Position numbers and translations under genes: made by a program
Assembly (NCBI RefSeq): GCF_030143245.1
Contig: NZ_JARJNS010000003.1
Span: 372,001-436,000, forward strand
Origin: Rhabdaerophilum sp. SD176
GTDB taxonomy: Bacteria; Pseudomonadota; Alphaproteobacteria; Rhizobiales; Beijerinckiaceae
Direction: 5' to 3'
Length of the DNA stretch: 64,000 nucleotides
The notes under the pieces: generated by a model
Database searches by the model: none
What the model was told of the DNA's origin: nothing
Seen by the model: only the letters and a program-made list of their open reading frames with translations
Part shown: positions 1-64,000 of the stretch, piece after piece
How the letters are laid out: each line of letters opens with the position of its first letter
Position numbering within the stretch: the first letter of the stretch is position 1

Positions 1-208
1 GCAGTCCGACCACAAGGAAACCGGAAATCAGGATCACGAAGACGGCGGGCCCATCGCCCGAATCCGCGAAGCGGTAATCGAGCCCGCAGGAGCGGCAGGA
101 CGGGGCGACACGGAGGAACCCGTCGAACAGGCGCCCCTCGCCGCAGCGGGGGCAACGTCCGGCCAGACCGGCTGAAACCGGGTCGGCTTCCGGGCCGTGA
201 TACTGCAT
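1..208 (-). CDS. DUF983 family membrane protein, N-terminal part only
   Basis: This is the first 69 codons of a gene that runs off the left edge of the window. The translation has two Cys pairs, CPRC near residue 19 and CRSC near residue 39, resembling a zinc ribbon. A hydrophobic stretch (AVFVILISGFLVVGL) then begins a membrane segment. DUF983 proteins often follow coxC in alphaproteobacterial oxidase clusters, which is the position here. The ATG at 208 is preceded by AGGGG with 5 nt spacing. A strong hairpin separates it from coxC. The role is unknown; an oxidase assembly function is inferred from position only. Confidence 0.8.
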   Translation of the reverse strand, partial: MQYHGPEADPVSAGLAGRCPRCGEGRLFDGFLRVAPSCRSCGLDYRFADSGDGPAVFVILISGFLVVGL

Positions 209-228
209 GGGCTTCCCCTCGAATCGGA

Positions 229-251
229 AAGGGCGGCCCGGGGCCGCCCTT
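229..251 (-). terminator. Hairpin between coxC and the DUF983 gene
   Basis: A perfect 10-bp stem (229-238 with 242-251) has a CGG loop. Read on the minus strand it is followed by TTTCC. It lies just after the coxC stop and before the DUF983 ribosome binding site, so it may terminate or attenuate rather than end the operon completely. Confidence 0.55.
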
Positions 252-260
252 CGCAGGTCC

Positions 261-1127
261 TCAATGGGCGGCGGCTGCCGCTGCGCCCCAGTTCGACCCC
301 CAGACATAGATGGCCGCGAAGAGGAACAGCCAGACCACGTCCACGAAATGCCAGTACCAGGCCGCGAATTCGAAACCGAGATGCTGCTTCGGCGTGAAAT
401 GCCCCTTGTAGACACGGATCAGGCAGACCGCGAGGAAGATGGTGCCGACGAGAACATGGAAGCCGTGGAACCCGGTCGCCATGAAGAAGGTCGCGCCATA
501 GATATGGCCCGAGAACTTGAAGGCGGCATGGCTGTACTCATAGGCCTGGACCAGCGTGAAGAATGCGCCGAGCAGAACCGTAAGCCACAGGCCCTGGCGC
601 AGCCCCTGCCGGTCGCCATGCACGATCGCATGATGCGCCCAGGTCACGGTCGTGCCCGAGGTCAGCAGGATCAGCGTGTTGAAGAGCGGCAATTCCCACG
701 GGTTGAAGACCGCGATGCCCTTCGGCGGCCATTGCCCGCCGGTCAGCTCGGTCCGCTGGTACTGGATGGCCTCATTGGTGAAGAAAGCCACGTCGAAATA
801 GGCCCAGAACCACGCCACGAAGAACATCACCTCGGAGGCGATGAACATGATCATGCCGTAGCGGTGATGCATCTGCACGACGCGGGTATGATCACCCGTC
901 TCGGCCTCGTTCACGACATCGCGCCACCAGCCGAACATCGTGTAGAGAACGCCGATAAAGCCGGCGAAGAAGAGCAGGCTGCCGGCCTGGAGGCCCCCGA
1001 TCGGCATCTTCTTCATCCACATCACGGCACCGACCGCGCAGATGAAGGCCGAGACCGACCCGATGAAGGGCCAGGGGCTCGGCGGAAGAATGTGGTAATC
1101 GTGGTTCTTGGCGTGTGCGTCGGCCAT
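261..1127 (-). CDS. ctaE: Cytochrome c oxidase subunit III
   Basis: Subunit III of the aa3-type oxidase, an integral membrane subunit of the respiratory complex. The 288-residue length fits the family. The protein starts with [20 protein letters not shown], and repeated hydrophobic segments give about seven membrane helices. Typical blocks include MFGWWRDV, the conserved [13 protein letters not shown] helix and the C-terminal [13 protein letters not shown]. It follows ctaG on the same strand, with only 17 bases between them, so the two are probably co-transcribed. Confidence 0.96.
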
Positions 1128-1144
1128 GGAAACGGGCCCCCCTT

Positions 1145-1777
1145 CTATTTCGACACGGTGCCGCCCGCGGGCGCGGGTGGTGCCGTCAGCTGTCCAGCAT
1201 CGGCCACAGGCTTGACCGGGTTCTTGGACGGAAAAAACGTGTAAGACAAGGTGATCGTTCGGATATTGTCGAGTTCGCGGTTCTTCGCGATGTCGGGATC
1301 CACGAAAAACACCACTTCCTCGGTCCGGGCCTCGCCCGGCTGCAGCGTCTGTTCGGTGAAGCAGAAGCAGGCGATCTTGTTGAAATAGGCGCCCGTCTGG
1401 TCCGGCGTGACATTGTAGCTGGCAATGCCCGTCGTCGGCTGCGTGCCGGGATTGCGCAGGGTGTAGCTGACAGTCTTGACCTCGCCGGCCCGGATCGTGA
1501 TCTCCGGCACTTCCGGCTCGAAGCGCCAGTTCAGCCCGGACGCGACATTCGCATCGAACCGGATCGTGAACACGCGTTCGGTCACGCGGTCCGGCGCACG
1601 GCTCGCGACCATCGTGGTGCCGCCATACCCGGTGACACGGCAGAACAGGTCATAGAGCGGCACCGCCGCGAAGGAGGCGCCGAGCATCACGCAGAAACCG
1701 GTCACGACATAGGCCGCAACCCGGCGGTTGCGGGCGGGATCGATCACGACAGGGGCGGGAAGCGGACGTTCGGTCAT
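1145..1777 (-). CDS. ctaG: Cytochrome c oxidase assembly protein CtaG/Cox11
   Basis: Copper chaperone thought to deliver Cu(B) to subunit I on the periplasmic side. The 210-residue protein has one N-terminal membrane helix (about residues 20-40), then Cys46 in LYDLFC. The Cox11 copper motif CFCF follows at residues 137-140, and a beta-rich domain makes up the rest. Its start lies one base after the coxF stop, so translation is tightly coupled with the small upstream gene. Confidence 0.95.
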
Positions 1778-1778
1778 G

Positions 1779-1946
1779 TCACATTGGCCGGGAAAGGATG
1801 GCAGGTCCCATCTTGAAGACGGTGATCACGTAGAAGAGGAGGCACAGGCCGGCCACGCCGAAGCCGATCGCCTTGTTCCGCCGCGCCCGGCGGGCCTTTT
1901 CCTCGTCGGTCAGACGCAAACCTTCGGTCTCCTGCGGTGCGCTCAT
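1779..1946 (-). CDS. Small CoxF-like membrane protein
   Basis: A 55-residue protein with a charged, basic cytoplasmic N-terminus ([11 protein letters not shown]) and one membrane helix ([19 protein letters not shown]). Its position between ctaB and ctaG is that of the small CoxF-type protein of alphaproteobacterial oxidase operons. I chose the ATG at 1946 because it forms an ATGA overlap with the ctaB stop. The stop is one base before the ctaG start. A longer in-frame reading from 1991 would overlap ctaB further and gains nothing. A role in oxidase assembly is inferred from context. Confidence 0.8.
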
Positions 1947-2890
1947 GCCAGGCTCCCGCGGAGAAGAGCCCAGGCAAAGCCGCCGGCCCATTCGAGCAAC
2001 AGGGCCGCGAAGACCGCAAAGAGATAGATGATCGAGCCGCCGAACAGCGACCAGCAGGCCTTTTTCAGCCGGCCCTCGTCATCCGCGCGCAGGATGCCCA
2101 CAGACCACCAGACCATCATCACGCCGCCGACGAGGGCGGTGGCGCCGTAGAGCCAGCCGCCGAAACCCATGAAGAACGGCGCGATGCCGAAAGGAATCAG
2201 CAGCAGCGAATAGAGCAGGATCTGCAGCCGCGTGTTCCGGTCGCTGGCAACATTCGGCAGCATCGGAACGCCGGCACGGGCGTAATCGTCCTTCCGGACA
2301 ATCGCCAGTGCCCAGAAATGCGGAGGCGTCCAGAGGAAGATGATCGAGAACAGGATCATCGGCTCGATCGCCACGCCGCCGGTCACGGCCGCCCAGCCGA
2401 CCACCGGGGGAAGCGCGCCTGCCGCGCCGCCGATCACGATGTTCTGTGCCGTGCGGCGCTTCAGGCCCATCGTGTAGATGACGACGTAGAAAAAGATCGT
2501 GAAGGCGAGCAGGCCACCGGCAACCCAGTTGGTCGCAAGGCCGAGCACCATCACCGAGAGCACCGAGAGAATCAGCCCGAAGCTCAGCGCCTCGCCCGGC
2601 TGGACGCGCCCAGAGGGGATCGGCCGCTTCGCCGTACGGCCCATCACGGCATCGATATCGGCATCATACCACATGTTGAGCGCGCCCGACGCCCCGGCAC
2701 CCACCGCGATCGCGAAGACGGCGATTAGGCCGATAACCGGGTGGATCACCCCCGGGGCCAGCACCATGCCGACAAGCGCGGTAAAAACCACAAGCGACAT
2801 CACCCGTGGCTTCAGCAGCGACAGGAAATCCAGCGGGTCGGCATTCGAGATCAGCGTCTCGCGCCGGATGTCAGCACCAAGGTCACTCAC
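1943..2890 (-). CDS. ctaB: Protoheme IX farnesyltransferase (heme O synthase)
   Basis: Farnesylates heme b to heme o, a step needed for the heme a of this oxidase. The 315-residue UbiA-fold membrane protein has the prenyltransferase motif NxxxDxxxD at N72, D76 and D80, followed by [13 protein letters not shown] second aspartate-containing region lies near [13 protein letters not shown]. About nine membrane helices are visible. It is followed with a 4-base overlap by coxF and lies 126 bases downstream of ctaD. Confidence 0.96.
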
Positions 2891-2953
2891 GCAATCGTCC
2901 TGTGTTCGTCGGGGACGATACCGCCGGCTTTTGGGCCGGACGCCATCGGGAAT

Positions 2954-3010
2954 GGGCCCGCGGGCCCCTTGCCGATAGCGTTCCGGAGGCCGGTTGCCCG
3001 GCCTCCGGAA
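2954..3010 (-). terminator. Intercistronic hairpin and palindrome between ctaD and ctaB
   Basis: Immediately after the ctaD stop there is a 13-bp perfect stem (2981-2993 with 2998-3010, loop TTGC). It is followed on the minus strand by a perfect 14-bp palindrome, GGGCCCGCGGGCCC (2954-2967). There is no T-run, so complete termination is doubtful. It may lower expression of ctaB and the later assembly genes relative to ctaD, or stabilise the upstream mRNA. Confidence 0.5.
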
Positions 3011-3016
3011 TGCGGA

Positions 3017-4636
3017 TCAGTGGTTGCTGCCCGTGATGCGCGGCAGCGTCTCGAACTGGTGGAAGGGCGGCGGGGAGGACAGGGTCCATTCCAGCGTTGT
3101 CGCGCCTTCGCCCCAGGGATTGTCGCCCGCCTTGATCTTCTTCGAGAAGGCGTACCAGATGCCATAGAAGAACACGAGCAAGCCGACGGCGAAGATATAG
3201 GAGCCCATCGACGAGATGTAGTTCCAGCCGGCATAGGCATCCGGATAGTCGACATAGCGACGCGGCATGCCGGCCAGGCCGAGGAAGTGCTGCGGGAAGA
3301 ACAGCACATTCGCGCCGATGAAGGCGATCGCGAAGTGCAGGTTGCCGATCCAGTCCGGGATGACATAGCCGAACATCTTCGGGAACCAGTAATACCAGCC
3401 CGCGAAGATCGCGAAGACCGCACCCAGCGACAGCACGTAGTGGAAATGCGCCACCACATAGTAGGTGTCATGCAGGACACGGTCGACACCGGCATTGGCG
3501 AGCACCACGCCGGTCACGCCACCGACGGTGAAGAGGAAGATGAAGCCGATCGCCCAGACCATGGGTGCGCGGAACTGGATCGAGCCACCCCACATCGTCG
3601 CGATCCACGAGAAGATCTTCACCCCTGTCGGAACGGCGATCACCATCGTGGCGGCCACGAAATACTGCTGGGCCGCGAGGCTGATGCCGGTCGTGTACAT
3701 GTGGTGCGCCCACACGATGAAGCCGACAAAGCCGATCGCCACCATCGCATAGGCCATGCCGAGATAGCCAAAGACCGGCTTCTTCGAAAAGGTCGAGACG
3801 ATATGGCTGACGATGCCGAAGGCCGGCAGGATCAGGATGTAGACTTCCGGATGCCCGAAGAACCAGAACAGATGCTGGAACAGGATCGGGTCACCGCCGC
3901 CTTCCGGCGCGAAGAAGGTCGTGCCGAAATTGCGGTCCGTGAGCAGCATGGTGATGCCCCCGGCGAGAACCGGCAGCGACAGCACGAGCAGGAAGGCCGT
4001 CACCAGCACGGCCCAGGCGAAGAGCGGCATCTTGTGCAGCGTCATGCCCGGCGCACGCATGTTGAAGATCGTCGTGATGAAGTTGATCGCGCCCAAGATC
4101 GACGAGGCACCGGCAATGTGCAGCGAGAGGATCGCGAAATCCATCGCCGGGCCGGGCTGGCCCGAGGTCGAGAGCGGCGGGTAGATCGTCCAGCCCCCGC
4201 CGACGCCGTTGGCACCGGGCGGCCCCTCGACGAACATCGAGATCAGCAGCAGGCCGAATGCAGCCGGCAGCAGCCAGAACGAGATGTTGTTCATGCGCGG
4301 GAAGGCCATGTCCGGTGCGCCGATCATGATCGGCACGAACCAGTTGGCGAACCCGCCGATCAGGGCCGGCATGACCATGAAGAAGATCATGATCAGGCCG
4401 TGGCCGGTCACGAACACGTTGAATGTGTGCGGATTGGAGAAATACTGGAGGCCAGGCTCCTGCAGCTCCATGCGCATGGCAACCGAAAGGAAGCCGCCGA
4501 TCAGCCCCGCCATGATCGCGAAGATCAGGTAGAGCGTGCCGATGTCCTTGTGATTGGTCGAATAGACATAGCGGACCCAGCCGGTCGGCATGTCGTGTGA
4601 ATGGTCATCGGCAGCGTGAGCGTGAGCCATTGCCAT
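3017..4636 (-). CDS. ctaD: Cytochrome c oxidase subunit I
   Basis: Catalytic heme-copper subunit of the aa3-type oxidase, which reduces O2 and pumps protons. The 539-residue protein with about twelve helices carries the Cu(B)/heme a3 ligand regions [14 protein letters not shown] (His-Tyr pair), VWAHHMY and [15 protein letters not shown] heme-ligand histidine lies in SLHIAGASS. An AGGAG lies 3 bases before the ATG at 4636; a second in-frame ATG two codons later has better spacing. It follows ctaC on the same strand. Confidence 0.97.
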
Positions 4637-4671
4637 AAACTCCTGTCGAAGGGACGGTTCGCGCGGAAGGA

Positions 4672-5568
4672 TCAGCGCGCGGGAACTTCATTCTGCGCCG
4701 TCTGGCGCGGCGCATCGCCGACAACGGCGAATTTCTTCTTCGCATCCGCGAGCCAGGCCGCGTATTTCTCTTCCGAGACAACACGGATCGCCAGCGGCAT
4801 GAAGGCATGGTCCTTGCCGCAAAGCTCGGAACACTGGCCGTAATAGATGCCTTCGCGCGTCGCCCGGAACCAGGTCTGGTTCAGGCGGCCCGGCACGGCG
4901 TCGACCTTGATGCCGAAGGAAGGCATGGCCAGCGCGTGCAGAACGTCGGCGGCCGTGACCTGGACAACGACATTCTTGTTGACGGGCACGACAACCTCGT
5001 TGTCGACCGCCAGAAGACGCGGAAAGTCTTCCTTCTTGCCCTTGCCCTTGGCGACGGCATCCTTGATGTCGTCGTCGGTCATCATGCGGGCTTCGAACTC
5101 GAAGCCGCCGGCATCCTTCGGGTATTCGAAGCGCCAGTACCAGGCATGGCCCGTCGCCTTGATCGTCAGGTCAGCCTGCGGCGGCACGATCTGCTGCTTC
5201 AGCAGCCGGAAGGACGGAATGGCGATGACCACGAGGATCAGCACAGGGATCAGCGTCCAGGCCACTTCGAGACCCACATGATGCGTGGTCTTGGAAGGGT
5301 TGGGATTGGCCTTCTCGTTGAATTTGACCGCGACATAGATCAGCAGCGCGAGCACGAACAGCGTGATCACCGTGATCGTGACGAGTAGGCCGGTATGGAA
5401 GCTGTGGATGAACTCGGCCACCGGCGTCGCAGCCTTCTGGAGATCGAGCTGCCACGGCACGGCCTGGCCGTATCCGTCCTGGGCAAAGGCCGACGAGGCG
5501 GTGCCCATCGCTGCAGCCATCCATCCGGCTGCCGCTCCGACGGACCGGCGAATCGAAGTCATTGTCAT
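4672..5568 (-). CDS. ctaC: Cytochrome c oxidase subunit II
   Basis: Receives electrons from cytochrome c through the binuclear Cu(A) centre on the periplasmic side. The N-terminus is a signal peptide ending near SSAFAQ, followed by two membrane helices. The C-terminal cupredoxin domain has the Cu(A) residues in [11 protein letters not shown] and [12 protein letters not shown]. The start is uncertain. A GTG at 5580 in the same frame abuts the AGGGGG motif too closely, so I prefer the ATG at 5568; another ATG lies at 5562. It heads the oxidase cluster. Confidence 0.94.
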
Positions 5569-5580
5569 GGCGAGTGCCAC

Positions 5581-5914
5581 TCCCCCTGTGTGCCACCGGA
5601 CCTGGTTCCGGGCTGCATCTGCCCGAAGTTCGGTCGCCCGGCCTTAACATCGCAATTCACATGCGAAAAAGAGCATATGAGATGCATTTCACTTTTCACA
5701 AAGCGCCGCTCCATGCAAGCGTTAGCTTGCCGCATCGTTGCCTTGTTCTGTCCTCGATCCTGCCCGGCTTCTGCCGATCCGCTGCCATTTCGGCCGGGCG
5801 GATGGGGAGTGCGGGCGGGTGAACCTGCCGGAAGGCCATCACCTTCCTTGACAGGAACAGCCTCTCTGTTAGGCCAATCGCAAGCTTTAGAAAAGAGTCC
5901 GGGAGCGATCCGAC
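5581..5914. other. Divergent intergenic region between ctaC and the IalB-like gene
   Basis: About 330 bases with no convincing gene. It should hold both divergent promoters. On the plus strand TTGACA at 5848-5853 is a good -35 match, but only weak -10 candidates (TAGGCC) follow. On the minus strand TTGTGA-N18-TATGCT near 5670-5700 is a weak candidate for ctaC. A 6-bp hairpin (5715-5720 with 5725-5730, loop GTTA) lies in the middle. The stretch around 5650-5700 is clearly AT-richer than its surroundings. Confidence 0.45.
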
Positions 5915-6469
5915 GTGCATATTTCGGCGAAGATGGCGCTGGTTCCTGTCGTCTCCTGGCTGCTCCTCGCGGCCGGGCTCGTCGTGCCGGCTGCGGCCCA
6001 GGGCACGCTGAAGCAGAAGTTCGGCGACTGGCAGTATCGCTGTGACCGACCGAACCCGGCCGGGCCGGAGCAATGCATCCTGATCCAGAACGTGCTGGAC
6101 CAATCGGATCTCAACCTGGCGGTCGTCATCCTGCGCGTCGAGGACAGCGCGGCCACGGCCGAGGCCCGCCGTCGGGACCCCGCCGCCGCAGCCGTCCGCC
6201 GCCCCGTCCTCCGTGTCATCGCGCCGCTGGGCATCCTGCTGCCGCGTGGCCTCGGCCTGAAAATCGACGAGCGTGATATTGGATCGACCGGCTTCGTCCG
6301 CTGCCTCGAAAGCGGCTGTGTCGCCGAGGTCGACATGGACAATGCCTTGATCGACGGGTTCAAGAAGGGCAAGGTCGCGCTCTTCGCCGTGTTCCTGACG
6401 CCGGAAGAAGGCCGCGGCCTTCCCGTGACGCTTTCGGGGTTCGAGCAGGGTTTCGCGCAGCTTCAGTGA
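5915..6469 (+). CDS. Invasion-associated locus B (IalB) family exported protein
   Basis: A 184-residue protein with a signal peptide ending near AAAQG and the IalB-family pattern. The pattern comprises FGDWQYRCD near the mature N-terminus, RVIAPLGILLPRGLGLKID in the middle, FVRCLESGCVAEVDMD and a C-terminal TLSGFEQGF. Conserved cysteines suggest disulphides in the periplasm. The GTG at 5915 is chosen because GGGAG lies 9 bases upstream; an ATG at 5933 lacks such a site. IalB was named in Bartonella, but homologues occur in free-living alphaproteobacteria, so no virulence role should be inferred. Confidence 0.85.
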   Translation: MHISAKMALVPVVSWLLLAAGLVVPAAAQGTLKQKFGDWQYRCDRPNPAGPEQCILIQNVLDQSDLNLAVVILRVEDSAATAEARRRDPAAAAVRRPVLRVIAPLGILLPRGLGLKIDERDIGSTGFVRCLESGCVAEVDMDNALIDGFKKGKVALFAVFLTPEEGRGLPVTLSGFEQGFAQLQ

Positions 6470-6479
6470 GGATCGTCCC

Positions 6480-7091
6480 GTGAGCGTTGGTGCCGTGTCT
6501 GTCCGTCTTGTCTTTCTTGCTGGTCTCGGCGCGGCTCTGGCCGCCTGCCAGAGCGCCTCGTCCGGCAGCGAACCCAGCCCGACCGAACGCCGGGTGACGG
6601 AGCGGATTTTCTTCGGAGGCACCAAGCTGCCGGAGCAGAAGGAAGAGGTGCGCGATCTCGGCTGCCCTGCCGCCAACATCCTCGATGGCACGGCGGCCTA
6701 CCGCACCGGCGATACCACGCAGGCCCGGGGCGTCGCCTATCAGGCTGCGATCAACGATCTCGCCCGGGAATGCCGCCAGGAAGGCAACATGATGCGGATC
6801 AAGGTCGGCATTCAGGGCCGCGTCCTGCTGGGCGAGGCCGGCAAACCTGGGACTTATACCATCCCGGTGCGGATCGCCGTGCGCGGCAACGGCCAGACCC
6901 TGTCGACCCGCCTGGTGCCGGTTGCGGTGACGATCCCGGCCAGTGACAGTCAGGCGCCCTTCGTCACGGTGGATGATTCGATCGCCGTGCCGATCACGGC
7001 TGCCGATCCGGCCGAGCAATATTCCGTGCTCATCGGGCTTGATCCACAGGGTGCTCGCCAAACGGGGCCGCGTCGTCAACGCCGCAATTGA
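6480..7091 (+). CDS. Predicted lipoprotein of unknown function
   Basis: A 203-residue protein whose N-terminus is a lipoprotein signal with lipobox LAAC near residues 20-23. A serine-rich linker and a soluble domain with scattered cysteines (DLGCPAANIL, LARECRQEGN) follow, and the tail is basic. I do not recognise the family. It starts with GTG ten bases after the IalB-like gene, with GAGGATC upstream, so the two probably form one transcript. It is likely anchored in the outer membrane facing the periplasm. Confidence 0.75.
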   Translation: MSVGAVSVRLVFLAGLGAALAACQSASSGSEPSPTERRVTERIFFGGTKLPEQKEEVRDLGCPAANILDGTAAYRTGDTTQARGVAYQAAINDLARECRQEGNMMRIKVGIQGRVLLGEAGKPGTYTIPVRIAVRGNGQTLSTRLVPVAVTIPASDSQAPFVTVDDSIAVPITAADPAEQYSVLIGLDPQGARQTGPRRQRRN

Positions 7092-7134
7092 CTTGGGCCG
7101 CAAAAGCGCTACGTCAGCGCTTATGGCCATCTCC

Positions 7135-7300
7135 CGCGCGGGAGAGAGCGGGTTCGCCCGCCGCCGAAGGCGCAACCGCCCCGGAAACGCTCAGGCAGAA
7201 GGACCGCGCGAGAAAAGCCGCTCTGGAAAGCGAGGGCGCATCCCTCCACCGACGGAGTAAGCCGCGTCGCGGCGAAATCTCTCAGGTTCCGTGACAGAGG
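7135..7300 (+). promoter_or_regulatory. Tandem glycine riboswitch upstream of gcvT
   Basis: Two adjacent aptamers match the glycine riboswitch family. The first has a P1 stem (7135-7141 with 7204-7210) around the landmarks GGAGAGAGC, GCCGAAGGCGCAA, GGAAACGCTCAGGC and AGAAGGAC. The second has P1 arms CTCTG (7221-7225) and CAGAG (7295-7299) and ends in the hallmark AATCTCTCAGGTTCCGTGAC. By family knowledge it senses glycine and turns on glycine cleavage genes. A 7-bp hairpin (7309-7315 with 7320-7326) follows before the gcvT ribosome binding site and may be part of the expression platform. Confidence 0.93.
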
Positions 7301-7368
7301 GGGCAGCACCGTTCCACCCGGAACGGCATGCATCCTTGTCACGGAGGCGGCGCGAGCCGGCGAGAGAA

Positions 7369-8502
7369 ATGGCTGAACCCGCTGCTGGCGATCTGAAACA
7401 CACCCCGCTCGATGCCTGGCATGTTGCCCAGGGGGCACGCATGGTCCCCTTCGCGGGGTATTCCATGCCCGTCCAGTACAGGGATGGCATTCTGACCGAG
7501 CATCTCTGGACGCGCGCCCATGCCGGTCTGTTCGACGTTTCCCATATGGGCCAATGCTTCGTCCATTCCGACAACTGGGAGAAGACGGCTGCCGCCCTCG
7601 AGGCGCTGGTCCCGGCCGATATCCTGAACCTGAAGCCCGGCCAGCAGCGCTATTCCCAACTGCTCGGCGCCGATGGCGGCATCCTGGATGACCTGATGAT
7701 CACCCGCTCCGCCTATGAAGGGCATGAGGGCTGGGCCTATCTGGTCGTCAATGCCGGCTGCAAGGATGCGGATTACGCCCATATCGCCGCGCATCTCCCG
7801 GCAGGCGTGTCGCTGCGTGTCGAGGCGGATCTCGCCCTGATCGCCCTGCAGGGGCCGGAGGCGGTGGAGGTCATCGCCACCCTGGTTCCAGCCATCCGCA
7901 CCGTTCCCTTCATGACCTATCACGCCGCCCAGCTGGATGGCATCTGGCTGCATATCTCGCGCTCGGGCTATACCGGCGAGGATGGCGTCGAGATTTCCAT
8001 CCCCTCGAAGGATGTCTTGGCCTTCTGCGATCGCCTGCTGGCGGATCCGCGTGTCCGCCCGATCGGGCTGGGCGCGCGCGATTCGCTGCGGCTCGAGGCC
8101 GGGCTCTGCCTCTATGGCCATGATATCGACACCACCACCTCGCCGATCGAGGCTGACCTCAAATGGTCGATCCAGAAGCGCCGGCGCGAGCAGGGCGGCT
8201 TCCCGGGCGCGGATCGCATCCGGCGCGAACTGGCCGAGGGGCCGTCGCGGCTGCGGGTTGGCCTGCTGCCGGAAGGCCGCCAGCCGGCGCGCGAGGGCAC
8301 TGAAATCATGGCAAATGGCCGCCGCATCGGCGTGGTGACGTCCGGCGGCTTCGGCCCCAGCGTCAACGGCCCGGTGGCGATGGGCTATGTCGAGACGGCG
8401 TTTGCCACGCCCGGCACGCCGGTCACGCTCATCGTCCGGGGCAAGGAACTGCCGGCCCGCATCGCGCCGATGCCGTTCGTCCCGCATCGCTATTTCCGCT
8501 AA
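7369..8502 (+). CDS. gcvT: Glycine cleavage system T protein (aminomethyltransferase)
   Basis: Transfers the methylene group from aminomethyl-lipoyl GcvH to tetrahydrofolate, releasing ammonia. The 377-residue protein begins MAEPAAGD and has the conserved N-terminal blocks MVPFAGYSMPVQY and HAGLFDVSHMGQ. The later SRSGYTGEDGVEI, GARDSLRLEAGLCLYG and the C-terminal barrel (GFGPSVNGPVAMGYV) are also present. The frame stays open upstream to a GTG at 7291, but that codon is inside the riboswitch, so I place the start at the ATG at 7369. Confidence 0.95.
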   Translation: MAEPAAGDLKHTPLDAWHVAQGARMVPFAGYSMPVQYRDGILTEHLWTRAHAGLFDVSHMGQCFVHSDNWEKTAAALEALVPADILNLKPGQQRYSQLLGADGGILDDLMITRSAYEGHEGWAYLVVNAGCKDADYAHIAAHLPAGVSLRVEADLALIALQGPEAVEVIATLVPAIRTVPFMTYHAAQLDGIWLHISRSGYTGEDGVEISIPSKDVLAFCDRLLADPRVRPIGLGARDSLRLEAGLCLYGHDIDTTTSPIEADLKWSIQKRRREQGGFPGADRIRRELAEGPSRLRVGLLPEGRQPAREGTEIMANGRRIGVVTSGGFGPSVNGPVAMGYVETAFATPGTPVTLIVRGKELPARIAPMPFVPHRYFR

Positions 8503-8523
8503 CCGCATCCGGGGGAGACAAAC

Positions 8524-8892
8524 ATGACGACCTACTACACCAAGGATCACGAATACGTCCGCGTCGAAGGCGATACCGGCATTGTCGGCATCACCGATTA
8601 TGCGCAGAGCCAGCTCGGCGACGTGGTTTTCGTGGAGCTGCCGGAAGTCGGCAAGGCCGTGAAGGCCGGCGGCGAGGCGGCCGTCGTCGAAAGCGTCAAG
8701 GCGGCATCGGATGTCTATGCCCCGGTTTCGGGCGAGGTTGTCGCCGTGAATGACGGCCTGCCGGACAGCCCGGCTACCATCAACGAGGATCCCGAAGGCC
8801 AGGGCTGGTTCATGAAGATCCGCCTTGCCGACAAGGGCGAGCTTGCCGGCCTCATGGATGAGGCGGCTTACAAGGCGATGATCGGCGCCTGA
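8524..8892 (+). CDS. gcvH: Glycine cleavage system H protein
   Basis: Lipoyl carrier that shuttles the aminomethyl group between GcvP, GcvT and lipoamide dehydrogenase. The length of 122 residues is typical. The lipoylated lysine is K59 in the motif [26 protein letters not shown] precedes the ATG, 21 bases after gcvT. Confidence 0.97.
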
Positions 8893-8928
8893 TTTTTTCC
8901 GGTCTGTTTGCAAAAAGGAATTTTCAGA

Positions 8929-9405
8929 ATGGCCCACGAATACATTGCCAAAGTCAGCTGGTCGCGGGGCGACGAGCCCTTCATCGACAACAAATATTCG
9001 CGCGGCCATCTCTGGACCTTCGACGGCGGCATCTCGGTGCCGGGTTCCTCGGCGCCCTCGTCGGTGCCGCTCTATTCGAAGGCGGATGCGGTGGATCCGG
9101 AAGAGGCGCTCGTGGCTTCGGTCTCGAGCTGCCACATGCTGTTCTTCCTCGCCTTCTGCGCGCTGAAGGGCTTCCGCGTCGATTCCTATATCGATGATGC
9201 CATCGGCACCATGACGAAGAACGAGCGCGGCAAGCTCTATATCAGCCAGGTCGCGCTGAAGCCCGTCATCACCTTCTCCGGCGAGAAGAAGCCCGATGCG
9301 GAAACCATCGCCAAGCTCCACCATCGTGCGCATGAGGAATGCTACATCGCCAATTCCCTGCGCGCCGATGTCGAACTGATCCCAACGGACCCGATTTACG
9401 CCTGA
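8929..9405 (+). CDS. OsmC-family protein within the gcv operon
   Basis: A 158-residue OsmC/Ohr-superfamily protein. The two redox cysteines expected for the family are present: C68 in SSCHMLFFL and C138 in HEECYIANSL. The conserved DPEEALVASVSSCH helix is also there. The family reduces organic hydroperoxides with dithiol donors. The ATG at 8929 follows AAAGGAA; the earlier TTG at 8908 would sit upstream of that site. It lies between gcvH and gcvPA, so it should be under the glycine riboswitch. A link through lipoyl or dihydrolipoyl chemistry is only inferred. Confidence 0.88.
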   Translation: MAHEYIAKVSWSRGDEPFIDNKYSRGHLWTFDGGISVPGSSAPSSVPLYSKADAVDPEEALVASVSSCHMLFFLAFCALKGFRVDSYIDDAIGTMTKNERGKLYISQVALKPVITFSGEKKPDAETIAKLHHRAHEECYIANSLRADVELIPTDPIYA

Positions 9406-9410
9406 GCATT

Positions 9411-9441
9411 TTCACGCGAACCGCCATCCGGACCGCGTGAA
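9411..9441 (+). repeat. Intercistronic stem-loop before gcvPA
   Basis: An 8-bp inverted repeat, TTCACGCG (9411-9418) and CGCGTGAA (9434-9441), is separated by 15 bases. It lies between the OsmC-like gene and gcvPA. No T-run follows, so it is more likely an mRNA structure than a terminator. Confidence 0.35.
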
Positions 9442-9483
9442 GAATCTGCGAAAACAGGAACAAAGAGCAGGAAAGTCCCGATC

Positions 9484-10824
9484 ATGCGCTATCTCCCCCT
9501 TTCCGATGCTGACCGGACGGCCATGCTGGCCCGGATCGGCGTCACGGATATCGACGCCCTCTTTGCCGATATTCCCGCCGACAAGCTGCTGAAAGCGCCG
9601 GTCGACCTGCCGCGCCGGAAGGGGGAACTGGAGGTCGAGCGTCAGCTCGGCCGCCTCGCGGCGAAGAATGTGCCCGCCTCCTCGGTGCCATTCTTCGTCG
9701 GCGCCGGCGCCTACAAGCACCATGTGCCCGCAACGGTCGATCACCTGATCCAGCGCTCGGAATTCCTCACCAGCTATACGCCCTACCAGCCGGAAATCGC
9801 GCAGGGCACGCTGCAATATCTGTTCGAGTTCCAGACCCAGGTCGCGCTGCTGACCGGCATGGAAGTCGCCAATGCCTCGATGTATGACGGCTCGACCGGC
9901 ACAGGCGAGGCCGTGCTCATGGCGCATCGCATCACCAAGCGCCGCAAGGCAGTGCTTTCGGGCGGGCTGCATCCGCATTATGCCGAAGTCGTGCGCACGC
10001 TCTCTCATATGGCGAGCGATTCCGTGGTTTCGGCGCCGGCCAGCCCGTTGGCCGACGAGGACCTGATCAGCTTGATCGATGGCGAGACCTCCTGCGTCGT
10101 CGTCCAGAACCCGGATGTCTTTGGCAATATCCGCGATCTCCGCCCGATTGCCGCTGCCGCCCAAGCGAAGGGCGCGCTGCTGATCGCGGTCTTCACCGAG
10201 GCCGTCTCGCTCGGCCTCGTGGAATCCCCCGGCGCCATGGGTGCCGATATCGTCGTGGGCGAGGGCCAGTCCATCGGCAACGCGCTGAATTTCGGCGGGC
10301 CCTATGTCGGCCTCTTCGCCGCCAAGCAGAAATATGTCCGGCAGATGCCGGGCCGCCTCTGCGGCGAGACGGTGGATGCCGAGGGCCAGCGCGGCTTCGT
10401 GCTCACCCTTTCCACCCGCGAGCAGCATATCCGCCGCGACAAGGCGACGTCGAATATCTGCACCAATTCCGGCCTGTGCTGCCTCGCCTTCACCATCCAC
10501 ATGACGCTGCTGGGCGAGGCCGGCCTGAAGCGTCTGGCCCGGATCAACCACGCCAATGCCGTGAAGCTGGCCGATGCCCTCGCGGGCGTGAAGGGCGTGA
10601 GCGTGCTCAACAAGGCCTTCTTCAACGAATTCACCCTCCGCGTGCCCGGCAAGGCCGCGGATGTAGTGGAGAAGCTCGCCGGAAAGGGCGTGCTCGGCGG
10701 TGTGCCCTATTCGCGCCTCGCGCCGGAAGCCGGCCTCGATGACCTGATCCTTGTCGCCTCGACCGAGGTGAATTCCGATGATGACCGCGCGGCCTTTGTG
10801 GCTGCCCTGAAGGAGGTGCTTTGA
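9484..10824 (+). CDS. gcvPA: Glycine dehydrogenase (decarboxylating) subunit 1
   Basis: N-terminal half of the two-subunit P protein, which decarboxylates glycine on PLP. The 446-residue protein carries typical blocks such as SFVG-like [34 protein letters not shown] and [14 protein letters not shown]. Later blocks include [18 protein letters not shown] and [27 protein letters not shown] lies about 9 bases before the ATG. Its stop overlaps the gcvPB start (TGATG), so the two subunits are translated together. Confidence 0.96.
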
Positions 10825-12395
10825 TGCTCAACAACCAGGGACGTCCCACGGCTGCCGGCGAGGCGACCGGCTCCGCCCATCCCACCTTCACCGGCAACCG
10901 GGCCCTGCAGGTCGAGGAAGCCCTGCTGTTCGAAATCGGCCGGGCCGATTGCACCGGCGTCGATCTTGATGAGCCCGCCTCCTTCAGCCCCCGCCTCGGC
11001 GGGCTCGAGCGCAAGGGCGATATCGGTCTGGTCGGGCTTTCGGAACCCGAGACGATGCGGCACTTCGTGCGGCTCAGCCAGAAGAATTACGGCATCGATA
11101 CCGGGCTCTTCCCGCTCGGCTCCTGCACGATGAAGCACAATCCGCGCCTCAACGAGAAGATGGCGCGCCTGCCGGGCTTCTCGGATATCCACCCGCTCCA
11201 GCCGCAATCGACCGTGCAGGGCGCACTCGAGCTGATCGACCAGCTGGCCCATTGGCTGATGGTCCTGACCGGCACTTCGGCGGTCGCCATGTCGCCCAAG
11301 GCGGGCGCCCATGGCGAACTCGCCGGAATGATGGCGATCAAGGCTGCCATCGATGCCAAGGGCGAGGGCGCGATCCGCAATGTCGTGCTCGTGCCGGAAT
11401 CGGCCCATGGCACCAACCCGGCCACCGCCGCGCTGATCGGCTTCGTGGTCAAGCCGGTTCCCGCGCAGGATGACGGCACGGTGCATGTCGAGGATGTGAA
11501 GGCCCTTCTGGGCCCGGATGTCGCCGCGATCATGCTGACCAACCCGAATACCTGCGGCATTTTCGAACCGCAGATCGTCGAGATCGCGAAGGCGATGCAC
11601 GATGCCGGCGCCTATTTCTACTGCGACGGTGCGAATTTCAACGCCATCGTCGGCAAGGCCCGGCCGGGCGATCTCGGCATCGATGCGATGCATATCAACC
11701 TCCACAAGACCTTTTCCACCCCGCATGGCGGCGGCGGTCCGGGGGCTGGCCCGGTTGTCCTGTCGGATCGCCTTGCCCGTTTTGCGCCGCTGCCCTTCAT
11801 CCGGAGGGATGGCAGCCATTTCGCGCTGGTCGAGACGGCGGATCAGGCTGGCGATGTGCAGGCCTTTGGCCGCGTCACCGCTTTCCATGGCCAGATGGGC
11901 ATGTATGTGCGGGCGCTCTCCTACATGCTCAGCCATGGCTCGGATGGCATGAAGCAGGCCTCCGAGGATGCCGTGCTCAACGCCAACTACATCCGCGCCG
12001 GCCTCGAGGACCTGATGTCCTTGCCCTTCCCGGATCATCCCTCGATGCATGAGGCGTTGTTCGACGATACCTGGCTGAAGGATACCGGAATCAGCACGCT
12101 CGATTTCGCCAAGGCGATGATCGACGAGGGCTATCATCCGATGACGATGTATTTCCCGCTCGTCGTCCATGGTGCCATGCTGATCGAGCCGACCGAAAGC
12201 GAAAGCCGCGCCTCGCTCGACCTGTTCATCATGACCCTGCGGGATCTCGCGCTGCGGGCGAAGCGCGGCGAGACCGAGCGCTTCTCGGCCGCGCCGTTCC
12301 ATGCGCCGCGGCGTCGCCTCGACGAAACGCGCGCTGCCCGCAACCCGATCCTGCGCTGGACGCCGCCTCAGCCGATCCAGCAGGCGGCGGAATAA
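10824..12395 (+). CDS. gcvPB: Glycine dehydrogenase (decarboxylating) subunit 2
   Basis: PLP-binding catalytic half of the P protein. The 523-residue sequence contains LFPLGSCTMKHNPR, PESAHGTNPATAAL and the PLP-lysine region INLHKTFSTPHGGGGPGAG with K295. I start at the ATG at 10824, overlapping the gcvPA stop by one base. A strong hairpin after the stop ends the operon. Confidence 0.96.
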   Translation: MLNNQGRPTAAGEATGSAHPTFTGNRALQVEEALLFEIGRADCTGVDLDEPASFSPRLGGLERKGDIGLVGLSEPETMRHFVRLSQKNYGIDTGLFPLGSCTMKHNPRLNEKMARLPGFSDIHPLQPQSTVQGALELIDQLAHWLMVLTGTSAVAMSPKAGAHGELAGMMAIKAAIDAKGEGAIRNVVLVPESAHGTNPATAALIGFVVKPVPAQDDGTVHVEDVKALLGPDVAAIMLTNPNTCGIFEPQIVEIAKAMHDAGAYFYCDGANFNAIVGKARPGDLGIDAMHINLHKTFSTPHGGGGPGAGPVVLSDRLARFAPLPFIRRDGSHFALVETADQAGDVQAFGRVTAFHGQMGMYVRALSYMLSHGSDGMKQASEDAVLNANYIRAGLEDLMSLPFPDHPSMHEALFDDTWLKDTGISTLDFAKAMIDEGYHPMTMYFPLVVHGAMLIEPTESESRASLDLFIMTLRDLALRAKRGETERFSAAPFHAPRRRLDETRAARNPILRWTPPQPIQQAAE

Positions 12396-12400
12396 GCAAC

Positions 12401-12426
12401 AAGGAGCCGGGCCAGCCCGGCTCCTT
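12401..12426 (+). terminator. Terminator of the gcv operon
   Basis: An 11-bp perfect GC-rich stem (12401-12411 with 12416-12426, loop CCAG) ends in CTCCTT and is followed by CCCTTCC. It sits six bases after the gcvPB stop and between two convergent genes, so it may act on both strands. Confidence 0.7.
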
Positions 12427-12440
12427 CCCTTCCGCCACGG

Positions 12441-13241
12441 TCACATGCCGCGGAAAATTCCCATGGCGCGGCTGATCGCAGCGTCACGTGCGGCCGGATT
12501 GGTGCCGATCGTCACCACGCCGCTGCCATCAGCCGAGAAGGCTGCCTTCCGCGTCCGGAGGGGCATGTTCGGATAATCGAAATCGTGATGCGCGTCGGGA
12601 TAACCAACGAAGGTCACGCCCGGCAGGGACTGGCAAGGGGCAGCCGGAGTCCAGTTATCCGCGAGGCCATGCAGGATCGTGACCGGAATGCGCGGCCGGA
12701 AATCCTGCTTCGCCATGGTCCGGCAGCCGGGGTAGAAGGCCACGGCCGTACGGAAATCCACGCCCCTGGGCCGGCGGATATCGCGCGCGGCGCTGAGCAC
12801 GGTTGTTCCGCCATTCGACCAGCCGAGCAGCCCGATCCGGTTCCGGTGCACATCAGGCCGCGTCGCCAGCCATTCCGCTGTCGCAAAGGCGTCATAGGCG
12901 CGGTCTTTCGAGCGTACGTCGCGGTCGCGGACGTTGCATTGCGAGCCGAGCCCCCGCGAAGCGAAGCTCTCCGGGAAAACCACCAGGAAGCCTGCCGCCT
13001 GCAACCGGGCGCCCCAGTCGCGATGGCGGGCGCTGACCGGCTCGCGCGGGCTGCCAAGGCCGCCGCAGCCATGCAGGGCGACAATGGCGGGGAAAGGGCC
13101 CGCACCCGCCGGCTTGAGCATCAGGGCCTTCAGGGCCACCCCGCCGCGACCGGGAATGGACACCCATTCCTCTGCGCGGGCCGGCATGGCGGACAGGGTC
13201 ATTGCGGTCAGGGCTGTTGCAACGATCGAGGATGATCGCAT
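12441..13241 (-). CDS. Exported dienelactone hydrolase-like alpha/beta hydrolase
   Basis: A 266-residue alpha/beta hydrolase with a signal peptide ending near MPARA. The nucleophile elbow is GWSNGG with S142. D195 in HGLADNWTP and a histidine in DAHHDF (218/219) complete a plausible triad. ALHGCGGLG supplies the oxyanion region. The ATG at 13241 has AGGAGA upstream; the longer frame to 13337 has no such support and would hide the signal peptide. The substrate is unknown. It is convergent with gcvPB. Confidence 0.82.
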   Translation of the reverse strand: MRSSSIVATALTAMTLSAMPARAEEWVSIPGRGGVALKALMLKPAGAGPFPAIVALHGCGGLGSPREPVSARHRDWGARLQAAGFLVVFPESFASRGLGSQCNVRDRDVRSKDRAYDAFATAEWLATRPDVHRNRIGLLGWSNGGTTVLSAARDIRRPRGVDFRTAVAFYPGCRTMAKQDFRPRIPVTILHGLADNWTPAAPCQSLPGVTFVGYPDAHHDFDYPNMPLRTRKAAFSADGSGVVTIGTNPAARDAAISRAMGIFRGM

Positions 13242-13305
13242 GGTCGTTCTCCTGGAATCCGCCAATCCCGTCCGGAAGAGTGCCGCAAGGAGGCGCGGAA
13301 CACAA

Positions 13306-13332
13306 GAAAAAGGCCGCCTTTCGGGCGGCCTT
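13306..13332 (-). terminator. Rho-independent terminator of the F0 ATP synthase operon
   Basis: A 9-bp stem (13310-13318 with 13324-13332) is followed on the minus strand by five T residues (A-run 13307-13311). It lies 26 bases after the atpF stop, which is a classical intrinsic terminator arrangement. Confidence 0.85.
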
Positions 13333-13358
13333 GTCATATCTCGGAAGGGGACGGCGCC

Positions 13359-13826
13359 TCAGTTCAGGCGCTTCTTCACATCCTCGAGGCCGGCAGCAAA
13401 GGCGTCATCCCCCTTGGCCGCGCTCAGGATCTGCGCAGCGGCCTTGGTGGCGAGATCCACCGCAGCCGAACGGACTTCGGCCATGGCCTGGCTTTCGGCC
13501 TGCTGGATCTTCATCTCGGCCTGCTCGGTGCGGCGCTTGACGAAGTCCTTGAGCTTGGCCTTCGCTTCGGCCTCGAGGCGCTTCGCCTCGTCCTGCGCGG
13601 CGGAGACGATCCCGGCAGCTTCCTGTTCGGCCGCCACGCGCTTGGCTTCATAGCTCTTCAGCAGGGCAGCGGCCTCGTTACGAAGCTTCTCGGCCTCGTC
13701 GAGCTGCGCCTTGATCCGGGCGCCGCGGGCATCGAGCGCGCCGAGGATCTTGGTATGGACCCCGAAATAGCCGAGGATCCCCAGGAAGATGAAGAAGGAA
13801 GCGGCAACCCAGAATTCAGCGGTCAT
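13359..13826 (-). CDS. atpF: F0F1 ATP synthase subunit b
   Basis: Peripheral-stalk subunit. The 155-residue protein has one N-terminal membrane helix (FWVAASFFIFLGILGYFGV). A long charged coiled-coil helix follows, with repeats such as LDEAEKLRNEAAALLKSYEAK. It is the last gene of the F0 operon, 12 bases after b', and is followed by an intrinsic terminator. Confidence 0.94.
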   Translation of the reverse strand: MTAEFWVAASFFIFLGILGYFGVHTKILGALDARGARIKAQLDEAEKLRNEAAALLKSYEAKRVAAEQEAAGIVSAAQDEAKRLEAEAKAKLKDFVKRRTEQAEMKIQQAESQAMAEVRSAAVDLATKAAAQILSAAKGDDAFAAGLEDVKKRLN

Positions 13827-13838
13827 GGCTCCGTCTCC

Positions 13839-14399
13839 TCATTCGCCGCGCGCGGCGTTGATGGCCTTGGTCACGGCTGCTGCCGTGGGGGCCTTGCCGC
13901 TGAGCTGCTCGATGATCGCCGAGACGGCTTCCCGGGCGATGTCCTCGACATTGCCCATGGCCTTCGTCTTGGTCTCGTTGATGCTCGCCTCGGCGGCGAC
14001 CATCTTCGCGGCAAGATCTTTCTCGACCGTGCTGCGCTTGGCATCGATCTCGCGAGCGCTTTTCGAGCGAGCTTCCTGCGCGATGGCCTGGGCATTCGCC
14101 TTGGCCTTGGCAAGCGCCTGCTCAAGGCCCTGCGCCTCGGCTTCTGCCGCCGCCTGGGCCTTGGAGGCCTGGGCAAGCGAGGTTTCGATCGTGGCTTCGC
14201 GCTCCGCCAGAATGGCACCGACACGCGGAAGCGCGACGCGGCTCATCAGCAGATAGAGCGTGCCGAAGGTCAACGCGAGCCAGAACAGCTGGCCGGCAAA
14301 GGTAGACGCGTTGAAAGGCGGAAACCCGCCCTTGGACTCTGCCGCAAGCACGGGAAGCGCCGACGACAGGAAGAGGGCAGAGGCTAGAAATCGGCGCAT
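13839..14399 (-). CDS. atpF2: F0F1 ATP synthase subunit b'
   Basis: Second peripheral-stalk subunit, found as b' in photosynthetic bacteria and many alphaproteobacteria. The 186-residue protein has a signal-like N-terminus (MRRFLASALFLSSALPVLAAES) and a membrane helix (TFAGQLFWLALTFGTLYLLM). A long Ala/Glu/Lys coiled coil follows. AAAGGAG precedes the ATG at 14399; the longer frame to 14465 lacks this. Confidence 0.93.
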   Translation of the reverse strand: MRRFLASALFLSSALPVLAAESKGGFPPFNASTFAGQLFWLALTFGTLYLLMSRVALPRVGAILAEREATIETSLAQASKAQAAAEAEAQGLEQALAKAKANAQAIAQEARSKSAREIDAKRSTVEKDLAAKMVAAEASINETKTKAMGNVEDIAREAVSAIIEQLSGKAPTAAAVTKAINAARGE

Positions 14400-14501
14400 C
14401 GAACGCTCCTTTGGTGGGAACGGCGGACCCGGAACAATCCGGGCCGGGGATGGCGGGTTCGCCATCCCGTTTCGTGGTGGCCGGCAGGCCGGCCGACGCC
14501 C

Positions 14502-14741
14502 TCAGACGACGAAGAGCAGAACCAGCGCGACGACGAAGCAGAAGATGCCGAGGCCTTCCGCAAGCGCGGCGCCGATGAAGGCGCGGCCGAACTGGCCATC
14601 AGCGGCCGACGGGTTGCGCAGGGCACCTGAGAGGAAGTTGCCGAAAATGTTGCCGACGCCGATGGCAGCGAGGCCCATGCCAAGGCAGGCGAGGCCGGCG
14701 CCGATAAACTTGGCGAGAGCGGAGGCAGCAGCGAGTTCCAT
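14502..14741 (-). CDS. atpE: F0F1 ATP synthase subunit c
   Basis: Proteolipid of the rotor ring. The 79-residue hairpin of two membrane helices has the polar loop RNPSAADGQ. The proton-binding carboxylate is E62 in [11 protein letters not shown]. No sodium-binding Gln/Ser pattern is obvious, so it is probably H+-coupled. Confidence 0.97.
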
Positions 14742-14804
14742 CGAATTTCTCCTGGTTGGGATGGATGTAAAAGCGGAAAGCCTTCAGCAAGATGCGTGTG
14801 CGGG

Positions 14805-15563
14805 TCAGTGCCCCGGATGCAGCGCATCGTTGAGATAGACGCAGGTAAGGATCGTGAAGACATAGGCCTGCAGGAAGGCCACGAGGAATTCCAGCGCCGT
14901 CAGCGCAACTGCCAGCAGCAGCGGCAGGGGTGCAAGTATGCCTGCAGCGCCAGCCCCGAGAAGGGCAGCCACGAAGGCGCCGAACACCTTGAGCGCGATA
15001 TGGCCCGCAAGCATGTTGCCGAACAGACGGAGCGAAAGGCTGATCGGGCGCGACACGAAGGAGACGACCTCGATCAGCACCATGAAGGGCAGCAGCCAGC
15101 CGGGCACGCCAGACGGCACGAACAGGCCAAAGAAATGGGAGCCGTGACCGACAATGCCGGCAACCAGAACCACGGTGATCACCAGCATCGCGAAGGCGGC
15201 GGTGACGATGATGTGGCTGGTCGTTGTGAACGAACCCGGGAGCATCCCGAGCATATTGGCGGCGAAAACGAACATGAAGAGGGAGAATACGAACGGGAAG
15301 AATTTCATCCCTTCGCGGCCAGTCACGCCGGTGAGCGTGTTGGCGACGAATTCATAAGCCATCTCGGCCAGGCTCTGCAGGCGCCCGGGAACAATCGAGC
15401 GGGACGCGCTGCCATAGACCATGACGAGTGTCGTTACGGCAACGGCAATGACCATCCACAGGGCCGAGTTGGTGAAGGACATGTCGAACCCGAACAGGTT
15501 GATCGGGACGAGCTTCTGGATTTCGAACTGATGGATCGGATCAATCGTGCCCGGTTGCGCCAC
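14805..15563 (-). CDS. atpB: F0F1 ATP synthase subunit a
   Basis: Stator subunit that forms the proton half-channels. The 252-residue membrane protein carries the essential arginine R179 in [14 protein letters not shown]. Typical blocks [19 protein letters not shown] and [18 protein letters not shown] are present. It follows atpI on the minus strand. Confidence 0.97.
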
Positions 15564-15605
15564 GTCTCGTCGTCCTTGTCATCTGCCGAGGGATCGGCGT
15601 TCCAT

Positions 15606-15983
15606 TCACGTCCTGGGCCCGTCCGTGCCGTCGGTGCGGCGCATGCCGAGCTTGTAGAGATTGAGAAACCCCGCTGCCATGCCGACCATCAGGAAGATGA
15701 TCAGAAAGATCGGCAGGGTCCCGAATTGCCGGTCGAGCAGATACCCGATACCGCCCCCGACGATCACGCCTGCCGCGAGTTCCGACGTGGCACGCATCGC
15801 CTTGGCGAACGCGCCGTTATCGGTCCCCTTCGACGATGACCCGCCGAACAGCCCACCGCGAGTGCTTTCGCCCTCGCGCTGCGCTTTCAGCGCATCCAAC
15901 CGTGACCGGAGCGACTCCATCTCACCACCCGGCGAGGAAGCCTTGGAGCCCGGCTTGGGCACGTCAGGTTCCGGATCCGCCAT
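15606..15983 (-). CDS. atpI: AtpI/AtpZ-like ATP synthase accessory protein
   Basis: A 125-residue protein with a charged N-terminal half, including a short coiled coil (MESLRSRLDALKAQRE). Two C-terminal membrane helices of the ATP synthase protein I type follow (GVIVGGGIGYLLDRQFGTLPIFLIIFLMVGMAAGFLNLY is the region). It is the first gene of the F0 operon. By family knowledge it helps c-ring assembly or ion uptake and is not part of the final enzyme. Confidence 0.88.
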   Translation of the reverse strand: MADPEPDVPKPGSKASSPGGEMESLRSRLDALKAQREGESTRGGLFGGSSSKGTDNGAFAKAMRATSELAAGVIVGGGIGYLLDRQFGTLPIFLIIFLMVGMAAGFLNLYKLGMRRTDGTDGPRT

Positions 15984-16083
15984 GGTGCGACATCACCCTC
16001 TGAGGGAAACGCCCGGACTTTCCGGAGAAAGACAAGACGCAGCCGCGCAGCAAAACGATCTCCCGTTCCGCTACGTTGCCGGG

Positions 16084-16112
16084 TGTTAATCAGGCGCGAA
16101 AGCCAGTGTCAA
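16084..16112 (-). promoter_or_regulatory. Candidate promoter of the F0 ATP synthase operon
   Basis: Read on the minus strand, a perfect TTGACA (16107-16112) is followed after 17 bases by TTAACA (16084-16089). It lies about 100 bases before the atpI start. The -35 match is exact but the -10 is weak, as is common in alphaproteobacteria. Confidence 0.45.
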
Positions 16113-16209
16113 GCCGCCAGATCGGCTGAAAAGTCACAGGACTGTCCGAAGCATGGCATGCCCGGCAGCCTGTTGCCGCAATGCAGCAGAAATTCGCCTG
16201 CCCGGCAGG

Positions 16210-19200
16210 TCAAACCGCCTCGGCCAGACGTTCGGCTTCGGCCAGATCCACCGAAACCAGCTGGCTGACGCCCCGCTCGACCATGGTCACGCCATAGAGC
16301 CGGTCCATCCGCGCCATCGAGATCGGATTGTGGGTAATCACCAGGAACCGGGTCGCGGTGTCACGCGCCATGTCATGCAGCAGGTCGCAGAGCCGCTCGA
16401 CATTCGAATCGTCCAGCGGGGCATCGACCTCGTCGAGCACGCAGATCGGGGCGGGATTGGTCAGGAAAACCGCGAAGATCAGCGCCGTGGCGGTGAGTGC
16501 CTGTTCGCCGCCCGACAGGAGCGAGAGCAGTTGCGGCTTCTTGCCCGGCGGCTTGGCGATGATCTCGAGCCCCGCTTCCAGCGGGTCATCGGCCTCGATC
16601 AGCTGCAATTCCGCCGTCCCGCCGCCGAAGAGCCGGCCGAACAGCTTCTGGAACTGCGCGTTGACACTGTCGAAGGCTGCCCTCAGGCGCTGGCGACCCT
16701 CGCTGTTGAGCGCATCGATGGCGCGGCGAAACTTCCGGATCGCCTCCGTCACATCCTCGCGCTCCCGCGCCAGACCGCTGCGTTCGGCCTCGATTTCCTG
16801 CAATTCGAGATCGGCGCGGAGATTGACCGCGCCGAGCCGGTCGCGATCCTGCCGGAGGTCGGTGAGCCGGGCCTCCATCTGCGCGGGCTCCACCCGCTTT
16901 GCCACGGTGAGCGCCGCCAGCCGGGCGGGAAGCTCGGCCAACGGCGCATCGAGCTTCTCTTCCACGGCCTGAACCATCTGGCGGTGGCGGGCGACGGCGG
17001 ATTCATGCTGGACCTGAAGGCGGGCACTGGCCTCGCGCGCATCGGCCAAAGCCGCCATGGCCTGACGCGCCGCGTCATCGGCGGAACGGTCCCGCGTCTC
17101 GGCGAGGGCAAGGGCATCCTGTGCCGCGCGGAGATCCGCCTCCCGGGCCTCGATCTGGAGCGCGATCCCCCGGCGCCGAGCGGCCAGCGTCGCCGGCATG
17201 CCTTCCAGCGATTCGGCCTCCGCACGGAGCCGGGAGAGGCGTTCGGCCTGATCGACCTCGGACCGCCGCGCCCGCTGGATGCGCTCGTCCCAGGCAGCGC
17301 GATCTCGTTCCAGCTGTTCGATCCGGCTCCTCTGACCGGCGATACGGGCCTGCCGTGCGGCCTGAGCCTGCGTTGCCTCACGCTCGGCGTTCCGAAGCGC
17401 CTCGACCCGTTCGCGCACGGGCGCCAGCCGGGCTTCGCCCTCCGGCATGTCGCCCAGAGCTTCACGGGCGGCTTGCCGTTCGGCCAGCCTTTCGCTGGCG
17501 GCCTGCCGGTCCGGCTCGAGCGCGGCCAGCCGCGCCCGCGCTGTTTCAAGCCGGATCCGCACCTCTTCCGTCCGCCGGAGGGCGCGCTGCCATTCGGCCT
17601 GGGTCTGTTCGCGCGCCTGCCCGGCGCGGCGCAGCGCCTCGCGGGCCTGCATCTCGGAATCCTGCGCCTTGCGGGTCGCCAGCGAGAGGCGGTCGATTTC
17701 CACCCGGATCGCATCACGCCTGGTCCGGGCCTCGACAGCCTGCGCCTCGACTTCCGCCAGCCGGTTGCGTTCGGCGAGGCGGCGGGCGGCTGCGCTTGGC
17801 GCCTCGGCGCGGGCGACGAACCCGTCCCAGCGCCAGAGATCACCCTCGCGCGAGACGAGGCGCTGACCCTGCCTCAGCTGGGCACGCAGGCGATGACCGT
17901 CCGCGCGGGTGACGATGCCGATCTGCGACAGGCGCGGATGCAGCACCGCCGGGGCCTCGACCACCGACAGGGCCGGCGTCACGCCGTCCGGCAGTGGCGG
18001 GAGGCTTTCATCCCGCGTGGCACCTTCCCAATGGCGCGTCGCGCCCGTCTCGATCGCGGCCTCGAGATCCTCGCCGAGGGCGGCGGCGAGGGCGGTCTCG
18101 TAGCCCGCCTGCACCGCCACGAGATCGATCACCGGCGTCCAGAGGCCGGGCTCGGTCTGGTCGACCAGCTTGCGGATCGTCCTTGCTTCCGTATCAAGCC
18201 TCTGGGCATTTCGTTCCGCCTCCGCGAGACGGGGGCGGACCGCCTGCTCCTCGCCGCGTGCCTGATGCGCCTGCCGCTCGGCTTCATCCAGCGTGGCCTG
18301 TGCCGCCGAAAACGCCATGCCTGCCGCTTCGGAAGCCGCCTGCAGCCGCTCGACTTCCGCCAGCGCGCCGGAATCCCGTTCCGCCAGGGCAAGGGCCGTT
18401 CGGGCTTGCTCCATGGCGGCGTCCAGCCGCGCGAGATCCTGCCGCGCTTCCAGCAGCCGCTGCTCGGCGGCCCGGCGGCTGGCCTGCGCCTCCGCCAGCT
18501 CCAGTTGCAGCGCCGCCAGATCGGCTTCGGCCTGAAGCCGCGCGGCGGCAGCCTGTTCGAGCCGGAGCCGGTCACCCTCCGTCATCGCCGCGTCGCCGGC
18601 AAGGGCCCCGGCAAGGCTGTCCTGCTCGGCGGCCAGTTTCGCAAGCGCGCCGTCAGCGTCAGCCAGCACGTTCCGCGCCGTCTCGACATCCTTCTCGGAA
18701 TCACGCTGCCGTGACGCCAGTTCCGCCAGCCGCGCTTCCACCTGCCGGATCTCGCTGTCCAGCGTCTCGCGCTGGACAAGATCCTGTTGAAGCGCCGACT
18801 GGGCGAGCCCGGCCGCGCGGCGGGCCTGTTCCAGTTCGTGCTGCGCCACGGCCCGGCCCCGCTCGGCCTCGCCCTGTGCAGTCATGGCCGTGGCAATGGC
18901 CCGGACGGAAACATCATAGCCATGCCTGAGCCGGCTGACCTCGCCTTCCGCATCCGCCAGGCCTTCCGCAAGCAGCAGCAGTTCAAGCTCGCGGATCTCG
19001 GCCGAAAGCAGCCGGTAGCGCTCCGCCCCCTTGGCCTGCCGGCGGAGATCGGCCATCTGCCGGTCGAGTTGGCCGAGCACATCCTCGGTACGGGTGAGGT
19101 TCTCCTCCGCCTGCCGCAGCCGCAATTCGGCCTCGTGCCGGCGGGCATGCAAGCCGGCAATGCCGGCGGCATCCTCGAGAATGCGGCGGCGGTGCTGCGG

Positions 19201-19668
19201 CTTTGCGGCGATGAGTTCCCCGATCTGGCCCTGCCGCACCATGGAGGGCGAGCGTGCCCCGCTGGCGGCGTCCGCGAAGAGGATCTGCACGTCCCGCGCA
19301 CGGACCTCGCGGCCATTCATGCGGTAGGTCGAACCCTGTTCGCGCACGATCTTGCGGGAAATCTCGATATGGTCGGCCCCGGCGAGGAAGCCCGGCAGGT
19401 CGGAGGGCGGGTCACTGAGCCGGATCGAAACCTCGGCATGGTTCCGTTCGGGCCGGTTGCCCGAGCCGGCGAAAATGACATCGTCCATGCCGCCGCCGCG
19501 CAGCGATTTGGAGGACGTCTCGCCCATCACCCAGCGCAACGCTTCGACAAGGTTCGACTTGCCGCAGCCATTGGGGCCAACCACGCCCGTCAGGCCGGGC
19601 GCGATCAGCACGTCGGTGGGATCGACGAAGGTTTTGAAGCCAGCAAGGCGGAGCCGTTCGAACTTCAC
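16210..19668 (-). CDS. smc: Chromosome segregation protein SMC
   Basis: SMC ATPase that compacts and segregates the chromosome with ScpA/ScpB. The 1152-residue protein has Walker A GPNGCGKS at residues 31-38. Two long coiled-coil arms rich in Ala/Arg/Glu/Gln are separated by a hinge in the middle third. The C-terminal part holds the signature LLSGGEQALTATALIF and Walker B VLDEVDAPLDDSN. It is the last gene of a minus-strand run DUF721, DsbA-like, smc, a neighbourhood I recall from other alphaproteobacteria. Confidence 0.97.
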   Translation of the reverse strand: MKFERLRLAGFKTFVDPTDVLIAPGLTGVVGPNGCGKSNLVEALRWVMGETSSKSLRGGGMDDVIFAGSGNRPERNHAEVSIRLSDPPSDLPGFLAGADHIEISRKIVREQGSTYRMNGREVRARDVQILFADAASGARSPSMVRQGQIGELIAAKPQHRRRILEDAAGIAGLHARRHEAELRLRQAEENLTRTEDVLGQLDRQMADLRRQAKGAERYRLLSAEIRELELLLLAEGLADAEGEVSRLRHGYDVSVRAIATAMTAQGEAERGRAVAQHELEQARRAAGLAQSALQQDLVQRETLDSEIRQVEARLAELASRQRDSEKDVETARNVLADADGALAKLAAEQDSLAGALAGDAAMTEGDRLRLEQAAAARLQAEADLAALQLELAEAQASRRAAEQRLLEARQDLARLDAAMEQARTALALAERDSGALAEVERLQAASEAAGMAFSAAQATLDEAERQAHQARGEEQAVRPRLAEAERNAQRLDTEARTIRKLVDQTEPGLWTPVIDLVAVQAGYETALAAALGEDLEAAIETGATRHWEGATRDESLPPLPDGVTPALSVVEAPAVLHPRLSQIGIVTRADGHRLRAQLRQGQRLVSREGDLWRWDGFVARAEAPSAAARRLAERNRLAEVEAQAVEARTRRDAIRVEIDRLSLATRKAQDSEMQAREALRRAGQAREQTQAEWQRALRRTEEVRIRLETARARLAALEPDRQAASERLAERQAAREALGDMPEGEARLAPVRERVEALRNAEREATQAQAARQARIAGQRSRIEQLERDRAAWDERIQRARRSEVDQAERLSRLRAEAESLEGMPATLAARRRGIALQIEAREADLRAAQDALALAETRDRSADDAARQAMAALADAREASARLQVQHESAVARHRQMVQAVEEKLDAPLAELPARLAALTVAKRVEPAQMEARLTDLRQDRDRLGAVNLRADLELQEIEAERSGLAREREDVTEAIRKFRRAIDALNSEGRQRLRAAFDSVNAQFQKLFGRLFGGGTAELQLIEADDPLEAGLEIIAKPPGKKPQLLSLLSGGEQALTATALIFAVFLTNPAPICVLDEVDAPLDDSNVERLCDLLHDMARDTATRFLVITHNPISMARMDRLYGVTMVERGVSQLVSVDLAEAERLAEAV

Positions 19669-19716
19669 CCTGTCCCGCCTCCGTTTCCGTTCCGGCCGGC
19701 GGAAAACCGCTTCGGC

Positions 19717-20370
19717 TTATGGTTTCAGCAAGGGTTCAAGCACCTTGTCCAGTTCCTCGATGCTCATGTCACCGCGGCGGATCTGGCCATTGATGAAGAA
19801 GGTCGGCGTGGAATTCACACCATGCACTTCCGCGCCACGCTTCTTCGCAGCATTCAGGCCGTCATAAACCGACTGGTTTTTCAAGCAGGCCTCGAAGCTT
19901 TCCTGTGTGAAACCGGCCTGGCGTGCAATGGCGAGCAGGGCATCCAGTGGCTTGTCTGACCCGGCCCAGTTCGGCAATTGCTGGAACAGAACCGAGACCA
20001 GCGGGAAATACCGCTGCTCGCTGGAACAGCGCGCCATCATCGAGGCAGCGGTCGAGAGTGGATCGAGCGGGAATTCCCGGAAGATCAGCCGGACCTTGCC
20101 GGTATCGATGTATTTTTCCTTGAGCGCCGGGAAGGTCCGGTTGTGGAAATTCGCGCAATGCCCGCAGGTCAGCGAGGCATATTCGATGATCGTGACCGGC
20201 GCATCGTCACGGCCGATCACCTTGTCGCCCAGCGGGCCGGCCTGGAGAAGGGCCTCCGGCGTCTTGCCCTGCGCCAGGGCGGCGGCGGGCATGGCGGCAA
20301 GGCCAAGGGCCAGCGCGGCAGAGCGCATCACGGTCCGGCGGTCGGCACGAAGGAAGGGCTGGCTCATCAT
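19717..20370 (-). CDS. DsbA-family exported thiol:disulfide oxidoreductase
   Basis: A 217-residue periplasmic thioredoxin-fold protein with the active site CGHC at C69-C72 and a cis-proline region VNSTPTFFING. The N-terminus has an RR pair at residues 11-12 (DRRTVMRS) before a hydrophobic segment, so Tat export is possible. I use the first of two adjacent ATG codons at 20370. The longer frame to 20457 has no signal peptide at its start. It sits between DUF721 and smc. Confidence 0.87.
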   Translation of the reverse strand: MMSQPFLRADRRTVMRSAALALGLAAMPAAALAQGKTPEALLQAGPLGDKVIGRDDAPVTIIEYASLTCGHCANFHNRTFPALKEKYIDTGKVRLIFREFPLDPLSTAASMMARCSSEQRYFPLVSVLFQQLPNWAGSDKPLDALLAIARQAGFTQESFEACLKNQSVYDGLNAAKKRGAEVHGVNSTPTFFINGQIRRGDMSIEELDKVLEPLLKP

Positions 20371-20495
20371 GAAAAATCCCGTGGCAAGGCGCGGCACCCG
20401 GCCGCGCGAGAACTCCAAACCTGCCCGCCATTTGTTCCAAGCCGAGCCGCAAGGCAAGCCCCGCCTCTCCGCATGGCATGCAGGATCGCCCGGTT

Positions 20496-21098
20496 CTAGC
20501 GCAGCTTTTGCGCCGGAACTGTGGCCGCTGCGGGCGAATGGCCGGCCATCTCTTCCGCTTTCCGGGTGATTCCCGCGCCCAGAACAGCCAGCGCATGGCG
20601 CAGGTCCTCGGCCTCGATGCGGCCGAGCCCCTGTTCCACCCGGGCGACAAGGGCCGGATCAAGTTGTCGTGAGCGAGGCGGCGCGGGCGGCGGCGCCTTC
20701 GGCATCTGGTGCACCACGATGGTCCCGATGCAGCCGAAACCGAGCCGGCGGTTCACGGCCTCGATCAGCCCGGCAGAGGCCATCTGGACATCGAGCGCGA
20801 AGGCGCCGGGGCAGGCGACGACCAGTGTCGCCCGGCGGGCCCTTTCCGCCTTGTCGCTGACACTCTTTCCCGTTGGTGCATCGATCTCGGTCCGGCGCGG
20901 CCAGCGGATTTCCAGCGGCTGGGTCCATTCGGCGAGGCGCGGCCCGACAATCGCGCGCCATTCGGTCAGGATCGCCGAAGTCGCGAAGCCGCGCTGCCGC
21001 AAGGCGGGCTCGATCGTGCCCGGCACCAGGTCGGAGAGCCGGGCCGGCCCTTTGCGGCGCGGTGTCCTCTGCGGGCTGTCCTGGCTCATCTTCTCCAC
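20496..21098 (-). CDS. DUF721/DciA-like protein
   Basis: A 200-residue basic protein with the DUF721 domain in the first two thirds. Recognisable parts are LSDLVPGTIEPALRQRGF, LTEWRAIVGPRLAEWTQP and the LVVACPGAFALDVQM strand. DUF721 includes DciA, which loads the replicative helicase in bacteria lacking DnaC, but the function in this branch is not certain. An alternative ATG lies three codons in. It is divergent from mutY, with a 141-base promoter region between them. Confidence 0.8.
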   Translation of the reverse strand: MEKMSQDSPQRTPRRKGPARLSDLVPGTIEPALRQRGFATSAILTEWRAIVGPRLAEWTQPLEIRWPRRTEIDAPTGKSVSDKAERARRATLVVACPGAFALDVQMASAGLIEAVNRRLGFGCIGTIVVHQMPKAPPPAPPRSRQLDPALVARVEQGLGRIEAEDLRHALAVLGAGITRKAEEMAGHSPAAATVPAQKLR

Positions 21099-21239
21099 AA
21101 TCGGTTGGGGGCTCCGGCAGGCTGCGCAGTTCTGCCGGCTTGTTGGCGGCTGCGTTAGCCGTCACAAGACCGGGAGGATCGTAGCGGGTTCCCTCCGGCA
21201 GACCAAGGGGGCCGGCAGGTCCCCGTCTGGGAGATTTCC

Positions 21240-22298
21240 GTGACCGCACCACGCCGATCACGAACGGACGAGCCCGCCGACCCGCGGGGCCTCGCCTTGC
21301 TGGACTGGTATGACCGGCATCGCCGTGTGCTGCCCTGGCGCGCGCTGCCGGGCCAGCGGCCAGACCCGTACCATGTCTGGCTGTCGGAGATCATGCTGCA
21401 GCAGACGACGGTCGAGACCGTAAAACCCTATTTCGCGAAATTCCTCGCCCTCTGGCCGGATATCCGCGCGCTTGCAGCAGCTGACGACCAGGCGGTGCTC
21501 TCGGCATGGGCCGGCCTCGGCTATTATGCCCGCGCGCGGAACCTCATTGCCTGTGCCCGCGCCGTCGCTGCCCGCCCCGGCGCGGCCTTTCCGGAGACCG
21601 AGGAAGGCCTGCGCGCCCTGCCGGGGATCGGCGCCTACACGGCAGCCGCCATCGCAGCCATTGCCTTCGATGAGCCGGCCGTGGTGATCGACGGCAACAT
21701 CGAGCGTGTCATCACGAGGCTGGAAGCAATCGAAACCCCGCTGCCGCGGGCAAAGGCCGAGATCGCCGACGTGCTCCGCCCGATGGTTCCCGCCGGCAGG
21801 CCCGGCGATTTCGCGCAGGCATTGATGGATCTCGGGTCCGGCATCTGCCGGCCTCGCAACCCGGATTGCCTGCTTTGTCCCTTCCGCAGCAACTGCAAGG
21901 CCGCCGCCAACGGGCGCGCCACCGCCTTTCCGGTCAAACCCGCCCGGAAGGGCAAGCCTGTCCGGCATGGGACGGCCTACCTCGTCCGCGATGGCGCGGG
22001 ACGGATCCTGCTCGGCACACGGCCCGCGAAGGGTCTTCTGGCCGGCATGGCGGAGGTGCCGAATACCGGCTGGGCCGAGATCGCCCCCCCGGATTCCCCG
22101 CCTGTCCCGGCTGACTGGATGCGGCGCAACGCGCCGGTCATCCATGTCTTCACGCATTTTGAATTGCGGTTGATCGTGGCCGAGGCGCGATTGGCCGGCG
22201 AAATGCCGCCACCGCCCGGCCTGCGTTGGGTGGCGCAGGCTGACCTGGCAGGCGAGCCGCTGCCCACCCTGTTTCGCAAGGTGATCGAGGCGGTCTAG
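21240..22298 (+). CDS. mutY: A/G-specific adenine DNA glycosylase
   Basis: Removes adenine paired with 8-oxoguanine. The 352-residue protein has the catalytic glutamate E50 in WLSEIMLQQTTV. The helix-hairpin-helix LPGIGAYTAAAIAAIAF and aspartate in VVIDGNIERV follow. The 4Fe-4S loop has the CysX6CysX2CysX5Cys spacing of the family (CRPRNPDCLLCPFRSNC). The C-terminal domain is the Nudix-like 8-oxoG recognition part. It starts with GTG and has GGGAG upstream. It converges with ccrM, leaving five bases between the stops. Confidence 0.95.
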   Translation: MTAPRRSRTDEPADPRGLALLDWYDRHRRVLPWRALPGQRPDPYHVWLSEIMLQQTTVETVKPYFAKFLALWPDIRALAAADDQAVLSAWAGLGYYARARNLIACARAVAARPGAAFPETEEGLRALPGIGAYTAAAIAAIAFDEPAVVIDGNIERVITRLEAIETPLPRAKAEIADVLRPMVPAGRPGDFAQALMDLGSGICRPRNPDCLLCPFRSNCKAAANGRATAFPVKPARKGKPVRHGTAYLVRDGAGRILLGTRPAKGLLAGMAEVPNTGWAEIAPPDSPPVPADWMRRNAPVIHVFTHFELRLIVAEARLAGEMPPPPGLRWVAQADLAGEPLPTLFRKVIEAV

Positions 22299-22303
22299 AT
22301 CTC

Positions 22304-23530
<1,227 letters not shown>

Positions 23531-23579
23531 TTACGGGGGATTCACGCTGCCTGTCCCTTTTTGGGATGGCTGCAGCGCC

Positions 23580-24194
23580 TCAGCTTGCCCCGTTCAGGGC
23601 GCGGCAGGGTGCATAGGAAAGCCGGTGCAACGGGCAGAGGCCGAGCCGCGCAAGTGCCGCCTTGTGCGCCGGCGCAGGGTATCCGGCATGGCGGTCAAAC
23701 CCGTAACCGGGATAGCGCCTCTCCGCTTCCTGCATCATCGCATCCCGCGTGACCTTGGCGATGATCGAGGCCGCAGAGATCGCTGCCACGCGCGCATCCC
23801 CGCCGATGACCGCAGCAGCGGGAATGGCGAGCCCCGGTGGCGTGAACTTGCCATCGACCAACGCGGCTTCAGCGGGGCGGGGCAGGGCGGCCAGCGCCCG
23901 TGCCATGGCGAGCAAGGTTGCGCCATGGATGTTGAGCCGGTCGATTTCCGCCGGCAGCACGGTGGCGAGTCCGATCTCGGCGCAGGCAAACACCGCCTCG
24001 GCAAGTGCGTCCCGGCGCGTGGAAGCAAGCGCCTTGGAATCGGCCAGCCCGGGCGGAATGCCCGCTGCAGGAAGGATCACGGCGGCGGCCACCACCGGCC
24101 CTGCCAACGGCCCACGCCCGACCTCGTCTATGCCGGCAATCCGCGTCAGCCCGGCCTTGCGCCAGGCGGACCATTGGGGAATTTCGTCGGCCAT
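23580..24194 (-). CDS. rnhB: Ribonuclease HII
   Basis: Cleaves RNA in RNA-DNA hybrids, including single ribonucleotides. The 204-residue protein has the active-site block [15 protein letters not shown] (D23, E24), LADSKAL, and the later acidic residue in VDGKFTPP. The C-terminal [21 protein letters not shown] block is also present. The ATG at 24194 follows AAGG; the frame extends to 24272 without better support. It is followed by ccrM 112 bases later. Confidence 0.94.
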
Positions 24195-24259
24195 GATGCC
24201 TTGCGCCCGGTTTCTGCGTATACGTCCTAAACCGGAAGCAGCGAGGTTCAAGCCCGGCC

Positions 24260-24718
24260 ATGAGCGAGACACCCCCCGGCCATGTGGATAGCCTGGACGA
24301 GGCCACGATTCTCTCCCGTTTCGCGCCCGATGAGGCCGATGCGGCCGGGCTCGTCGCCTATGCGCTGCATCGCCGGGCGCTGCTGGCTTTCCGCACGGAA
24401 TTTACCCGCCGGACCGGCGCCGCCCCCTCGGGTGAGGCCGAGCAGGCCTTCCTGATCTCGGAAACCTCGCCGGCCCGGCTCTCTGCCTATCGCGCGGAGG
24501 CCAGCCGTCTGCTGGGCCCCGCGCCAACGAAGCCGTCTGACCCCGCGCCGCGCCGCCGGACGCGCTGGATGGCTGTGTTCGGCGGTCCGCCCATGCTGAT
24601 GCCGGACCAGCCGGACAAGGTGAACTGGCGCGGCCTGCTCTACCGGCTGGGCATGCTGCTTCTGGCCGTCATCGCCACGTCGCTGCTCCTGCGGGTCCTG
24701 TTCGTCCGCCCGCTTTGA
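24260..24718 (+). CDS. Hypothetical protein with C-terminal membrane anchor
   Basis: A 152-residue protein I do not recognise. The N-terminal two thirds are soluble, helical and Ala/Glu-rich. A basic segment ([10 protein letters not shown]) follows. One membrane helix near the end ([19 protein letters not shown]) leaves only a few residues after it, so it looks tail-anchored. It is divergent from rnhB and its stop is six bases from that of the radical SAM gene. Confidence 0.65.
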
Positions 24719-24723
24719 CGCCC

Positions 24724-25857
24724 TCAGAACAGCGACATCTGCGTACCGGGCAGAACCGGTGGCGTGAAGAGATCCGTCCTGAGCCGCGAGGCATGCCGCC
24801 GCTTGATGCCGAGCCGCTGGCAGGCGATCCGGAACCTCTTGGCGAGCAGCTCGGCATAGGGCCCCGTACCCGTCTGGCGTGTCCCGAAGCGCGAATCATA
24901 ATCCGCCCCGGACCGCATCGACTGGACGAGGCTCAGCACATGCCGCAGTTTTCCCGGGTAATGCACCAGCAGCCATTCTCGGAACAGCTCACGAAGTTCC
25001 AGCGGCAGCCGGATCAGGATGTAATTGGCTTCCTCGACACCGGCTTCCGCACCGGCTTCGAGAATGGCCTCGATCTCGTGATCATTGATCGCCGGAATCA
25101 TCGGCGAGGCGAGGATCGCCGTGGGAATGCCGGCAGCGGAAAGCTGGCGCAGTGCATCGATCCGCCGGGCTGGAATCGAGGCGCGGGGTTCCAGCTTCCG
25201 CGCGAGAGTTCCGTCCAAAGTGGTCACCGACAGCGCAACGCGCGCCAGCCCCTTCGCTGCCATCGGGACGAGCAGGTCGAGATCGCGCAGGACCATCGCG
25301 TTCTTGGTCACGATCGTCACCGGATGCTGCGTCCGGGCCAGGACTTCGAGGATCTGTCGTGTGATCCGGTAATGCCGCTCGATCGGCTGGTAGGGATCGG
25401 TATTGGTGCCGAGCGCGATCTCGCGCGGCTGGTAGCGGGGATGCGCCAGTTCACGTTCCAGCAATTCGGCCGCATTGGGCTTGGCGAAGAGACGCGATTC
25501 GAAATCCAGCCCCGGCGACAGGCCGAGATAGGCATGGCTCGGCCGCGCATAGCAATAGGAACAGCCATGCTCGCAGCCACGATAGGGGTTGATCGAGCGG
25601 TCGAAGGACAGATCGAGCGAATCGTTCCGGGTAATGACCGAGACCGCCCGCTCCATCGTCGTTTCGGTGCGGAAGGGTGGCAAAACCTCGTCCTCTTGCC
25701 AGCCATCGTCGAAAGCCTCGCGCTGCTGCTTCTCGAAGCGGCCGCCGGCATTGGTGACCGTGCCGCGACCCCGCTCATGCGCGCGGGCCAGCGGGGTCTC
25801 CACCCGCTTGACCCGCTCGGCCTCGGCGGGATCGCGAGGGTCGAAACCGTTCATCAT
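24724..25857 (-). CDS. SplB/PA0069-type radical SAM protein
   Basis: A 377-residue radical SAM enzyme. The 4Fe-4S motif is CEHGCSYCYARP (CxxxCxxC), followed by ALGTNTDPYQPIER and VTIVTKNAMVLRDLDLL. It resembles the COG1533 group (spore photoproduct lyase relatives, PA0069 family), whose reaction is not established here. Two adjacent ATGs at 25857 and 25854 follow CAGGAG. A LexA-type box lies directly upstream, so damage-inducible expression is likely. Confidence 0.85.
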   Translation of the reverse strand: MMNGFDPRDPAEAERVKRVETPLARAHERGRGTVTNAGGRFEKQQREAFDDGWQEDEVLPPFRTETTMERAVSVITRNDSLDLSFDRSINPYRGCEHGCSYCYARPSHAYLGLSPGLDFESRLFAKPNAAELLERELAHPRYQPREIALGTNTDPYQPIERHYRITRQILEVLARTQHPVTIVTKNAMVLRDLDLLVPMAAKGLARVALSVTTLDGTLARKLEPRASIPARRIDALRQLSAAGIPTAILASPMIPAINDHEIEAILEAGAEAGVEEANYILIRLPLELRELFREWLLVHYPGKLRHVLSLVQSMRSGADYDSRFGTRQTGTGPYAELLAKRFRIACQRLGIKRRHASRLRTDLFTPPVLPGTQMSLF

Positions 25858-25872
25858 TCGCTCCTGATATTG

Positions 25873-25907
25873 GAACGAAAAGTGAACAATCTGCCTGTGG
25901 AAGTCAA
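25873..25907 (-). promoter_or_regulatory. LexA SOS box in the radical SAM gene promoter
   Basis: Positions 25873-25887 read GTTC-ACTTTTC-GTTC on the minus strand, an exact match to the alphaproteobacterial LexA consensus GTTC-N7-GTTC. A TTGACT -35 candidate (25902-25907) lies just upstream, which places the box over the -10 region. The box is 16 bases from the ATG and next to the ribosome binding site. This arrangement fits repression of the radical SAM gene. Confidence 0.75.
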
Positions 25908-26016
25908 GCCTGCACGGCCGGGCGGGGGAAGTTTGCGCCCCCTTGCCAAAAAACTTGTTGCGCTGCACAATAATCGAGGCGGCAACTTTTCCTGTGCGCC
26001 CGTCCGGAAAGGCTCC

Positions 26017-26559
26017 ATGCTCACGGCTGTTATCGATGTGCGTCCAGAACCGCTTGCGCTGACGGCAACGTTGGGCCCGCTGGTCAGGGGCGTCGTCGAG
26101 GGGCTGGTCGGCAATGCGATGTTGATCTGCCGCCAATCCACCGAAGACCTCGAATCGATCTCCGATGCGGCAGGGTGCCGGATCGTCACCGCGGAGAGTT
26201 GGCCCGAGGGCTTTGCCCGCGCCGCGACCCTGGCTCCCGGTTCAGGCCTGCTCGTCCTGGATACGGGCCTTCAACTCGGACCGGATTTCTGGCCGGTCCT
26301 CGCGGATATCCTGCCGGCCCTCGGGGCAAGGCCAGCCATGTCGCAGCCGGCTCTGGGTGGCGGCATGGGTGGCCTGTTCGATGGCCTGATCGAGGGCGTC
26401 CGCACCATGGGTGGCAGGCCGAGCCGGAACGCAGCCTTGCTCCTGCCGCCGAGCCGCGCACGGGATATCGCGCTCGCCAAGCTCGATCCCTATTCGGTGC
26501 GGTTCGGCGCCGAACTGGTTCGACTCAAGGCCTCGGTTACGCGCGTCGAATTGCGTTGA
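26017..26559 (+). CDS. Glycosyltransferase family 2-like protein, apparently degenerate
   Basis: A 180-residue protein with an N-terminal pattern resembling short GT2-type enzymes (beta strand, LGPLVRGVVEGLVGNAMLI, then SISDAAGCRIV). The usual nucleotide-sugar acidic motifs are absent. Where family members have an Asp-Gly-Gly-Ser type loop there is CRQS, and the DxD-like site reads DTGL. It may be non-catalytic. The ATG at 26017 follows GGAAAGG. The same frame is open far upstream, but that part is antisense to the radical SAM gene. It is divergent from that gene, with the SOS box between them. Confidence 0.6.
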   Translation: MLTAVIDVRPEPLALTATLGPLVRGVVEGLVGNAMLICRQSTEDLESISDAAGCRIVTAESWPEGFARAATLAPGSGLLVLDTGLQLGPDFWPVLADILPALGARPAMSQPALGGGMGGLFDGLIEGVRTMGGRPSRNAALLLPPSRARDIALAKLDPYSVRFGAELVRLKASVTRVELR

Positions 26560-26568
26560 ACGCGTCGC

Positions 26569-26859
26569 CTATCGCGGCAGGCGGGCATAGAAATCCGCGA
26601 TTTCCTGCATTTCCTGATCGTCCATCAGGCGGCTCATGACACGCATTTCCTTGTGCGGCCGCCGGCCGGCGCGGAAATCGCGCATCTGCTTCAGCAGATA
26701 CTCGTAATTCTGCCCCGCCAGATGCGGCACATCCTTGTCCTTGGCGATCCCGTCATCGCCATGGCAGGCCATGCATTCGAGAATGAGTTGACGGTTGGGC
26801 TGCTGCGCCGTGGCGCCGGAACTGGCCAGCACGGCCAGAAGGATCAATCGGGTTTTCAT
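26569..26859 (-). CDS. Small exported class I cytochrome c
   Basis: A 96-residue protein with a signal peptide (MKTRLILLAVLASSGATAQ) and one heme c site CMACH. A methionine in the KEMRVMSRLM region is the likely distal ligand. The size fits cytochrome c553/c5-like electron carriers. It follows moaB on the same strand by 12 bases. Its partner is unknown. Confidence 0.85.
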   Translation of the reverse strand: MKTRLILLAVLASSGATAQQPNRQLILECMACHGDDGIAKDKDVPHLAGQNYEYLLKQMRDFRAGRRPHKEMRVMSRLMDDQEMQEIADFYARLPR

Positions 26860-26871
26860 TCGCGTAGTCTT

Positions 26872-27441
26872 TCAGACTGTCGCACCCTGCGCCTTGACGC
26901 GGCGCAAATGCTCGTCGAGGCGAGGCATGATTTCCACGAAATTGCAGGGCCGGTGCCGGTAATCCAGCTGCGCGGCGAGAATGCCGTCCCAGGCATCCTT
27001 GCAGGCACCGGGGGAGCCGGGCAGGCAGAAAATATAAGTCGCGCCGGCGACGCCCGCCGTCGCGCGGGACTGGATGGTCGAGGTGCCGATCTTCGGGATG
27101 GAAATGTGGTGGAACAGCACCGAGAATCCGTCCATCCGCTTCTCGAAAAGCGGCTCCACCGCCTCCGGCGTGACATCCCGGCCGGTAAAGCCGGTGCCGC
27201 CGGTGGTGATGATCACATCGACGCCCTTGTCGGCAATCCAGCCACGCAAACGGGCGCGGATCGCCTCGACATCATCCGGCACGATGGCCCGGTCAGCCAG
27301 CCGATGTCCGGCCGTCTCGAGCCGCCCGACCAGCGTGTCGCCGGATTTGTCATCCGCCAGCGTGCGCGTATCCGACACCGTCAGCACCGCAATGTTGAGC
27401 GGGATGAAAGCCTTGCTCTCGTCGAGGCGCGCCATCGACAT
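26872..27441 (-). CDS. moaB: Molybdenum cofactor biosynthesis protein B
   Basis: MogA/MoaB-family protein that adenylates molybdopterin or assists that step. The 189-residue protein has the MPT-binding motif [16 protein letters not shown] and the C-terminal [17 protein letters not shown]. The start MSMARL at 27441 lies two bases after the upstream metallopeptidase stop; another ATG is two codons later. No other moa or moe genes are in the window. Confidence 0.93.
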
Positions 27442-27443
27442 GG

Positions 27444-28355
27444 TCAGAGCGCCCGGGTGTTGAACGTGTCGCAAGCCGCGACCTGCCCGGTCCGCAGCCC
27501 CTGCTGGAGCCAGCGCACCCGCTGCTCCGACGAGCCATGCGTGAAGCTGTCCGGCACGACATAGCCCTGCGACTGCTTCTGGAGCTTGTCGTCGCCGATG
27601 GCCGCAGCCGCGTTCATCGCCTCCTCGAGATCGCCCTGTTCGAGGATCCGCCAGCGCTGGTTGGCATGATGCGCCCAGACCCCGGCCAGACAATCCGCCA
27701 TCAGTTCGACCCGCACCGAGAGCTGGTTTGCTTCCCGGCGCGAGAGCCGCTGCTGCGCCTGCTGCACGCGCGGCAGGATGCCGAGCAAGTTCTCGATATG
27801 GTGGCCCATTTCATGCGCGATCACATAGGCATAGGCGAAATCGCCGCCGGCCCGCATCTTGGTGCGCATTTCCTCGAAGAAGCTCATGTCGAGATAGATT
27901 CGGGTATCGGCCGGGCAATAGAACGGACCCATCGCCGATTGCGCGCCGCCGCAGGCCGAGCGCGTCGCGCCGCGGAAGATCACCAGCGGCGCCGGCTTGA
28001 ACGGCACGCCGCGCTGCTGTGGCAACACCTGCTGCCACACATCCTCGTTCGTCTTGAGCACCCGCGCGACAAAGACGCGGAGCTGCTCCTCCTGCGGCGA
28101 GGAAGAACGCGGCGGCGTATTCTGCTGGCGCTGCACGACCTGCCCGCCGCTTCCGCCGGAAATGATTTCCGCTCCGCCGATCAGGATTGCCGGGTTGATG
28201 CCGAGAGCCCAGCCGATCAGGGTGAGAATGGCGATCGTGCCAAAGCCGAGGCTTCCGCGTCCGCCGGGAAAGCCGCCGCCCAACATTCCGCCGGAACCGC
28301 TGTCACCACGGCGATCCTCGACATTGGCGGATTCCTGGATGTCATCGAGACGCAT
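27444..28355 (-). CDS. YpfJ-family neutral zinc metallopeptidase
   Basis: A 303-residue membrane-anchored protein. It begins [17 protein letters not shown], has a Gly-rich segment, and a single membrane helix near residues 40-60. The zinc protease motif HEMGHH follows in [16 protein letters not shown]. Downstream are the family's [15 protein letters not shown] and [10 protein letters not shown] blocks. GGGAGG precedes the ATG. The substrate is unknown. Confidence 0.9.
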
Positions 28356-28441
28356 GGTTCATTCCTCCCGCAGGGTCTACTCACTGATACCAAGCCCGGG
28401 CCGGGAACAAAATCGCCTTTTTGTCGGGTCGGTCAGCGGCG

Positions 28442-29254
28442 TCACTCCGCCGCAAGCCGCGCCTTGAGCGCCCGGAGGTCGCGCCAGGCCAGGGCCTTCT
28501 GGCCCGGCTGACGCAGCAGATAGGCCGGATGCAGGGTCGCCAGCGTCGGAATCGTCCGCGCGGCGACATCCACCTCGAACCATTGGCCGCGCAGCCGCAG
28601 GATGCCGTCCTTGCGTCCCGTAAGGTTCTGCGTGGCCGGCGCTCCCATGGTCAGCAGGAGATCCGGCGCGGCCAGCTCGATCTGGCGGTGGATGAAGGGC
28701 AGGCAGATCGCCACTTCCTGCGGCGTCGGCGTACGGTTGCCGGGCGGCCGCCACGGCACGACATTGGCGATGTAGACGCTGCTCCGGTCAAGGCCGATCG
28801 CCTTCAGCATCTTGTCGAGCAACTGCCCGGCGCGCCCCACGAAGGGCCGCCCGGTCTCGTCCTCCTCGCGGCCCGGCGCCTCGCCGATGATCATGACGCG
28901 CGCCTGCGGGATGCCGTCGGCGAAGACGAGGCGCGAGGCCGTCGCCTTGAGCGCGCAGCCGTCGAAGGCCGCCATGATCGTGGCCAGTTCCTCCAGCGAG
29001 GCAGCCGAGCGGGCCTGCAGCCGCGCCTGCATGATCGCATCATCCGGCGCGGTCGGGGCCACCCGCAGCGAAACAGGCGCCTGCACGGGTGCCGGAACAT
29101 CTGGTGCCGCACGGCCCGGCTGGGCTTCGGCCTGGCGCTCCGGAAGGGGGGGCGGCGGCTGCATCCGGTTCACCGGCTCGTCGCCGACAATCATGTCCAC
29201 CCCGGCCGCAGCCAGGAATTCGAGGATCCGGCGCGGCGATTGCGGTTCGGTCAT
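28442..29254 (-). CDS. Family 4-like uracil-DNA glycosylase with reduced Cys set
   Basis: A 270-residue protein of the uracil-DNA glycosylase superfamily. Motif 1 is GEAPGREEDETGRPFVG (GEAPG at 124-128), and motif 3 is in LHPAYLLRQPGQK. Family 4 enzymes normally use four cysteines for a 4Fe-4S cluster. Here only C100 and C184 are visible, and the usual cysteine before RPPGNR is W168. The first 70 residues form a Pro-rich N-terminal extension. The ATG at 29254 is preferred over 29335, whose extra residues overlap a structured intergenic element. Confidence 0.85.
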   Translation of the reverse strand: MTEPQSPRRILEFLAAAGVDMIVGDEPVNRMQPPPPLPERQAEAQPGRAAPDVPAPVQAPVSLRVAPTAPDDAIMQARLQARSAASLEELATIMAAFDGCALKATASRLVFADGIPQARVMIIGEAPGREEDETGRPFVGRAGQLLDKMLKAIGLDRSSVYIANVVPWRPPGNRTPTPQEVAICLPFIHRQIELAAPDLLLTMGAPATQNLTGRKDGILRLRGQWFEVDVAARTIPTLATLHPAYLLRQPGQKALAWRDLRALKARLAAE

Positions 29255-29323
29255 CGCCAAGGCGCGGTCCTTTCCCGGATGCTTCCAGCTTGCAATTCGG
29301 CCATCCCGACGCCAGAAAGAGGC

Positions 29324-29387
29324 GCCCTCCGGCACCTTGCCGGGTTCGGGAGGTCGTTCCCGAACCTGAAACTAGCCACCGGAGGGC
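29324..29387. repeat. Nested inverted repeats between the UDG gene and ETF:quinone oxidoreductase
   Basis: Outer arms GCCCTCCGG (29324-29332) and CCGGAGGGC (29379-29387) are perfect. They enclose an inner 8-bp hairpin (29344-29351 with 29358-29365). The whole 64-base element lies in the divergent promoter region, upstream of the palindromic operator. It may be an mRNA leader structure or a small transcription-ending element. Confidence 0.45.
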
Positions 29388-29411
29388 AGGGCGACAAGCC
29401 GGTCCTTGAAA

Positions 29412-29431
29412 TTAGTTTACATATGAACTAA
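29412..29431. promoter_or_regulatory. Palindromic operator upstream of ETF:quinone oxidoreductase
   Basis: TTAGTTTACATATGAACTAA is an imperfect palindrome (8 of 10 positions per half-site). It matches the site at 45988-46007 at 18 of 20 positions. Both sites lie upstream of acyl-CoA oxidation genes. The symmetry suits a dimeric TetR- or MarR-type repressor. No regulator gene of that kind is nearby. Confidence 0.7.
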
Positions 29432-29481
29432 TCAGGATGGGCCAGATCGACCAAACCGGGATCGAACGAACGAGGGACGTC

Positions 29482-31158
29482 ATGGAACTGCCGGAACGCG
29501 ACGCGATGGAATATGATGTCGTCATCGTCGGTGGCGGCCCGGCAGGGCTTTCCGCGGCGATCCGGCTGAAACAGGCCGCTGCCGAACGGGGCGAGGAGAT
29601 TTCGGTCGTCCTCGTCGAGAAGGGCTCCGAAATCGGCGCGCATATCCTCTCCGGTGCGGTGATTGACCCGGTCGGGCTGGACAAGCTGATCCCCGAATGG
29701 CGCGACGATCCCGATTGCCCGGTGAAGACGCCGGTTGTCGATGACCGCTTCTATTTCCTCGGCCCGGCCGGCGGCATCCGGCTGCCGAACTTCGCGATGC
29801 CGAAGCTGCTCGACAACCATGGCAACTTCGTCATCTCGCTGGGCAATCTCTGCCGCTGGCTGGCCACGAAGGCCGAGGCGCTCGGCGTCGAGATCTATCC
29901 CGGCTTCGCAGCGCAGGAAGTCCTCTACAACGAGGCCGGTGCCGTGACCGGCATCGCCACGGGCGATATGGGCATTGCCCGGTCCGGCGAGATGAAGGAC
30001 GGATTCACCCGCGGCATGGCGCTGATGGGCAAATACACGCTCTTCGCGGAGGGGGTGCGCGGCCATCTCTCGAAACAGCTCATCGCCCGGTTTGGCCTCG
30101 ATAACGGCCGTGACGTGCCGAAATTCGGCATCGGCCTCAAGGAACTCTGGCAGATCGACCCGGCGAAGCATCAGCCGGGCCTGGTGCAGCATACGTTCGG
30201 CTGGCCGCTCGATTCAAAGACCGGTGGCGGTTCGTTTCTCTATCATTTCGACGACAATCTCGTTTCGATCGGTTTTGTCGTCCATCTGAACTACCAGAAC
30301 CCGACGCTCTCGCCCTTCGACGAGTTCCAGCTTTTCAAGCAGCACCCGATGATCCGGGAAGTGCTCGAAGGCGGCAAGCGCCTCTCCTATGGCGCCCGCG
30401 CCATCACCGAGGGCGGCTGGCAGAGCGTGCCGAAACTCTGCTTCCCCGGTGGCGCGCTGCTGGGCTGCTCGGCCGGCTTCGTCAACGTGCCGCGCATCAA
30501 GGGCAGCCATAATGCCATGCTCTCGGGCATGCTTGCGGCGGACAAGATCGTCGAGGCGCTGGCGGAAGGCCGCGCGGGTGACGAGCTTCTCGCCTATGAG
30601 CAGGCCTGGCGGTCGAGCGAGATCGGCAAGGACCTGAAGAAGGTCCGCAATGTGAAGCCGCTCTGGTCGAAATTCGGGACATGGATCGGCGTGCCGCTCG
30701 GTGCGGTGGATATGTGGTGCAACGAGCTGTTCGGTTTCTCGCCCTTCGGCACGCTGAAGCATGGCAAGACCGACGCCGCTTCGCTGAAGCCGCTTACCGA
30801 GGTCAAGCCGATCACCTATCCGAAGCCCGATGGCGTGATCTCGTTCGACAAGCTGTCCTCGGTCTTCCTGTCGGGCACGAACCACGAGGAAGACCAGCCG
30901 ATCCATCTGACGTTGAAGGATGCATCCGTGCCGATTGCGCGGAACCTGCCTGTCTATGGCGAGCCGGCCCGGCTCTATTGCCCCGCCGGCGTCTACGAAG
31001 TTGTCTATGGCGACGAAGCCCTGAAGATGGATCCGCGCTTCGTGATCAACGCGCAGAACTGCGTGCACTGCAAGACCTGCGATATCAAGGATCCGTCGCA
31101 GAACATCAACTGGATCGCGCCGGAGGGCGGGGGCGGCCCCACCTATCCGAACATGTGA
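29482..31158 (+). CDS. Electron transfer flavoprotein-ubiquinone oxidoreductase
   Basis: Passes electrons from ETF, and so from acyl-CoA dehydrogenases, to ubiquinone at the membrane. The 558-residue protein has the FAD fold YDVVIVGGGPAGLSAAIRL at its N-terminus and LCFPGGALLGCSAGFVNVPRIKG in the middle. The C-terminal 4Fe-4S region has CPAGVYE then CVHCKTCDIKDPSQ. The ATG at 29482 has GAGGGA upstream; the frame extends to 29437. A shared operator lies 50 bases upstream. Confidence 0.95.
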   Translation: MELPERDAMEYDVVIVGGGPAGLSAAIRLKQAAAERGEEISVVLVEKGSEIGAHILSGAVIDPVGLDKLIPEWRDDPDCPVKTPVVDDRFYFLGPAGGIRLPNFAMPKLLDNHGNFVISLGNLCRWLATKAEALGVEIYPGFAAQEVLYNEAGAVTGIATGDMGIARSGEMKDGFTRGMALMGKYTLFAEGVRGHLSKQLIARFGLDNGRDVPKFGIGLKELWQIDPAKHQPGLVQHTFGWPLDSKTGGGSFLYHFDDNLVSIGFVVHLNYQNPTLSPFDEFQLFKQHPMIREVLEGGKRLSYGARAITEGGWQSVPKLCFPGGALLGCSAGFVNVPRIKGSHNAMLSGMLAADKIVEALAEGRAGDELLAYEQAWRSSEIGKDLKKVRNVKPLWSKFGTWIGVPLGAVDMWCNELFGFSPFGTLKHGKTDAASLKPLTEVKPITYPKPDGVISFDKLSSVFLSGTNHEEDQPIHLTLKDASVPIARNLPVYGEPARLYCPAGVYEVVYGDEALKMDPRFVINAQNCVHCKTCDIKDPSQNINWIAPEGGGGPTYPNM

Positions 31159-31184
31159 GCCGGTCTTCTGAGGCTTGCCGGTCT

Positions 31185-31233
31185 GTCGCGGAGCTCCGGC
31201 TTCCGCGACGGGAAACGGCAGTCTCTCCTGCCG
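31185..31233. terminator. Two hairpins between convergent genes
   Basis: An 8-bp stem (31185-31192 with 31202-31209) and a 6-bp stem (31216-31221 with 31228-31233) occupy the gap between the quinone oxidoreductase and the thioredoxin-like gene. They probably terminate both transcripts, although T-runs are missing. Confidence 0.45.
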
Positions 31234-31241
31234 GCTTCCTG

Positions 31242-31664
31242 TTACTTCGCGGCTTCGGCAACGAGCGCCGCAATCTGCGCCTTGTCGGTGACACCGCCCG
31301 AGCGGGCCACTTCCTTGCCGCCCTTGAACACAAGGATGACGGACTGGTTGCGCACGTTATAGGCGGACTTGAATTCGCCATCCATGTCGAAATCCACAGT
31401 AAAGGCAACGAGCTTGCCGAATTCCGGGGTCTTCGCAAGCTCGTTGAACACGACCTGCTGGCGCTTGCAGGTCGGGCACCAATCGGCATGCACATGAACG
31501 AGAACCGGCTTCGAGCCCTTCAGGGCGGCGTCGAAGGCTTCCTTCTTGTAGGCCAAGAAGCCTGTTGCCAGCGTGACGGCGAGCGCCGGCGCGGCGGCGA
31601 TAGCAGCAACCGCCAGACCGGCAACAAGCATGTGGCGCCGCGAGAGCAGGGACGAACGGAACAT
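31242..31664 (-). CDS. Exported thioredoxin-like protein
   Basis: A 140-residue thioredoxin-fold protein with active site WCPTCK. The N-terminus has SRRHMLVAGLAVAAIAAAPALA, a twin-arginine-like signal, so it should act in the periplasm. The ATG at 31664 follows AAGGAGA with good spacing; a longer frame to 31730 is not supported. It could serve thiol reduction in cytochrome or oxidase assembly, but this is not shown. Confidence 0.85.
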   Translation of the reverse strand: MFRSSLLSRRHMLVAGLAVAAIAAAPALAVTLATGFLAYKKEAFDAALKGSKPVLVHVHADWCPTCKRQQVVFNELAKTPEFGKLVAFTVDFDMDGEFKSAYNVRNQSVILVFKGGKEVARSGGVTDKAQIAALVAEAAK

Positions 31665-31688
31665 CGGGGTTCTCCTTGGTAAGAGGCA

Positions 31689-31741
31689 GTGCAGGGCGCT
31701 GCACGCTTGTGACGGATTGATGCTGTGCACGGTGCTGCAGG
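31689..31741. repeat. Paired 16-bp repeats in a divergent promoter region
   Basis: GTGCAGGGCGCTGCAC (31689-31704) is a perfect inverted repeat with a 4-base centre. A second copy, GTGCACGGTGCTGCAG (31726-31741), matches at 13 of 16 positions and starts 37 bases later. They lie upstream of the thioredoxin-like gene and could be tandem operators. The rest of the 256-base gap to the TPR gene shows no gene. Confidence 0.45.
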
Positions 31742-31920
31742 GGAAGTCACATCACGAGCAGGCACGGGCCGATCACATTCCCGTGCCCGGCCCCTGCCTG
31801 CGCGGAGGCGAGCTCCCATGTAACCACTGGTATTTGGGCCTTTCTGAAGCCTTGTTTCGGTGCTAACCGAAAGGATGTTCAGGGCCGCGACTCGGCAGGA
31901 AACAGGATTGGCACGACCGG

Positions 31921-33735
31921 ATGGATTGCAGGAACAGCGCCCGTTTGTCTTTCAGCGCCAGCAAGGCATCCTGCACGGAACGGCAGGTCAGGCTGCGGTT
32001 CCTCGGTGTTGCGCTCGCATTCATGCTGGGGCTCCCGGCGGCACAGGCTGCGCCTGCCAGCAAGGAGCGCGTCACGCCCGGGCTCGGGGCATCGGGCGCC
32101 TTCCTTGCCGGCGTTGTCGCCAATACCGAGCGGGACACGGCAGCGGCGGCCGCATTCTTCCGGGAAGCGCTCCGCGCGGATCCGCGGAATGCCGGGCTGA
32201 TTGACCAGGCCTTCCTTGCCGAACTCGTCGATGGCAACATGGATGAAGCCTTCCGGCTGGCTGAACGGGCCATCCAGCGCGATAAATCCAACGCTTTGGC
32301 CCATGTCGCGTTGGGTGTGCGCGCGCTGCGCAGCCGGCAATACGAGCGCGCCAAATCGAGTTTCGAGCGCGCCGGCGGCACGGTGCGCGAGGCGGATCTC
32401 ACCATTTCGCTGTTGCGTTCCTGGGCCATGGCTGGCCTCGGCGAGATTAACGGCGCGCTGCAATCCGTCGATCGGTTCAAAGACAACGAGCTGCGCGGCT
32501 ATCGCGATTTCTTCGCCGGGATGATTGCGGAATCCGCAAGGCGTTTCGGCGAAGCAGAGAGCCGCCTCGAAAGCGCCTACAAGGCCGATCCCAACATCCT
32601 CCGCGTGGTCGATGCCTATGCCCGGATCCTCTCGCGCCGGGGCAAGATCGCCGAGGCGGTCAAGGTGATCGAGACCTGGCAGCAGCGCAATCCGAACCAG
32701 CCCTATCTCGATCGCCAGGCCGCCTTGCTCGCGAAGGGCGAGCAACTGCCTCCGCTGGCCGGCTCGATCGCCGAGGGAACGGCGGAGGTTTTCTATGGGC
32801 TCGGCGCGGTCGGCTCCGCTGCGCGGGACCCGATGTCGGCGATAATCTACCTTCAGATGGCGCGTTACCTCTCGCCGAAGGACGAAGTGATTGCGACGAC
32901 GCTGGCCGAGTTCTTCGAGCAGATGCGTCAATATGCCCGCGCTGCGCAGCTCTACGAGACCATCCCCGCAAGTTCCGTCCTCGCCAATCGCGCGGCGATC
33001 GGCCGGGCCGGCGCGCTCGAACGCATGGAGCGGACCGATGAGGCCATCACGGTCCTGCGCGAACTGCTCGCCCGCAACCCCGGTGACATGGAAGCAGCCG
33101 ACACGCTGGGCACCATTCTCCGCGTGAAGAAGCGCTGGACCGAATCGGTCGAGGTCTACAGCACCACCATCGCCGCATTGCCCAAGGTCGAGCAGCGTCA
33201 CTGGCCGCTCTTCTTTGGTCGGGCCATCGGCTACGAGCGGTCGAAGCAATGGGAAAAGGCGGAGCTGGATTTCCTCGCCGCGCTTGATCTGCTCCCGGCC
33301 CGGCCGCGGACACCGCGCGAGCGGGTCGAGCGGGCGCAGGTACTGAACTATCTCGCCTATTCCTGGGTCGACATGCGCATCAACATCGAGAAGTCATTCG
33401 ACATGCTCCGCGAGGCCGTGGCCTTCTCGCCCGGCGACGGTGCCATCGTCGATTCCCTTGGCTGGGCCTTCTATCGCCTCGGCCGCTACGAGGATGCCGT
33501 GCGCGAGCTCGAACGCGCGGTCCTGCTCAAGGCGGGGGATCCGACGATCAACGATCATCTCGGCGATGCCTACTGGAAGGTCGGCCGCAAACGCGAGGCC
33601 CAGTTCAAGTGGGAACAGGCCCTGGGGCTGAACCCGGAGCCCGAGGACGCCGAGAAGATCCGCCGGAAGCTCCAGACCGGTCTGGAGGAAGGCCCGGCGG
33701 CCAATGCGGCCACGCCGAAGCCGAATGGCGGCTGA
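31921..33735 (+). CDS. Exported TPR-repeat protein
   Basis: A 604-residue protein with a probable signal sequence (VALAFMLGLPAAQAA) followed by many tetratricopeptide repeats across its length. Examples are AAAFFREALRADPRNAGL, VIETWQQRNPNQPYL and YEDAVRELERAVLLKAGDPTINDHLGDAYWKVGR. Such proteins scaffold complexes in the periplasm or envelope. The start is uncertain because no clear ribosome binding site precedes the ATG at 31921. It ends 18 bases before ispE. Confidence 0.85.
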   Translation: MDCRNSARLSFSASKASCTERQVRLRFLGVALAFMLGLPAAQAAPASKERVTPGLGASGAFLAGVVANTERDTAAAAAFFREALRADPRNAGLIDQAFLAELVDGNMDEAFRLAERAIQRDKSNALAHVALGVRALRSRQYERAKSSFERAGGTVREADLTISLLRSWAMAGLGEINGALQSVDRFKDNELRGYRDFFAGMIAESARRFGEAESRLESAYKADPNILRVVDAYARILSRRGKIAEAVKVIETWQQRNPNQPYLDRQAALLAKGEQLPPLAGSIAEGTAEVFYGLGAVGSAARDPMSAIIYLQMARYLSPKDEVIATTLAEFFEQMRQYARAAQLYETIPASSVLANRAAIGRAGALERMERTDEAITVLRELLARNPGDMEAADTLGTILRVKKRWTESVEVYSTTIAALPKVEQRHWPLFFGRAIGYERSKQWEKAELDFLAALDLLPARPRTPRERVERAQVLNYLAYSWVDMRINIEKSFDMLREAVAFSPGDGAIVDSLGWAFYRLGRYEDAVRELERAVLLKAGDPTINDHLGDAYWKVGRKREAQFKWEQALGLNPEPEDAEKIRRKLQTGLEEGPAANAATPKPNGG

Positions 33736-33753
33736 GCTGGGCAGGGCACCCGG

Positions 33754-34656
33754 ATGCTGACCGAATTCGCGCTGGCGAAGGTCAACCTGTTCCTGCATGT
33801 CCTTGGCCGTCGGCCGGATGGCTACCACCTGCTCGAAAGCCTCGTCGCCTTCGCCGATCATGGCGATGAGCTGCATCTCCTGCCCGGCCAACCCTTGGGT
33901 CTCTCGATCGAGGGACCCTTCGCCGGTTCGCTGGCTGTGGCGGAAGACAATCTCGTCCTGCGGGCAGCGCGCGCCTTCGTGGCGCATATCGGCCCTGGCC
34001 ATCTGGGCCGCTTTGTCCTGGTCAAGGCTCTGCCTGTCGCCTCCGGAATCGGCGGTGGTTCGGCCGATGCCGCTGCCGCCCTCCGTCTGCTGGCCCGGGC
34101 GAACGACATTCCGCTTTCCGATCCCCGTCTCGTGGATTGCGCCGCCATGCTCGGCGCCGATGTGCCGGCCTGCCTCGACCGGAAGACCCGGCTGATCTCC
34201 GGTATCGGCCACGAACTGGGCCCGCCTCTGGCCAGCGAGCCGGCGCCGGTCCTGCTCGTCAATCCCGGGATCGGGGTCGAAACCGCCGAGATCTTCCGGC
34301 AGATGGGCCTTCAGCCAGGCCAGCGCCATGAAAAGCCGCCGGTGACTTACGAGAAGCTCTCGCTCCAGCCGCTGCATTTTCTCGCCTCGCAGACCCGGAA
34401 CGACCTCCAGCCCATCGCCGAATCCCTCGTGCCGGCGATCACCGAGGTTGTCTATGCCTTGCGGCGGCAGGCCGGCTGCTGGCTGGCGCGCATGTCTGGT
34501 TCGGGCGCGACCTGCTACGCAATTTTCTCGAACGCCCATGCCCGCAATGCCGCCGCGCGCGATATCGCCGCCCGGAACCCCGGCTGGTGGGTATCCGCGA
34601 CCGCACTCCGACTGCCCGGCTGGGACATCGTGACCCGCGCACCGATGGGAGGCTGA
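33754..34656 (+). CDS. ispE: 4-diphosphocytidyl-2-C-methyl-D-erythritol kinase
   Basis: GHMP kinase of the non-mevalonate isoprenoid pathway. The 300-residue protein starts MLTEFALAKVNLFLHVLGRRPDGYH. The ATP-binding loop is LPVASGIGGGSADAAAALR, and the C-terminus has ARMSGSGATCYAIF. It belongs to the same pathway as dxs (55165-57078) and feeds the polyprenyl synthase at 35206. A DinB-like gene follows after 3 bases. Confidence 0.96.
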   Translation: MLTEFALAKVNLFLHVLGRRPDGYHLLESLVAFADHGDELHLLPGQPLGLSIEGPFAGSLAVAEDNLVLRAARAFVAHIGPGHLGRFVLVKALPVASGIGGGSADAAAALRLLARANDIPLSDPRLVDCAAMLGADVPACLDRKTRLISGIGHELGPPLASEPAPVLLVNPGIGVETAEIFRQMGLQPGQRHEKPPVTYEKLSLQPLHFLASQTRNDLQPIAESLVPAITEVVYALRRQAGCWLARMSGSGATCYAIFSNAHARNAAARDIAARNPGWWVSATALRLPGWDIVTRAPMGG

Positions 34657-34659
34657 ACC

Positions 34660-35178
34660 ATGATCGGCCCCGATCATGTGCGCCTGATGGCGCGCTATAA
34701 TGCCTGGCAGAACCGGTCGCTGGTAACGGCGGCGGACGGGCTTGACGATGCCGCCCGCAGGCTGGATCGCGGCGCGTTTTTCGGCAGCGTTTTCGGCACG
34801 CTGAACCATATCGCCTGGGGCGACACGGTCTGGATGCACCGGTTCACGGGGCGGCCCAAACCGCCCTTGCCCAACCGGCTTTCGGCGACCCTGTTTCCGG
34901 ACTGGGCGAGCTATCGGTCGGCGAGAATGGCCCTCGATGAAGAGATTCTCGATTGGGCCGGCCGGGTGCAGGCGGATTGGCTCGCAGCCTCGCAGAGCTG
35001 GATGTCCGGGGCAGCCGGCCGCGAGGTCTCACGCCCGAACTGGGCACTGGCGGCGCATTTCTTCAATCACCAGACGCATCATCGCGGGCAGGTCCATGCC
35101 ATGCTGACGGCCGCGGGGGCCCACCCGGAAGATACGGATCTGTTCTTCGTGGATCCGGCCGGCGAGGGGCCGCCCTGA
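34660..35178 (+). CDS. DinB-family protein
   Basis: A 172-residue four-helix DinB/YfiT-type protein with the metal-binding histidine pattern: LNHIAWGD near residue 50 and FNHQTHHRGQVH near residue 130. DinB-fold proteins are often thiol-dependent transferases with unknown substrates. GGGAGG lies 7 bases before the ATG. It is probably translated from the ispE transcript. Confidence 0.88.
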   Translation: MIGPDHVRLMARYNAWQNRSLVTAADGLDDAARRLDRGAFFGSVFGTLNHIAWGDTVWMHRFTGRPKPPLPNRLSATLFPDWASYRSARMALDEEILDWAGRVQADWLAASQSWMSGAAGREVSRPNWALAAHFFNHQTHHRGQVHAMLTAAGAHPEDTDLFFVDPAGEGPP

Positions 35179-35205
35179 GCGGCGCCTTGTTGACGGGAAC
35201 GAACG

Positions 35206-36243
35206 TCAGTGCGCCCGGTTCACGCAGAAATCGACAACCTCGTCCAGCGCATCACGCATCGGCGAGCCGGGGAATAGCGCCAGCCCGTCCTTGGCCATGG
35301 CGGCATAGTGGCGAGCGCGCTCGACCGTATCTTCCAGTGCCCGGTGCTTCTTGAGCAGCTCGATCGCTCGGCCGAGCGCGACATCGTCATGTGCGCCCTC
35401 TTCCAGTGCCTCGCGCCAGAAAGCGCGCTCGTCATCCGAGCCGCGCCGGAAGGCCAGCACCACGGGCAATGTGATCTTGCCCTCGCGGAAATCGTCGCCG
35501 ACATTCTTGCCGAGCTTGCTGGCCGTACCGCCATAATCCAGCGCGTCATCGATGAGCTGGAAGGCAATGCCGAGATTGAGCCCGTAGGAGCGGCAAGCTT
35601 TCTGTGCGGTCTGGTCCGCGCCAGCGAGGATGGGGCCCACTTCGGCAGCAGCGGCGAAAAGGGCCGCAGTCTTGGCACGGATGACCGAGAGATACTCATC
35701 CTCGGTCGTGGCGGTGTTCTTGGCGGCAGCGAGCTGCATGACCTCGCCCTCGGCGATCACAGCAGCGGCCGTGGAGAGCACGTCGAGGCACTGGAGCGAG
35801 CCGACCTCGACCATCATCTTGAAAGCCTGGCCAAGCAGGAAATCGCCGACAAGCACGCTGGCCTCGTTGCCCCAGACCTTGCGGGCGGAGGGCTTGCCAC
35901 GGCGCAGGTCGCTCTCGTCCACCACATCATCGTGGAGCAGCGTTGCCGTGTGCATGAACTCGACCGAAGCGGCCAGCTTGATATGGCCCTGCCCGGAATA
36001 GCGGGCGAGCTGGGCCGTGGCGAGGGTCAGCATCGGCCGGAGCCGCTTGCCGCCGGACGAGATCAGATGCTGCGCCACTTCGGGGATCATCATCACGTCA
36101 GAGCCGGTCCGCGCGAGGATCGTCTCGTTGACGCGCGCCATGTCGTCTTTCAGCAAGCCGACCAGCCGGTCGATGGTCTCGCCTTTAGGCTTTTCTCCGA
36201 AGGAAACGACGACTCCCACGATCCCAACCTCTGAATTCCGCAT
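35206..36243 (-). CDS. ispB: Long-chain polyprenyl diphosphate synthase (octaprenyl type)
   Basis: Makes the side chain of ubiquinone. The 345-residue trans-prenyltransferase has the two aspartate motifs LLHDDVVDESD and LIDDALDYGG, the substrate-binding GGKRLRPML, and KTAALFAAAAEVG. The chain length is not readable from sequence. The ATG at 36243 follows AAGGG. A GTG at 36219, preceded by AGAGG, begins closer to where family similarity starts and may be the true start. It is divergent from the TrmN6-like gene. Confidence 0.92.
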   Translation of the reverse strand: MRNSEVGIVGVVVSFGEKPKGETIDRLVGLLKDDMARVNETILARTGSDVMMIPEVAQHLISSGGKRLRPMLTLATAQLARYSGQGHIKLAASVEFMHTATLLHDDVVDESDLRRGKPSARKVWGNEASVLVGDFLLGQAFKMMVEVGSLQCLDVLSTAAAVIAEGEVMQLAAAKNTATTEDEYLSVIRAKTAALFAAAAEVGPILAGADQTAQKACRSYGLNLGIAFQLIDDALDYGGTASKLGKNVGDDFREGKITLPVVLAFRRGSDDERAFWREALEEGAHDDVALGRAIELLKKHRALEDTVERARHYAAMAKDGLALFPGSPMRDALDEVVDFCVNRAH

Positions 36244-36295
36244 GCGGCCCTTGCGCCGGATTGCTTTCCATACGCCGCCACGCGAAGAAAACCAA

Positions 36296-37123
36296 ATGCA
36301 ACTTGAGGCGCTGCCGCCAGCCGGCAAGGGAGATGCGGCATTGGGTGCGAACCGTCGGGGCGAAGGCGATACGACCGAAGACCAGCTGTTCCGGGGCACA
36401 CTTCTTCTGCGCCAGCCGGCGCGGGGCCATCGTGCAGGCACGGATGCGGTTCTCCTCGCGGCGGCGGCTCCGGGAGAGGCGCGGCATATCCTCGATCTCG
36501 GCGCCTCGACCGGAATGGTGGGGCTGCAGGTCGCGAAAGGCCGGCCGGAATCACGGGCGATGCTGCTGGAGCGCGACCCGGCCATGGCAGCCCTGGCGCG
36601 CCACAATATCGCGGCCAATGGCCTCGCGGACCGGGTTTCCTGCCGGGAGGCGGACGCCTTCGCCCTCGGGCGCGAAAAGGACCTCCGGGAAGCCTTTGAC
36701 CTTGTCCTGACCAACCCGCCCTATTTCACCCGGGGGCGCGGGCGCGCCTCGCCGGATGCAGGCCGGCGGGCCGCCCATGAACTCGACGGCGACCTCGATG
36801 GCTGGCTGCGCAATGCGGCTACCGTGCTCGCGCCGGGCGGGGGGATCGTGATGATCCACCGGGCAGATTCGCTGGGGGACGTGCTGGCGGCCATGGCGCG
36901 CCGGTTCGGTGGCCTGACCCTCCGGTTCATCCATCCCCGGGCTGCGGAACCGGCCCATCGGCTGCTCGTATCGGGGATCAAGGGGTCACGGCAGGGGCTG
37001 ACGATCCTGCCGCCGCTTGTGTTGTTCGAGGGCGACAGGCCGACCGCGCTGTCTGCTGCGCTTCACGATGGCCTGGCCTTGCTGCCGATGCGGCCCGGGC
37101 AACATCAAGCGCAGCAAGGGTGA
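36296..37123 (+). CDS. TrmN6-like tRNA1(Val) adenine-N6 methyltransferase
   Basis: A 275-residue class I SAM methyltransferase. It has DQLFRGTLLLRQPARGHRAGTDAVLLAA at the N-terminus (as in YfiC), the SAM loop ILDLGASTGMVGLQV, and the N6-adenine motif NPPYF. YfiC methylates A37 of valine tRNA; the target here is inferred. The ATG at 36296 lies where family similarity begins; no strong ribosome binding site is visible. Confidence 0.85.
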   Translation: MQLEALPPAGKGDAALGANRRGEGDTTEDQLFRGTLLLRQPARGHRAGTDAVLLAAAAPGEARHILDLGASTGMVGLQVAKGRPESRAMLLERDPAMAALARHNIAANGLADRVSCREADAFALGREKDLREAFDLVLTNPPYFTRGRGRASPDAGRRAAHELDGDLDGWLRNAATVLAPGGGIVMIHRADSLGDVLAAMARRFGGLTLRFIHPRAAEPAHRLLVSGIKGSRQGLTILPPLVLFEGDRPTALSAALHDGLALLPMRPGQHQAQQG

Positions 37124-37140
37124 GGGGCTGGAAACGGAAA

Positions 37141-37162
37141 CCGGGCGGCTTGCGCCGCCCGG
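37141..37162. terminator. Bidirectional terminator between TrmN6-like and the His/Tyr-rich gene
   Basis: A 9-bp perfect stem (37141-37149 with 37154-37162, loop TTGC) lies between convergent genes. GATTGTTCCC follows on the plus strand and GGTTTCC on the minus strand. Confidence 0.6.
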
Positions 37163-37186
37163 GATTGTTCCCGATCGGGTCGGTTC

Positions 37187-37507
37187 TCAGTACCGGCAGA
37201 CGCGGACCCAGCGGCGGACATAGCCATAGGGCGTCCAGACGACGCGCGGCCGGGTGACGCAGCGGCGGTAATGGACCGGCGCCGGGCGATAGTAATACGG
37301 CCGGTAATGATGCCGCCGGTAGACATGGCGATACGGCCGGTAATGGCGGCGGTGATAGTAGACGGGGCTGGTCTGCGTTTTGGACTGGGCATCCAGGATC
37401 AGTGCCGGTCCGGAGGGAATGCCGGCCGCACGGGCCGGGGTCAGGCCGACAAGGCCGAGAAGCGCCGCGAACAGGGCGGCGAGGATCATGGGGGAAGAAC
37501 GGGTCAT
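37187..37507 (-). CDS. Small exported His/Tyr/Arg-rich protein
   Basis: A 106-residue protein. A clear signal peptide (ending TPARA) is followed after about 20 residues by a strongly repetitive tail of HRRHYRPY-like units and a Cys-containing end (RRCVTRP, RWVRVCRY). Such proteins are common in Hyphomicrobiales but have no known function; metal or cell-wall binding is a guess. AAGGAGA precedes the ATG at 37507. A longer frame through to 39097 is antisense to glyQ and not real. Confidence 0.75.
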   Translation of the reverse strand: MTRSSPMILAALFAALLGLVGLTPARAAGIPSGPALILDAQSKTQTSPVYYHRRHYRPYRHVYRRHHYRPYYYRPAPVHYRRCVTRPRVVWTPYGYVRRWVRVCRY

Positions 37508-37582
37508 GGTGCTCTCCTTGGGTCGCCCGGAAAGAGCGTACCGATTGAACATGAACAGTCGTGAAACAGGCTGGTCGAGATT

Positions 37583-37610
37583 GCCAGGCCGGCGGGACTG
37601 CCGGCCTGGC
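37583..37610 (-). terminator. Hairpin after the Gly-rich secreted protein gene
   Basis: An 11-bp perfect stem (37583-37593 with 37600-37610, 6-base loop) lies 7 bases after the stop of the minus-strand gene. No T-run is present. Confidence 0.5.
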
Positions 37611-37617
37611 TTCGGCC

Positions 37618-38088
37618 TTACATCGGCTTCACGCAGTAGAACTCGGCGGGGCCGCCCTGCGGGCTCGGCACCTGCTGGATGATCGCGCAATTGCTGAAGC
37701 CGTTGATCCGGACGATGCGCGGCGTCGAGCGCGGGTTGTTCTTGCAGCGCTCGCTGTCGATGCCGCTCTGGCTGCCTTCGCAATTGGCGCCGCGGATGCG
37801 GCCGCGGCCATTGTTGGGGTCCCTGTTCGGCTCGTTCGGGATCGGGTTGAAGGCGGCGATCGGGTTGGCCATCATTGGGCCGGCACCGCCACCAGCGCTG
37901 CCATTGCCAGCCGGACCACCGCCGCCACCATTGTTGGCGGATTGGGCCTGGACGGGGCCAGAGGTCATGGCTGCGATGCCGAACATGCCGGCGACCGTGC
38001 CGGTGGAGAGCGAGAGGGCGAGGGCGAGCATGCTGAAACGGCTGGCCTTGCGGAACTTGGCGGTGTGGGTGTTCGAAAGCTTGGTCAT
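37618..38088 (-). CDS. Small exported Gly/Asn-rich protein
   Basis: A 156-residue protein of unknown family. A signal peptide (ending PVQAQ) is followed by a Gly/Asn-rich linker (SANNGGGGGPAGNGSAGGGAG). A C-terminal part with four cysteines (GANCEGSQ, SERCKNN, FSNCAII, FYCVKP) could form two disulphides. CGGAGAAA lies 6 bases before the ATG at 38088. It is probably extracellular or periplasmic. Confidence 0.72.
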   Translation of the reverse strand: MTKLSNTHTAKFRKASRFSMLALALSLSTGTVAGMFGIAAMTSGPVQAQSANNGGGGGPAGNGSAGGGAGPMMANPIAAFNPIPNEPNRDPNNGRGRIRGANCEGSQSGIDSERCKNNPRSTPRIVRINGFSNCAIIQQVPSPQGGPAEFYCVKPM

Positions 38089-38171
38089 GGGTTTTCTCCG
38101 GGGTCTCGATGTTGGGGCGCCGGGGGGGAGCGCCATGACCGGGACAATGCCGCTTCCCGCGCCGGCCGGCG

Positions 38172-38258
38172 GTGCGTTCGCGCACAGGGCTTTCACGCCC
38201 CGTTAACCGCACCGCTACGGGTGAAGGGGCTTGCGAGCCTCCCGCACGCTCGGCTAGG
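38172..38258 (+). promoter_or_regulatory. Candidate glyQ promoter region
   Basis: TTGCGA (38231-38236) and GCTAGG (38253-38258) are spaced by 16 bases, a plausible alphaproteobacterial promoter for glyQ. A short hairpin with a TTCG loop (38172-38176 with 38181-38185) lies upstream. Nothing else is visible in the 202-base gap. Confidence 0.3.
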
Positions 38259-38290
38259 GGAAACCAACGCCTTTTCCGGGATGATCCGCC

Positions 38291-39229
38291 GTGACTGCTT
38301 TGACGCATGGGCCAGATGCCCTTCGACCTGACCGTTCCTTCCAGGGCCTGATCCTGACGCTCCAGCGCTTCTGGGCGGAAAAGGGCTGCGTCATCCTGCA
38401 GCCCTATGACATGGAGGTCGGCGCGGGCACCTTCCACCCGGCCACGACGCTGCGCGCCCTCGGCCCCCGGCCGTGGAATGCGGCCTATGTCCAGCCCTCG
38501 CGCCGGCCCAAGGATGGCCGCTATGGCGAGAACCCGAACCGGTTCCAGCACTATTACCAGTTCCAGGTCATCCTGAAGCCCTCGCCGCCGAACCTGCAGG
38601 AACTCTATCTCGAAAGCCTCTATGCCATCGGCATCGACCCGGCCCTGCATGACCTGCGTTTTGTCGAGGATGACTGGGAAAGCCCCACCCTCGGCGCCTG
38701 GGGCCTCGGCTGGGAATGCTGGTGTGACGGCATGGAAGTCAGCCAGTTCACCTATTTCCAGCAGGTGGCCGGCCAGGAATGCGCCCCGGTCGCGGGCGAA
38801 CTCACCTATGGGCTCGAGCGCCTCGCCATGTATCTCCAGGGCGTCGACAATGGCTTCGAGCTGAATTTCAACGGGCTCGAAGGTGACGCCAAGGTCACCT
38901 ACGGCGATGTCTTCCGGCAGGCTGAGCAGGAATATTCCCGGCACAATTTCGAATATGCGAATACCGAGAAGCTTTTCCGCAATTTCGCCGAGGCCGAGGC
39001 CGAGTGCCGGGCCCTGCTGGCCGCGGGCGAGGGCGGCGAGGGCCAGCGCCACCGGCAGGTCCTCCCGGCCTATGACCAATGCATCAAGGCTTCCCACGCC
39101 TTCAACCTGCTCGATGCGCGCGGCGTGATCTCGGTCACCGAACGGCAGAGCTACATCCTCCGCGTGCGCGAACTCGCCAAGGCCTGCGGCGCCGCCTGGG
39201 TGAAGACCGAAGCGGGCGGTGCGGCATGA
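38291..39229 (+). CDS. glyQ: Glycyl-tRNA synthetase alpha subunit
   Basis: Catalytic class II subunit of the bacterial alpha2beta2 enzyme. The 312-residue protein begins with GTG and contains the diagnostic [24 protein letters not shown], then [14 protein letters not shown] and [20 protein letters not shown]. Its stop overlaps the next start (ATGA). Confidence 0.97.
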
Positions 39230-39702
39230 ACCGGCGGCATGTCGTCCTCGCGCTGCTGGCCGGCCTCGCGAGCGGACCGGCTTTTGCGCAAGCCAGCCCG
39301 GCGGATCCGGTTGCCGTGGTGCGGCAGGTCTATGACCCGAAGATCAAGAATGCCCAGCGGCCCTATTCCGCCCGGCTGCGGAAACTCTATGCCGCGGCAA
39401 TCCGGACCTCGCGGCGGCTGAACGAAGTCGTCTCCGGCCTCGATTTCGATCCGACGACCAATTCGCAGGATTCGGACGACAACCTCCGCGAGACGCTCAA
39501 ATTCTCGACCACAAATGCGTCGGGCGGCAAGGCTGTCGTCTCGGTGACGATGCGCATCTTCAAGGAGCAGCCCGAGCAGACGCTGGTCTTCGAACTGGTG
39601 CAGGAGAAAAACGCCTGGCGAATCGACGACATCGTCAACCCCGCGCAAACCGATGGCTGGCGCTGGTCGAAAATGCTCGAGGCCGGCGCAAAAGGCAATT
39701 GA
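39226..39702 (+). CDS. DUF3828-like exported protein
   Basis: A 158-residue protein with a signal peptide ([22 protein letters not shown]). The soluble domain resembles DUF3828: [12 protein letters not shown] at the start, [12 protein letters not shown], and [18 protein letters not shown] near the end. The start overlaps glyQ by four bases, so it is translationally coupled to an aminoacyl-tRNA synthetase despite being a predicted periplasmic protein. Function unknown. Confidence 0.75.
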
Positions 39703-39744
39703 ATGGATCGCCGGCATTTTCCGGCCTCAACCGAGGGACAACCC

Positions 39745-39987
39745 ATGACGAAACCGCATGTTGGTGGCACGGCGCCCATCCCCGTCGAGGTGGAAAAGGG
39801 CAAGGATTACTGGTGGTGTACCTGTGGCCTGTCGAAGAACCAGCCGTTCTGCGACGGCTCCCACAATGCGGAGGGCAAATTCAGCCCGATGCAGTGGACG
39901 GCCGAATCCGATCGCCGCGTCTTCTTCTGCACCTGCAAGCAGACGGGCAAATCGCCCCTCTGCGACGGCGCGCATAACAAGCTCTGA
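39745..39987 (+). CDS. CDGSH iron-sulfur protein
   Basis: An 80-residue protein with two CDGSH-type 2Fe-2S motifs: [16 protein letters not shown] and [16 protein letters not shown]. Each has three cysteines and one histidine as ligands. Such clusters are redox-active and can be transferred. The ATG at 39745 is the point where similarity starts. It lies between the DUF3828-like gene and glyS. Confidence 0.93.
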
Positions 39988-40048
39988 ACCCAAACCAGCC
40001 GATGCCGCGCCTGATCCGGGCGCGGCCAGCCCGGAACCCGGAACGCCC

Positions 40049-42439
40049 ATGCCTGATCTTCTGTTCGAACTCTTCTCCGAGGAAATTCCGGCCCGCATGC
40101 AGAAGCAGGCCTCGGAGGATCTGAAGCGCCTCGTGACCAACGCGCTGGTCGAGGCGGGCGTGACCTATGAGGGCGCGCAGGCCTATGCGACGCCGCGCCG
40201 GCTGGCTTTGCATGTCGTCGGCCTGCCGGCCCGCCAGCCGGATACGCGCGAGGAGCGCAAGGGCCCGCGCGTCGGCTCGCCCGAAGGCGCGGTGCAGGGC
40301 TTCCTGAAAGCGGCGGGCCTCGCCTCGCTTGATCAGGCGAAGATCGAGAGCGATCCGAAGAAGGGCGAATTCTACGTCGCCGTGATCGAGAAGCCGGGCC
40401 GCCCCACTTTGGACCTGCTGGCCGAGATCCTGCCGGCGACGATCCGCGCCTTCCCCTGGCCGAAGAGCATGCGCTGGGGCGCGGCCAGCACCTCCTCCGC
40501 GTCGCTGCGCTGGGTGCGACCGCTCCGCGCGATTCTCGCCACCTTCGGCGCCGAGACCGAGGAGCCCGAGATCGTCCCCTTCGCGGTGGACGGGCTCGCC
40601 GCCGGCAACATCACCTATGGCCACCGTTTTCTGGCGCCGGCGGAAATCCGCGTGAAGCGCTTCGAGGATTACGCGGCGAAGCTCGAGGCGGCGAAGGTCG
40701 TGCTCGATCCCGCCCGCCGCAAGGAGATCATCCGGCAGGATGCCCGCAACCTCGCTTTCGCGCAGGGGCTTGAGGTTGTCGAGGATGAGGGCCTGCTCGA
40801 TGAGGTGGCGGGGCTGGTCGAATGGCCCGTCGTGCTGATGGGCCGCTTCGAGGACGCCTTCCTCGACGTGCCGGGCGAGGTCATCCGCGCCACGATCCGC
40901 GCCAACCAGAAATGCTTCGTCCTGCGCGGCCCCGATGGCCGGCTCGCCAGCCGTTTCCTGCTGGTCTCGAATATCGAGGCGAAGGATGGCGGCGCCACCA
41001 TCATCGCCGGCAATGAGCGCGTCATCCGCGCCCGCCTCTCCGATGCCAAGTTTTTCTGGGAGACCGACAAGAAGGTCTGGCGCGAGGATACGGGCTTCAC
41101 CCGGCTGGAGCGCTTCAAGAACGTCACCTTCCACGAGAAGCTCGGCAGCCAGTGGGATCGCATCGAGCGCATCCGCGCGCTGGCAAAGGAACTCTGCGCC
41201 GTCACCGGCGCTGACCTCGAGAAGGTCGATCTCGCCGCCCGCATCTGCAAGCTCGACCTGCAGACCGAGGTTGTGGGCGAATTCCCGGAAGTGCAGGGCC
41301 TGATGGGCCGGATCTATGCCGGGCAGATCGGGCTCGACCCCTCGGTCGCCGCCGCCTGCGAGGAGCATTACAAGCCGGTCGGCCCCGGCGATTCCGTGCC
41401 GAAAGACCCGGTTTCCACTACCGTCGCGCTGGCGGACAAGCTCGATACGCTGGTCGGGTTCTGGGCGATCGACGAAAAGCCAACGGGCAGCAAGGACCCC
41501 TATGCGCTCAGGCGAGCGGCGCTGGGGGTTATTCGGCTGCTGGTGGAGAATGGGGTGAAGGTGGGCGTCACCAACTTGGTTTCTTGGACGCATCCCAGAA
41601 TCTATCGTCGCGCAGACTTTGTTCTCCGATATGTAAAAAAAGATCAAGATGACTTATTTGATGTCCCTTCTTGGCACATGGATATTGGCCCAAGGTACGA
41701 TGAAGAAGGCAATGAATACTATTATTTTGATGATGTGAAATACGCATCGAATGAAGATGTCTATATATATAAGGACCATCTGATTGGCGATGACGATCTG
41801 TTTTCTTTCCGCCTGCAGATCCTGAAAGACCCCAACGGAAATGGAATGGATCGTAGGGCAGAAATTGCGGCTAGTTGCCAAAGGTTCTTGTCTTTAGAGA
41901 AAGTCGCTTCCGACCTCCTCTCCTTCTTCCATGACCGCCTGAAAGTCATGCTCCGCGACCAGGGCGCACGGCATGACCTCGTCGATGCCGTGCTTGGCAA
42001 TGGCGAGGCCAATGACGACCTCCTCCTCGTCACCCGCCGCGTGAACGCCCTCGGCCACTTCCTCGAAACCGAGGATGGCACGTCGCTGCTCGCCGGCTTC
42101 AAGCGCGCGGCGAATATCCTCCGCGCCGAGGAGAAGAAGGATGGCGAGGGCGCCTTCGAGGCGGCCGCCGACCCCGCACTCTGCCGCGAACCGAGCGAGA
42201 AGGCCCTGCTCGAGGCGCTCTCGAAAGCCGGCGAGGCGGCGGGCATCGCGCTCGGCAAGGCCGATTTCGAGGCGGCGATGCGCGCCATGGCGGCGCTGCG
42301 CGGCCCGGTCGATGCCTTTTTCGAGGCGGTCCTCGTCAATGCCGAGGATCCGGCCATCCGCCGCAACCGCCTTGCCTTGCTCGCCACGCTCCGCCGCGTG
42401 ACGCGGCAGGTCGCGGATTTCAGCCGCATCGCGGGGTAG
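40049..42439 (+). CDS. glyS: Glycyl-tRNA synthetase beta subunit with an unusual insertion
   Basis: The beta subunit binds tRNA(Gly) and supports the alpha subunit. Typical blocks are [18 protein letters not shown] at the start, [17 protein letters not shown], the HD-like [29 protein letters not shown], and the C-terminal [27 protein letters not shown]. The length of 796 residues is clearly above the usual 690-750. The excess lies at residues 503-621, encoded by AT-rich DNA (41555-41911) unlike the rest of the gene. The reading frame is intact across it. Confidence 0.94.
41575..41900 (+). other. AT-rich in-frame insertion within glyS
   Basis: By direct count, positions 41581-41880 have 127 G/C of 300 (42%), while the surrounding coding sequence is clearly GC-rich. 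Codons rare elsewhere here (TTA, ATA, many AAT/GAT/TAT) cluster in it. The encoded segment is acidic and aromatic (for example [11 protein letters not shown] and EDVYIYKDH) and I do not recognise it. Near its ends are the similar strings CCAACTTGGTTTCTTG (41571-41586) and CCAAAGGTTCTTG (41878-41890), a possible but weak direct repeat. Confidence 0.75.
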
Positions 42440-42584
42440 GGCCGGGCCGCCCCGTCACCCGCGATTCCGACATTCGGTCAGGCCTGCTGCCCTTTTGGCG
42501 TGATCTTGACGCAAGAAGGCAAAGCGACAGTCTCGCCAAGGCCGGGAATCTGGCCTAGGCTCGGGGCAACCTTGGAGCTTTCCC

Positions 42585-43865
42585 ATGAATGCCACCGCTT
42601 CCCGCGCGCTTGCGCCGGGCCTGATCATCCTTGCCGGCTGCGCCTGTTCGATGCTCACCTTCGGGCCGCGTGCCACGATGGGCTTCTTCCAGCAGCCGAT
42701 CATCTCCACCCATGGCTGGGGCCGCGATGTCTTCGCGATGGCCCTCGCCATCCAGAACCTGCTCTGGGGCGTCGGCCAGCCCTTCATGGGCGCCATCGCC
42801 GATCGCTTCGGCACCCTGCGCGTACTCTGGGTCGGCGCCAGCCTCTATGCCGCCGGCCTCGCGCTGATGACCGTGGCGGGCGACCCGCTGACGCTGAACC
42901 TCACCGCCGGTGTGCTCATCGGATTCGGCCTCGCCGGCTCGTCCTTCAACCTCGTCCTCGCCGCCTTCGGCAAGCTGCTGCCGCCGGAAAAGCGCTCGAT
43001 GGCCTTCGGCGCCGGCACGGCCGCCGGCTCCTTCGGCCAGTTCCTGTTCTCGCCGCTTGGCGTGGCGCTGATCCGCGATTACGGCTGGCAGAATGCGCTG
43101 CTGATCTTCGCCGGCCTGACCATGCTGGTCCTGCCGCTGGCGCTCGCCATCGCCACACCGCCCCAGAAGCAGGCGGCTGCCAATGCCGCGCCAAGCGCCG
43201 ACAACCAGTCGGTCAAGCAGGCGCTCAACCAGGCCTTCCGGCACCGCTCCTATGTGCTGCTGGTGCTCGGTTTCTTCACCTGCGGCTTCCAGCTTGCCTT
43301 CATCACGGTGCATCTTCCGTCCTATTTCAAGGATATCGGCCTGCCGCCGGAAGTGGGCGGCTGGACGCTGGCGCTGGTCGGCATCTTCAACATTGTCGGC
43401 TCGCTTTCGGCTGGCTGGCTCGGCAACCGCATGCCCAAGCGATGGATCCTCGCCGCGATCTATTTCGCCCGTTCGGTGGTGACGATCGGGCTGCTGCTCT
43501 CGATCCCCTTCGTCGCGCAGCCGGTCAGCGTTTTCGGCATCGTGACAACGGTCGGGGTGCTCTCGGCGCTGACTTTCGGCGCCTTCACGGGGCTGCTCTG
43601 GCTCTCCACCGTGCCGCCAACGGCCGCCCTCGTCTCGATCATGTTCGGGCCGCGCTACATGGCGATGCTCTACGGCTTTGCTTTCTTCTCGCACCAGGTC
43701 GGCGCCTTCCTCGGCGTTTGGCTGGGCGGCCTGCTCTTCGAGCGCACCGGCAGCTATGACGTGGTCTGGTGGCTTTCCGTCGGGCTCGGCGTGGCTTCGG
43801 CCATCATCAACCTGCCGATCATCGAGCGCGCCGCGCCGGGCCGCTGGCAGCCCCAACCGGCCTAG
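42585..43865 (+). CDS. Major facilitator superfamily transporter
   Basis: A 426-residue inner-membrane protein with about twelve hydrophobic helices. A typical MFS loop is present (GAIADRFGTLRVLWVGA). The cytoplasmic linker in the middle is charged (QKQAAANAAPSADNQSVKQAL). The substrate cannot be read from sequence; the general pattern is that of the oxalate/formate or monocarboxylate transporter-like groups. Its end overlaps the convergent LysR gene by four bases. Confidence 0.88.
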   Translation: MNATASRALAPGLIILAGCACSMLTFGPRATMGFFQQPIISTHGWGRDVFAMALAIQNLLWGVGQPFMGAIADRFGTLRVLWVGASLYAAGLALMTVAGDPLTLNLTAGVLIGFGLAGSSFNLVLAAFGKLLPPEKRSMAFGAGTAAGSFGQFLFSPLGVALIRDYGWQNALLIFAGLTMLVLPLALAIATPPQKQAAANAAPSADNQSVKQALNQAFRHRSYVLLVLGFFTCGFQLAFITVHLPSYFKDIGLPPEVGGWTLALVGIFNIVGSLSAGWLGNRMPKRWILAAIYFARSVVTIGLLLSIPFVAQPVSVFGIVTTVGVLSALTFGAFTGLLWLSTVPPTAALVSIMFGPRYMAMLYGFAFFSHQVGAFLGVWLGGLLFERTGSYDVVWWLSVGLGVASAIINLPIIERAAPGRWQPQPA

Positions 43866-44791
43866 GCCGGCGGGTTGGAAATGTCGTCGCCTTCGATCAG
43901 GCGGCGGCGCTTCGTCAGCTCCGCACCGAAGAACTCGAGAAAGGCCCGCACCCGCGCGGCCTTCTTCAGATCCGGATGGGTCAGAACCCACAGGCCGGTA
44001 TCCGAGGAAATGCGGAGCGAGTGGATCCGCACAAGGTCGGGCAACTGGTCGCCGATGAAGCAGGGCAGGGTTGTCATGCCGAGGCCGGCCTGCGCCGCGC
44101 TGGCGAGGGTGGAGACCATGTTGACCTTCACCACCACGCATTCGGGCGGCACTTGCCCGGAAATCCAGCGCCCGCCGGCGGTCATCCCGATCGGATCGCC
44201 GAGGCCGACCCAGCGGGCCGGCTTGCGCAGCAGGCTCTCGGGGTGCGCCAGGTCCGGCTTCTGCTCGGCAACGAAGGTGCGGCCGGCATAGCAGCCCCAG
44301 CCGATCGTGGCGACGCGCCGCCCGACCAGCGAAGGCGGCGGATCGACCGAGGCGCGGATGGCCACATCGGCATCACGCCGCGACAGGTTCAGGGCGCGGT
44401 TATCGATCACAAAATCGAGCGTGATTTCCGGATAGCGCTGGCGGAAAGCGCAGAAGATCGGCGAGACGAGATGCGAGAAAATCGTGTCTGTCGTCGTCAC
44501 CCGCAGCTCGCCCGAGGGGCGGACATCCTGCCCGGCAATCCGGCGCTCGAATTCAAGGATGGATTCGGCCATCCGGCTGGCCAGCGCCACCATCTCCTCA
44601 CCCGCCGAAGTCAGCAGGTAGCCGGAACGGGCACGCTCGAAGATCCGCACGCCGAGATGCTCCTCAAGCGTGTTCAACCGCCGGAAAACCGTCGAATTGT
44701 TGACACCGAGGGCTTCCGCCGCGCCACCGAGGGACCGGTGGTCGGCAATGGCGCGGACGAGGCGGAAATCATCCCAGGCGAGTGGCTGCAT
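43862..44791 (-). CDS. LysR-family transcriptional regulator
   Basis: A 309-residue regulator with an N-terminal winged helix-turn-helix (DDFRLVRAIADHRSLGGAAEALGVNNSTVFRRLNTLE is the region). The ligand-binding domain starts near SGELRVTTTDTIFS. The effector is unknown. It converges with the MFS gene rather than diverging from a target as LysR regulators usually do. A T-N11-A palindrome lies upstream. Sua5 is upstream on the same strand. Confidence 0.92.
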   Translation of the reverse strand: MQPLAWDDFRLVRAIADHRSLGGAAEALGVNNSTVFRRLNTLEEHLGVRIFERARSGYLLTSAGEEMVALASRMAESILEFERRIAGQDVRPSGELRVTTTDTIFSHLVSPIFCAFRQRYPEITLDFVIDNRALNLSRRDADVAIRASVDPPPSLVGRRVATIGWGCYAGRTFVAEQKPDLAHPESLLRKPARWVGLGDPIGMTAGGRWISGQVPPECVVVKVNMVSTLASAAQAGLGMTTLPCFIGDQLPDLVRIHSLRISSDTGLWVLTHPDLKKAARVRAFLEFFGAELTKRRRLIEGDDISNPPA

Positions 44792-44805
44792 GGCGGATCA
44801 CAGAT

Positions 44806-44820
44806 TGTATTCGTTATACA
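44806..44820 (-). promoter_or_regulatory. Candidate LysR autoregulatory box
   Basis: TGTAT-TCGTT-ATACA is a perfect 5-bp inverted repeat that fits the LysR T-N11-A pattern. It lies 15 bases upstream of the lysR start, where binding would block transcription or translation. Confidence 0.45.
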
Positions 44821-44848
44821 GTATCAAGAACTATCTCCGCATGATTTA

Positions 44849-45871
44849 TCAACTTTTGGCAAGGGTGTCCGAGGCGTCGGAACTTGCCGTCTCCCGCGGT
44901 GCCGCAGCGCGCGACAGCCTGTCCTGGATCGCCTCGCCAAGCCCGGTGCCCGGCAGCGGTGCCACGGCGATTCCGGTGCTGGGCACCGAATCCAGCACAC
45001 GCAGGCAGCCATAAAGCCGTGACGCCGCCTCCGCGAGATCGCCCGATCGCGACAGATTCAGCCTGGCCACGGGCTCTGCACCACCCGGTTCGGCCGAGCC
45101 GAATCCGAGATAGGCCTCGCCCGGGCGAAGGGCTGTGGCGTTAAGTCGCACGCCATGCTGCGGCGCGTAATGGGAGCTCAGCCGCCCGGGGGCGAGCGGC
45201 CGGCCGGGATCGGCCGAAGCGGTTTCGAGCGGCCGGCCCAGCTTCGCCTCGATTGCCTCGCGCGGGACGCCGCCAGGGCGAAGAAGCGTGACCACGCCGC
45301 CGAGGCAGCCGACAATCGTTGATTCGACGCCGATGGGCGTGGCCCCGCCATCGACAATCGCCGCAATCCGGCCGGCAAGGTCCTCCTCGACATGGCGCGC
45401 ATCGCTGGCCGAGACATGCCCCGAACGGTTGGCGCTCGGCGCGGCGACCGGGCGGCCCGCGGCCTGAAGAATCGCCTGCGCCACCGGATGATCCGGGACA
45501 CGGATCGCCACCGAATCGAGCCCGGCCCGGGCCAGTTCGCAAACCGGCCCACCGGCACGGGCGGGAACAACAAGAGTCAGCGGGCCCGGCCAGAACGCTT
45601 CCGCCAGAACCCGCGCTTCCGTCGGGAACTCGCCAAGCGCGAGGGCCTGATCGAGGCTGGCGACATGGGCGATCAGCGGGTTGAAGCGCGGGCGGCCTTT
45701 GGCAGCATAAAGCTGCGCGATGGCCTGCGGGTCCGTGGCATCCGCGCCGAGCCCGTAGACGGTCTCGGTCGGAAATGCGACGAGTTCACCTCCGGCCAAC
45801 ATGGCCCCCGCACGGGCCAGATCTTCCGGCCGGTCGGTCAGGACAAGTGTCGTCGCGGTTGGCGAATGCAT
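44849..45871 (-). CDS. Threonylcarbamoyladenylate synthase (Sua5 type)
   Basis: Makes the threonylcarbamoyl-AMP used for t6A37 on tRNA. The 340-residue protein has the YrdC domain (VAFPTETVYGLGADAT, KGRPRFNPLIAHV, APSANRSGHVSAS). A C-terminal Sua5 domain begins after the linker LAPGRLSSHYAPQHG, so it is the long form and not TsaC. An ATG at 45889 is in frame; I prefer 45871, though neither has a clear ribosome binding site. Confidence 0.92.
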   Translation of the reverse strand: MHSPTATTLVLTDRPEDLARAGAMLAGGELVAFPTETVYGLGADATDPQAIAQLYAAKGRPRFNPLIAHVASLDQALALGEFPTEARVLAEAFWPGPLTLVVPARAGGPVCELARAGLDSVAIRVPDHPVAQAILQAAGRPVAAPSANRSGHVSASDARHVEEDLAGRIAAIVDGGATPIGVESTIVGCLGGVVTLLRPGGVPREAIEAKLGRPLETASADPGRPLAPGRLSSHYAPQHGVRLNATALRPGEAYLGFGSAEPGGAEPVARLNLSRSGDLAEAASRLYGCLRVLDSVPSTGIAVAPLPGTGLGEAIQDRLSRAAAPRETASSDASDTLAKS

Positions 45872-45987
45872 GGGACATCTTTGAGGCAAGTTACCTCATG
45901 TCTGCAACACATCTTTGTCGGCCAGCTGACTGCGTTGACCGCGCCGGAAGTCTAGAAGGAAGGCCTTGCCATCCGGCACGAAACCAG

Positions 45988-46007
45988 ATAGTTTATATAT
46001 GAACTAA
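45988..46007. promoter_or_regulatory. Palindromic operator upstream of the acyl-CoA dehydrogenase operon
   Basis: ATAGTTTATATATGAACTAA matches the site at 29412-29431 at 18 of 20 positions and shares the flanking ATCAGG. It is an imperfect palindrome and lies about 97 bases before the acyl-CoA dehydrogenase start. It is the best evidence in the window for a shared regulator of acyl-CoA oxidation. Confidence 0.7.
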
Positions 46008-46103
46008 ATCAGGGCTGCGCGCTTCCGCCTGTCGGGGAGGCTTGCTAGACCTTCGTCAGCACGGAACGAGGCCGGGTAACGGCCTGCATCGGGGAGAGAG
46101 GCC

Positions 46104-47891
46104 ATGACCTACCGCGCGCCAGTCGAGGATATCCTGTTTGCCATGCGCCATGTCGCCGGGCTGGAGCAGGGCATCGCCTCGGGTCTCTATGCCGATCTGG
46201 CCGATGGTGTCGCGGAGGCGATCCTCGACGAGGCCGCCAAATTCGCCGAGGGCCGGCTCGCGCCGCTCAACCGCGTCGGGGACAAGGAAATGGCCCGCCT
46301 GGTCGATGGCACCGTCCGTATGCCCGCCGGCTTTGCCGAGGCCTATGCGGATTGGGCCGCCGGCGGCTGGGCCAGCCTTGCGGCCGATCCCGAATATGGC
46401 GGGCAGGGCCTGCCGACCCTGCTCAGCGTCGCCTGCAGCGAGATCTGGAACGCGGCCAACATGGCCTTCGCGCTCAACCCGCTCCTGACGGTCGGCGCGG
46501 TCGAGGCCCTGACCGCGCATGGAACCGAACAGCTCCGGCAGACCTACCTGCCCAAACTCATTGCCGGTGAATGGACCGGTACGATGAACCTGACCGAGCC
46601 GCAGGCCGGCTCGGACCTCAACCTGCTGACCAGTCGCGCCGAGCGTGCGGACGATGGCTCCTACCGGATCTTCGGCCAGAAGATCTTCATCACCTATGGC
46701 GACCACGAGATGACGGAGAATATCATCCATCTCGTCCTCGCCCGCCTGCCGGATGCCCCGGCCGGTACGCGCGGCATCTCGCTGTTCCTCGTGCCGAAAT
46801 TCCTCGTCAACCCGGATGGCAGCCTCGGTGCCCGGAACGACCTGCGCTGCCACGCGCTCGAGCACAAGCTCGGCATCCATGCCTCGCCAACGGCCACGAT
46901 GATTTTCGGCGATGCCGGCGGGGCCATCGGCTATCTGATCGGCGAGGAGAACAAGGGCCTCGCCTGCATGTTCACGATGATGAACAATGCCCGCCTCGGC
47001 GTCGGAGTACAGGGTGTCGCCGTTGCCGACCGCGCCTATCAGCAGGCCCTCTCCTATGCGCGTGACCGCAAGCAGGGCCGCGCCGTCGGGGCGCCGGCCG
47101 CCTCGCCGATCATCGAACATCCCGATATCAAGCGCATGCTGATGGAGATGCGCGCCAAGATCGCTGCCGCCCGCGCCTTGTGCTTTGCCACGGCGTCCGG
47201 GCTCGACCGGCATCACCGGCTGGAAGACGAGGAGGCCCGCCGCATCGCACATGAGGAAGCCTCGATGCTCACCCCGGTGGCCAAGGCCTTCGCGACCGAT
47301 ATCGGGACCGAGGTTGCCTCGCTCGGCGTCCAAATCCATGGCGGCATGGGCTTCGTCGAGGAAACCGGCGCCGCCCAGCACTACCGCGATGCGCGCATCC
47401 TCGCGATCTACGAGGGCACGAATGGCATTCAGGCCATCGATCTTGTGACCCGCAAGCTACCGCTTTCCGAGGGCCAGCGTGTCGCCGCGATGATCGCCGG
47501 CTACCGCGCCTCAGCAGAGCGGGCCCGCGCCTTCAACGATCCCGCGCTCAACGCCATCGGCACGCGGATCGGCCGTGCCGTCGATGCGCTGGAACGCGCC
47601 ACCGGCTTCATGCTCGCGGCTCTGAAGGGCAACCCGAATGCGGCTTTGGCCGGCGCGACCCCCTATCTCCGCCTGTTCGCGCTTGCCGCCGGCGGTGCGT
47701 ATCTCGCCGACGAGGCCATGGCGGCTGCCGCCGCCCGACAGTCCGGCGAGACGGATCCGCGCCATGAAGCACGTATCCGTGATGCCCGCTTCTTCGCTGA
47801 AAATCTCGCCGTCGGTGCCGAGGGCCTCGAAACCACGGTGGTCGAGGGAGCCGAATCGATCACCTCGGCCTTTGCCAGCGCCGCCGAATAG
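46104..47891 (+). CDS. Acyl-CoA dehydrogenase (long form, DmdC/FadE-like)
   Basis: Oxidises an acyl-CoA to the enoyl-CoA, giving electrons to ETF. The 595-residue protein has the FAD/acyl motif MNLTEPQAGSDLNLLTSRA, GQKIFITYGDHEM, HGGMGFVEETGAAQHYRD and the catalytic glutamate region AIYEGTNGIQAIDL. It has the extra C-terminal domain of the roughly 600-residue subfamily that includes 3-methylmercaptopropionyl-CoA dehydrogenase, so the substrate is uncertain. It heads an operon with a crotonase and an SDR. Confidence 0.92.
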   Translation: MTYRAPVEDILFAMRHVAGLEQGIASGLYADLADGVAEAILDEAAKFAEGRLAPLNRVGDKEMARLVDGTVRMPAGFAEAYADWAAGGWASLAADPEYGGQGLPTLLSVACSEIWNAANMAFALNPLLTVGAVEALTAHGTEQLRQTYLPKLIAGEWTGTMNLTEPQAGSDLNLLTSRAERADDGSYRIFGQKIFITYGDHEMTENIIHLVLARLPDAPAGTRGISLFLVPKFLVNPDGSLGARNDLRCHALEHKLGIHASPTATMIFGDAGGAIGYLIGEENKGLACMFTMMNNARLGVGVQGVAVADRAYQQALSYARDRKQGRAVGAPAASPIIEHPDIKRMLMEMRAKIAAARALCFATASGLDRHHRLEDEEARRIAHEEASMLTPVAKAFATDIGTEVASLGVQIHGGMGFVEETGAAQHYRDARILAIYEGTNGIQAIDLVTRKLPLSEGQRVAAMIAGYRASAERARAFNDPALNAIGTRIGRAVDALERATGFMLAALKGNPNAALAGATPYLRLFALAAGGAYLADEAMAAAAARQSGETDPRHEARIRDARFFAENLAVGAEGLETTVVEGAESITSAFASAAE

Positions 47892-47900
47892 GAGCCCGCC

Positions 47901-48653
47901 ATGTCCGAACCTGTGCTCGCGCGCCATGAGGGCGCCGTCCTCGTGCTCACCCTCAACCGGGCCGAGAAAAAGAATGCCCTGACCGGCGCCATGTATACGG
48001 CGCTGACCGAAGCCATCGAATCCGCCAATGCGGATCCCGGGCTTGGTGCGATCCTCATCCTTGGCCAGCCTGGCATCTTCTGTGCGGGCAACGACATCAA
48101 GGATTTCATCGGTTTCGCCATGAGCGGCAGCCTCGGCGGCCCGATCCTCGGCTTCCTGCGCGCGCTGGTCGCCAACCAGAAGCCGCTGGTCGCCGCGGTC
48201 GATGGCGGTGCCATCGGCATCGGCACCACGATGATCCTCCATTGCGACTACGCCCTCGCCTCCGAGCGCGCGATTTTCGCCACGCCCTTCGTCGATCTCG
48301 CGCTCGTGCCGGAAGCCGGATCCAGCCTGATCGTGCCGCAATTGATGGGCCAGCGCCTCGCCTTCGAGATGCTGGTCATGGGCGAGCGCTTCGATGCCGC
48401 CCGCGCCCGCGAGACCGGGCTCGTCAACCGGGTTGTTGCCAGCGGTGATATCGAGACGGAGGCTCTCGCCGTCGCCGCGCGCATTGCCGCCAAGCCGCGC
48501 GAGGCTGTCGCCATTTCGCGGCGGCTGATGCGGGGTGATCCTGAGGCTTTGCTGGCCCGGATTGACGAGGAGGCCGCAGCCTTCGCCCAGCGTCTGGGTT
48601 CGGCCGAGGCGCGCGCCGCCTTCGAGGCCTTCCTGTCCAAACCGAAATCCTGA
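47901..48653 (+). CDS. Enoyl-CoA hydratase/isomerase (crotonase family)
   Basis: A 250-residue crotonase. The oxyanion region is FCAGNDIKDF and DGGAIGIGTTMILHCDYALAS, and an active-site glutamate lies in LALVPEAGSSL. The second glutamate of classical hydratases is not obvious, so isomerase activity is possible. AGGAG precedes the ATG, nine bases after the acyl-CoA dehydrogenase stop. Confidence 0.9.
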   Translation: MSEPVLARHEGAVLVLTLNRAEKKNALTGAMYTALTEAIESANADPGLGAILILGQPGIFCAGNDIKDFIGFAMSGSLGGPILGFLRALVANQKPLVAAVDGGAIGIGTTMILHCDYALASERAIFATPFVDLALVPEAGSSLIVPQLMGQRLAFEMLVMGERFDAARARETGLVNRVVASGDIETEALAVAARIAAKPREAVAISRRLMRGDPEALLARIDEEAAAFAQRLGSAEARAAFEAFLSKPKS

Positions 48654-48667
48654 AAGCGGGGATCGCC

Positions 48668-49558
48668 GTGAAAACCGACGCCATGACCACCACCACCAGC
48701 CTGCAGGGCAAGACCCTCTTCATCACCGGCGCCTCGCGCGGCATCGGCCTCGCCATTGCCCTGCGCGCGGCGGCCGACGGCGCCAACATCGTCGTTGCCG
48801 CCAAGACGGCGGAAGCCCATCCGAAGCTCGAAGGCACGATTTTCACGGCAGCGGAGGAGATCGAGAAGGCCGGCGGCAAGGCGCTGCCGCTCCAGCTCGA
48901 TATCCGCGAGGATGCTGCGGTCGAAGCCGCGATGGCCAAGGCCGCGCAGCATTTCGGCGGCATCGATATCGTCATCAACAATGCCAGCGCCATCAATCTC
49001 GCGCCGGTCGCGGCCCTCGAGATGAAGCGCTTCGACCTGATGCACCAGATCAATGCGCGCGGCACCTATCTCGTGTCCCGCTCGGCCTTGCCCTATCTCG
49101 TCAAGGCGGCGAACCCGCATATTCTCATGCTCTCGCCGCCGCTCGACATGAAGACGAAATGGTTCGCTGGCCATACCGGCTATTCCATGGCGAAGTTCGG
49201 CATGAGCCTCGTTGTGCTCGGCCTTGCCGGGGAAACGCGCGGCAAGATCGGCGTCAACGCGCTCTGGCCGCGCACCACCATCGCGACGGCGGCCGTGAAG
49301 AACATTCTCGGCGGCGATGCGCTGATGCGCTCCAGCCGCTCGCCGGATATCCTCGCCGATGCGGCCCATGTCATCCTCACCAAGGATGCCAGCAGTTTCA
49401 CCGGGAATTTCATCATCGACGATACGTTCCTGGCGGGCGAAGGCGTTACGGATTTCGATCGTTACCGCGTTGATCCGACCCAGCCTCTGGCGCCGGATTT
49501 CTTTGTTCCCGACGATATCCCGCCGCCGGCCGGTGCCACCTATGGCCCGCTGAAATAA
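48668..49558 (+). CDS. Short-chain dehydrogenase/reductase, HSDL2-like
   Basis: A 296-residue SDR with the NAD(P) motif TGASRGIGLAIA, NNAS in VINNASAINL, and catalytic YSMAK (YxxxK). The sequence resembles hydroxysteroid dehydrogenase-like 2 proteins, including the C-terminal PDDIPPPAG-type tail. It is the third gene of the operon and could act on hydroxyacyl-CoA or a related intermediate. The start is GTG at 48668; an ATG five codons later is an alternative. Confidence 0.88.
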   Translation: MKTDAMTTTTSLQGKTLFITGASRGIGLAIALRAAADGANIVVAAKTAEAHPKLEGTIFTAAEEIEKAGGKALPLQLDIREDAAVEAAMAKAAQHFGGIDIVINNASAINLAPVAALEMKRFDLMHQINARGTYLVSRSALPYLVKAANPHILMLSPPLDMKTKWFAGHTGYSMAKFGMSLVVLGLAGETRGKIGVNALWPRTTIATAAVKNILGGDALMRSSRSPDILADAAHVILTKDASSFTGNFIIDDTFLAGEGVTDFDRYRVDPTQPLAPDFFVPDDIPPPAGATYGPLK

Positions 49559-49645
49559 GCGGGAAAGCGGCACGATTCCCCCTTGCCTCCAGCGCCCGGA
49601 TCGGCTGGATAGCGGCAGAAACGGCAGCGTGAGGCGGGGGCCGGC

Positions 49646-50659
49646 ATGATCATCATCCATCTCCCGCAGGGAGCTGAAACCGACCCGGTGCGTCGTCGCG
49701 AGGAGCGTTGCAGCTTCGAGCGTCGCGCGCTTGGGACGGGTGATCCCGTGCCGTCGGAAGCCATCTGGATCGACATGGTCGAGCCGACGCGCGAGGAGGA
49801 TCGCCGGGTTGAACTGGCGCTCGGCATCGAGATCCCGACGCGGGAGGAAACCCGCAACATCGAGCCCTCCGAGGTGCTCTATGTGGAAAACGGGGTGCGG
49901 TACATGTCGGCGCGCATCCTCTGCCAGTCCGGCACGGAAAGCCCGACCCTCGCGCCGATCTCCTTCATCCTGAAGGATCATACGCTCGTTACGGTCCGCT
50001 ATGACGAGCCGCGCTCGTTCCAGATGTTCATCAACCGGATGGCTCGGCCCGGCGCCGGCACCCCATCCGGCGATCACATGCTCATCGCGCTGTTCGAGAC
50101 CGTGATCGACCGCGCGGCAGAGATCCTCCGCCTGACCGGCGAGCGGATCGACGAGGCCTCCTCCGCCGTGTTTGACGCCAATACCGCCAGGCGTGCCGAC
50201 GTCGAGACCTTCCGCAAGACGCTCAACACGATGGGGATGGAAGGAAACCGGATCTCGAAAGTCCGGGAAAGCCTTGTCTCGATCGAGCGCATGCTTCTTT
50301 TCCTCAGCGCAAATACCGCCGGCGCGACCTTGCCGGATGATTTGCGGGCCGATGTAAGGACGACTCTGCGCGACCTGCAATCGCTTGAGGACCACGCCAC
50401 GTTCCTCTCCCAGAAAATCCAGTTCCTGCTCGATGCCGTGCTGGGCCTTGTCAGCCTCGAGCAGAACAAGATCATCAAGATCTTTTCGGTGGCGGCCGTG
50501 GTCTTCCTGCCGCCGACGCTGATCGCGTCGTCCTATGGCATGAACTTCAAGAATATGCCTGAGCTTGAATGGCAGTTCGGCTATCCGATGGCCCTCGGCC
50601 TGATGGTCCTCTCGGCTGTCTGCACCTATTTCTTCTTCAAGATCAAACGCTGGCTGTGA
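49646..50659 (+). CDS. corA: CorA-family magnesium/divalent cation transporter
   Basis: A 337-residue channel. It has a large N-terminal cytoplasmic domain, a long helix, and two C-terminal membrane helices (IFSVAAVVFLPPTLIASSYGMNF and YPMALGLMVLSAVCTYFFF). The selectivity motif YGMNF lies between them. The C-terminus is the basic KIKRWL. Confidence 0.95.
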   Translation: MIIIHLPQGAETDPVRRREERCSFERRALGTGDPVPSEAIWIDMVEPTREEDRRVELALGIEIPTREETRNIEPSEVLYVENGVRYMSARILCQSGTESPTLAPISFILKDHTLVTVRYDEPRSFQMFINRMARPGAGTPSGDHMLIALFETVIDRAAEILRLTGERIDEASSAVFDANTARRADVETFRKTLNTMGMEGNRISKVRESLVSIERMLLFLSANTAGATLPDDLRADVRTTLRDLQSLEDHATFLSQKIQFLLDAVLGLVSLEQNKIIKIFSVAAVVFLPPTLIASSYGMNFKNMPELEWQFGYPMALGLMVLSAVCTYFFFKIKRWL

Positions 50660-50669
50660 GCGCGGTGCC

Positions 50670-51317
50670 ATGTGTGGCCGCTTCGCCCTGACGCTGCCGC
50701 CGGAAGCCGTCCGGGCCTATTTCGGCTATCGGGACCAGCCGAATTTCCCGCCCCGCACCGATATCCGCCCCACCCAGCCGGTGGCGATCCTCCGGCTCGA
50801 ACAGGGGGAGCGGCGCTTCGCCCTCGTGCGCTGGGGCTTTATTCCCGGCTTCGTCAAGGACGAGAAGGATTTCCCGCTTTTGATCAACGCACGCGGCGAG
50901 ACGGCCTTCGAGAAGCCCTCTTTCCGCAACGCCATCCGCCGCCGGCGCTGCGTCTTCCTCGCGGATGCCTTCTACGAATGGCACAAGCTGGACGAGAAGG
51001 GGCGGAAGAAGCAGCCCTATCTCATCCGCCGGCCTATGCAGGGCCCGCTCGCCCTTGGCGGCATCTGGGAAAGCTGGCAGAGCCCCAACGGTTCCGAACT
51101 GGAGACGGCCGCCATCCTCACCATCTCGGCCAATGCCACCATCGCGGCGATTCACGAACGGATGCCGGTCATTCTTGAACCCGCCGCGTTCGAATCCTGG
51201 CTCTCGGCCGAAACGCCGCGCGAGGCTGTGGAAGCCATGATGCGGCCGCTGGCCGATGACGCGCTGGAACTGGTACCGATCACGAAGGTCGGCGCGGACG
51301 AGCCGGGCTTGCTGTAG
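50670..51317 (+). CDS. SOS response-associated peptidase (SRAP/HMCES/YedK family)
   Basis: A 215-residue protein that by family knowledge crosslinks to abasic sites in single-stranded DNA through Cys2. It has MCGRFAL at the start, RWGFIPGF, LINARGETA, the glutamate in FYEWH, and the HERMPVIL histidine. No SOS box is visible upstream. It follows corA by ten bases. Confidence 0.95.
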   Translation: MCGRFALTLPPEAVRAYFGYRDQPNFPPRTDIRPTQPVAILRLEQGERRFALVRWGFIPGFVKDEKDFPLLINARGETAFEKPSFRNAIRRRRCVFLADAFYEWHKLDEKGRKKQPYLIRRPMQGPLALGGIWESWQSPNGSELETAAILTISANATIAAIHERMPVILEPAAFESWLSAETPREAVEAMMRPLADDALELVPITKVGADEPGLL

Positions 51318-51365
51318 ATCGAAGGGCAGAACCTGCCGAGTGGACCGGACACCTGGAGGGACGCC

Positions 51366-51563
51366 ATGACCGATCAAGTCCTGATCATTCTCGCTTGTTC
51401 AGGCCTCGGCATCATCCTGATCTGGGCGCTAAGCAGGCCGCGGCGCGAAAAGGATCGCCGCGACCGCCGCGACAGCGGCAGCAGCAGCGGCGGAGAAGCC
51501 GGAGGGCATACCGGGCTGGGCACTGATTCCGGCGATGGCGGCGGCGACGGTGGCGGGGATTGA
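51366..51563 (+). CDS. Small single-pass membrane protein
   Basis: A 65-residue protein with one N-terminal membrane helix (QVLIILACSGLGIILIWAL), a strongly basic stretch (RPRREKDRRDRR) and a Ser/Gly/Asp-rich tail. A good ribosome binding site (CTGGAGGGA) lies before the ATG, which supports its being real. I do not recognise it. Confidence 0.6.
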   Translation: MTDQVLIILACSGLGIILIWALSRPRREKDRRDRRDSGSSSGGEAGGHTGLGTDSGDGGGDGGGD

Positions 51564-51571
51564 CCCGCCCG

Positions 51572-52822
51572 TTACCGCGTGAAGCCTGCCACCAGCTCCA
51601 CATGCGGCGAATGCCGGAACTGGTCGACGGGGGTGACGCCGGTCAGCCGGAATCCTGCCGCGACCAGCACCTGCGCATCGCGGGCGAAGCTCTCCGGATC
51701 GCAGGAGACATAGGCCACCCGACCGATCCGGGACTTGGCGATCTCGCGGATCTGGGCCTCGGCACCCTGCCGGGGCGGATCGAGCAGCACCGCATCGAAG
51801 GGCTTCAGCTCCGGCGCGAAGAGCGGCCGGCGGAACAGGTCCCGCGCTTCCGCCACGGCGGGCTTGCCACCGGGATTGGCCCGGATCGAGCGCTGGAAGG
51901 CCTCGATGGCGGGTCGGTCGGAATCGAAGGCGGTCACTTTCATCTTCCGGGCCAGTCGCAGGCCGAACGGGCCCAGCCCGCAGAACAGCTCCGCCAGATG
52001 CTTCGTACCCACGAGAATGCCGCCGGCAAGACCCGCCAGCTTGGCCTCGGCCTCGGCCGTTGCCTGCAGGAACGATCCTGGCGGCACGAACAATGTCATG
52101 CCGGGCTGGTCGACCATCGCCACGCGGGGCGGGCGCGGCTCGATCAGCCTCTCGCCATGCAGGGTCAACCGCGCAAGCCCGGTTTCCATGGCAAGGCCGA
52201 CCAGCTTCTGGCGCAAGGCCTCTGGCAGCGGACCGGAGCCGCGCAGGTCGAGGTCCAGCCCGTCAAGGCTGGCTGTGGCCTGCAGATCCAGCGGCTTGTT
52301 GAAGCCGCGCAGGACATGGCCGATCCGCCGGGCAAGGTCGGGCACCGGCGCAAGCGCTGGCACCAGCAACGGGCAGGCATCGAGATCGACCAGCTGGTGG
52401 CTCCGCGCCTTCATGAAGCCGGCAAGAATGGCGATGCCATCCGGCCCTTCGTTGCGGCGGATATGCAGTGTCACGCGGCGCCGGCCGGCGCCATGCGCAT
52501 CCCGCGTCGGGGCGATCGCTGTCTCGATCCGCACGCGCTCCAGCGCATGGCGGATGCGCTCGCGCTTCCAGAGCGCAACCGGCTCCGGCGACCAATGCTG
52601 GAGGGCACAGCCGCCGCACTGGCCGAAATGCCGGCAATGCGGAGCCACCCGTTCCGGGCTGGACGGATCGAGCGACAATATGTCGGCGCGGCCTTCCCCC
52701 ACCATCGCACGGACCGACTCGCCCGGCAGGGCATAGGGCAGCGGATAGCTCACGCCCTCATGCACGGCGATGCCATCGCCGCGATTGCCGATCCGTTCCA
52801 CGACAAGGCGGGCTTCCTTCAT
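51572..52822 (-). CDS. TrmA/RlmD-family RNA uracil methyltransferase
   Basis: A 416-residue SAM-dependent RNA methyltransferase. It has a TRAM-like N-terminus (VERIGNRGDGIAVHEG) and Fe-S cysteines in CRHFGQCGGCALQHW. The SAM region is AELFCGLGPFGLRLA, followed by LDPPRQGAE and catalytic Cys in YVSCDPESFARD. Family members make m5U in 23S rRNA or tRNA; the exact site is not decidable. It overlaps the tlyA stop by four bases. Confidence 0.91.
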   Translation of the reverse strand: MKEARLVVERIGNRGDGIAVHEGVSYPLPYALPGESVRAMVGEGRADILSLDPSSPERVAPHCRHFGQCGGCALQHWSPEPVALWKRERIRHALERVRIETAIAPTRDAHGAGRRRVTLHIRRNEGPDGIAILAGFMKARSHQLVDLDACPLLVPALAPVPDLARRIGHVLRGFNKPLDLQATASLDGLDLDLRGSGPLPEALRQKLVGLAMETGLARLTLHGERLIEPRPPRVAMVDQPGMTLFVPPGSFLQATAEAEAKLAGLAGGILVGTKHLAELFCGLGPFGLRLARKMKVTAFDSDRPAIEAFQRSIRANPGGKPAVAEARDLFRRPLFAPELKPFDAVLLDPPRQGAEAQIREIAKSRIGRVAYVSCDPESFARDAQVLVAAGFRLTGVTPVDQFRHSPHVELVAGFTR

Positions 52823-53550
52823 GGCGATTTCCGTCCGATCAGCAGGAATTCCTGATTCCCGTCGCCGCCGGTGATCGGCGAGGGCAGCATGGCGAGCACC
52901 TCGATGCCGAGCCCGGTCAGGGCGGCTTCAACCTCGTCCAGCACGCGCCGATGCACCGCGGGATCGCGAATCACGCCATGCTTGCCCGCGCCGGGGCCCG
53001 CCTCGAATTGCGGCTTGACCAGCACGATCAGGCCGCCACCCGGCCGGAGTCGCCCCAGCCCGGCGGGAATCGCCTTGGCCAGCCCGATGAAGGACAGGTC
53101 GGCCACCAGCAGGTCGACCGGTTCGGGAATCTCGGCCTCGCTCACCTGCCGTGCATCCAGCCCTTCGAGATTGACGACGCGGGGATCGGCAGCCAGCTGC
53201 GGATGCAACTGCCCATGGCCGACATCAACGGCATAGACGCGGCGCGCGCCCCGTTGGAGCAGCAGGTCGGTGAAGCCGCCGGTCGAGGCGCCGAGGTCAA
53301 GCGCGACATGCCCTGCCGGATCGAAGGGGGCGGCATCAAGCGCGGCGCGGAGTTTCTCTCCGGCGCGGGATACGGTAGCAAAGGGGCGCTCGGCGGAAAG
53401 GCTGACCGAGCTCTCGAAAAGCCGGGAGGGTTTGTCGACGCGCTTTCCATCCGCGACCACCAGCCCGGCCTCGATTGCCGCGCGGGCCAGGCTGCGGGTG
53501 GCAAAAAATCCCTTTTCAACAAGCAAATGATCGATCCGCTGCCGGGCCAT
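52819..53550 (-). CDS. tlyA: TlyA-family rRNA methyltransferase
   Basis: A 243-residue protein with an N-terminal S4 RNA-binding domain (MARQRIDHLLVEKGFFATRSLARAAIEAG). An FtsJ-type SAM domain follows (LDLGASTGGFTDLLLQRGA, DLLVADLSFIGLAKA, VKPQFE). By family knowledge it 2'-O-methylates rRNA cytidine. It is translationally coupled to the next RNA methyltransferase gene. The ATG at 53550 is chosen because the S4 domain begins there. Confidence 0.92.
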   Translation of the reverse strand: MARQRIDHLLVEKGFFATRSLARAAIEAGLVVADGKRVDKPSRLFESSVSLSAERPFATVSRAGEKLRAALDAAPFDPAGHVALDLGASTGGFTDLLLQRGARRVYAVDVGHGQLHPQLAADPRVVNLEGLDARQVSEAEIPEPVDLLVADLSFIGLAKAIPAGLGRLRPGGGLIVLVKPQFEAGPGAGKHGVIRDPAVHRRVLDEVEAALTGLGIEVLAMLPSPITGGDGNQEFLLIGRKSP

Positions 53551-53669
53551 GAAAAAACGTCGCCTCGTTCGGCATCCGGTATGCGGCGCCATGGGTAACA
53601 GGACAAGGGAATTCGGGAACGGCCCTCCGCTGCCCTCGAATTCTCCGGTCAATTTTCTGGAGAGACACA

Positions 53670-54404
53670 ATGAATTCGACCCTTTCTCGCCGCCTTTTCC
53701 TTGCTGGCTCCGCTGTCGCGCTCACGCTGCCGGCCACGCATCGCGTCTATGCCCAGGCCGCCACGCCACCGGCCGGGCCTTTCGCCACGCCGAAGCTCGG
53801 CTATGCCTACAACGCGCTTGAGCCGCATATCGATGCGATGACGATGGAGATCCATTCGCAGCGCCATCACGGCGCCTTCATCACCAACCTCAACAACTTC
53901 GCCAAGGATCACGCGATGATCGGCAAGACCCCGGTCAGCCAGCTTCTGGCGAAGTGGCAGGAACTGCCGGAAGCCATCCGCATGGGCGCCAAGAACAGCC
54001 TCGGCGGCCATGCCAACCACACGATGTTCTGGGAAATCATGACGCCGGGCGGCGCCAAGGAACCGATGGGTGACCTGAAGGCTGCGATCGACCGTGATCT
54101 CGGCGGCTTCGACAAGCTCAAGGCCGATTTCAACGGCGCGGGTGGCCGCCTCTTCGGCTCGGGCTGGGTCTTCGTGACCGTCAACAAGGACGGCAAGCTC
54201 GCCCTCGCCTCGAAGCCGGGCCAGGACAACCCGATGATGGACGGGCTGATGCCGCTCTTCGGCAATGATGTCTGGGAACATGCCTATTACCTGAAGTACC
54301 AGAACCGCCGTGCCGACTATCTCAACACGTGGTGGAATGTCGCCAACTGGACCAAGATCGGCGAGCGTTATGCCGCCGCCAAGGCCGGCAAGCTGGCGAT
54401 CTGA
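53670..54404 (+). CDS. sodB: Exported Fe/Mn superoxide dismutase
   Basis: A 244-residue SOD with a twin-arginine-like signal (SRRLFLAGSAVALTLPATHRVYA), so it should act in the periplasm. Metal ligands are histidines in EIHSQRHHGAF and GGHANHTMFW, and Asp and His in DVWEHAYYLKYQN. The GGH sequence and the GQDNP glutamine favour Mn or cambialistic use over Fe. GGAGAGA lies just before the ATG. Confidence 0.92.
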   Translation: MNSTLSRRLFLAGSAVALTLPATHRVYAQAATPPAGPFATPKLGYAYNALEPHIDAMTMEIHSQRHHGAFITNLNNFAKDHAMIGKTPVSQLLAKWQELPEAIRMGAKNSLGGHANHTMFWEIMTPGGAKEPMGDLKAAIDRDLGGFDKLKADFNGAGGRLFGSGWVFVTVNKDGKLALASKPGQDNPMMDGLMPLFGNDVWEHAYYLKYQNRRADYLNTWWNVANWTKIGERYAAAKAGKLAI

Positions 54405-54413
54405 GGCGCCTTC

Positions 54414-54438
54414 AGGGCCTGCCCGCCGGGCAGGCCCT
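54414..54438. terminator. Bidirectional terminator between sod and the DUF2161 gene
   Basis: An 11-bp perfect stem (54414-54424 with 54428-54438) has a GCC loop. It lies 10 bases after the sod stop and reaches the stop of the convergent DUF2161 gene. ATTCCTG follows on the plus strand. Confidence 0.65.
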
Positions 54439-55117
54439 ATTCCTGACGTGCCGGGCCGGGGCTCCCCAAGGCCGCGACCGCCTCGGCAAACTGGTCAAGC
54501 GCCCCGAGCCCCTTCGGCGTCAGGCCATAGACGCCCCGGCTCTCGCGCTGGAACCAGCCATAGACATCATCCTGCAGGATCGCCGCTGCCCGCGTAACGC
54601 CGGTTTGCTTGCGCAGGCTGGCCACCTTGGTTGCGCCTGCCCCGGCCAACAGCGCGGCGATCCGCAGCGCATCCTGCCGGTAGGCCGTCATGCGCGGCCG
54701 GCGGGTGCTTCCGCCGATATTCGGATCGCCGACGCGATGGGCGAATTCCTTCAGCAGCAGCGTCGTGCGCCGAGCGTTGCGCCGCGGCTGGTAGGGCAGG
54801 GGGTCGGCCAAGGGCTCGACGAAATCGCCCGTGACCACCAGCACACCGAGGCCAAGCCGCTTGCACAGCTTCACGATATCGCCCTTCTGGCGCCGCTTCG
54901 GTGGGCCGAAGGCGAGATAGACGGCATCACTCATGGCCTGCCGGTCGACGCCCTGCAGCAAAAGCGGCAGCGAGAAGCCTGTCTTCATCTCGACAATGAC
55001 GGGCGCCTCGTCACCGCGCACCGCGACAATATCGCAATCGCGGACCTCGCCTTTCACGGCATAGCCCTGCCGCTCGAGAAACAGCTTGATCGGTCGGTAG
55101 AGATCGGTTTCGGCCAT
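54437..55117 (-). CDS. DUF2161-type putative PD-(D/E)XK protein
   Basis: A 226-residue protein. Near the N-terminus is a nuclease-like core, CDIVAVRG followed by PVIVEMKTGF (Asp, then ExK), as in the PD-(D/E)XK fold. The later part has basic stretches (RRNARRTT, STRRPRMTAYRQDALRIA) and a winged-helix-like end. DUF2161 proteins are often annotated as phosphodiesterases; no substrate is known. Confidence 0.78.
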   Translation of the reverse strand: MAETDLYRPIKLFLERQGYAVKGEVRDCDIVAVRGDEAPVIVEMKTGFSLPLLLQGVDRQAMSDAVYLAFGPPKRRQKGDIVKLCKRLGLGVLVVTGDFVEPLADPLPYQPRRNARRTTLLLKEFAHRVGDPNIGGSTRRPRMTAYRQDALRIAALLAGAGATKVASLRKQTGVTRAAAILQDDVYGWFQRESRGVYGLTPKGLGALDQFAEAVAALGSPGPARQE

Positions 55118-55164
55118 GACTCATGGCCTAACCCGTTGCGCTGATTCGAGAAAGCCGGCCGATC

Positions 55165-57078
55165 TCAGGCCCGCACGGCCGTGCTCGCGCCGGCCTGGCC
55201 GAGTGCCTCGCGCACCTTCGCCACGATGCCCTTCGCATCGAGCCCCGCCTCGGCATACATCTTTTCCGGCTTGTCGTGATCCTGGTAGCAATCCGGCAGC
55301 ACCATCGAGCGGAACCGCAATGCACCATCGAGCAGGCCTTCATCGGAAAGGAACTGCACCACCTGCGCCCCGAACCCGCCGACCGAGCCCTCCTCGATCG
55401 TCACCAGCACCGCATGGCCCTGGGCGAGATCGCGCACCAACGCCGTGTCGATCGGCTTGGCAAAGCGCGCATCCGCGACCGTGGTCGAAAGCCCGAGCTT
55501 TTCCAGTTCGTCCGCCGCCAGCAACGCTTCCTGCAGGCGCGTGCCGAGCGAGAGCAGCGCGATCTGGCTGCCCTTTCGGATTATCCGGCCCTTGCCGATC
55601 GGGAGGATCTCGCCGCGCTCCGGCATTTCCACACCGACACCCTCGCCGCGCGGATACCGGAAGGCGATCGGGCCCGAATCATGCGCCACCGCCGTCGCCA
55701 CCATATGGCAGAGTTCGGCCTCGTCCGCCGCCGCCATCACCACCATGTTCGGCAGGCAGCAGAGATAGGCGAGATCGAACGCGCCCGCATGGGTCGGCCC
55801 GTCAGCGCCGACGAGCCCGGCCCGGTCCATCGCGAAGCGGACCGGCAGGTTCTGGATCGCCACGTCATGGACCAGCTGGTCATAGCCTCGCTGGAGGAAA
55901 GTGGAATAGATGGCGCAGAACGGCCTGTAGCCCTCGGTTGCCAGCCCCGCGGCGAAAGTCACGGCATGCTGCTCGGCGATGCCGACATCGAAGGTGCGCT
56001 GTGGGAAAGCCTCGCCGAACAGGTCCAGCCCGGTGCCTGAGGGCATGGCGGCGGTGATCGCCACCACCTTGTCGTCCCGCTCGGCCTCGCGGATCAGGCT
56101 CTGCGCGAAGACCTTGGTATAGCTGGGCGCATTCGAGGGCGGCTTGGCCTGCTTCCCGGTGATGACATCGAACTTCACCACGCCGTGATATTTGTCGGCG
56201 CTGGCCTCGGCCGGGGCATAGCCCTTGCCCTTCTGCGTCACGACATGGATCAGCACCGGCCCGGTATCACTGTCGCGGACATTCCGCAGGACGGGGAGCA
56301 GGTGATCCAGATTATGCCCGTCGATCGGCCCGACATAATAAAAGCCGAGCTCCTCGAACAGGGTACCGCCGGTCCAGAAGCCGCGGCCGAATTCCTCGGT
56401 CTTGCGGGCCTTGTCGTAGAAGAACTTCGGCAACCTCTGCGCAAGCTGCTTCGCAACCTCCCGGAGCGAACGGTAGGTCCGGCCGGAAACCAGCCTCGCC
56501 AGGTACGCCGACATCGCCCCCACCGGCGGCGCGATCGACATGTCATTGTCGTTGAGGATGACGATCAGCCGCGAATGCATCGCCCCGGCATTGTTCATCG
56601 CCTCATAGGCCATGCCGGCGGACATCGCGCCATCGCCGATCACCGCGATGACATGGTTGTTCCCGCCGGCGAGATCCCGCGCAACGGCCATGCCGAGGCC
56701 GGCGGAAATCGACGTCGAGGAATGCGCCGCACCGAACGGATCGTATTCGCTCTCGCTGCGCTTGGTGAAGCCGGAAAGCCCGCCTCCCTGCCGCAGGGTG
56801 CGGATCCGGTCACGACGGCCCGTCAGGATCTTGTGCGGATAGGCCTGATGTCCGACATCCCAGATCAGCCGGTCGTGAGGCGTATCGAAAACATGATGGA
56901 GCGCCACGGTCAGTTCGACCACACCCAGCCCGGCGCCGAGATGCCCGCCCGTCACCGACACGGCATCGATCGTTTCGGCGCGCAATTCATCGGCGACCTG
57001 CCGCAACTGGCTCTGGTCCAGCCGTCGCAGGTCCTCGGGCGTCACGATCATGTCCAGCAGGGGGGTGTCAGCCGCCAA
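55165..57078 (-). CDS. dxs: 1-deoxy-D-xylulose-5-phosphate synthase
   Basis: First enzyme of the non-mevalonate isoprenoid pathway; a thiamine diphosphate enzyme joining pyruvate and glyceraldehyde 3-phosphate. Key blocks are [37 protein letters not shown], and the ThDP motif [20 protein letters not shown] with NDNDMSI. Later come [17 protein letters not shown] and [15 protein letters not shown]. The TTG at 57078 is chosen as start because GGAGG lies 7 bases upstream; the in-frame ATG at 57108 has none. The resulting length is 637 residues, typical of the family. Confidence 0.94.
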
Positions 57079-57145
57079 GGGAAAGCCTCCGGTTATCAGC
57101 CGCCTCATCTATCGGGTTGCGGCTGAACGTCAATGAGCAGAGGCG

Positions 57146-58066
57146 TCAAGCCTTTGGCAGCGGGATGAATTCGCTCTCGCCGGGCACACTGTCGAACCGG
57201 CCGGCAGCCCAGTCCGCCTTGGCCTGGTCGATCCGCTCCTTGCGCGACGACACGAAATTCCACCAGATATGCCGGCGGCCATCCATCGCATCGCCGCCGA
57301 TAATCATGACGCGCGCATGGCTGAGCGCCAGGATCGAGATGCGGTCGCCCGGCTTGAAGACCAGGAGCTGGCCGGGGCGGAAAACATCGCCCGCAATGTC
57401 GATTTCGCCCGAGACGATATAGATTGCCCGCTCGGGGTAATCGTCATCGAGCGGCAGGATCGCACCAGGCGCCAGCATGGCCTCGGCATAGAGCGCGGGA
57501 TGCGGGTACTGCACCGGCGATTCCTCGCCGTAGGCTGCGCCCATGATCAGCCGCACACGCTTGCCCTCGCCGGTGATGCGCGGCAATTCGCCTTCGGTAT
57601 GGTGGATAAAAGCCGGGTCGGTTTCCTCCAGAGCCGCCGGCAGCGCCGCCCAGAGCTGGATGCCGAAGAGCCGCCGCGTCTCGGCCTGCCGTGCCTCCGG
57701 GCTGCTCCGCTCGGAATGCACGACGCCGCGCCCCGCCGTCATCAGGTTCAGCGCGCCGGGCGTGATATCCTTCACCACGCCGAGACTGTCGCGATGCCGG
57801 ATCGAACCATCGAAAAGGTAAGTGACGGTCGATAGGCCGATATGCGGGTGCGGGCGCACATCCAGCCCTTGCCCAAGCAGGAATTCCGACGGGCCCATCT
57901 GGTCGAAGAACACGAAGGGGCCGATCATCTTCTTGCCGATCGAGGGCAGCGCGCGCCGCACCTGGAAGCCGCCGAGATCGCTCACGCGCGGCACGATCAC
58001 CTGTTCGATGGCCGCGCAGGCCCGGGCATCACCGGGTTCGGGATCATCACTCGGCAGATGGGACAT
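57146..58066 (-). CDS. Pirin-family bicupin protein
   Basis: A 306-residue pirin. The N-terminal cupin has the metal-binding RPHPHIGLSTVTYLFDG histidines and GRGVVHSE. The C-terminal cupin includes ERAIYIVSGEIDIAGDVF. Some pirins are quercetin dioxygenases and others are redox sensors; the role here is unknown. GAGGAGG lies 6 bases before the ATG at 58066. It lies between xseB and dxs on the same strand. Confidence 0.92.
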   Translation of the reverse strand: MSHLPSDDPEPGDARACAAIEQVIVPRVSDLGGFQVRRALPSIGKKMIGPFVFFDQMGPSEFLLGQGLDVRPHPHIGLSTVTYLFDGSIRHRDSLGVVKDITPGALNLMTAGRGVVHSERSSPEARQAETRRLFGIQLWAALPAALEETDPAFIHHTEGELPRITGEGKRVRLIMGAAYGEESPVQYPHPALYAEAMLAPGAILPLDDDYPERAIYIVSGEIDIAGDVFRPGQLLVFKPGDRISILALSHARVMIIGGDAMDGRRHIWWNFVSSRKERIDQAKADWAAGRFDSVPGESEFIPLPKA

Positions 58067-58168
58067 GAGAGCCTCCTCGTCAGGGTCCGGACCCCCGGAA
58101 AGATGGCGGCCGGCCGCCTGTCTGGAAAGGGCCGATGACAGGCTTGTGACGCAACGGCGCTGCCAGCT

Positions 58169-58423
58169 TCAGCGCTCGGGATCGAGCGGCGCGGCGCCCG
58201 CGGGCTTGCCATCCGGCCCGAGCTGGATCTTTGAAATCCGCATCTCGGCCTCGCGCAGCAGCGCCTCGCAGCGTTTTTTCAGCAACTCGCCGCGTTCGTA
58301 TTTGGCGATCGAAGCTTCGAGGCTGACATCGCCGCGTTCAAGCTCGCCGACAATGGCCTCGAGTTCGGTCATCGCCTTTTCGAAAGGCAGGGCGGCAATA
58401 TCGGCGGGCAGATCCTGATTCAT
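58169..58423 (-). CDS. xseB: Exodeoxyribonuclease VII small subunit
   Basis: An 84-residue helical subunit. The family core is FEKAMTELEAIVGELERGDVSLEASIAKYERGE, followed by LKKRCEALLREAEMRI. I take the ATG at 58423 as start because MNQDLPADIAALPFE fits the family; the frame starts at 58432. The catalytic xseA is not in the window. Confidence 0.93.
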   Translation of the reverse strand: MNQDLPADIAALPFEKAMTELEAIVGELERGDVSLEASIAKYERGELLKKRCEALLREAEMRISKIQLGPDGKPAGAAPLDPER

Positions 58424-58484
58424 GATCGCCACCCTAGTCCATCCCCCGGCCGAGGCAACTCTCGACGCCGCTTTTCCACGAAAC

Positions 58485-59465
58485 TCAGCCGCTGCCGCGC
58501 GCGCTGAGCCGGAGCCCGGGCGCAGGCCGCTCGCGCAGGACCTCGCGCCGGAACCGGAACAGGGCTGCCGGCCGGCCTTTCGTCGTCGTCTGTTCGCCGG
58601 TCGGCTCGACCAGCCCGCCGGTTTCGACGAGGCGACGGAAATTCTGCTTGTGCAGATGATGACCGGAAATCGCCTCCACCTTCCGCTGGAGGTCGGTCAG
58701 TGTGAACTGGTCGGCCATCAGTTCGAACACGAGAGGCCGGTATTTCAGCTTGCCCCGCAGCCGGCCGAGCGCGGTTGCGACGATGCGGCGGTGGTCGAAG
58801 GGCATGACCTGGCCGAGCCGCAGGCGATCCGGCATTGCGGCCTGCCGCCGGTCCCGCCGGGCCTCGTCGACAAGGCCGGCCGAATAGAGAAGTTCGTAGC
58901 GCTCCAGCACCTTCTCCTCGTCGAAAGGCGTGCCGTCGACGCCGAAGGACAAGGCCAGCCGCTCCCGGCGCGTGAGGCCGCGCCCCTCCGCATCGCTGCT
59001 GGCCTCACCTTCGCCGGCCCAGCGTTCAAGGGCTGGCAGCAGCACCCGGTCAAGGATGTCCGGCCGCCCGCCGCGCCAGTCCTCCCACGGAAAGAACGTG
59101 TAGAGCGGCAGGAAATTCTCGCGCTGGGCGGCACCGGCCGCCATGCGGGTCAGCGCGAGATAGCCGATCGAGACGAGATGCGGCGCCGCCGCCTCGCCTG
59201 AGCCCTCGGGCAGCAGGCGGCCACGATCGCCGAATGTGTAGAGCTGCTCGACATAGCCGAGCGTGAGCCCGGCCTGTTCCTGCGCGAAACTGCGCAGCCC
59301 GAGTTCCAGGGTGCGGTGCCGGCCGGGATCGAACGGGCCCGAGGGCAGGCCGGGCGGCATCGTCGCCCCAAGGCTCGAGGCATAGACAACCGGGTCGTCC
59401 CCGCGCATGGCGAGGATAACCGCCGTCAGGTTGATCTCGATGCCGGAGCCCCCTGTCGCGATCAT
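58485..59465 (-). CDS. NrtR-like Nudix/winged-helix protein
   Basis: A 326-residue protein with an N-terminal Nudix-fold domain followed by GYVEQLYTFGD and, at the C-terminus, an NrtR-type winged helix (FELMADQFTLTDLQRKVEAI, HKQNFRRLVETGGLVEPTG). The Nudix box is degenerate (RSFAQEQAGL at 58-67), so it is probably a ligand sensor and not a hydrolase. NrtR regulators usually control NAD genes; none lie here. The ATG at 59465 overlaps the phosphatase stop. Confidence 0.85.
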   Translation of the reverse strand: MIATGGSGIEINLTAVILAMRGDDPVVYASSLGATMPPGLPSGPFDPGRHRTLELGLRSFAQEQAGLTLGYVEQLYTFGDRGRLLPEGSGEAAAPHLVSIGYLALTRMAAGAAQRENFLPLYTFFPWEDWRGGRPDILDRVLLPALERWAGEGEASSDAEGRGLTRRERLALSFGVDGTPFDEEKVLERYELLYSAGLVDEARRDRRQAAMPDRLRLGQVMPFDHRRIVATALGRLRGKLKYRPLVFELMADQFTLTDLQRKVEAISGHHLHKQNFRRLVETGGLVEPTGEQTTTKGRPAALFRFRREVLRERPAPGLRLSARGSG

Positions 59466-59986
59466 GGCTGGCGATGTGACAGGTCGAGGGCGAAGGGCAC
59501 GCCGTCGAAGCAATCCTCACCGCGCCCGATCGTCTCCAGTGCGCGGATCATCCGCCCGTTCCGGCCCAGTGCGGCATCGGCGAGGGCCACAAGCCGGGCA
59601 TTCGGCGTCGCCGTGGGTGACAGGCGGCGGATCTCGCCGGCCCATTCCGCCTCGTCCCGGTCCGGCCGCAACTGGCAGGCCGCGATGAAGGCGCCGGCGG
59701 TCGAGCGGCTCACCCCGGCATAGCAATGCACGACCAGCGGCGCCCTACGGTCCCACGCCTGGAAATAGCCGAGCAACTGCGCGACATGCTCCGTGCCGGG
59801 CATAACCTCGCCCTCGCGCGGCTCGGTAATGTCGGCGAAATCGAGCCTGAGATGCCGCTCCGGCGCAATGCCGGGCGGCCGTTCCACCTGGCCGATATTC
59901 TTGATCAGCGTCACCACGCCGGTGGCATCGGTCTCGGCCACTTTCCGGTTCAGCAGGCGCCAGGCGCAGACATGGATCACCGGCAT
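59462..59986 (-). CDS. Dual-specificity/tyrosine-type protein phosphatase
   Basis: A 174-residue phosphatase-fold protein with the P-loop HCYAGVSRST (CX5R: C88, R94) and a general-acid region near DITEPREGE. The substrate could be a phosphoprotein, phosphoinositide or nucleotide. It overlaps the HD gene by one base (TGATG) and the NrtR-like gene by four, so all three are translationally coupled. Confidence 0.85.
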   Translation of the reverse strand: MPVIHVCAWRLLNRKVAETDATGVVTLIKNIGQVERPPGIAPERHLRLDFADITEPREGEVMPGTEHVAQLLGYFQAWDRRAPLVVHCYAGVSRSTAGAFIAACQLRPDRDEAEWAGEIRRLSPTATPNARLVALADAALGRNGRMIRALETIGRGEDCFDGVPFALDLSHRQP

Positions 59987-60642
59987 CAGGCAGCCCCCTC
60001 ATCCTGCAGGGGGCCGGGCAGGTCCAGCATGCGGAATCGTGCAAGAAACGCCGCCTCGGCCCGCCCGACCGGCCAGGGCTCGAGCAGGGCGCGGGCCTGC
60101 GCATCCAGCGGCATCGGCGCGCCGAAAAACTGCTGGGCCTCGCCCGGCTCGAAACCGGCCAGCCCCGTCGCCTCGTGATAGGCGGCGGCGCGGTCAGCCC
60201 GCTTGGCAAGATCCTGCGCAAGCTTGGTCATCGGCGCCGGCAACCCGAAGCGCCGCATCACCGCATCCAGCACGAGGCGCTCCGTCTCGCGATAGGCATC
60301 GCCGATCACCGCTTTGAAGGGCGAGATCATGTCGCCGATCACATATTCGGCTGCGTCATGCAGAAGCACGGCGAGCCGCGTGCGGCGCCCGGCCTGCGGG
60401 GCCAGCCGGCCTGCGAGATGGTCGACGAGCAGCGAATGCTGGGCCACGGAGAAGATTTCCGGGCCGAGCGTCTGCCCGTTCCAGCGCGCCACCCGTGCCA
60501 GACCATGCGCGATATCCTCGATCTCGATATCGAGCGGCGAGGGATCGAGCAGATCGAGCCGGCGGCCGGACAACATGCGTTGCCAGGCCCGGGGGGTGAC
60601 GGGAGCGCGGGGGGAACGACGCGGCGCAGAAGGAGTTGTCAT
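59986..60642 (-). CDS. HD-domain hydrolase, YfbR-like
   Basis: A 218-residue HD-domain protein. The histidines and aspartates are in SVAQHSLLVDHLA and LLHDAAEYVIGDMISPFK, with YRETERLVLDAVMRRFG following. This matches the YfbR type, which dephosphorylates nucleoside 5'-monophosphates in E. coli. It is the first gene of the coupled trio. The ATG at 60642 has AGGAG only one base away, so the start is not firm. Confidence 0.86.
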   Translation of the reverse strand: MTTPSAPRRSPRAPVTPRAWQRMLSGRRLDLLDPSPLDIEIEDIAHGLARVARWNGQTLGPEIFSVAQHSLLVDHLAGRLAPQAGRRTRLAVLLHDAAEYVIGDMISPFKAVIGDAYRETERLVLDAVMRRFGLPAPMTKLAQDLAKRADRAAAYHEATGLAGFEPGEAQQFFGAPMPLDAQARALLEPWPVGRAEAAFLARFRMLDLPGPLQDEGAA

Positions 60643-60688
60643 GCTCCTGATGTGCCGCGCTCCCTCCGAACTGGCAAGGGGATCGTGC

Positions 60689-61039
60689 TCAGCTGGCGAG
60701 CCGGACGTCGTCGCAGGGCCGGCCGGTTTCCCGGGGGCCCAGCACATCACGGATGGCCGACAGCATGGCCCGCGTCCGCTCGTCGGTGAGGGAGTAGAAG
60801 ATCGTCGTCCCCTCGCGACGGGTGCTGACGATGCCGGCGGCCCGCATGAGCGCGAGATGCTGCGACAGCGCCGATTGGGCGATGTTCAGCCTGCGCACAA
60901 GCTCGCCGACGGCGAGTTCGCCTTCGAGAACAAGGTTGTAGAGGATCACGAGGCGGCGGCGGTTGGCGAGGATCGCCAGCAGCCCTTCGGCGTCTTCGCC
61001 ATGATGGGTCAAGAAATCAAGCAATGATGAAACATTCAT
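60689..61039 (-). CDS. ArsR-family winged-helix regulator
   Basis: A 116-residue regulator with the ArsR fold: NRRRLVILYNLV, the recognition helix around AQSALSQHLALMRAAG, and the wing TRREGTTIFYSL. The alpha3 metal site (usually with two cysteines) reads ELAVGEL. The only cysteine is C109 near the end, so it is unlikely to sense metals at the classical site. AGGAG lies 7 bases before the ATG. Its target is unknown. Confidence 0.9.
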   Translation of the reverse strand: MNVSSLLDFLTHHGEDAEGLLAILANRRRLVILYNLVLEGELAVGELVRRLNIAQSALSQHLALMRAAGIVSTRREGTTIFYSLTDERTRAMLSAIRDVLGPRETGRPCDDVRLAS

Positions 61040-61103
61040 AATACAACTCCTGAAACAGGCGCGTTATATCACGAATTCAGAAGGCTTCAAGGGTCGAGGA
61101 AAT

Positions 61104-62012
61104 TTATCCCATTTCGACCGAAAAACGGGCATAGCCGGGCCGGATAACGCGCACGGGAACGCCGCCCAGTGTGATCGCCTCGCCGGCCTTCAGCGCCTCC
61201 TCCAGCCGGTCGATCCGCATCGGAACAAGGCCACGGGCACCGAAACACTCGCCGCCGGTTCCCAGCACCCGATCGCCGGCCCGGCATTCCGCGCCGCCCA
61301 TCACGTTGAAGCCGTTGAGCATCTCGATGATCATCGTGCGGGTGCGCGCCGTGCCGCGATGCTCCATCCGGCTCACCACCTCCTGGCCGATATAGCAACC
61401 CTTGCGGAAGGCCACGCCACCCAGCTGGTCGAGATTGACCTCGTGCGGGAAGGCCGCTAGCGCGAGGTAATCCTTGCCGCATTCGGGCAGTCCAAGGCTG
61501 ATTCGCGCCGCGTGATAGGCCTCCTCGCCGGTGGCAAGCCCGGCCGGCAGCAGCGCTGCCAGCACCTCGCGCGGGCCGATCAGGCGGGCGCCCAGCTTTC
61601 CATCGCGCGGGTCATCGAACCCGTAATGCAGCTCGCCTTCCGGGGCAGGCACGCCGACGATGACGGCAACGCCGATTTCCGGGCCCAGCTGGTCGATCGC
61701 CACGGCGCTGCGCAGCCGGTAGAGGGTCAGCCGCCGGACGAGATCATCTGCCAGCCCGGCCGCGACATCGATCAGGTACATTGGCTCGTCATCGCTCGCA
61801 TTGAAGACCAGCATGTCGGCGATGATCTTGCCCTGTGGCGTCAGCAAGGCCGCGGGCACGCCCTTGCCGATAGCGAGTCCCTCGATCTCGGCGGTCAGAA
61901 GGTTGTGCAGGAAATGCGCGGCCTCGGCACCGGACACGGCCAGCACGGCCCGGTCGGAGAGCAGGCAGGCGAAGCGGCTGGCCGGTTCCGGCACGGGGCT
62001 TGTTTCACTCAT
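61104..62012 (-). CDS. ygfZ: Folate-binding YgfZ/GcvT-like iron-sulfur protein factor
   Basis: A 302-residue protein related to GcvT, required for some Fe-S enzymes with tetrahydrofolate. The YgfZ signature is KGCYIGQEVVSRMEHRG. The N-terminal FLHNLLTAEIEGL and TPQGKIIADMLVF blocks are typical. The start at 62012 (MSETSP) lies 64 bases from the divergent dihydroorotase-like gene. Confidence 0.93.
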   Translation of the reverse strand: MSETSPVPEPASRFACLLSDRAVLAVSGAEAAHFLHNLLTAEIEGLAIGKGVPAALLTPQGKIIADMLVFNASDDEPMYLIDVAAGLADDLVRRLTLYRLRSAVAIDQLGPEIGVAVIVGVPAPEGELHYGFDDPRDGKLGARLIGPREVLAALLPAGLATGEEAYHAARISLGLPECGKDYLALAAFPHEVNLDQLGGVAFRKGCYIGQEVVSRMEHRGTARTRTMIIEMLNGFNVMGGAECRAGDRVLGTGGECFGARGLVPMRIDRLEEALKAGEAITLGGVPVRVIRPGYARFSVEMG

Positions 62013-62076
62013 GCGAGCCAGATAAGTCCGGTTGGCAGGGCGAGCAAGCCCTGTCGTCACGCCGGAGGGAAAAGCC

Positions 62077-63411
62077 ATGGCCGCAAGGTTCGATACGGTG
62101 CTGCACGGGGGCGAACTGGTCACGCCGGCAGGGCGGGGGCATGCCGATATCGGCATCGTCGGCGGTGTGATCACCGCGATCGGCGCCATCGGCACCGGCC
62201 AGGCGGCGACGGATGTCGATTGCCGCGGCCTCACCATCCTGCCGGGCGTGATCGACACGCAGGTGCATTTCCGCGAGCCCGGCCTGACCCACAAGGAAGA
62301 TCTGGAAACCGGTTCGCGCGCGGCCGTGCTCGGCGGGGTGACGGCAGTGTTCGAGATGCCGAACACCAACCCGAACACGACGAGCGCCGAAACGCTGGCC
62401 GCCAAGCTCTCGGCCGCGCATCACCGCATGCATTGCGACCACGCCTTCTTCGTTGGCGGCACGGCGGAGAATATCGAAGAGATCCCGGCGCTGGAAAAGC
62501 TGCCCGGCGCGGCGGGGATCAAGGTCTTCATCGGTTCCTCCACCGGCAACCTGCTGGTCGAGGATGACGAAAACCTCGCCCGCATTCTGAAGCAGATCAC
62601 CCGGCGCGCCTCGTTCCATTGCGAGGACGAGCCCCGGCTGCGCGCACGGATGGGCCTGCGTGAACCCGGCAACCCCGCCTCGCACCCGGTCTGGCGCGAT
62701 GTGGAGGCGGCTTTGCTTGCCACGAAGCGGCTGGTGACGCTGGCCCGCCGCCTGGGAAAGCGCGTCCATGTGCTGCATGTCTCGACCGGCGACGAGATCC
62801 GCTGGCTGGTCGACCACAAGGATGTCGCCTCGATCGAGGTCACGCCGCATCACCTCACCTTGGCCGCGCCGGAATGCTACGAGCGCCTCGGCACCTACGC
62901 CCAGATGAACCCGCCCGTGCGCGACAAGGCGCATCAGGACGTCCTCTGGTGGGGCATTGCCAATGGCGTGGTCGATATCCTCGGCTCCGACCATGCGCCG
63001 CACACGCATGAAGAGAAGCACCATGCCTATCCGGCCTCGCATTCGGGCATGACCGGTGTGCAGACGCTGGTGCCGACCATGCTCGACCATGTGAATGCCG
63101 GCCGGCTCAGCCTCGAGCGTTTCGTCGATCTCTCGGCGCATGGTCCGGCGCGGCTGTTCAATATCGCCCGCAAGGGCCGGCTGGTCGTTGGTTACGACGC
63201 CGATTTCACGATCGTCGATCTCAAGCGCCGCGAGACGATCACCCATGCCTGGATCGCCTCGAAATGCGGCTGGACGCCCTATGACGGCAAGACTGTCACC
63301 GGCTGGCCGGTCGGCACGTTCGTGCGCGGTCACCGCGTGATGTGGCAGGGCGAGCTCACCGGGCCGTCGCAAGGCGAGCCGGTTGTCTTCGGCGATGCGC
63401 TCCCGGCCTGA
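62077..63411 (+). CDS. Dihydroorotase-like class I amidohydrolase
   Basis: A 444-residue cyclic amidohydrolase. The metal and substrate sites are DTQVHFREPGLTHKED, EMPNTNPNT, GIKVFIGSSTGN (carboxylated lysine), FHCEDEP, HVLHVSTGDE and GSDHAPHTHEEK. In most dihydroorotases the first motif is DxHxHxR; here the first His is Gln, giving DTQVHFR. This is shared with a subgroup annotated as dihydroorotase, so a role in pyrimidine synthesis is likely but not certain. GGAGGG precedes the ATG at 62077. Confidence 0.85.
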   Translation: MAARFDTVLHGGELVTPAGRGHADIGIVGGVITAIGAIGTGQAATDVDCRGLTILPGVIDTQVHFREPGLTHKEDLETGSRAAVLGGVTAVFEMPNTNPNTTSAETLAAKLSAAHHRMHCDHAFFVGGTAENIEEIPALEKLPGAAGIKVFIGSSTGNLLVEDDENLARILKQITRRASFHCEDEPRLRARMGLREPGNPASHPVWRDVEAALLATKRLVTLARRLGKRVHVLHVSTGDEIRWLVDHKDVASIEVTPHHLTLAAPECYERLGTYAQMNPPVRDKAHQDVLWWGIANGVVDILGSDHAPHTHEEKHHAYPASHSGMTGVQTLVPTMLDHVNAGRLSLERFVDLSAHGPARLFNIARKGRLVVGYDADFTIVDLKRRETITHAWIASKCGWTPYDGKTVTGWPVGTFVRGHRVMWQGELTGPSQGEPVVFGDALPA

Positions 63412-63421
63412 GGAAGAAGCG

Positions 63422-63745
63422 ATGTTCCAGTGCGATATTCCCGCCGTGCCGACGCTCCAGCAGGATGACGAGGCAATCCGCATCACGCGGTATGATTTCG
63501 AGCCCGGCGCGGTTACCGGCTGGCACCAGCATGGCTGGCCGTATTTCGTGATCATGCTGACGGATGGCATCCTGCGCATCCACAATGGCAGCGAGATCAC
63601 CGATGTGCCGCTGAAACAGGGCCAGTCCTATATGCGCGCTGCCGGCATCACCCATGATGTGATGAACGGCTCCGACCACCCGATCGCCTTTGTCGAGATC
63701 GAAGTGAAGAACCCGGCCGCGCTGACCCGGATGATGCTGGCGTGA
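63422..63745 (+). CDS. Small cupin-domain protein
   Basis: A 107-residue single-domain cupin with the metal motif GWHQHGWPYFVIMLTDG and the second motif around SYMRAAGITHDVMNGSD. The function is unknown; small cupins include isomerases and sugar-binding proteins. AGGAAG precedes the ATG. It follows the dihydroorotase-like gene by 10 bases. Confidence 0.88.
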   Translation: MFQCDIPAVPTLQQDDEAIRITRYDFEPGAVTGWHQHGWPYFVIMLTDGILRIHNGSEITDVPLKQGQSYMRAAGITHDVMNGSDHPIAFVEIEVKNPAALTRMMLA

Positions 63746-63763
63746 TGAGGCGCCGACATGGAA

Positions 63764-63785
63764 AAGGGCCGGAGAACCGGCCCTT
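63764..63785. terminator. Bidirectional terminator at the right end
   Basis: A 9-bp perfect stem (63764-63772 with 63777-63785, loop AGAA) lies between convergent genes. On the minus strand it is followed by TTTTCC. Confidence 0.7.
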
Positions 63786-63814
63786 CGAGCATTCGTCAAA
63801 CAAGGCCCGACCCG

Positions 63815-64000
63815 TCAGTTCTTCGTCGTCAGCGAATATTCGCCGGCCTTGATCCGGTCCGGCAGCTTTTCGGCGAATTTCGCCACGGCATCCTCGCCAT
63901 AGCTCGCCACGAGCTCGACAAAGGCGGCAAAAAGCGCGGCATGGGCGAGGCAATCGCCGTCGATCCCGTCATACCGCCCTTCCGCGAAGGCTTCGCTCAC
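63815..64000 (-). CDS. Hypothetical protein, possibly cut by the window edge
   Basis: A 61-residue frame ends at 63815 and may start with the GTG at 64000 or continue beyond the window. It contains AEGRYDGIDGDCLAHAALFAAFVELVASYGE and LPDRIKAGEYSL. I do not recognise a domain. It is acidic and helical, with no signal or membrane segment. Confidence 0.6.
   Translation of the reverse strand: MSEAFAEGRYDGIDGDCLAHAALFAAFVELVASYGEDAVAKFAEKLPDRIKAGEYSLTTKN

What the first reader, a model, noticed from the sequence alone, without database searches (positions are those of the whole stretch)
41555..41911. AT-rich, in-frame insertion inside glyS
The beta subunit of glycyl-tRNA synthetase is 796 residues. 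Residues 503-621 separate the HD-like part from the C-terminal region by 119 residues, where I expect about 25-40. The DNA for this part is 42% GC by count over 41581-41880, in a clearly GC-rich gene, with clusters of TTA, ATA and AAT/TAT codons. The frame is intact. It looks like foreign DNA captured in frame by an essential gene at a tolerant loop. Short similar strings at 41571-41586 and 41878-41890 may mark the junctions, but this could be chance.
Basis: partly seen in the sequence, partly recalled or inferred. Interest (0 to 1): 0.75.

Follow-up and report, generated by a model that had tools for sequence, protein, structure and literature searches.

The report
Swappable hypervariable domain in glycyl-tRNA synthetase
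An essential protein-making enzyme of alphaproteobacteria carries, at one fixed point, a small extra domain that close sister species have replaced whole with unrelated ones, which is unexpected for a housekeeping enzyme and suggests an unrecognised pressure on it.

Summary
In detail: glyS 41555-41911 is open, 43% GC in a 68% GC gene, the only 300-nt dip below 48% in 64 kb. It is not a one-off capture. It fills a slot in the HD domain of the GlyRS beta subunit, between invariant residues whose E. coli equivalents contact the tRNA acceptor stem. Among 209 GlyS proteins the slot holds 4-165 residues; 126 hold 30 or more, 74 of these without detected kin in the set. Four sister species, about 80% identical at glyS fourfold sites, each carry a different insert. 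Of 29 pairs with cores at least 90% identical and two long inserts, 4 share homologous inserts. One exchange is seen: G013 and a G011 contig share the insert (148 of 150 nt) while the next three genes differ at 21-46% of fourfold sites. Retained long inserts show dN/dS 0.03-0.48 in the six pairs where it could be measured. Best reading: a hypervariable, recombining module slot under diversifying selection. The selecting agent is unknown; conflict with something that binds GlyRS is inferred. Ten paper searches found no report of it.

The parts
40049..42439 (+). [quoted passage not shown]
   Evidence: TIGR00211 glyS 754.6 bits; Pfam tRNA_synt_2f and DALR_1; Foldseek matches to solved GlyRS structures
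41558..41911 (+). hypervariable module, about residues 504-621: current occupant of the slot
   Evidence: No match in the 16 other congeners; best E-value against the other 125 long inserts is 0.2; low GC; AlphaFold pLDDT 39-74 over residues 511-610 while most core blocks exceed 90; no match in Pfam, NCBIfam, PHROGs or PADLOC
41498..41548 (+). helix 484-500 just upstream of the slot, equivalent to E. coli H19; carries invariant R488 and R489
   Evidence: helix; R488/R489 invariant over 105 sequences; equivalent to E. coli Arg481/Arg482, which contact G71 and the acceptor-stem or U73 backbone (PMC9908026 passages)
41912..41959 (+). first 16 residues after the slot (622-637) with invariant F626 and R630
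   Evidence: invariant over 105 sequences; R630 corresponds to E. coli Arg531, which contacts the acceptor-stem backbone (PMC9908026 passages)
38291..39229 (+). glyQ, alpha subunit (control: no variable segment)
   Evidence: ORF, name given from the sequence, not tested with a family model; 97-99% aa identical in G011, G012, G013, G015
42585..43865 (+). MFS-type transporter gene downstream (control: collinear)
   Evidence: 96-99% aa identical in the same genomes; family name recalled, not tested

Best explanation
The segment is one allele of a swappable accessory domain. At one point of the GlyRS beta subunit, in the HD domain between helix H19 (whose start reads the tRNA acceptor stem in E. 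coli) and the next helix, alphaproteobacteria carry either a short linker or a small extra segment. Shown: long inserts differ entirely between sister species, with nearly fixed boundaries, while silent sites of the same gene are still about 80% identical; at least one insert is shared between two species with a short flanking tract against a much more diverged background; retained inserts mostly evolve under purifying selection. Inferred: exchange happens by homologous recombination through the conserved glyS flanks, drawing on a large pool of alleles, and rarity is favoured because something binds or attacks GlyRS near this point (a phage protein, a competitor's toxin or an antibiotic) and a new insert blocks or decoys it. 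My confidence is about 0.85 in the swapping slot, 0.7 in recombination through glyS flanks, and 0.35 in conflict as the cause.
For: 209 distinct GlyS proteins: slot length 4-165 aa, 126 with 30 or more, 11 insert clusters and 74 singletons. Length SD at the slot is 30.7 residues against 8.2 at the next most variable point. Window against G011, G012, G013, G015: core fourfold sites 70-92% identical by segment, collinear genes, yet inserts unrelated (z -1.4 to 3.1 against a cut of 7). Pairs with core identity 90% or more and two long inserts: 4 of 29 homologous; the 25 others include isolates, e.g. Methylobacterium L138/L144 and Ochrobactrum L095/L100, both with 96% cores. Exchange between G013 and G011 contig C121: insert 148 of 150 nt, module plus 44 codons 290 of 294; fourfold identity 0.97 in residues 622-680 but 0.79, 0.64 and 0.54 in the next three genes. 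dN/dS of retained long inserts 0.03-0.33 in five pairs and 0.48 in a sixth. Composition protein-like in 123 of 126 inserts. Cluster C, searched in 297 whole genomes, matched 2, both at their glyS.
Against: No partner, toxin or phage was found. No set of strains of one species could be searched, so standing polymorphism rests on one metagenome bin (G011) with two glyS contigs that carry different inserts, possibly two co-binned organisms. Cluster A is weakly aligned (9-19% identity to its first member), and its profile gave 5 weak whole-genome hits of which at least 4 lie away from glyS, so its wide spread is tentative. Short linkers under 30 aa occur in 83 of 209 proteins, so the domain is not needed for charging. 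12 of 21 Rhodobacterales rows keep one family (B, order assigned from names by recall), so fast turnover is not universal. dN in retained inserts exceeds the core in 4 of 5 close pairs, which relaxed constraint also gives; one short insert pair (L151/L153) has dN/dS 0.60.
Confidence: 0.55

Rival explanations
1. Tolerant-loop model, the first reader's idea extended: the slot is a surface point where foreign or repeat DNA is captured in frame and lost again without consequence.
For: Short linkers are common (83 of 209 under 30 aa); 4 of 209 slots hold palindromic-repeat-like peptides (L013, L026, L116, L214); inserts are AT-rich (112 of 126 below their own gene).
Against: Retained long inserts show dN/dS below 0.5 in the six measurable pairs; 123 of 126 look like real protein by composition, off-frame controls in 498 of 5008; families B and C persist across genera; an intact insert is shared as a unit between two lineages.
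Confidence: 0.22
2. The insert tunes a lineage-specific function of GlyRS, such as tRNA-Gly recognition, regulation or partner binding, and turns over because that function needs changing. No conflict is involved.
For: The slot lies between two elements that contact the acceptor stem in E. coli.
Against: Substrate tRNA-Gly would not be expected to differ enough between sister species to need unrelated inserts (inference); two of 16 extracted congeners use under 30 residues (L007, L013).
Confidence: 0.15
3. Ordinary in-situ divergence of one ancestral insert.
For: Family B in Rhodobacterales behaves this way: about 29-58% insert identity at about 70-79% core identity.
Against: Window and sisters keep about 80% identity at fourfold sites but no detectable similarity in the insert. 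Boundaries are abrupt: in 14 pairs with unrelated inserts the last 20-codon block before the slot is 55-80% identical in 12 and 88% in two, and the first block after it is 82-97% in 13, the exception being G013.
Confidence: 0.05
4. In-frame selfish element (palindromic element) or intein.
For: Repeat-like peptides do sit in frame in this gene in relatives, chiefly near residue 654.
Against: The window insert has no second copy in its genome by protein or DNA and no junction repeat; insert ends share no sequence among relatives by eye.
Confidence: 0.03
5. Assembly or binning artefact.
For: Many genomes are metagenome bins; G011 holds two glyS contigs.
Against: The pattern repeats between named isolates: L138/L144, L095/L100, L071/L109 and L107/L135; the insert reading frame is open in the genomes extracted and the sisters' neighbourhood is collinear.
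Confidence: 0.02

Closest known systems
Type I restriction HsdS target-recognition domains (recalled, no call)
   Same: Dissimilar variable modules swapped by recombination through conserved flanks of one gene
   Different: HsdS is an accessory DNA-specificity protein; here the host is an essential tRNA synthetase and no specificity is known
Rhs polymorphic C-terminal displacement (PMC2935791 seen only as a search listing; the rest recalled)
   Same: Conserved core with an exchanged variable module
   Different: Here the module is internal, no toxin or immunity gene was recognised beside it, and the enzyme core must stay functional
Rickettsia palindromic elements (recalled; only search listings seen)
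   Same: In-frame insertions tolerated in essential proteins
   Different: Those are copies of repeated elements in many genes; the window insert is single-copy and most inserts in relatives are unrelated
Insertion domains of aminoacyl-tRNA synthetases, e.g. human GlyRS Ins3 (passages of PMC8464048)
   Same: Accessory domain added to a synthetase core near tRNA-binding parts
   Different: Those are stable within a lineage (recalled); this one differs between sister species

Membership tests
Bacterial (alpha-beta)2 GlyRS beta subunit | TIGR00211 / tRNA_synt_2f match | tested here: met
   754.6 bits against a 300-bit cut-off; Pfam 605.9 bits
Bacterial (alpha-beta)2 GlyRS beta subunit | residues equivalent to E. 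coli Arg481, Arg482, Arg531 | tested here: met
   R488, R489, R630 invariant over 105 sequences
In-frame palindromic elements (RPE-like) | repeat family with further copies in the genome | tested here: not met
   own-genome protein and DNA searches return only glyS
Intein | conserved splice-junction residues and splicing blocks | tested here: not met
   insert ends vary among relatives by eye and the window insert has no Pfam match up to E 1; the motif definition is recalled
Conserved signature indel | same insert kept throughout a clade | tested here: not met
   no match in the 16 other congeners
Recombining variable-domain genes (HsdS-like behaviour) | module shared between lineages with locally raised identity | tested here: met
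   G013 and G011-C121: 290 of 294 nt over the module, against 0.54-0.79 fourfold identity downstream; one clear case
Recombining variable-domain genes (HsdS-like behaviour) | many alleles within one species | not testable with these tools
   the genome collections hold one genome per species; bin G011 is only suggestive
Recombining variable-domain genes (HsdS-like behaviour) | known specificity or target set by the variable module | tested here: inconclusive
   scans of 91 of 126 long inserts gave only isolated weak hits
Silent-cassette phase variation | spare copies of the module or flanks in the same genome | tested here: not met
   single glyS match and single insert in G000, 99.3% complete

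The most novel reading that the evidence does not exclude
GlyRS of alphaproteobacteria is an unrecognised battleground: an essential synthetase that exposes a polymorphic, horizontally exchanged domain under negative frequency-dependent selection, so that each strain presents a different face to a phage, toxin or antibiotic that targets the bacterial-type GlyRS.
Probability: 0.3. Interest if true: 0.92.

Novelty: new variant of a known kind. Interest (0 to 1): 0.76.

Why it matters
Housekeeping synthetases are normally treated as slow, clock-like genes. A point in one of them that swaps unrelated domains between sister species points to a strong unknown selective agent acting on GlyRS, which has also been proposed as an antibiotic target (PMC9908026, abstract and passages). 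It gives a direct handle: remove or exchange the insert in a laboratory strain and ask what changes. It also warns that trees or typing that use whole glyS can mix vertical and exchanged sequence.

Tried and rejected
Searches for the insert elsewhere: phage and plasmid records gave no match. A viral-contig scan gave one 46% match over 40 residues among 34 pattern hits (L241); I read 401 bases around it and take it as chance. GlyS itself and clusters B and C gave no confirmed relative in viral contigs. Cluster A in 386 class genomes gave 5 hits at E 0.002-0.007, about what chance gives over that many genomes; by the coordinates, four of the five lie away from glyS, the fifth (G344) I could not place. 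The listing shows five genomes of the window's order; 361 genomes are unlisted. L009, L147 and L148 looked like relatives of the window insert because P0001 aligned through it in one piece, but the best insert-to-insert E-value was 0.2 (L009) and their genomes gave no P0002 match. Pfam, PHROG and PADLOC scans of 91 of the 126 long inserts gave only isolated weak hits, best 0.0079, 0.011 and 0.0016. AlphaFold on the cluster B fragment reached only pLDDT 64, all helical, so I did not search it for fold matches. A second GlyRS of the alpha-2 type: only a 20-bit match, far below the 243-bit cut-off.

Parsimony: 106 changes of insert state on a FastTree core tree, but the floor is 85 because 74 states are unique, so this number adds little; short/long gives 49, clusters A 13, B 5, C 5. 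L010, L014 and L148 are doubtful members of cluster A; L148 was left out of alignment A1.

dN/dS: 13 pairs were run. Of 10 long-insert pairs, four had no usable dS, five gave 0.03-0.33 and L028/L030 gave 0.48. The three short-insert pairs (17-23 aa) gave 0.06, 0.07 and 0.60. Ratios are mine from the printed dN and dS.

Sampling: of 60 genomes with a GlyS match I extracted 50; ten (G006, G018, G022, G039, G043, G044, G045, G047, G050, G054) were not extracted. From I fetched 60 rows of my choice plus 22 automatic loci. L067 and L068 (duplicates of L006 and L023) and L156 (duplicate of L082) were dropped before the counts. The 28 loci L247-L274 were viewed and are not in the 209.

Full report
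What is there. GlyS (40049-42439, 796 aa) is a clear beta subunit of bacterial GlyRS. Residues 503-621 are open, in frame and AT-rich: 43.4% GC against 67.8% in the rest of the gene, the only dip below 48% in 300-nt windows over 64 kb. Third-position GC falls from 0.83 to 0.43, while position 2 stays the poorest in GC, as in real coding sequence. Own-genome searches by protein and by DNA find the segment once only.

Where it sits. Between aligned blocks, E. coli GlyS (7yse) has about 14 residues where the window has 106. The point lies inside the HD domain, given as residues 341-540 in passages of PMC8464048. The helix before it starts near R488 and R489, equivalents of Arg481 and Arg482; shortly after it comes R630, equivalent of Arg531. 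All three are invariant over 105 aligned sequences. In the E. coli complex these residues contact the acceptor stem or its backbone (PMC9908026, passages). AlphaFold places most of the core above pLDDT 90 and residues 511-610 at 39-74, as expected for a sequence without relatives in the alignment.

A slot, not an event. I extracted 209 distinct GlyS proteins, mostly from Hyphomicrobiales and Rhodobacterales. At this one point they hold 4 to 165 residues; 126 hold 30 or more. No other point varies comparably: the length SD is 30.7 residues here and 8.2 at the next. Among the 126, sequence clustering gives 11 clusters and 74 singletons. In a further 28 loci from a class-wide sample, 8 hold 50 residues or more and the rest 4 to 29; these were viewed, not clustered.

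Turnover is faster than silent change. Four sister species (G011, G012, G013, G015) share 90-93% of core residues with the window, 78-84% of fourfold sites over the first 502 residues and 70-92% by segment. Genes on both sides are collinear. Each has a different insert, and none resembles the window's. Identity is mostly 82-100% in 20-codon blocks, drops to 65-77% in the last block before the slot, and recovers at once after it, except in G013. Over the whole set, 29 pairs have cores at least 90% identical and both inserts 30 aa or longer; 4 are homologous by a shuffle test (z above 7). Named isolates show it too: Methylobacterium J-048 and M. pseudosasicola, and two Ochrobactrum strains, with 96% core identity and unrelated inserts. 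Within one genus (code f20g40), five species have an 8-residue linker and four have 55-82 residues.

One exchange seen directly. In G013 the stretch after the insert is also foreign: residues 622-680 are 56% identical to the window, then identity returns to 98-100%. Contig C121 of bin G011 carries the same insert: 148 of 150 nt, and 290 of 294 nt with four codons before it and the first 44 after it. Fourfold identity is 0.97 over residues 622-680, but 0.79, 0.64 and 0.54 in the next three genes. So a short tract with the insert moved between these lineages, or into both from one donor. Bin G011 also holds a second contig, C20, with a different, cluster A insert; this is either polymorphism within a population or two organisms in one bin.

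The inserts behave like domains. Composition is protein-like in 123 of 126, compared with 498 of 5008 off-frame control peptides (the test is partly driven by base composition). Where relatives keep the same long insert, dN/dS is 0.03, 0.13, 0.20, 0.24, 0.33 and 0.48 in the six pairs with usable dS, four more long pairs being saturated; dN exceeds that of the core in four of the five closest. Families recur: B in 12 Rhodobacterales rows and one Mesorhizobium bin; C in Aminobacter, Phyllobacterium, Ochrobactrum, Bartonella and three species coded f16g364, whose relation to the named genera the codes do not show. L084 (Rhizobium) and L174 share 63% of the insert and 73% of the N-terminal core. 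The whole-genome search with C hit 2 of 297 genomes, both at glyS. Cluster A is spread most widely but aligns weakly, and its profile search gave only weak hits, at least four of five away from glyS.

Against this reading. No selective agent is identified: no domain match beyond isolated weak hits and no phage or plasmid source. Strain-level polymorphism could not be tested. Short linkers serve 83 of 209 proteins, so the insert is dispensable for charging. Low GC could reflect origin or merely weak codon selection. The sample is not random: it follows closeness to the window and my choice of rows.

Conclusion. The data support a hypervariable, exchangeable module slot in an essential synthetase (essentiality is established knowledge; no second GlyRS passes the cut-off in this genome). 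That exchange runs through recombination in glyS flanks is likely; that the driver is conflict with something that binds GlyRS is an inference that fits unrelated replacement plus purifying selection on residents. Nothing like it appeared in ten full-text searches of the held library, seven naming glyS or glycyl-tRNA synthetase, one on synthetase inserts (26) and two on palindromic elements; subscription journals are mostly outside that library. Two papers were read in part: PMC8464048 (passages) and PMC9908026 (abstract and passages).

Noticed in passing
They look like translated palindromic repeats landing in frame (recalled); three more sit near residue 295 (L016, L023, L051).
   Followed up: partly
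L026, L116, L214, L013, main slot: In 4 of 209 proteins the main slot holds a palindromic-repeat-like peptide (e.g. VIPGLVPGIH...RDKPGHDG) instead of a domain; the repeat identity is recalled, not tested.
   Followed up: partly
L232 (G011 C20) and L233 (G011 C121): Both contigs of one bin end inside glyS and carry different inserts; strain variation may have broken the assembly there, so contig ends in glyS could mark insert polymorphism in metagenomes.
   Followed up: partly
G017, G469, G517: Genomes of the order, 98-100% complete, without any GlyS beta match, while G548 of the same genus as G017 has one; possible replacement by an alpha-2 GlyRS.
   Followed up: no
window 39226-39987: Two small genes lie between glyQ and glyS: one with a signal-like start and one with a CDGSH-like iron-sulfur motif (names recalled). 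The first is unusually diverged in G011 (68% aa).
   Followed up: no
window 42089-42436 against sisters: The last part of glyS (residues 681-796) is more alike at fourfold sites (0.85-0.90) than neighbouring genes (0.53-0.84) among the sisters, which may mark recombination through glyS or stronger codon selection.
   Followed up: partly
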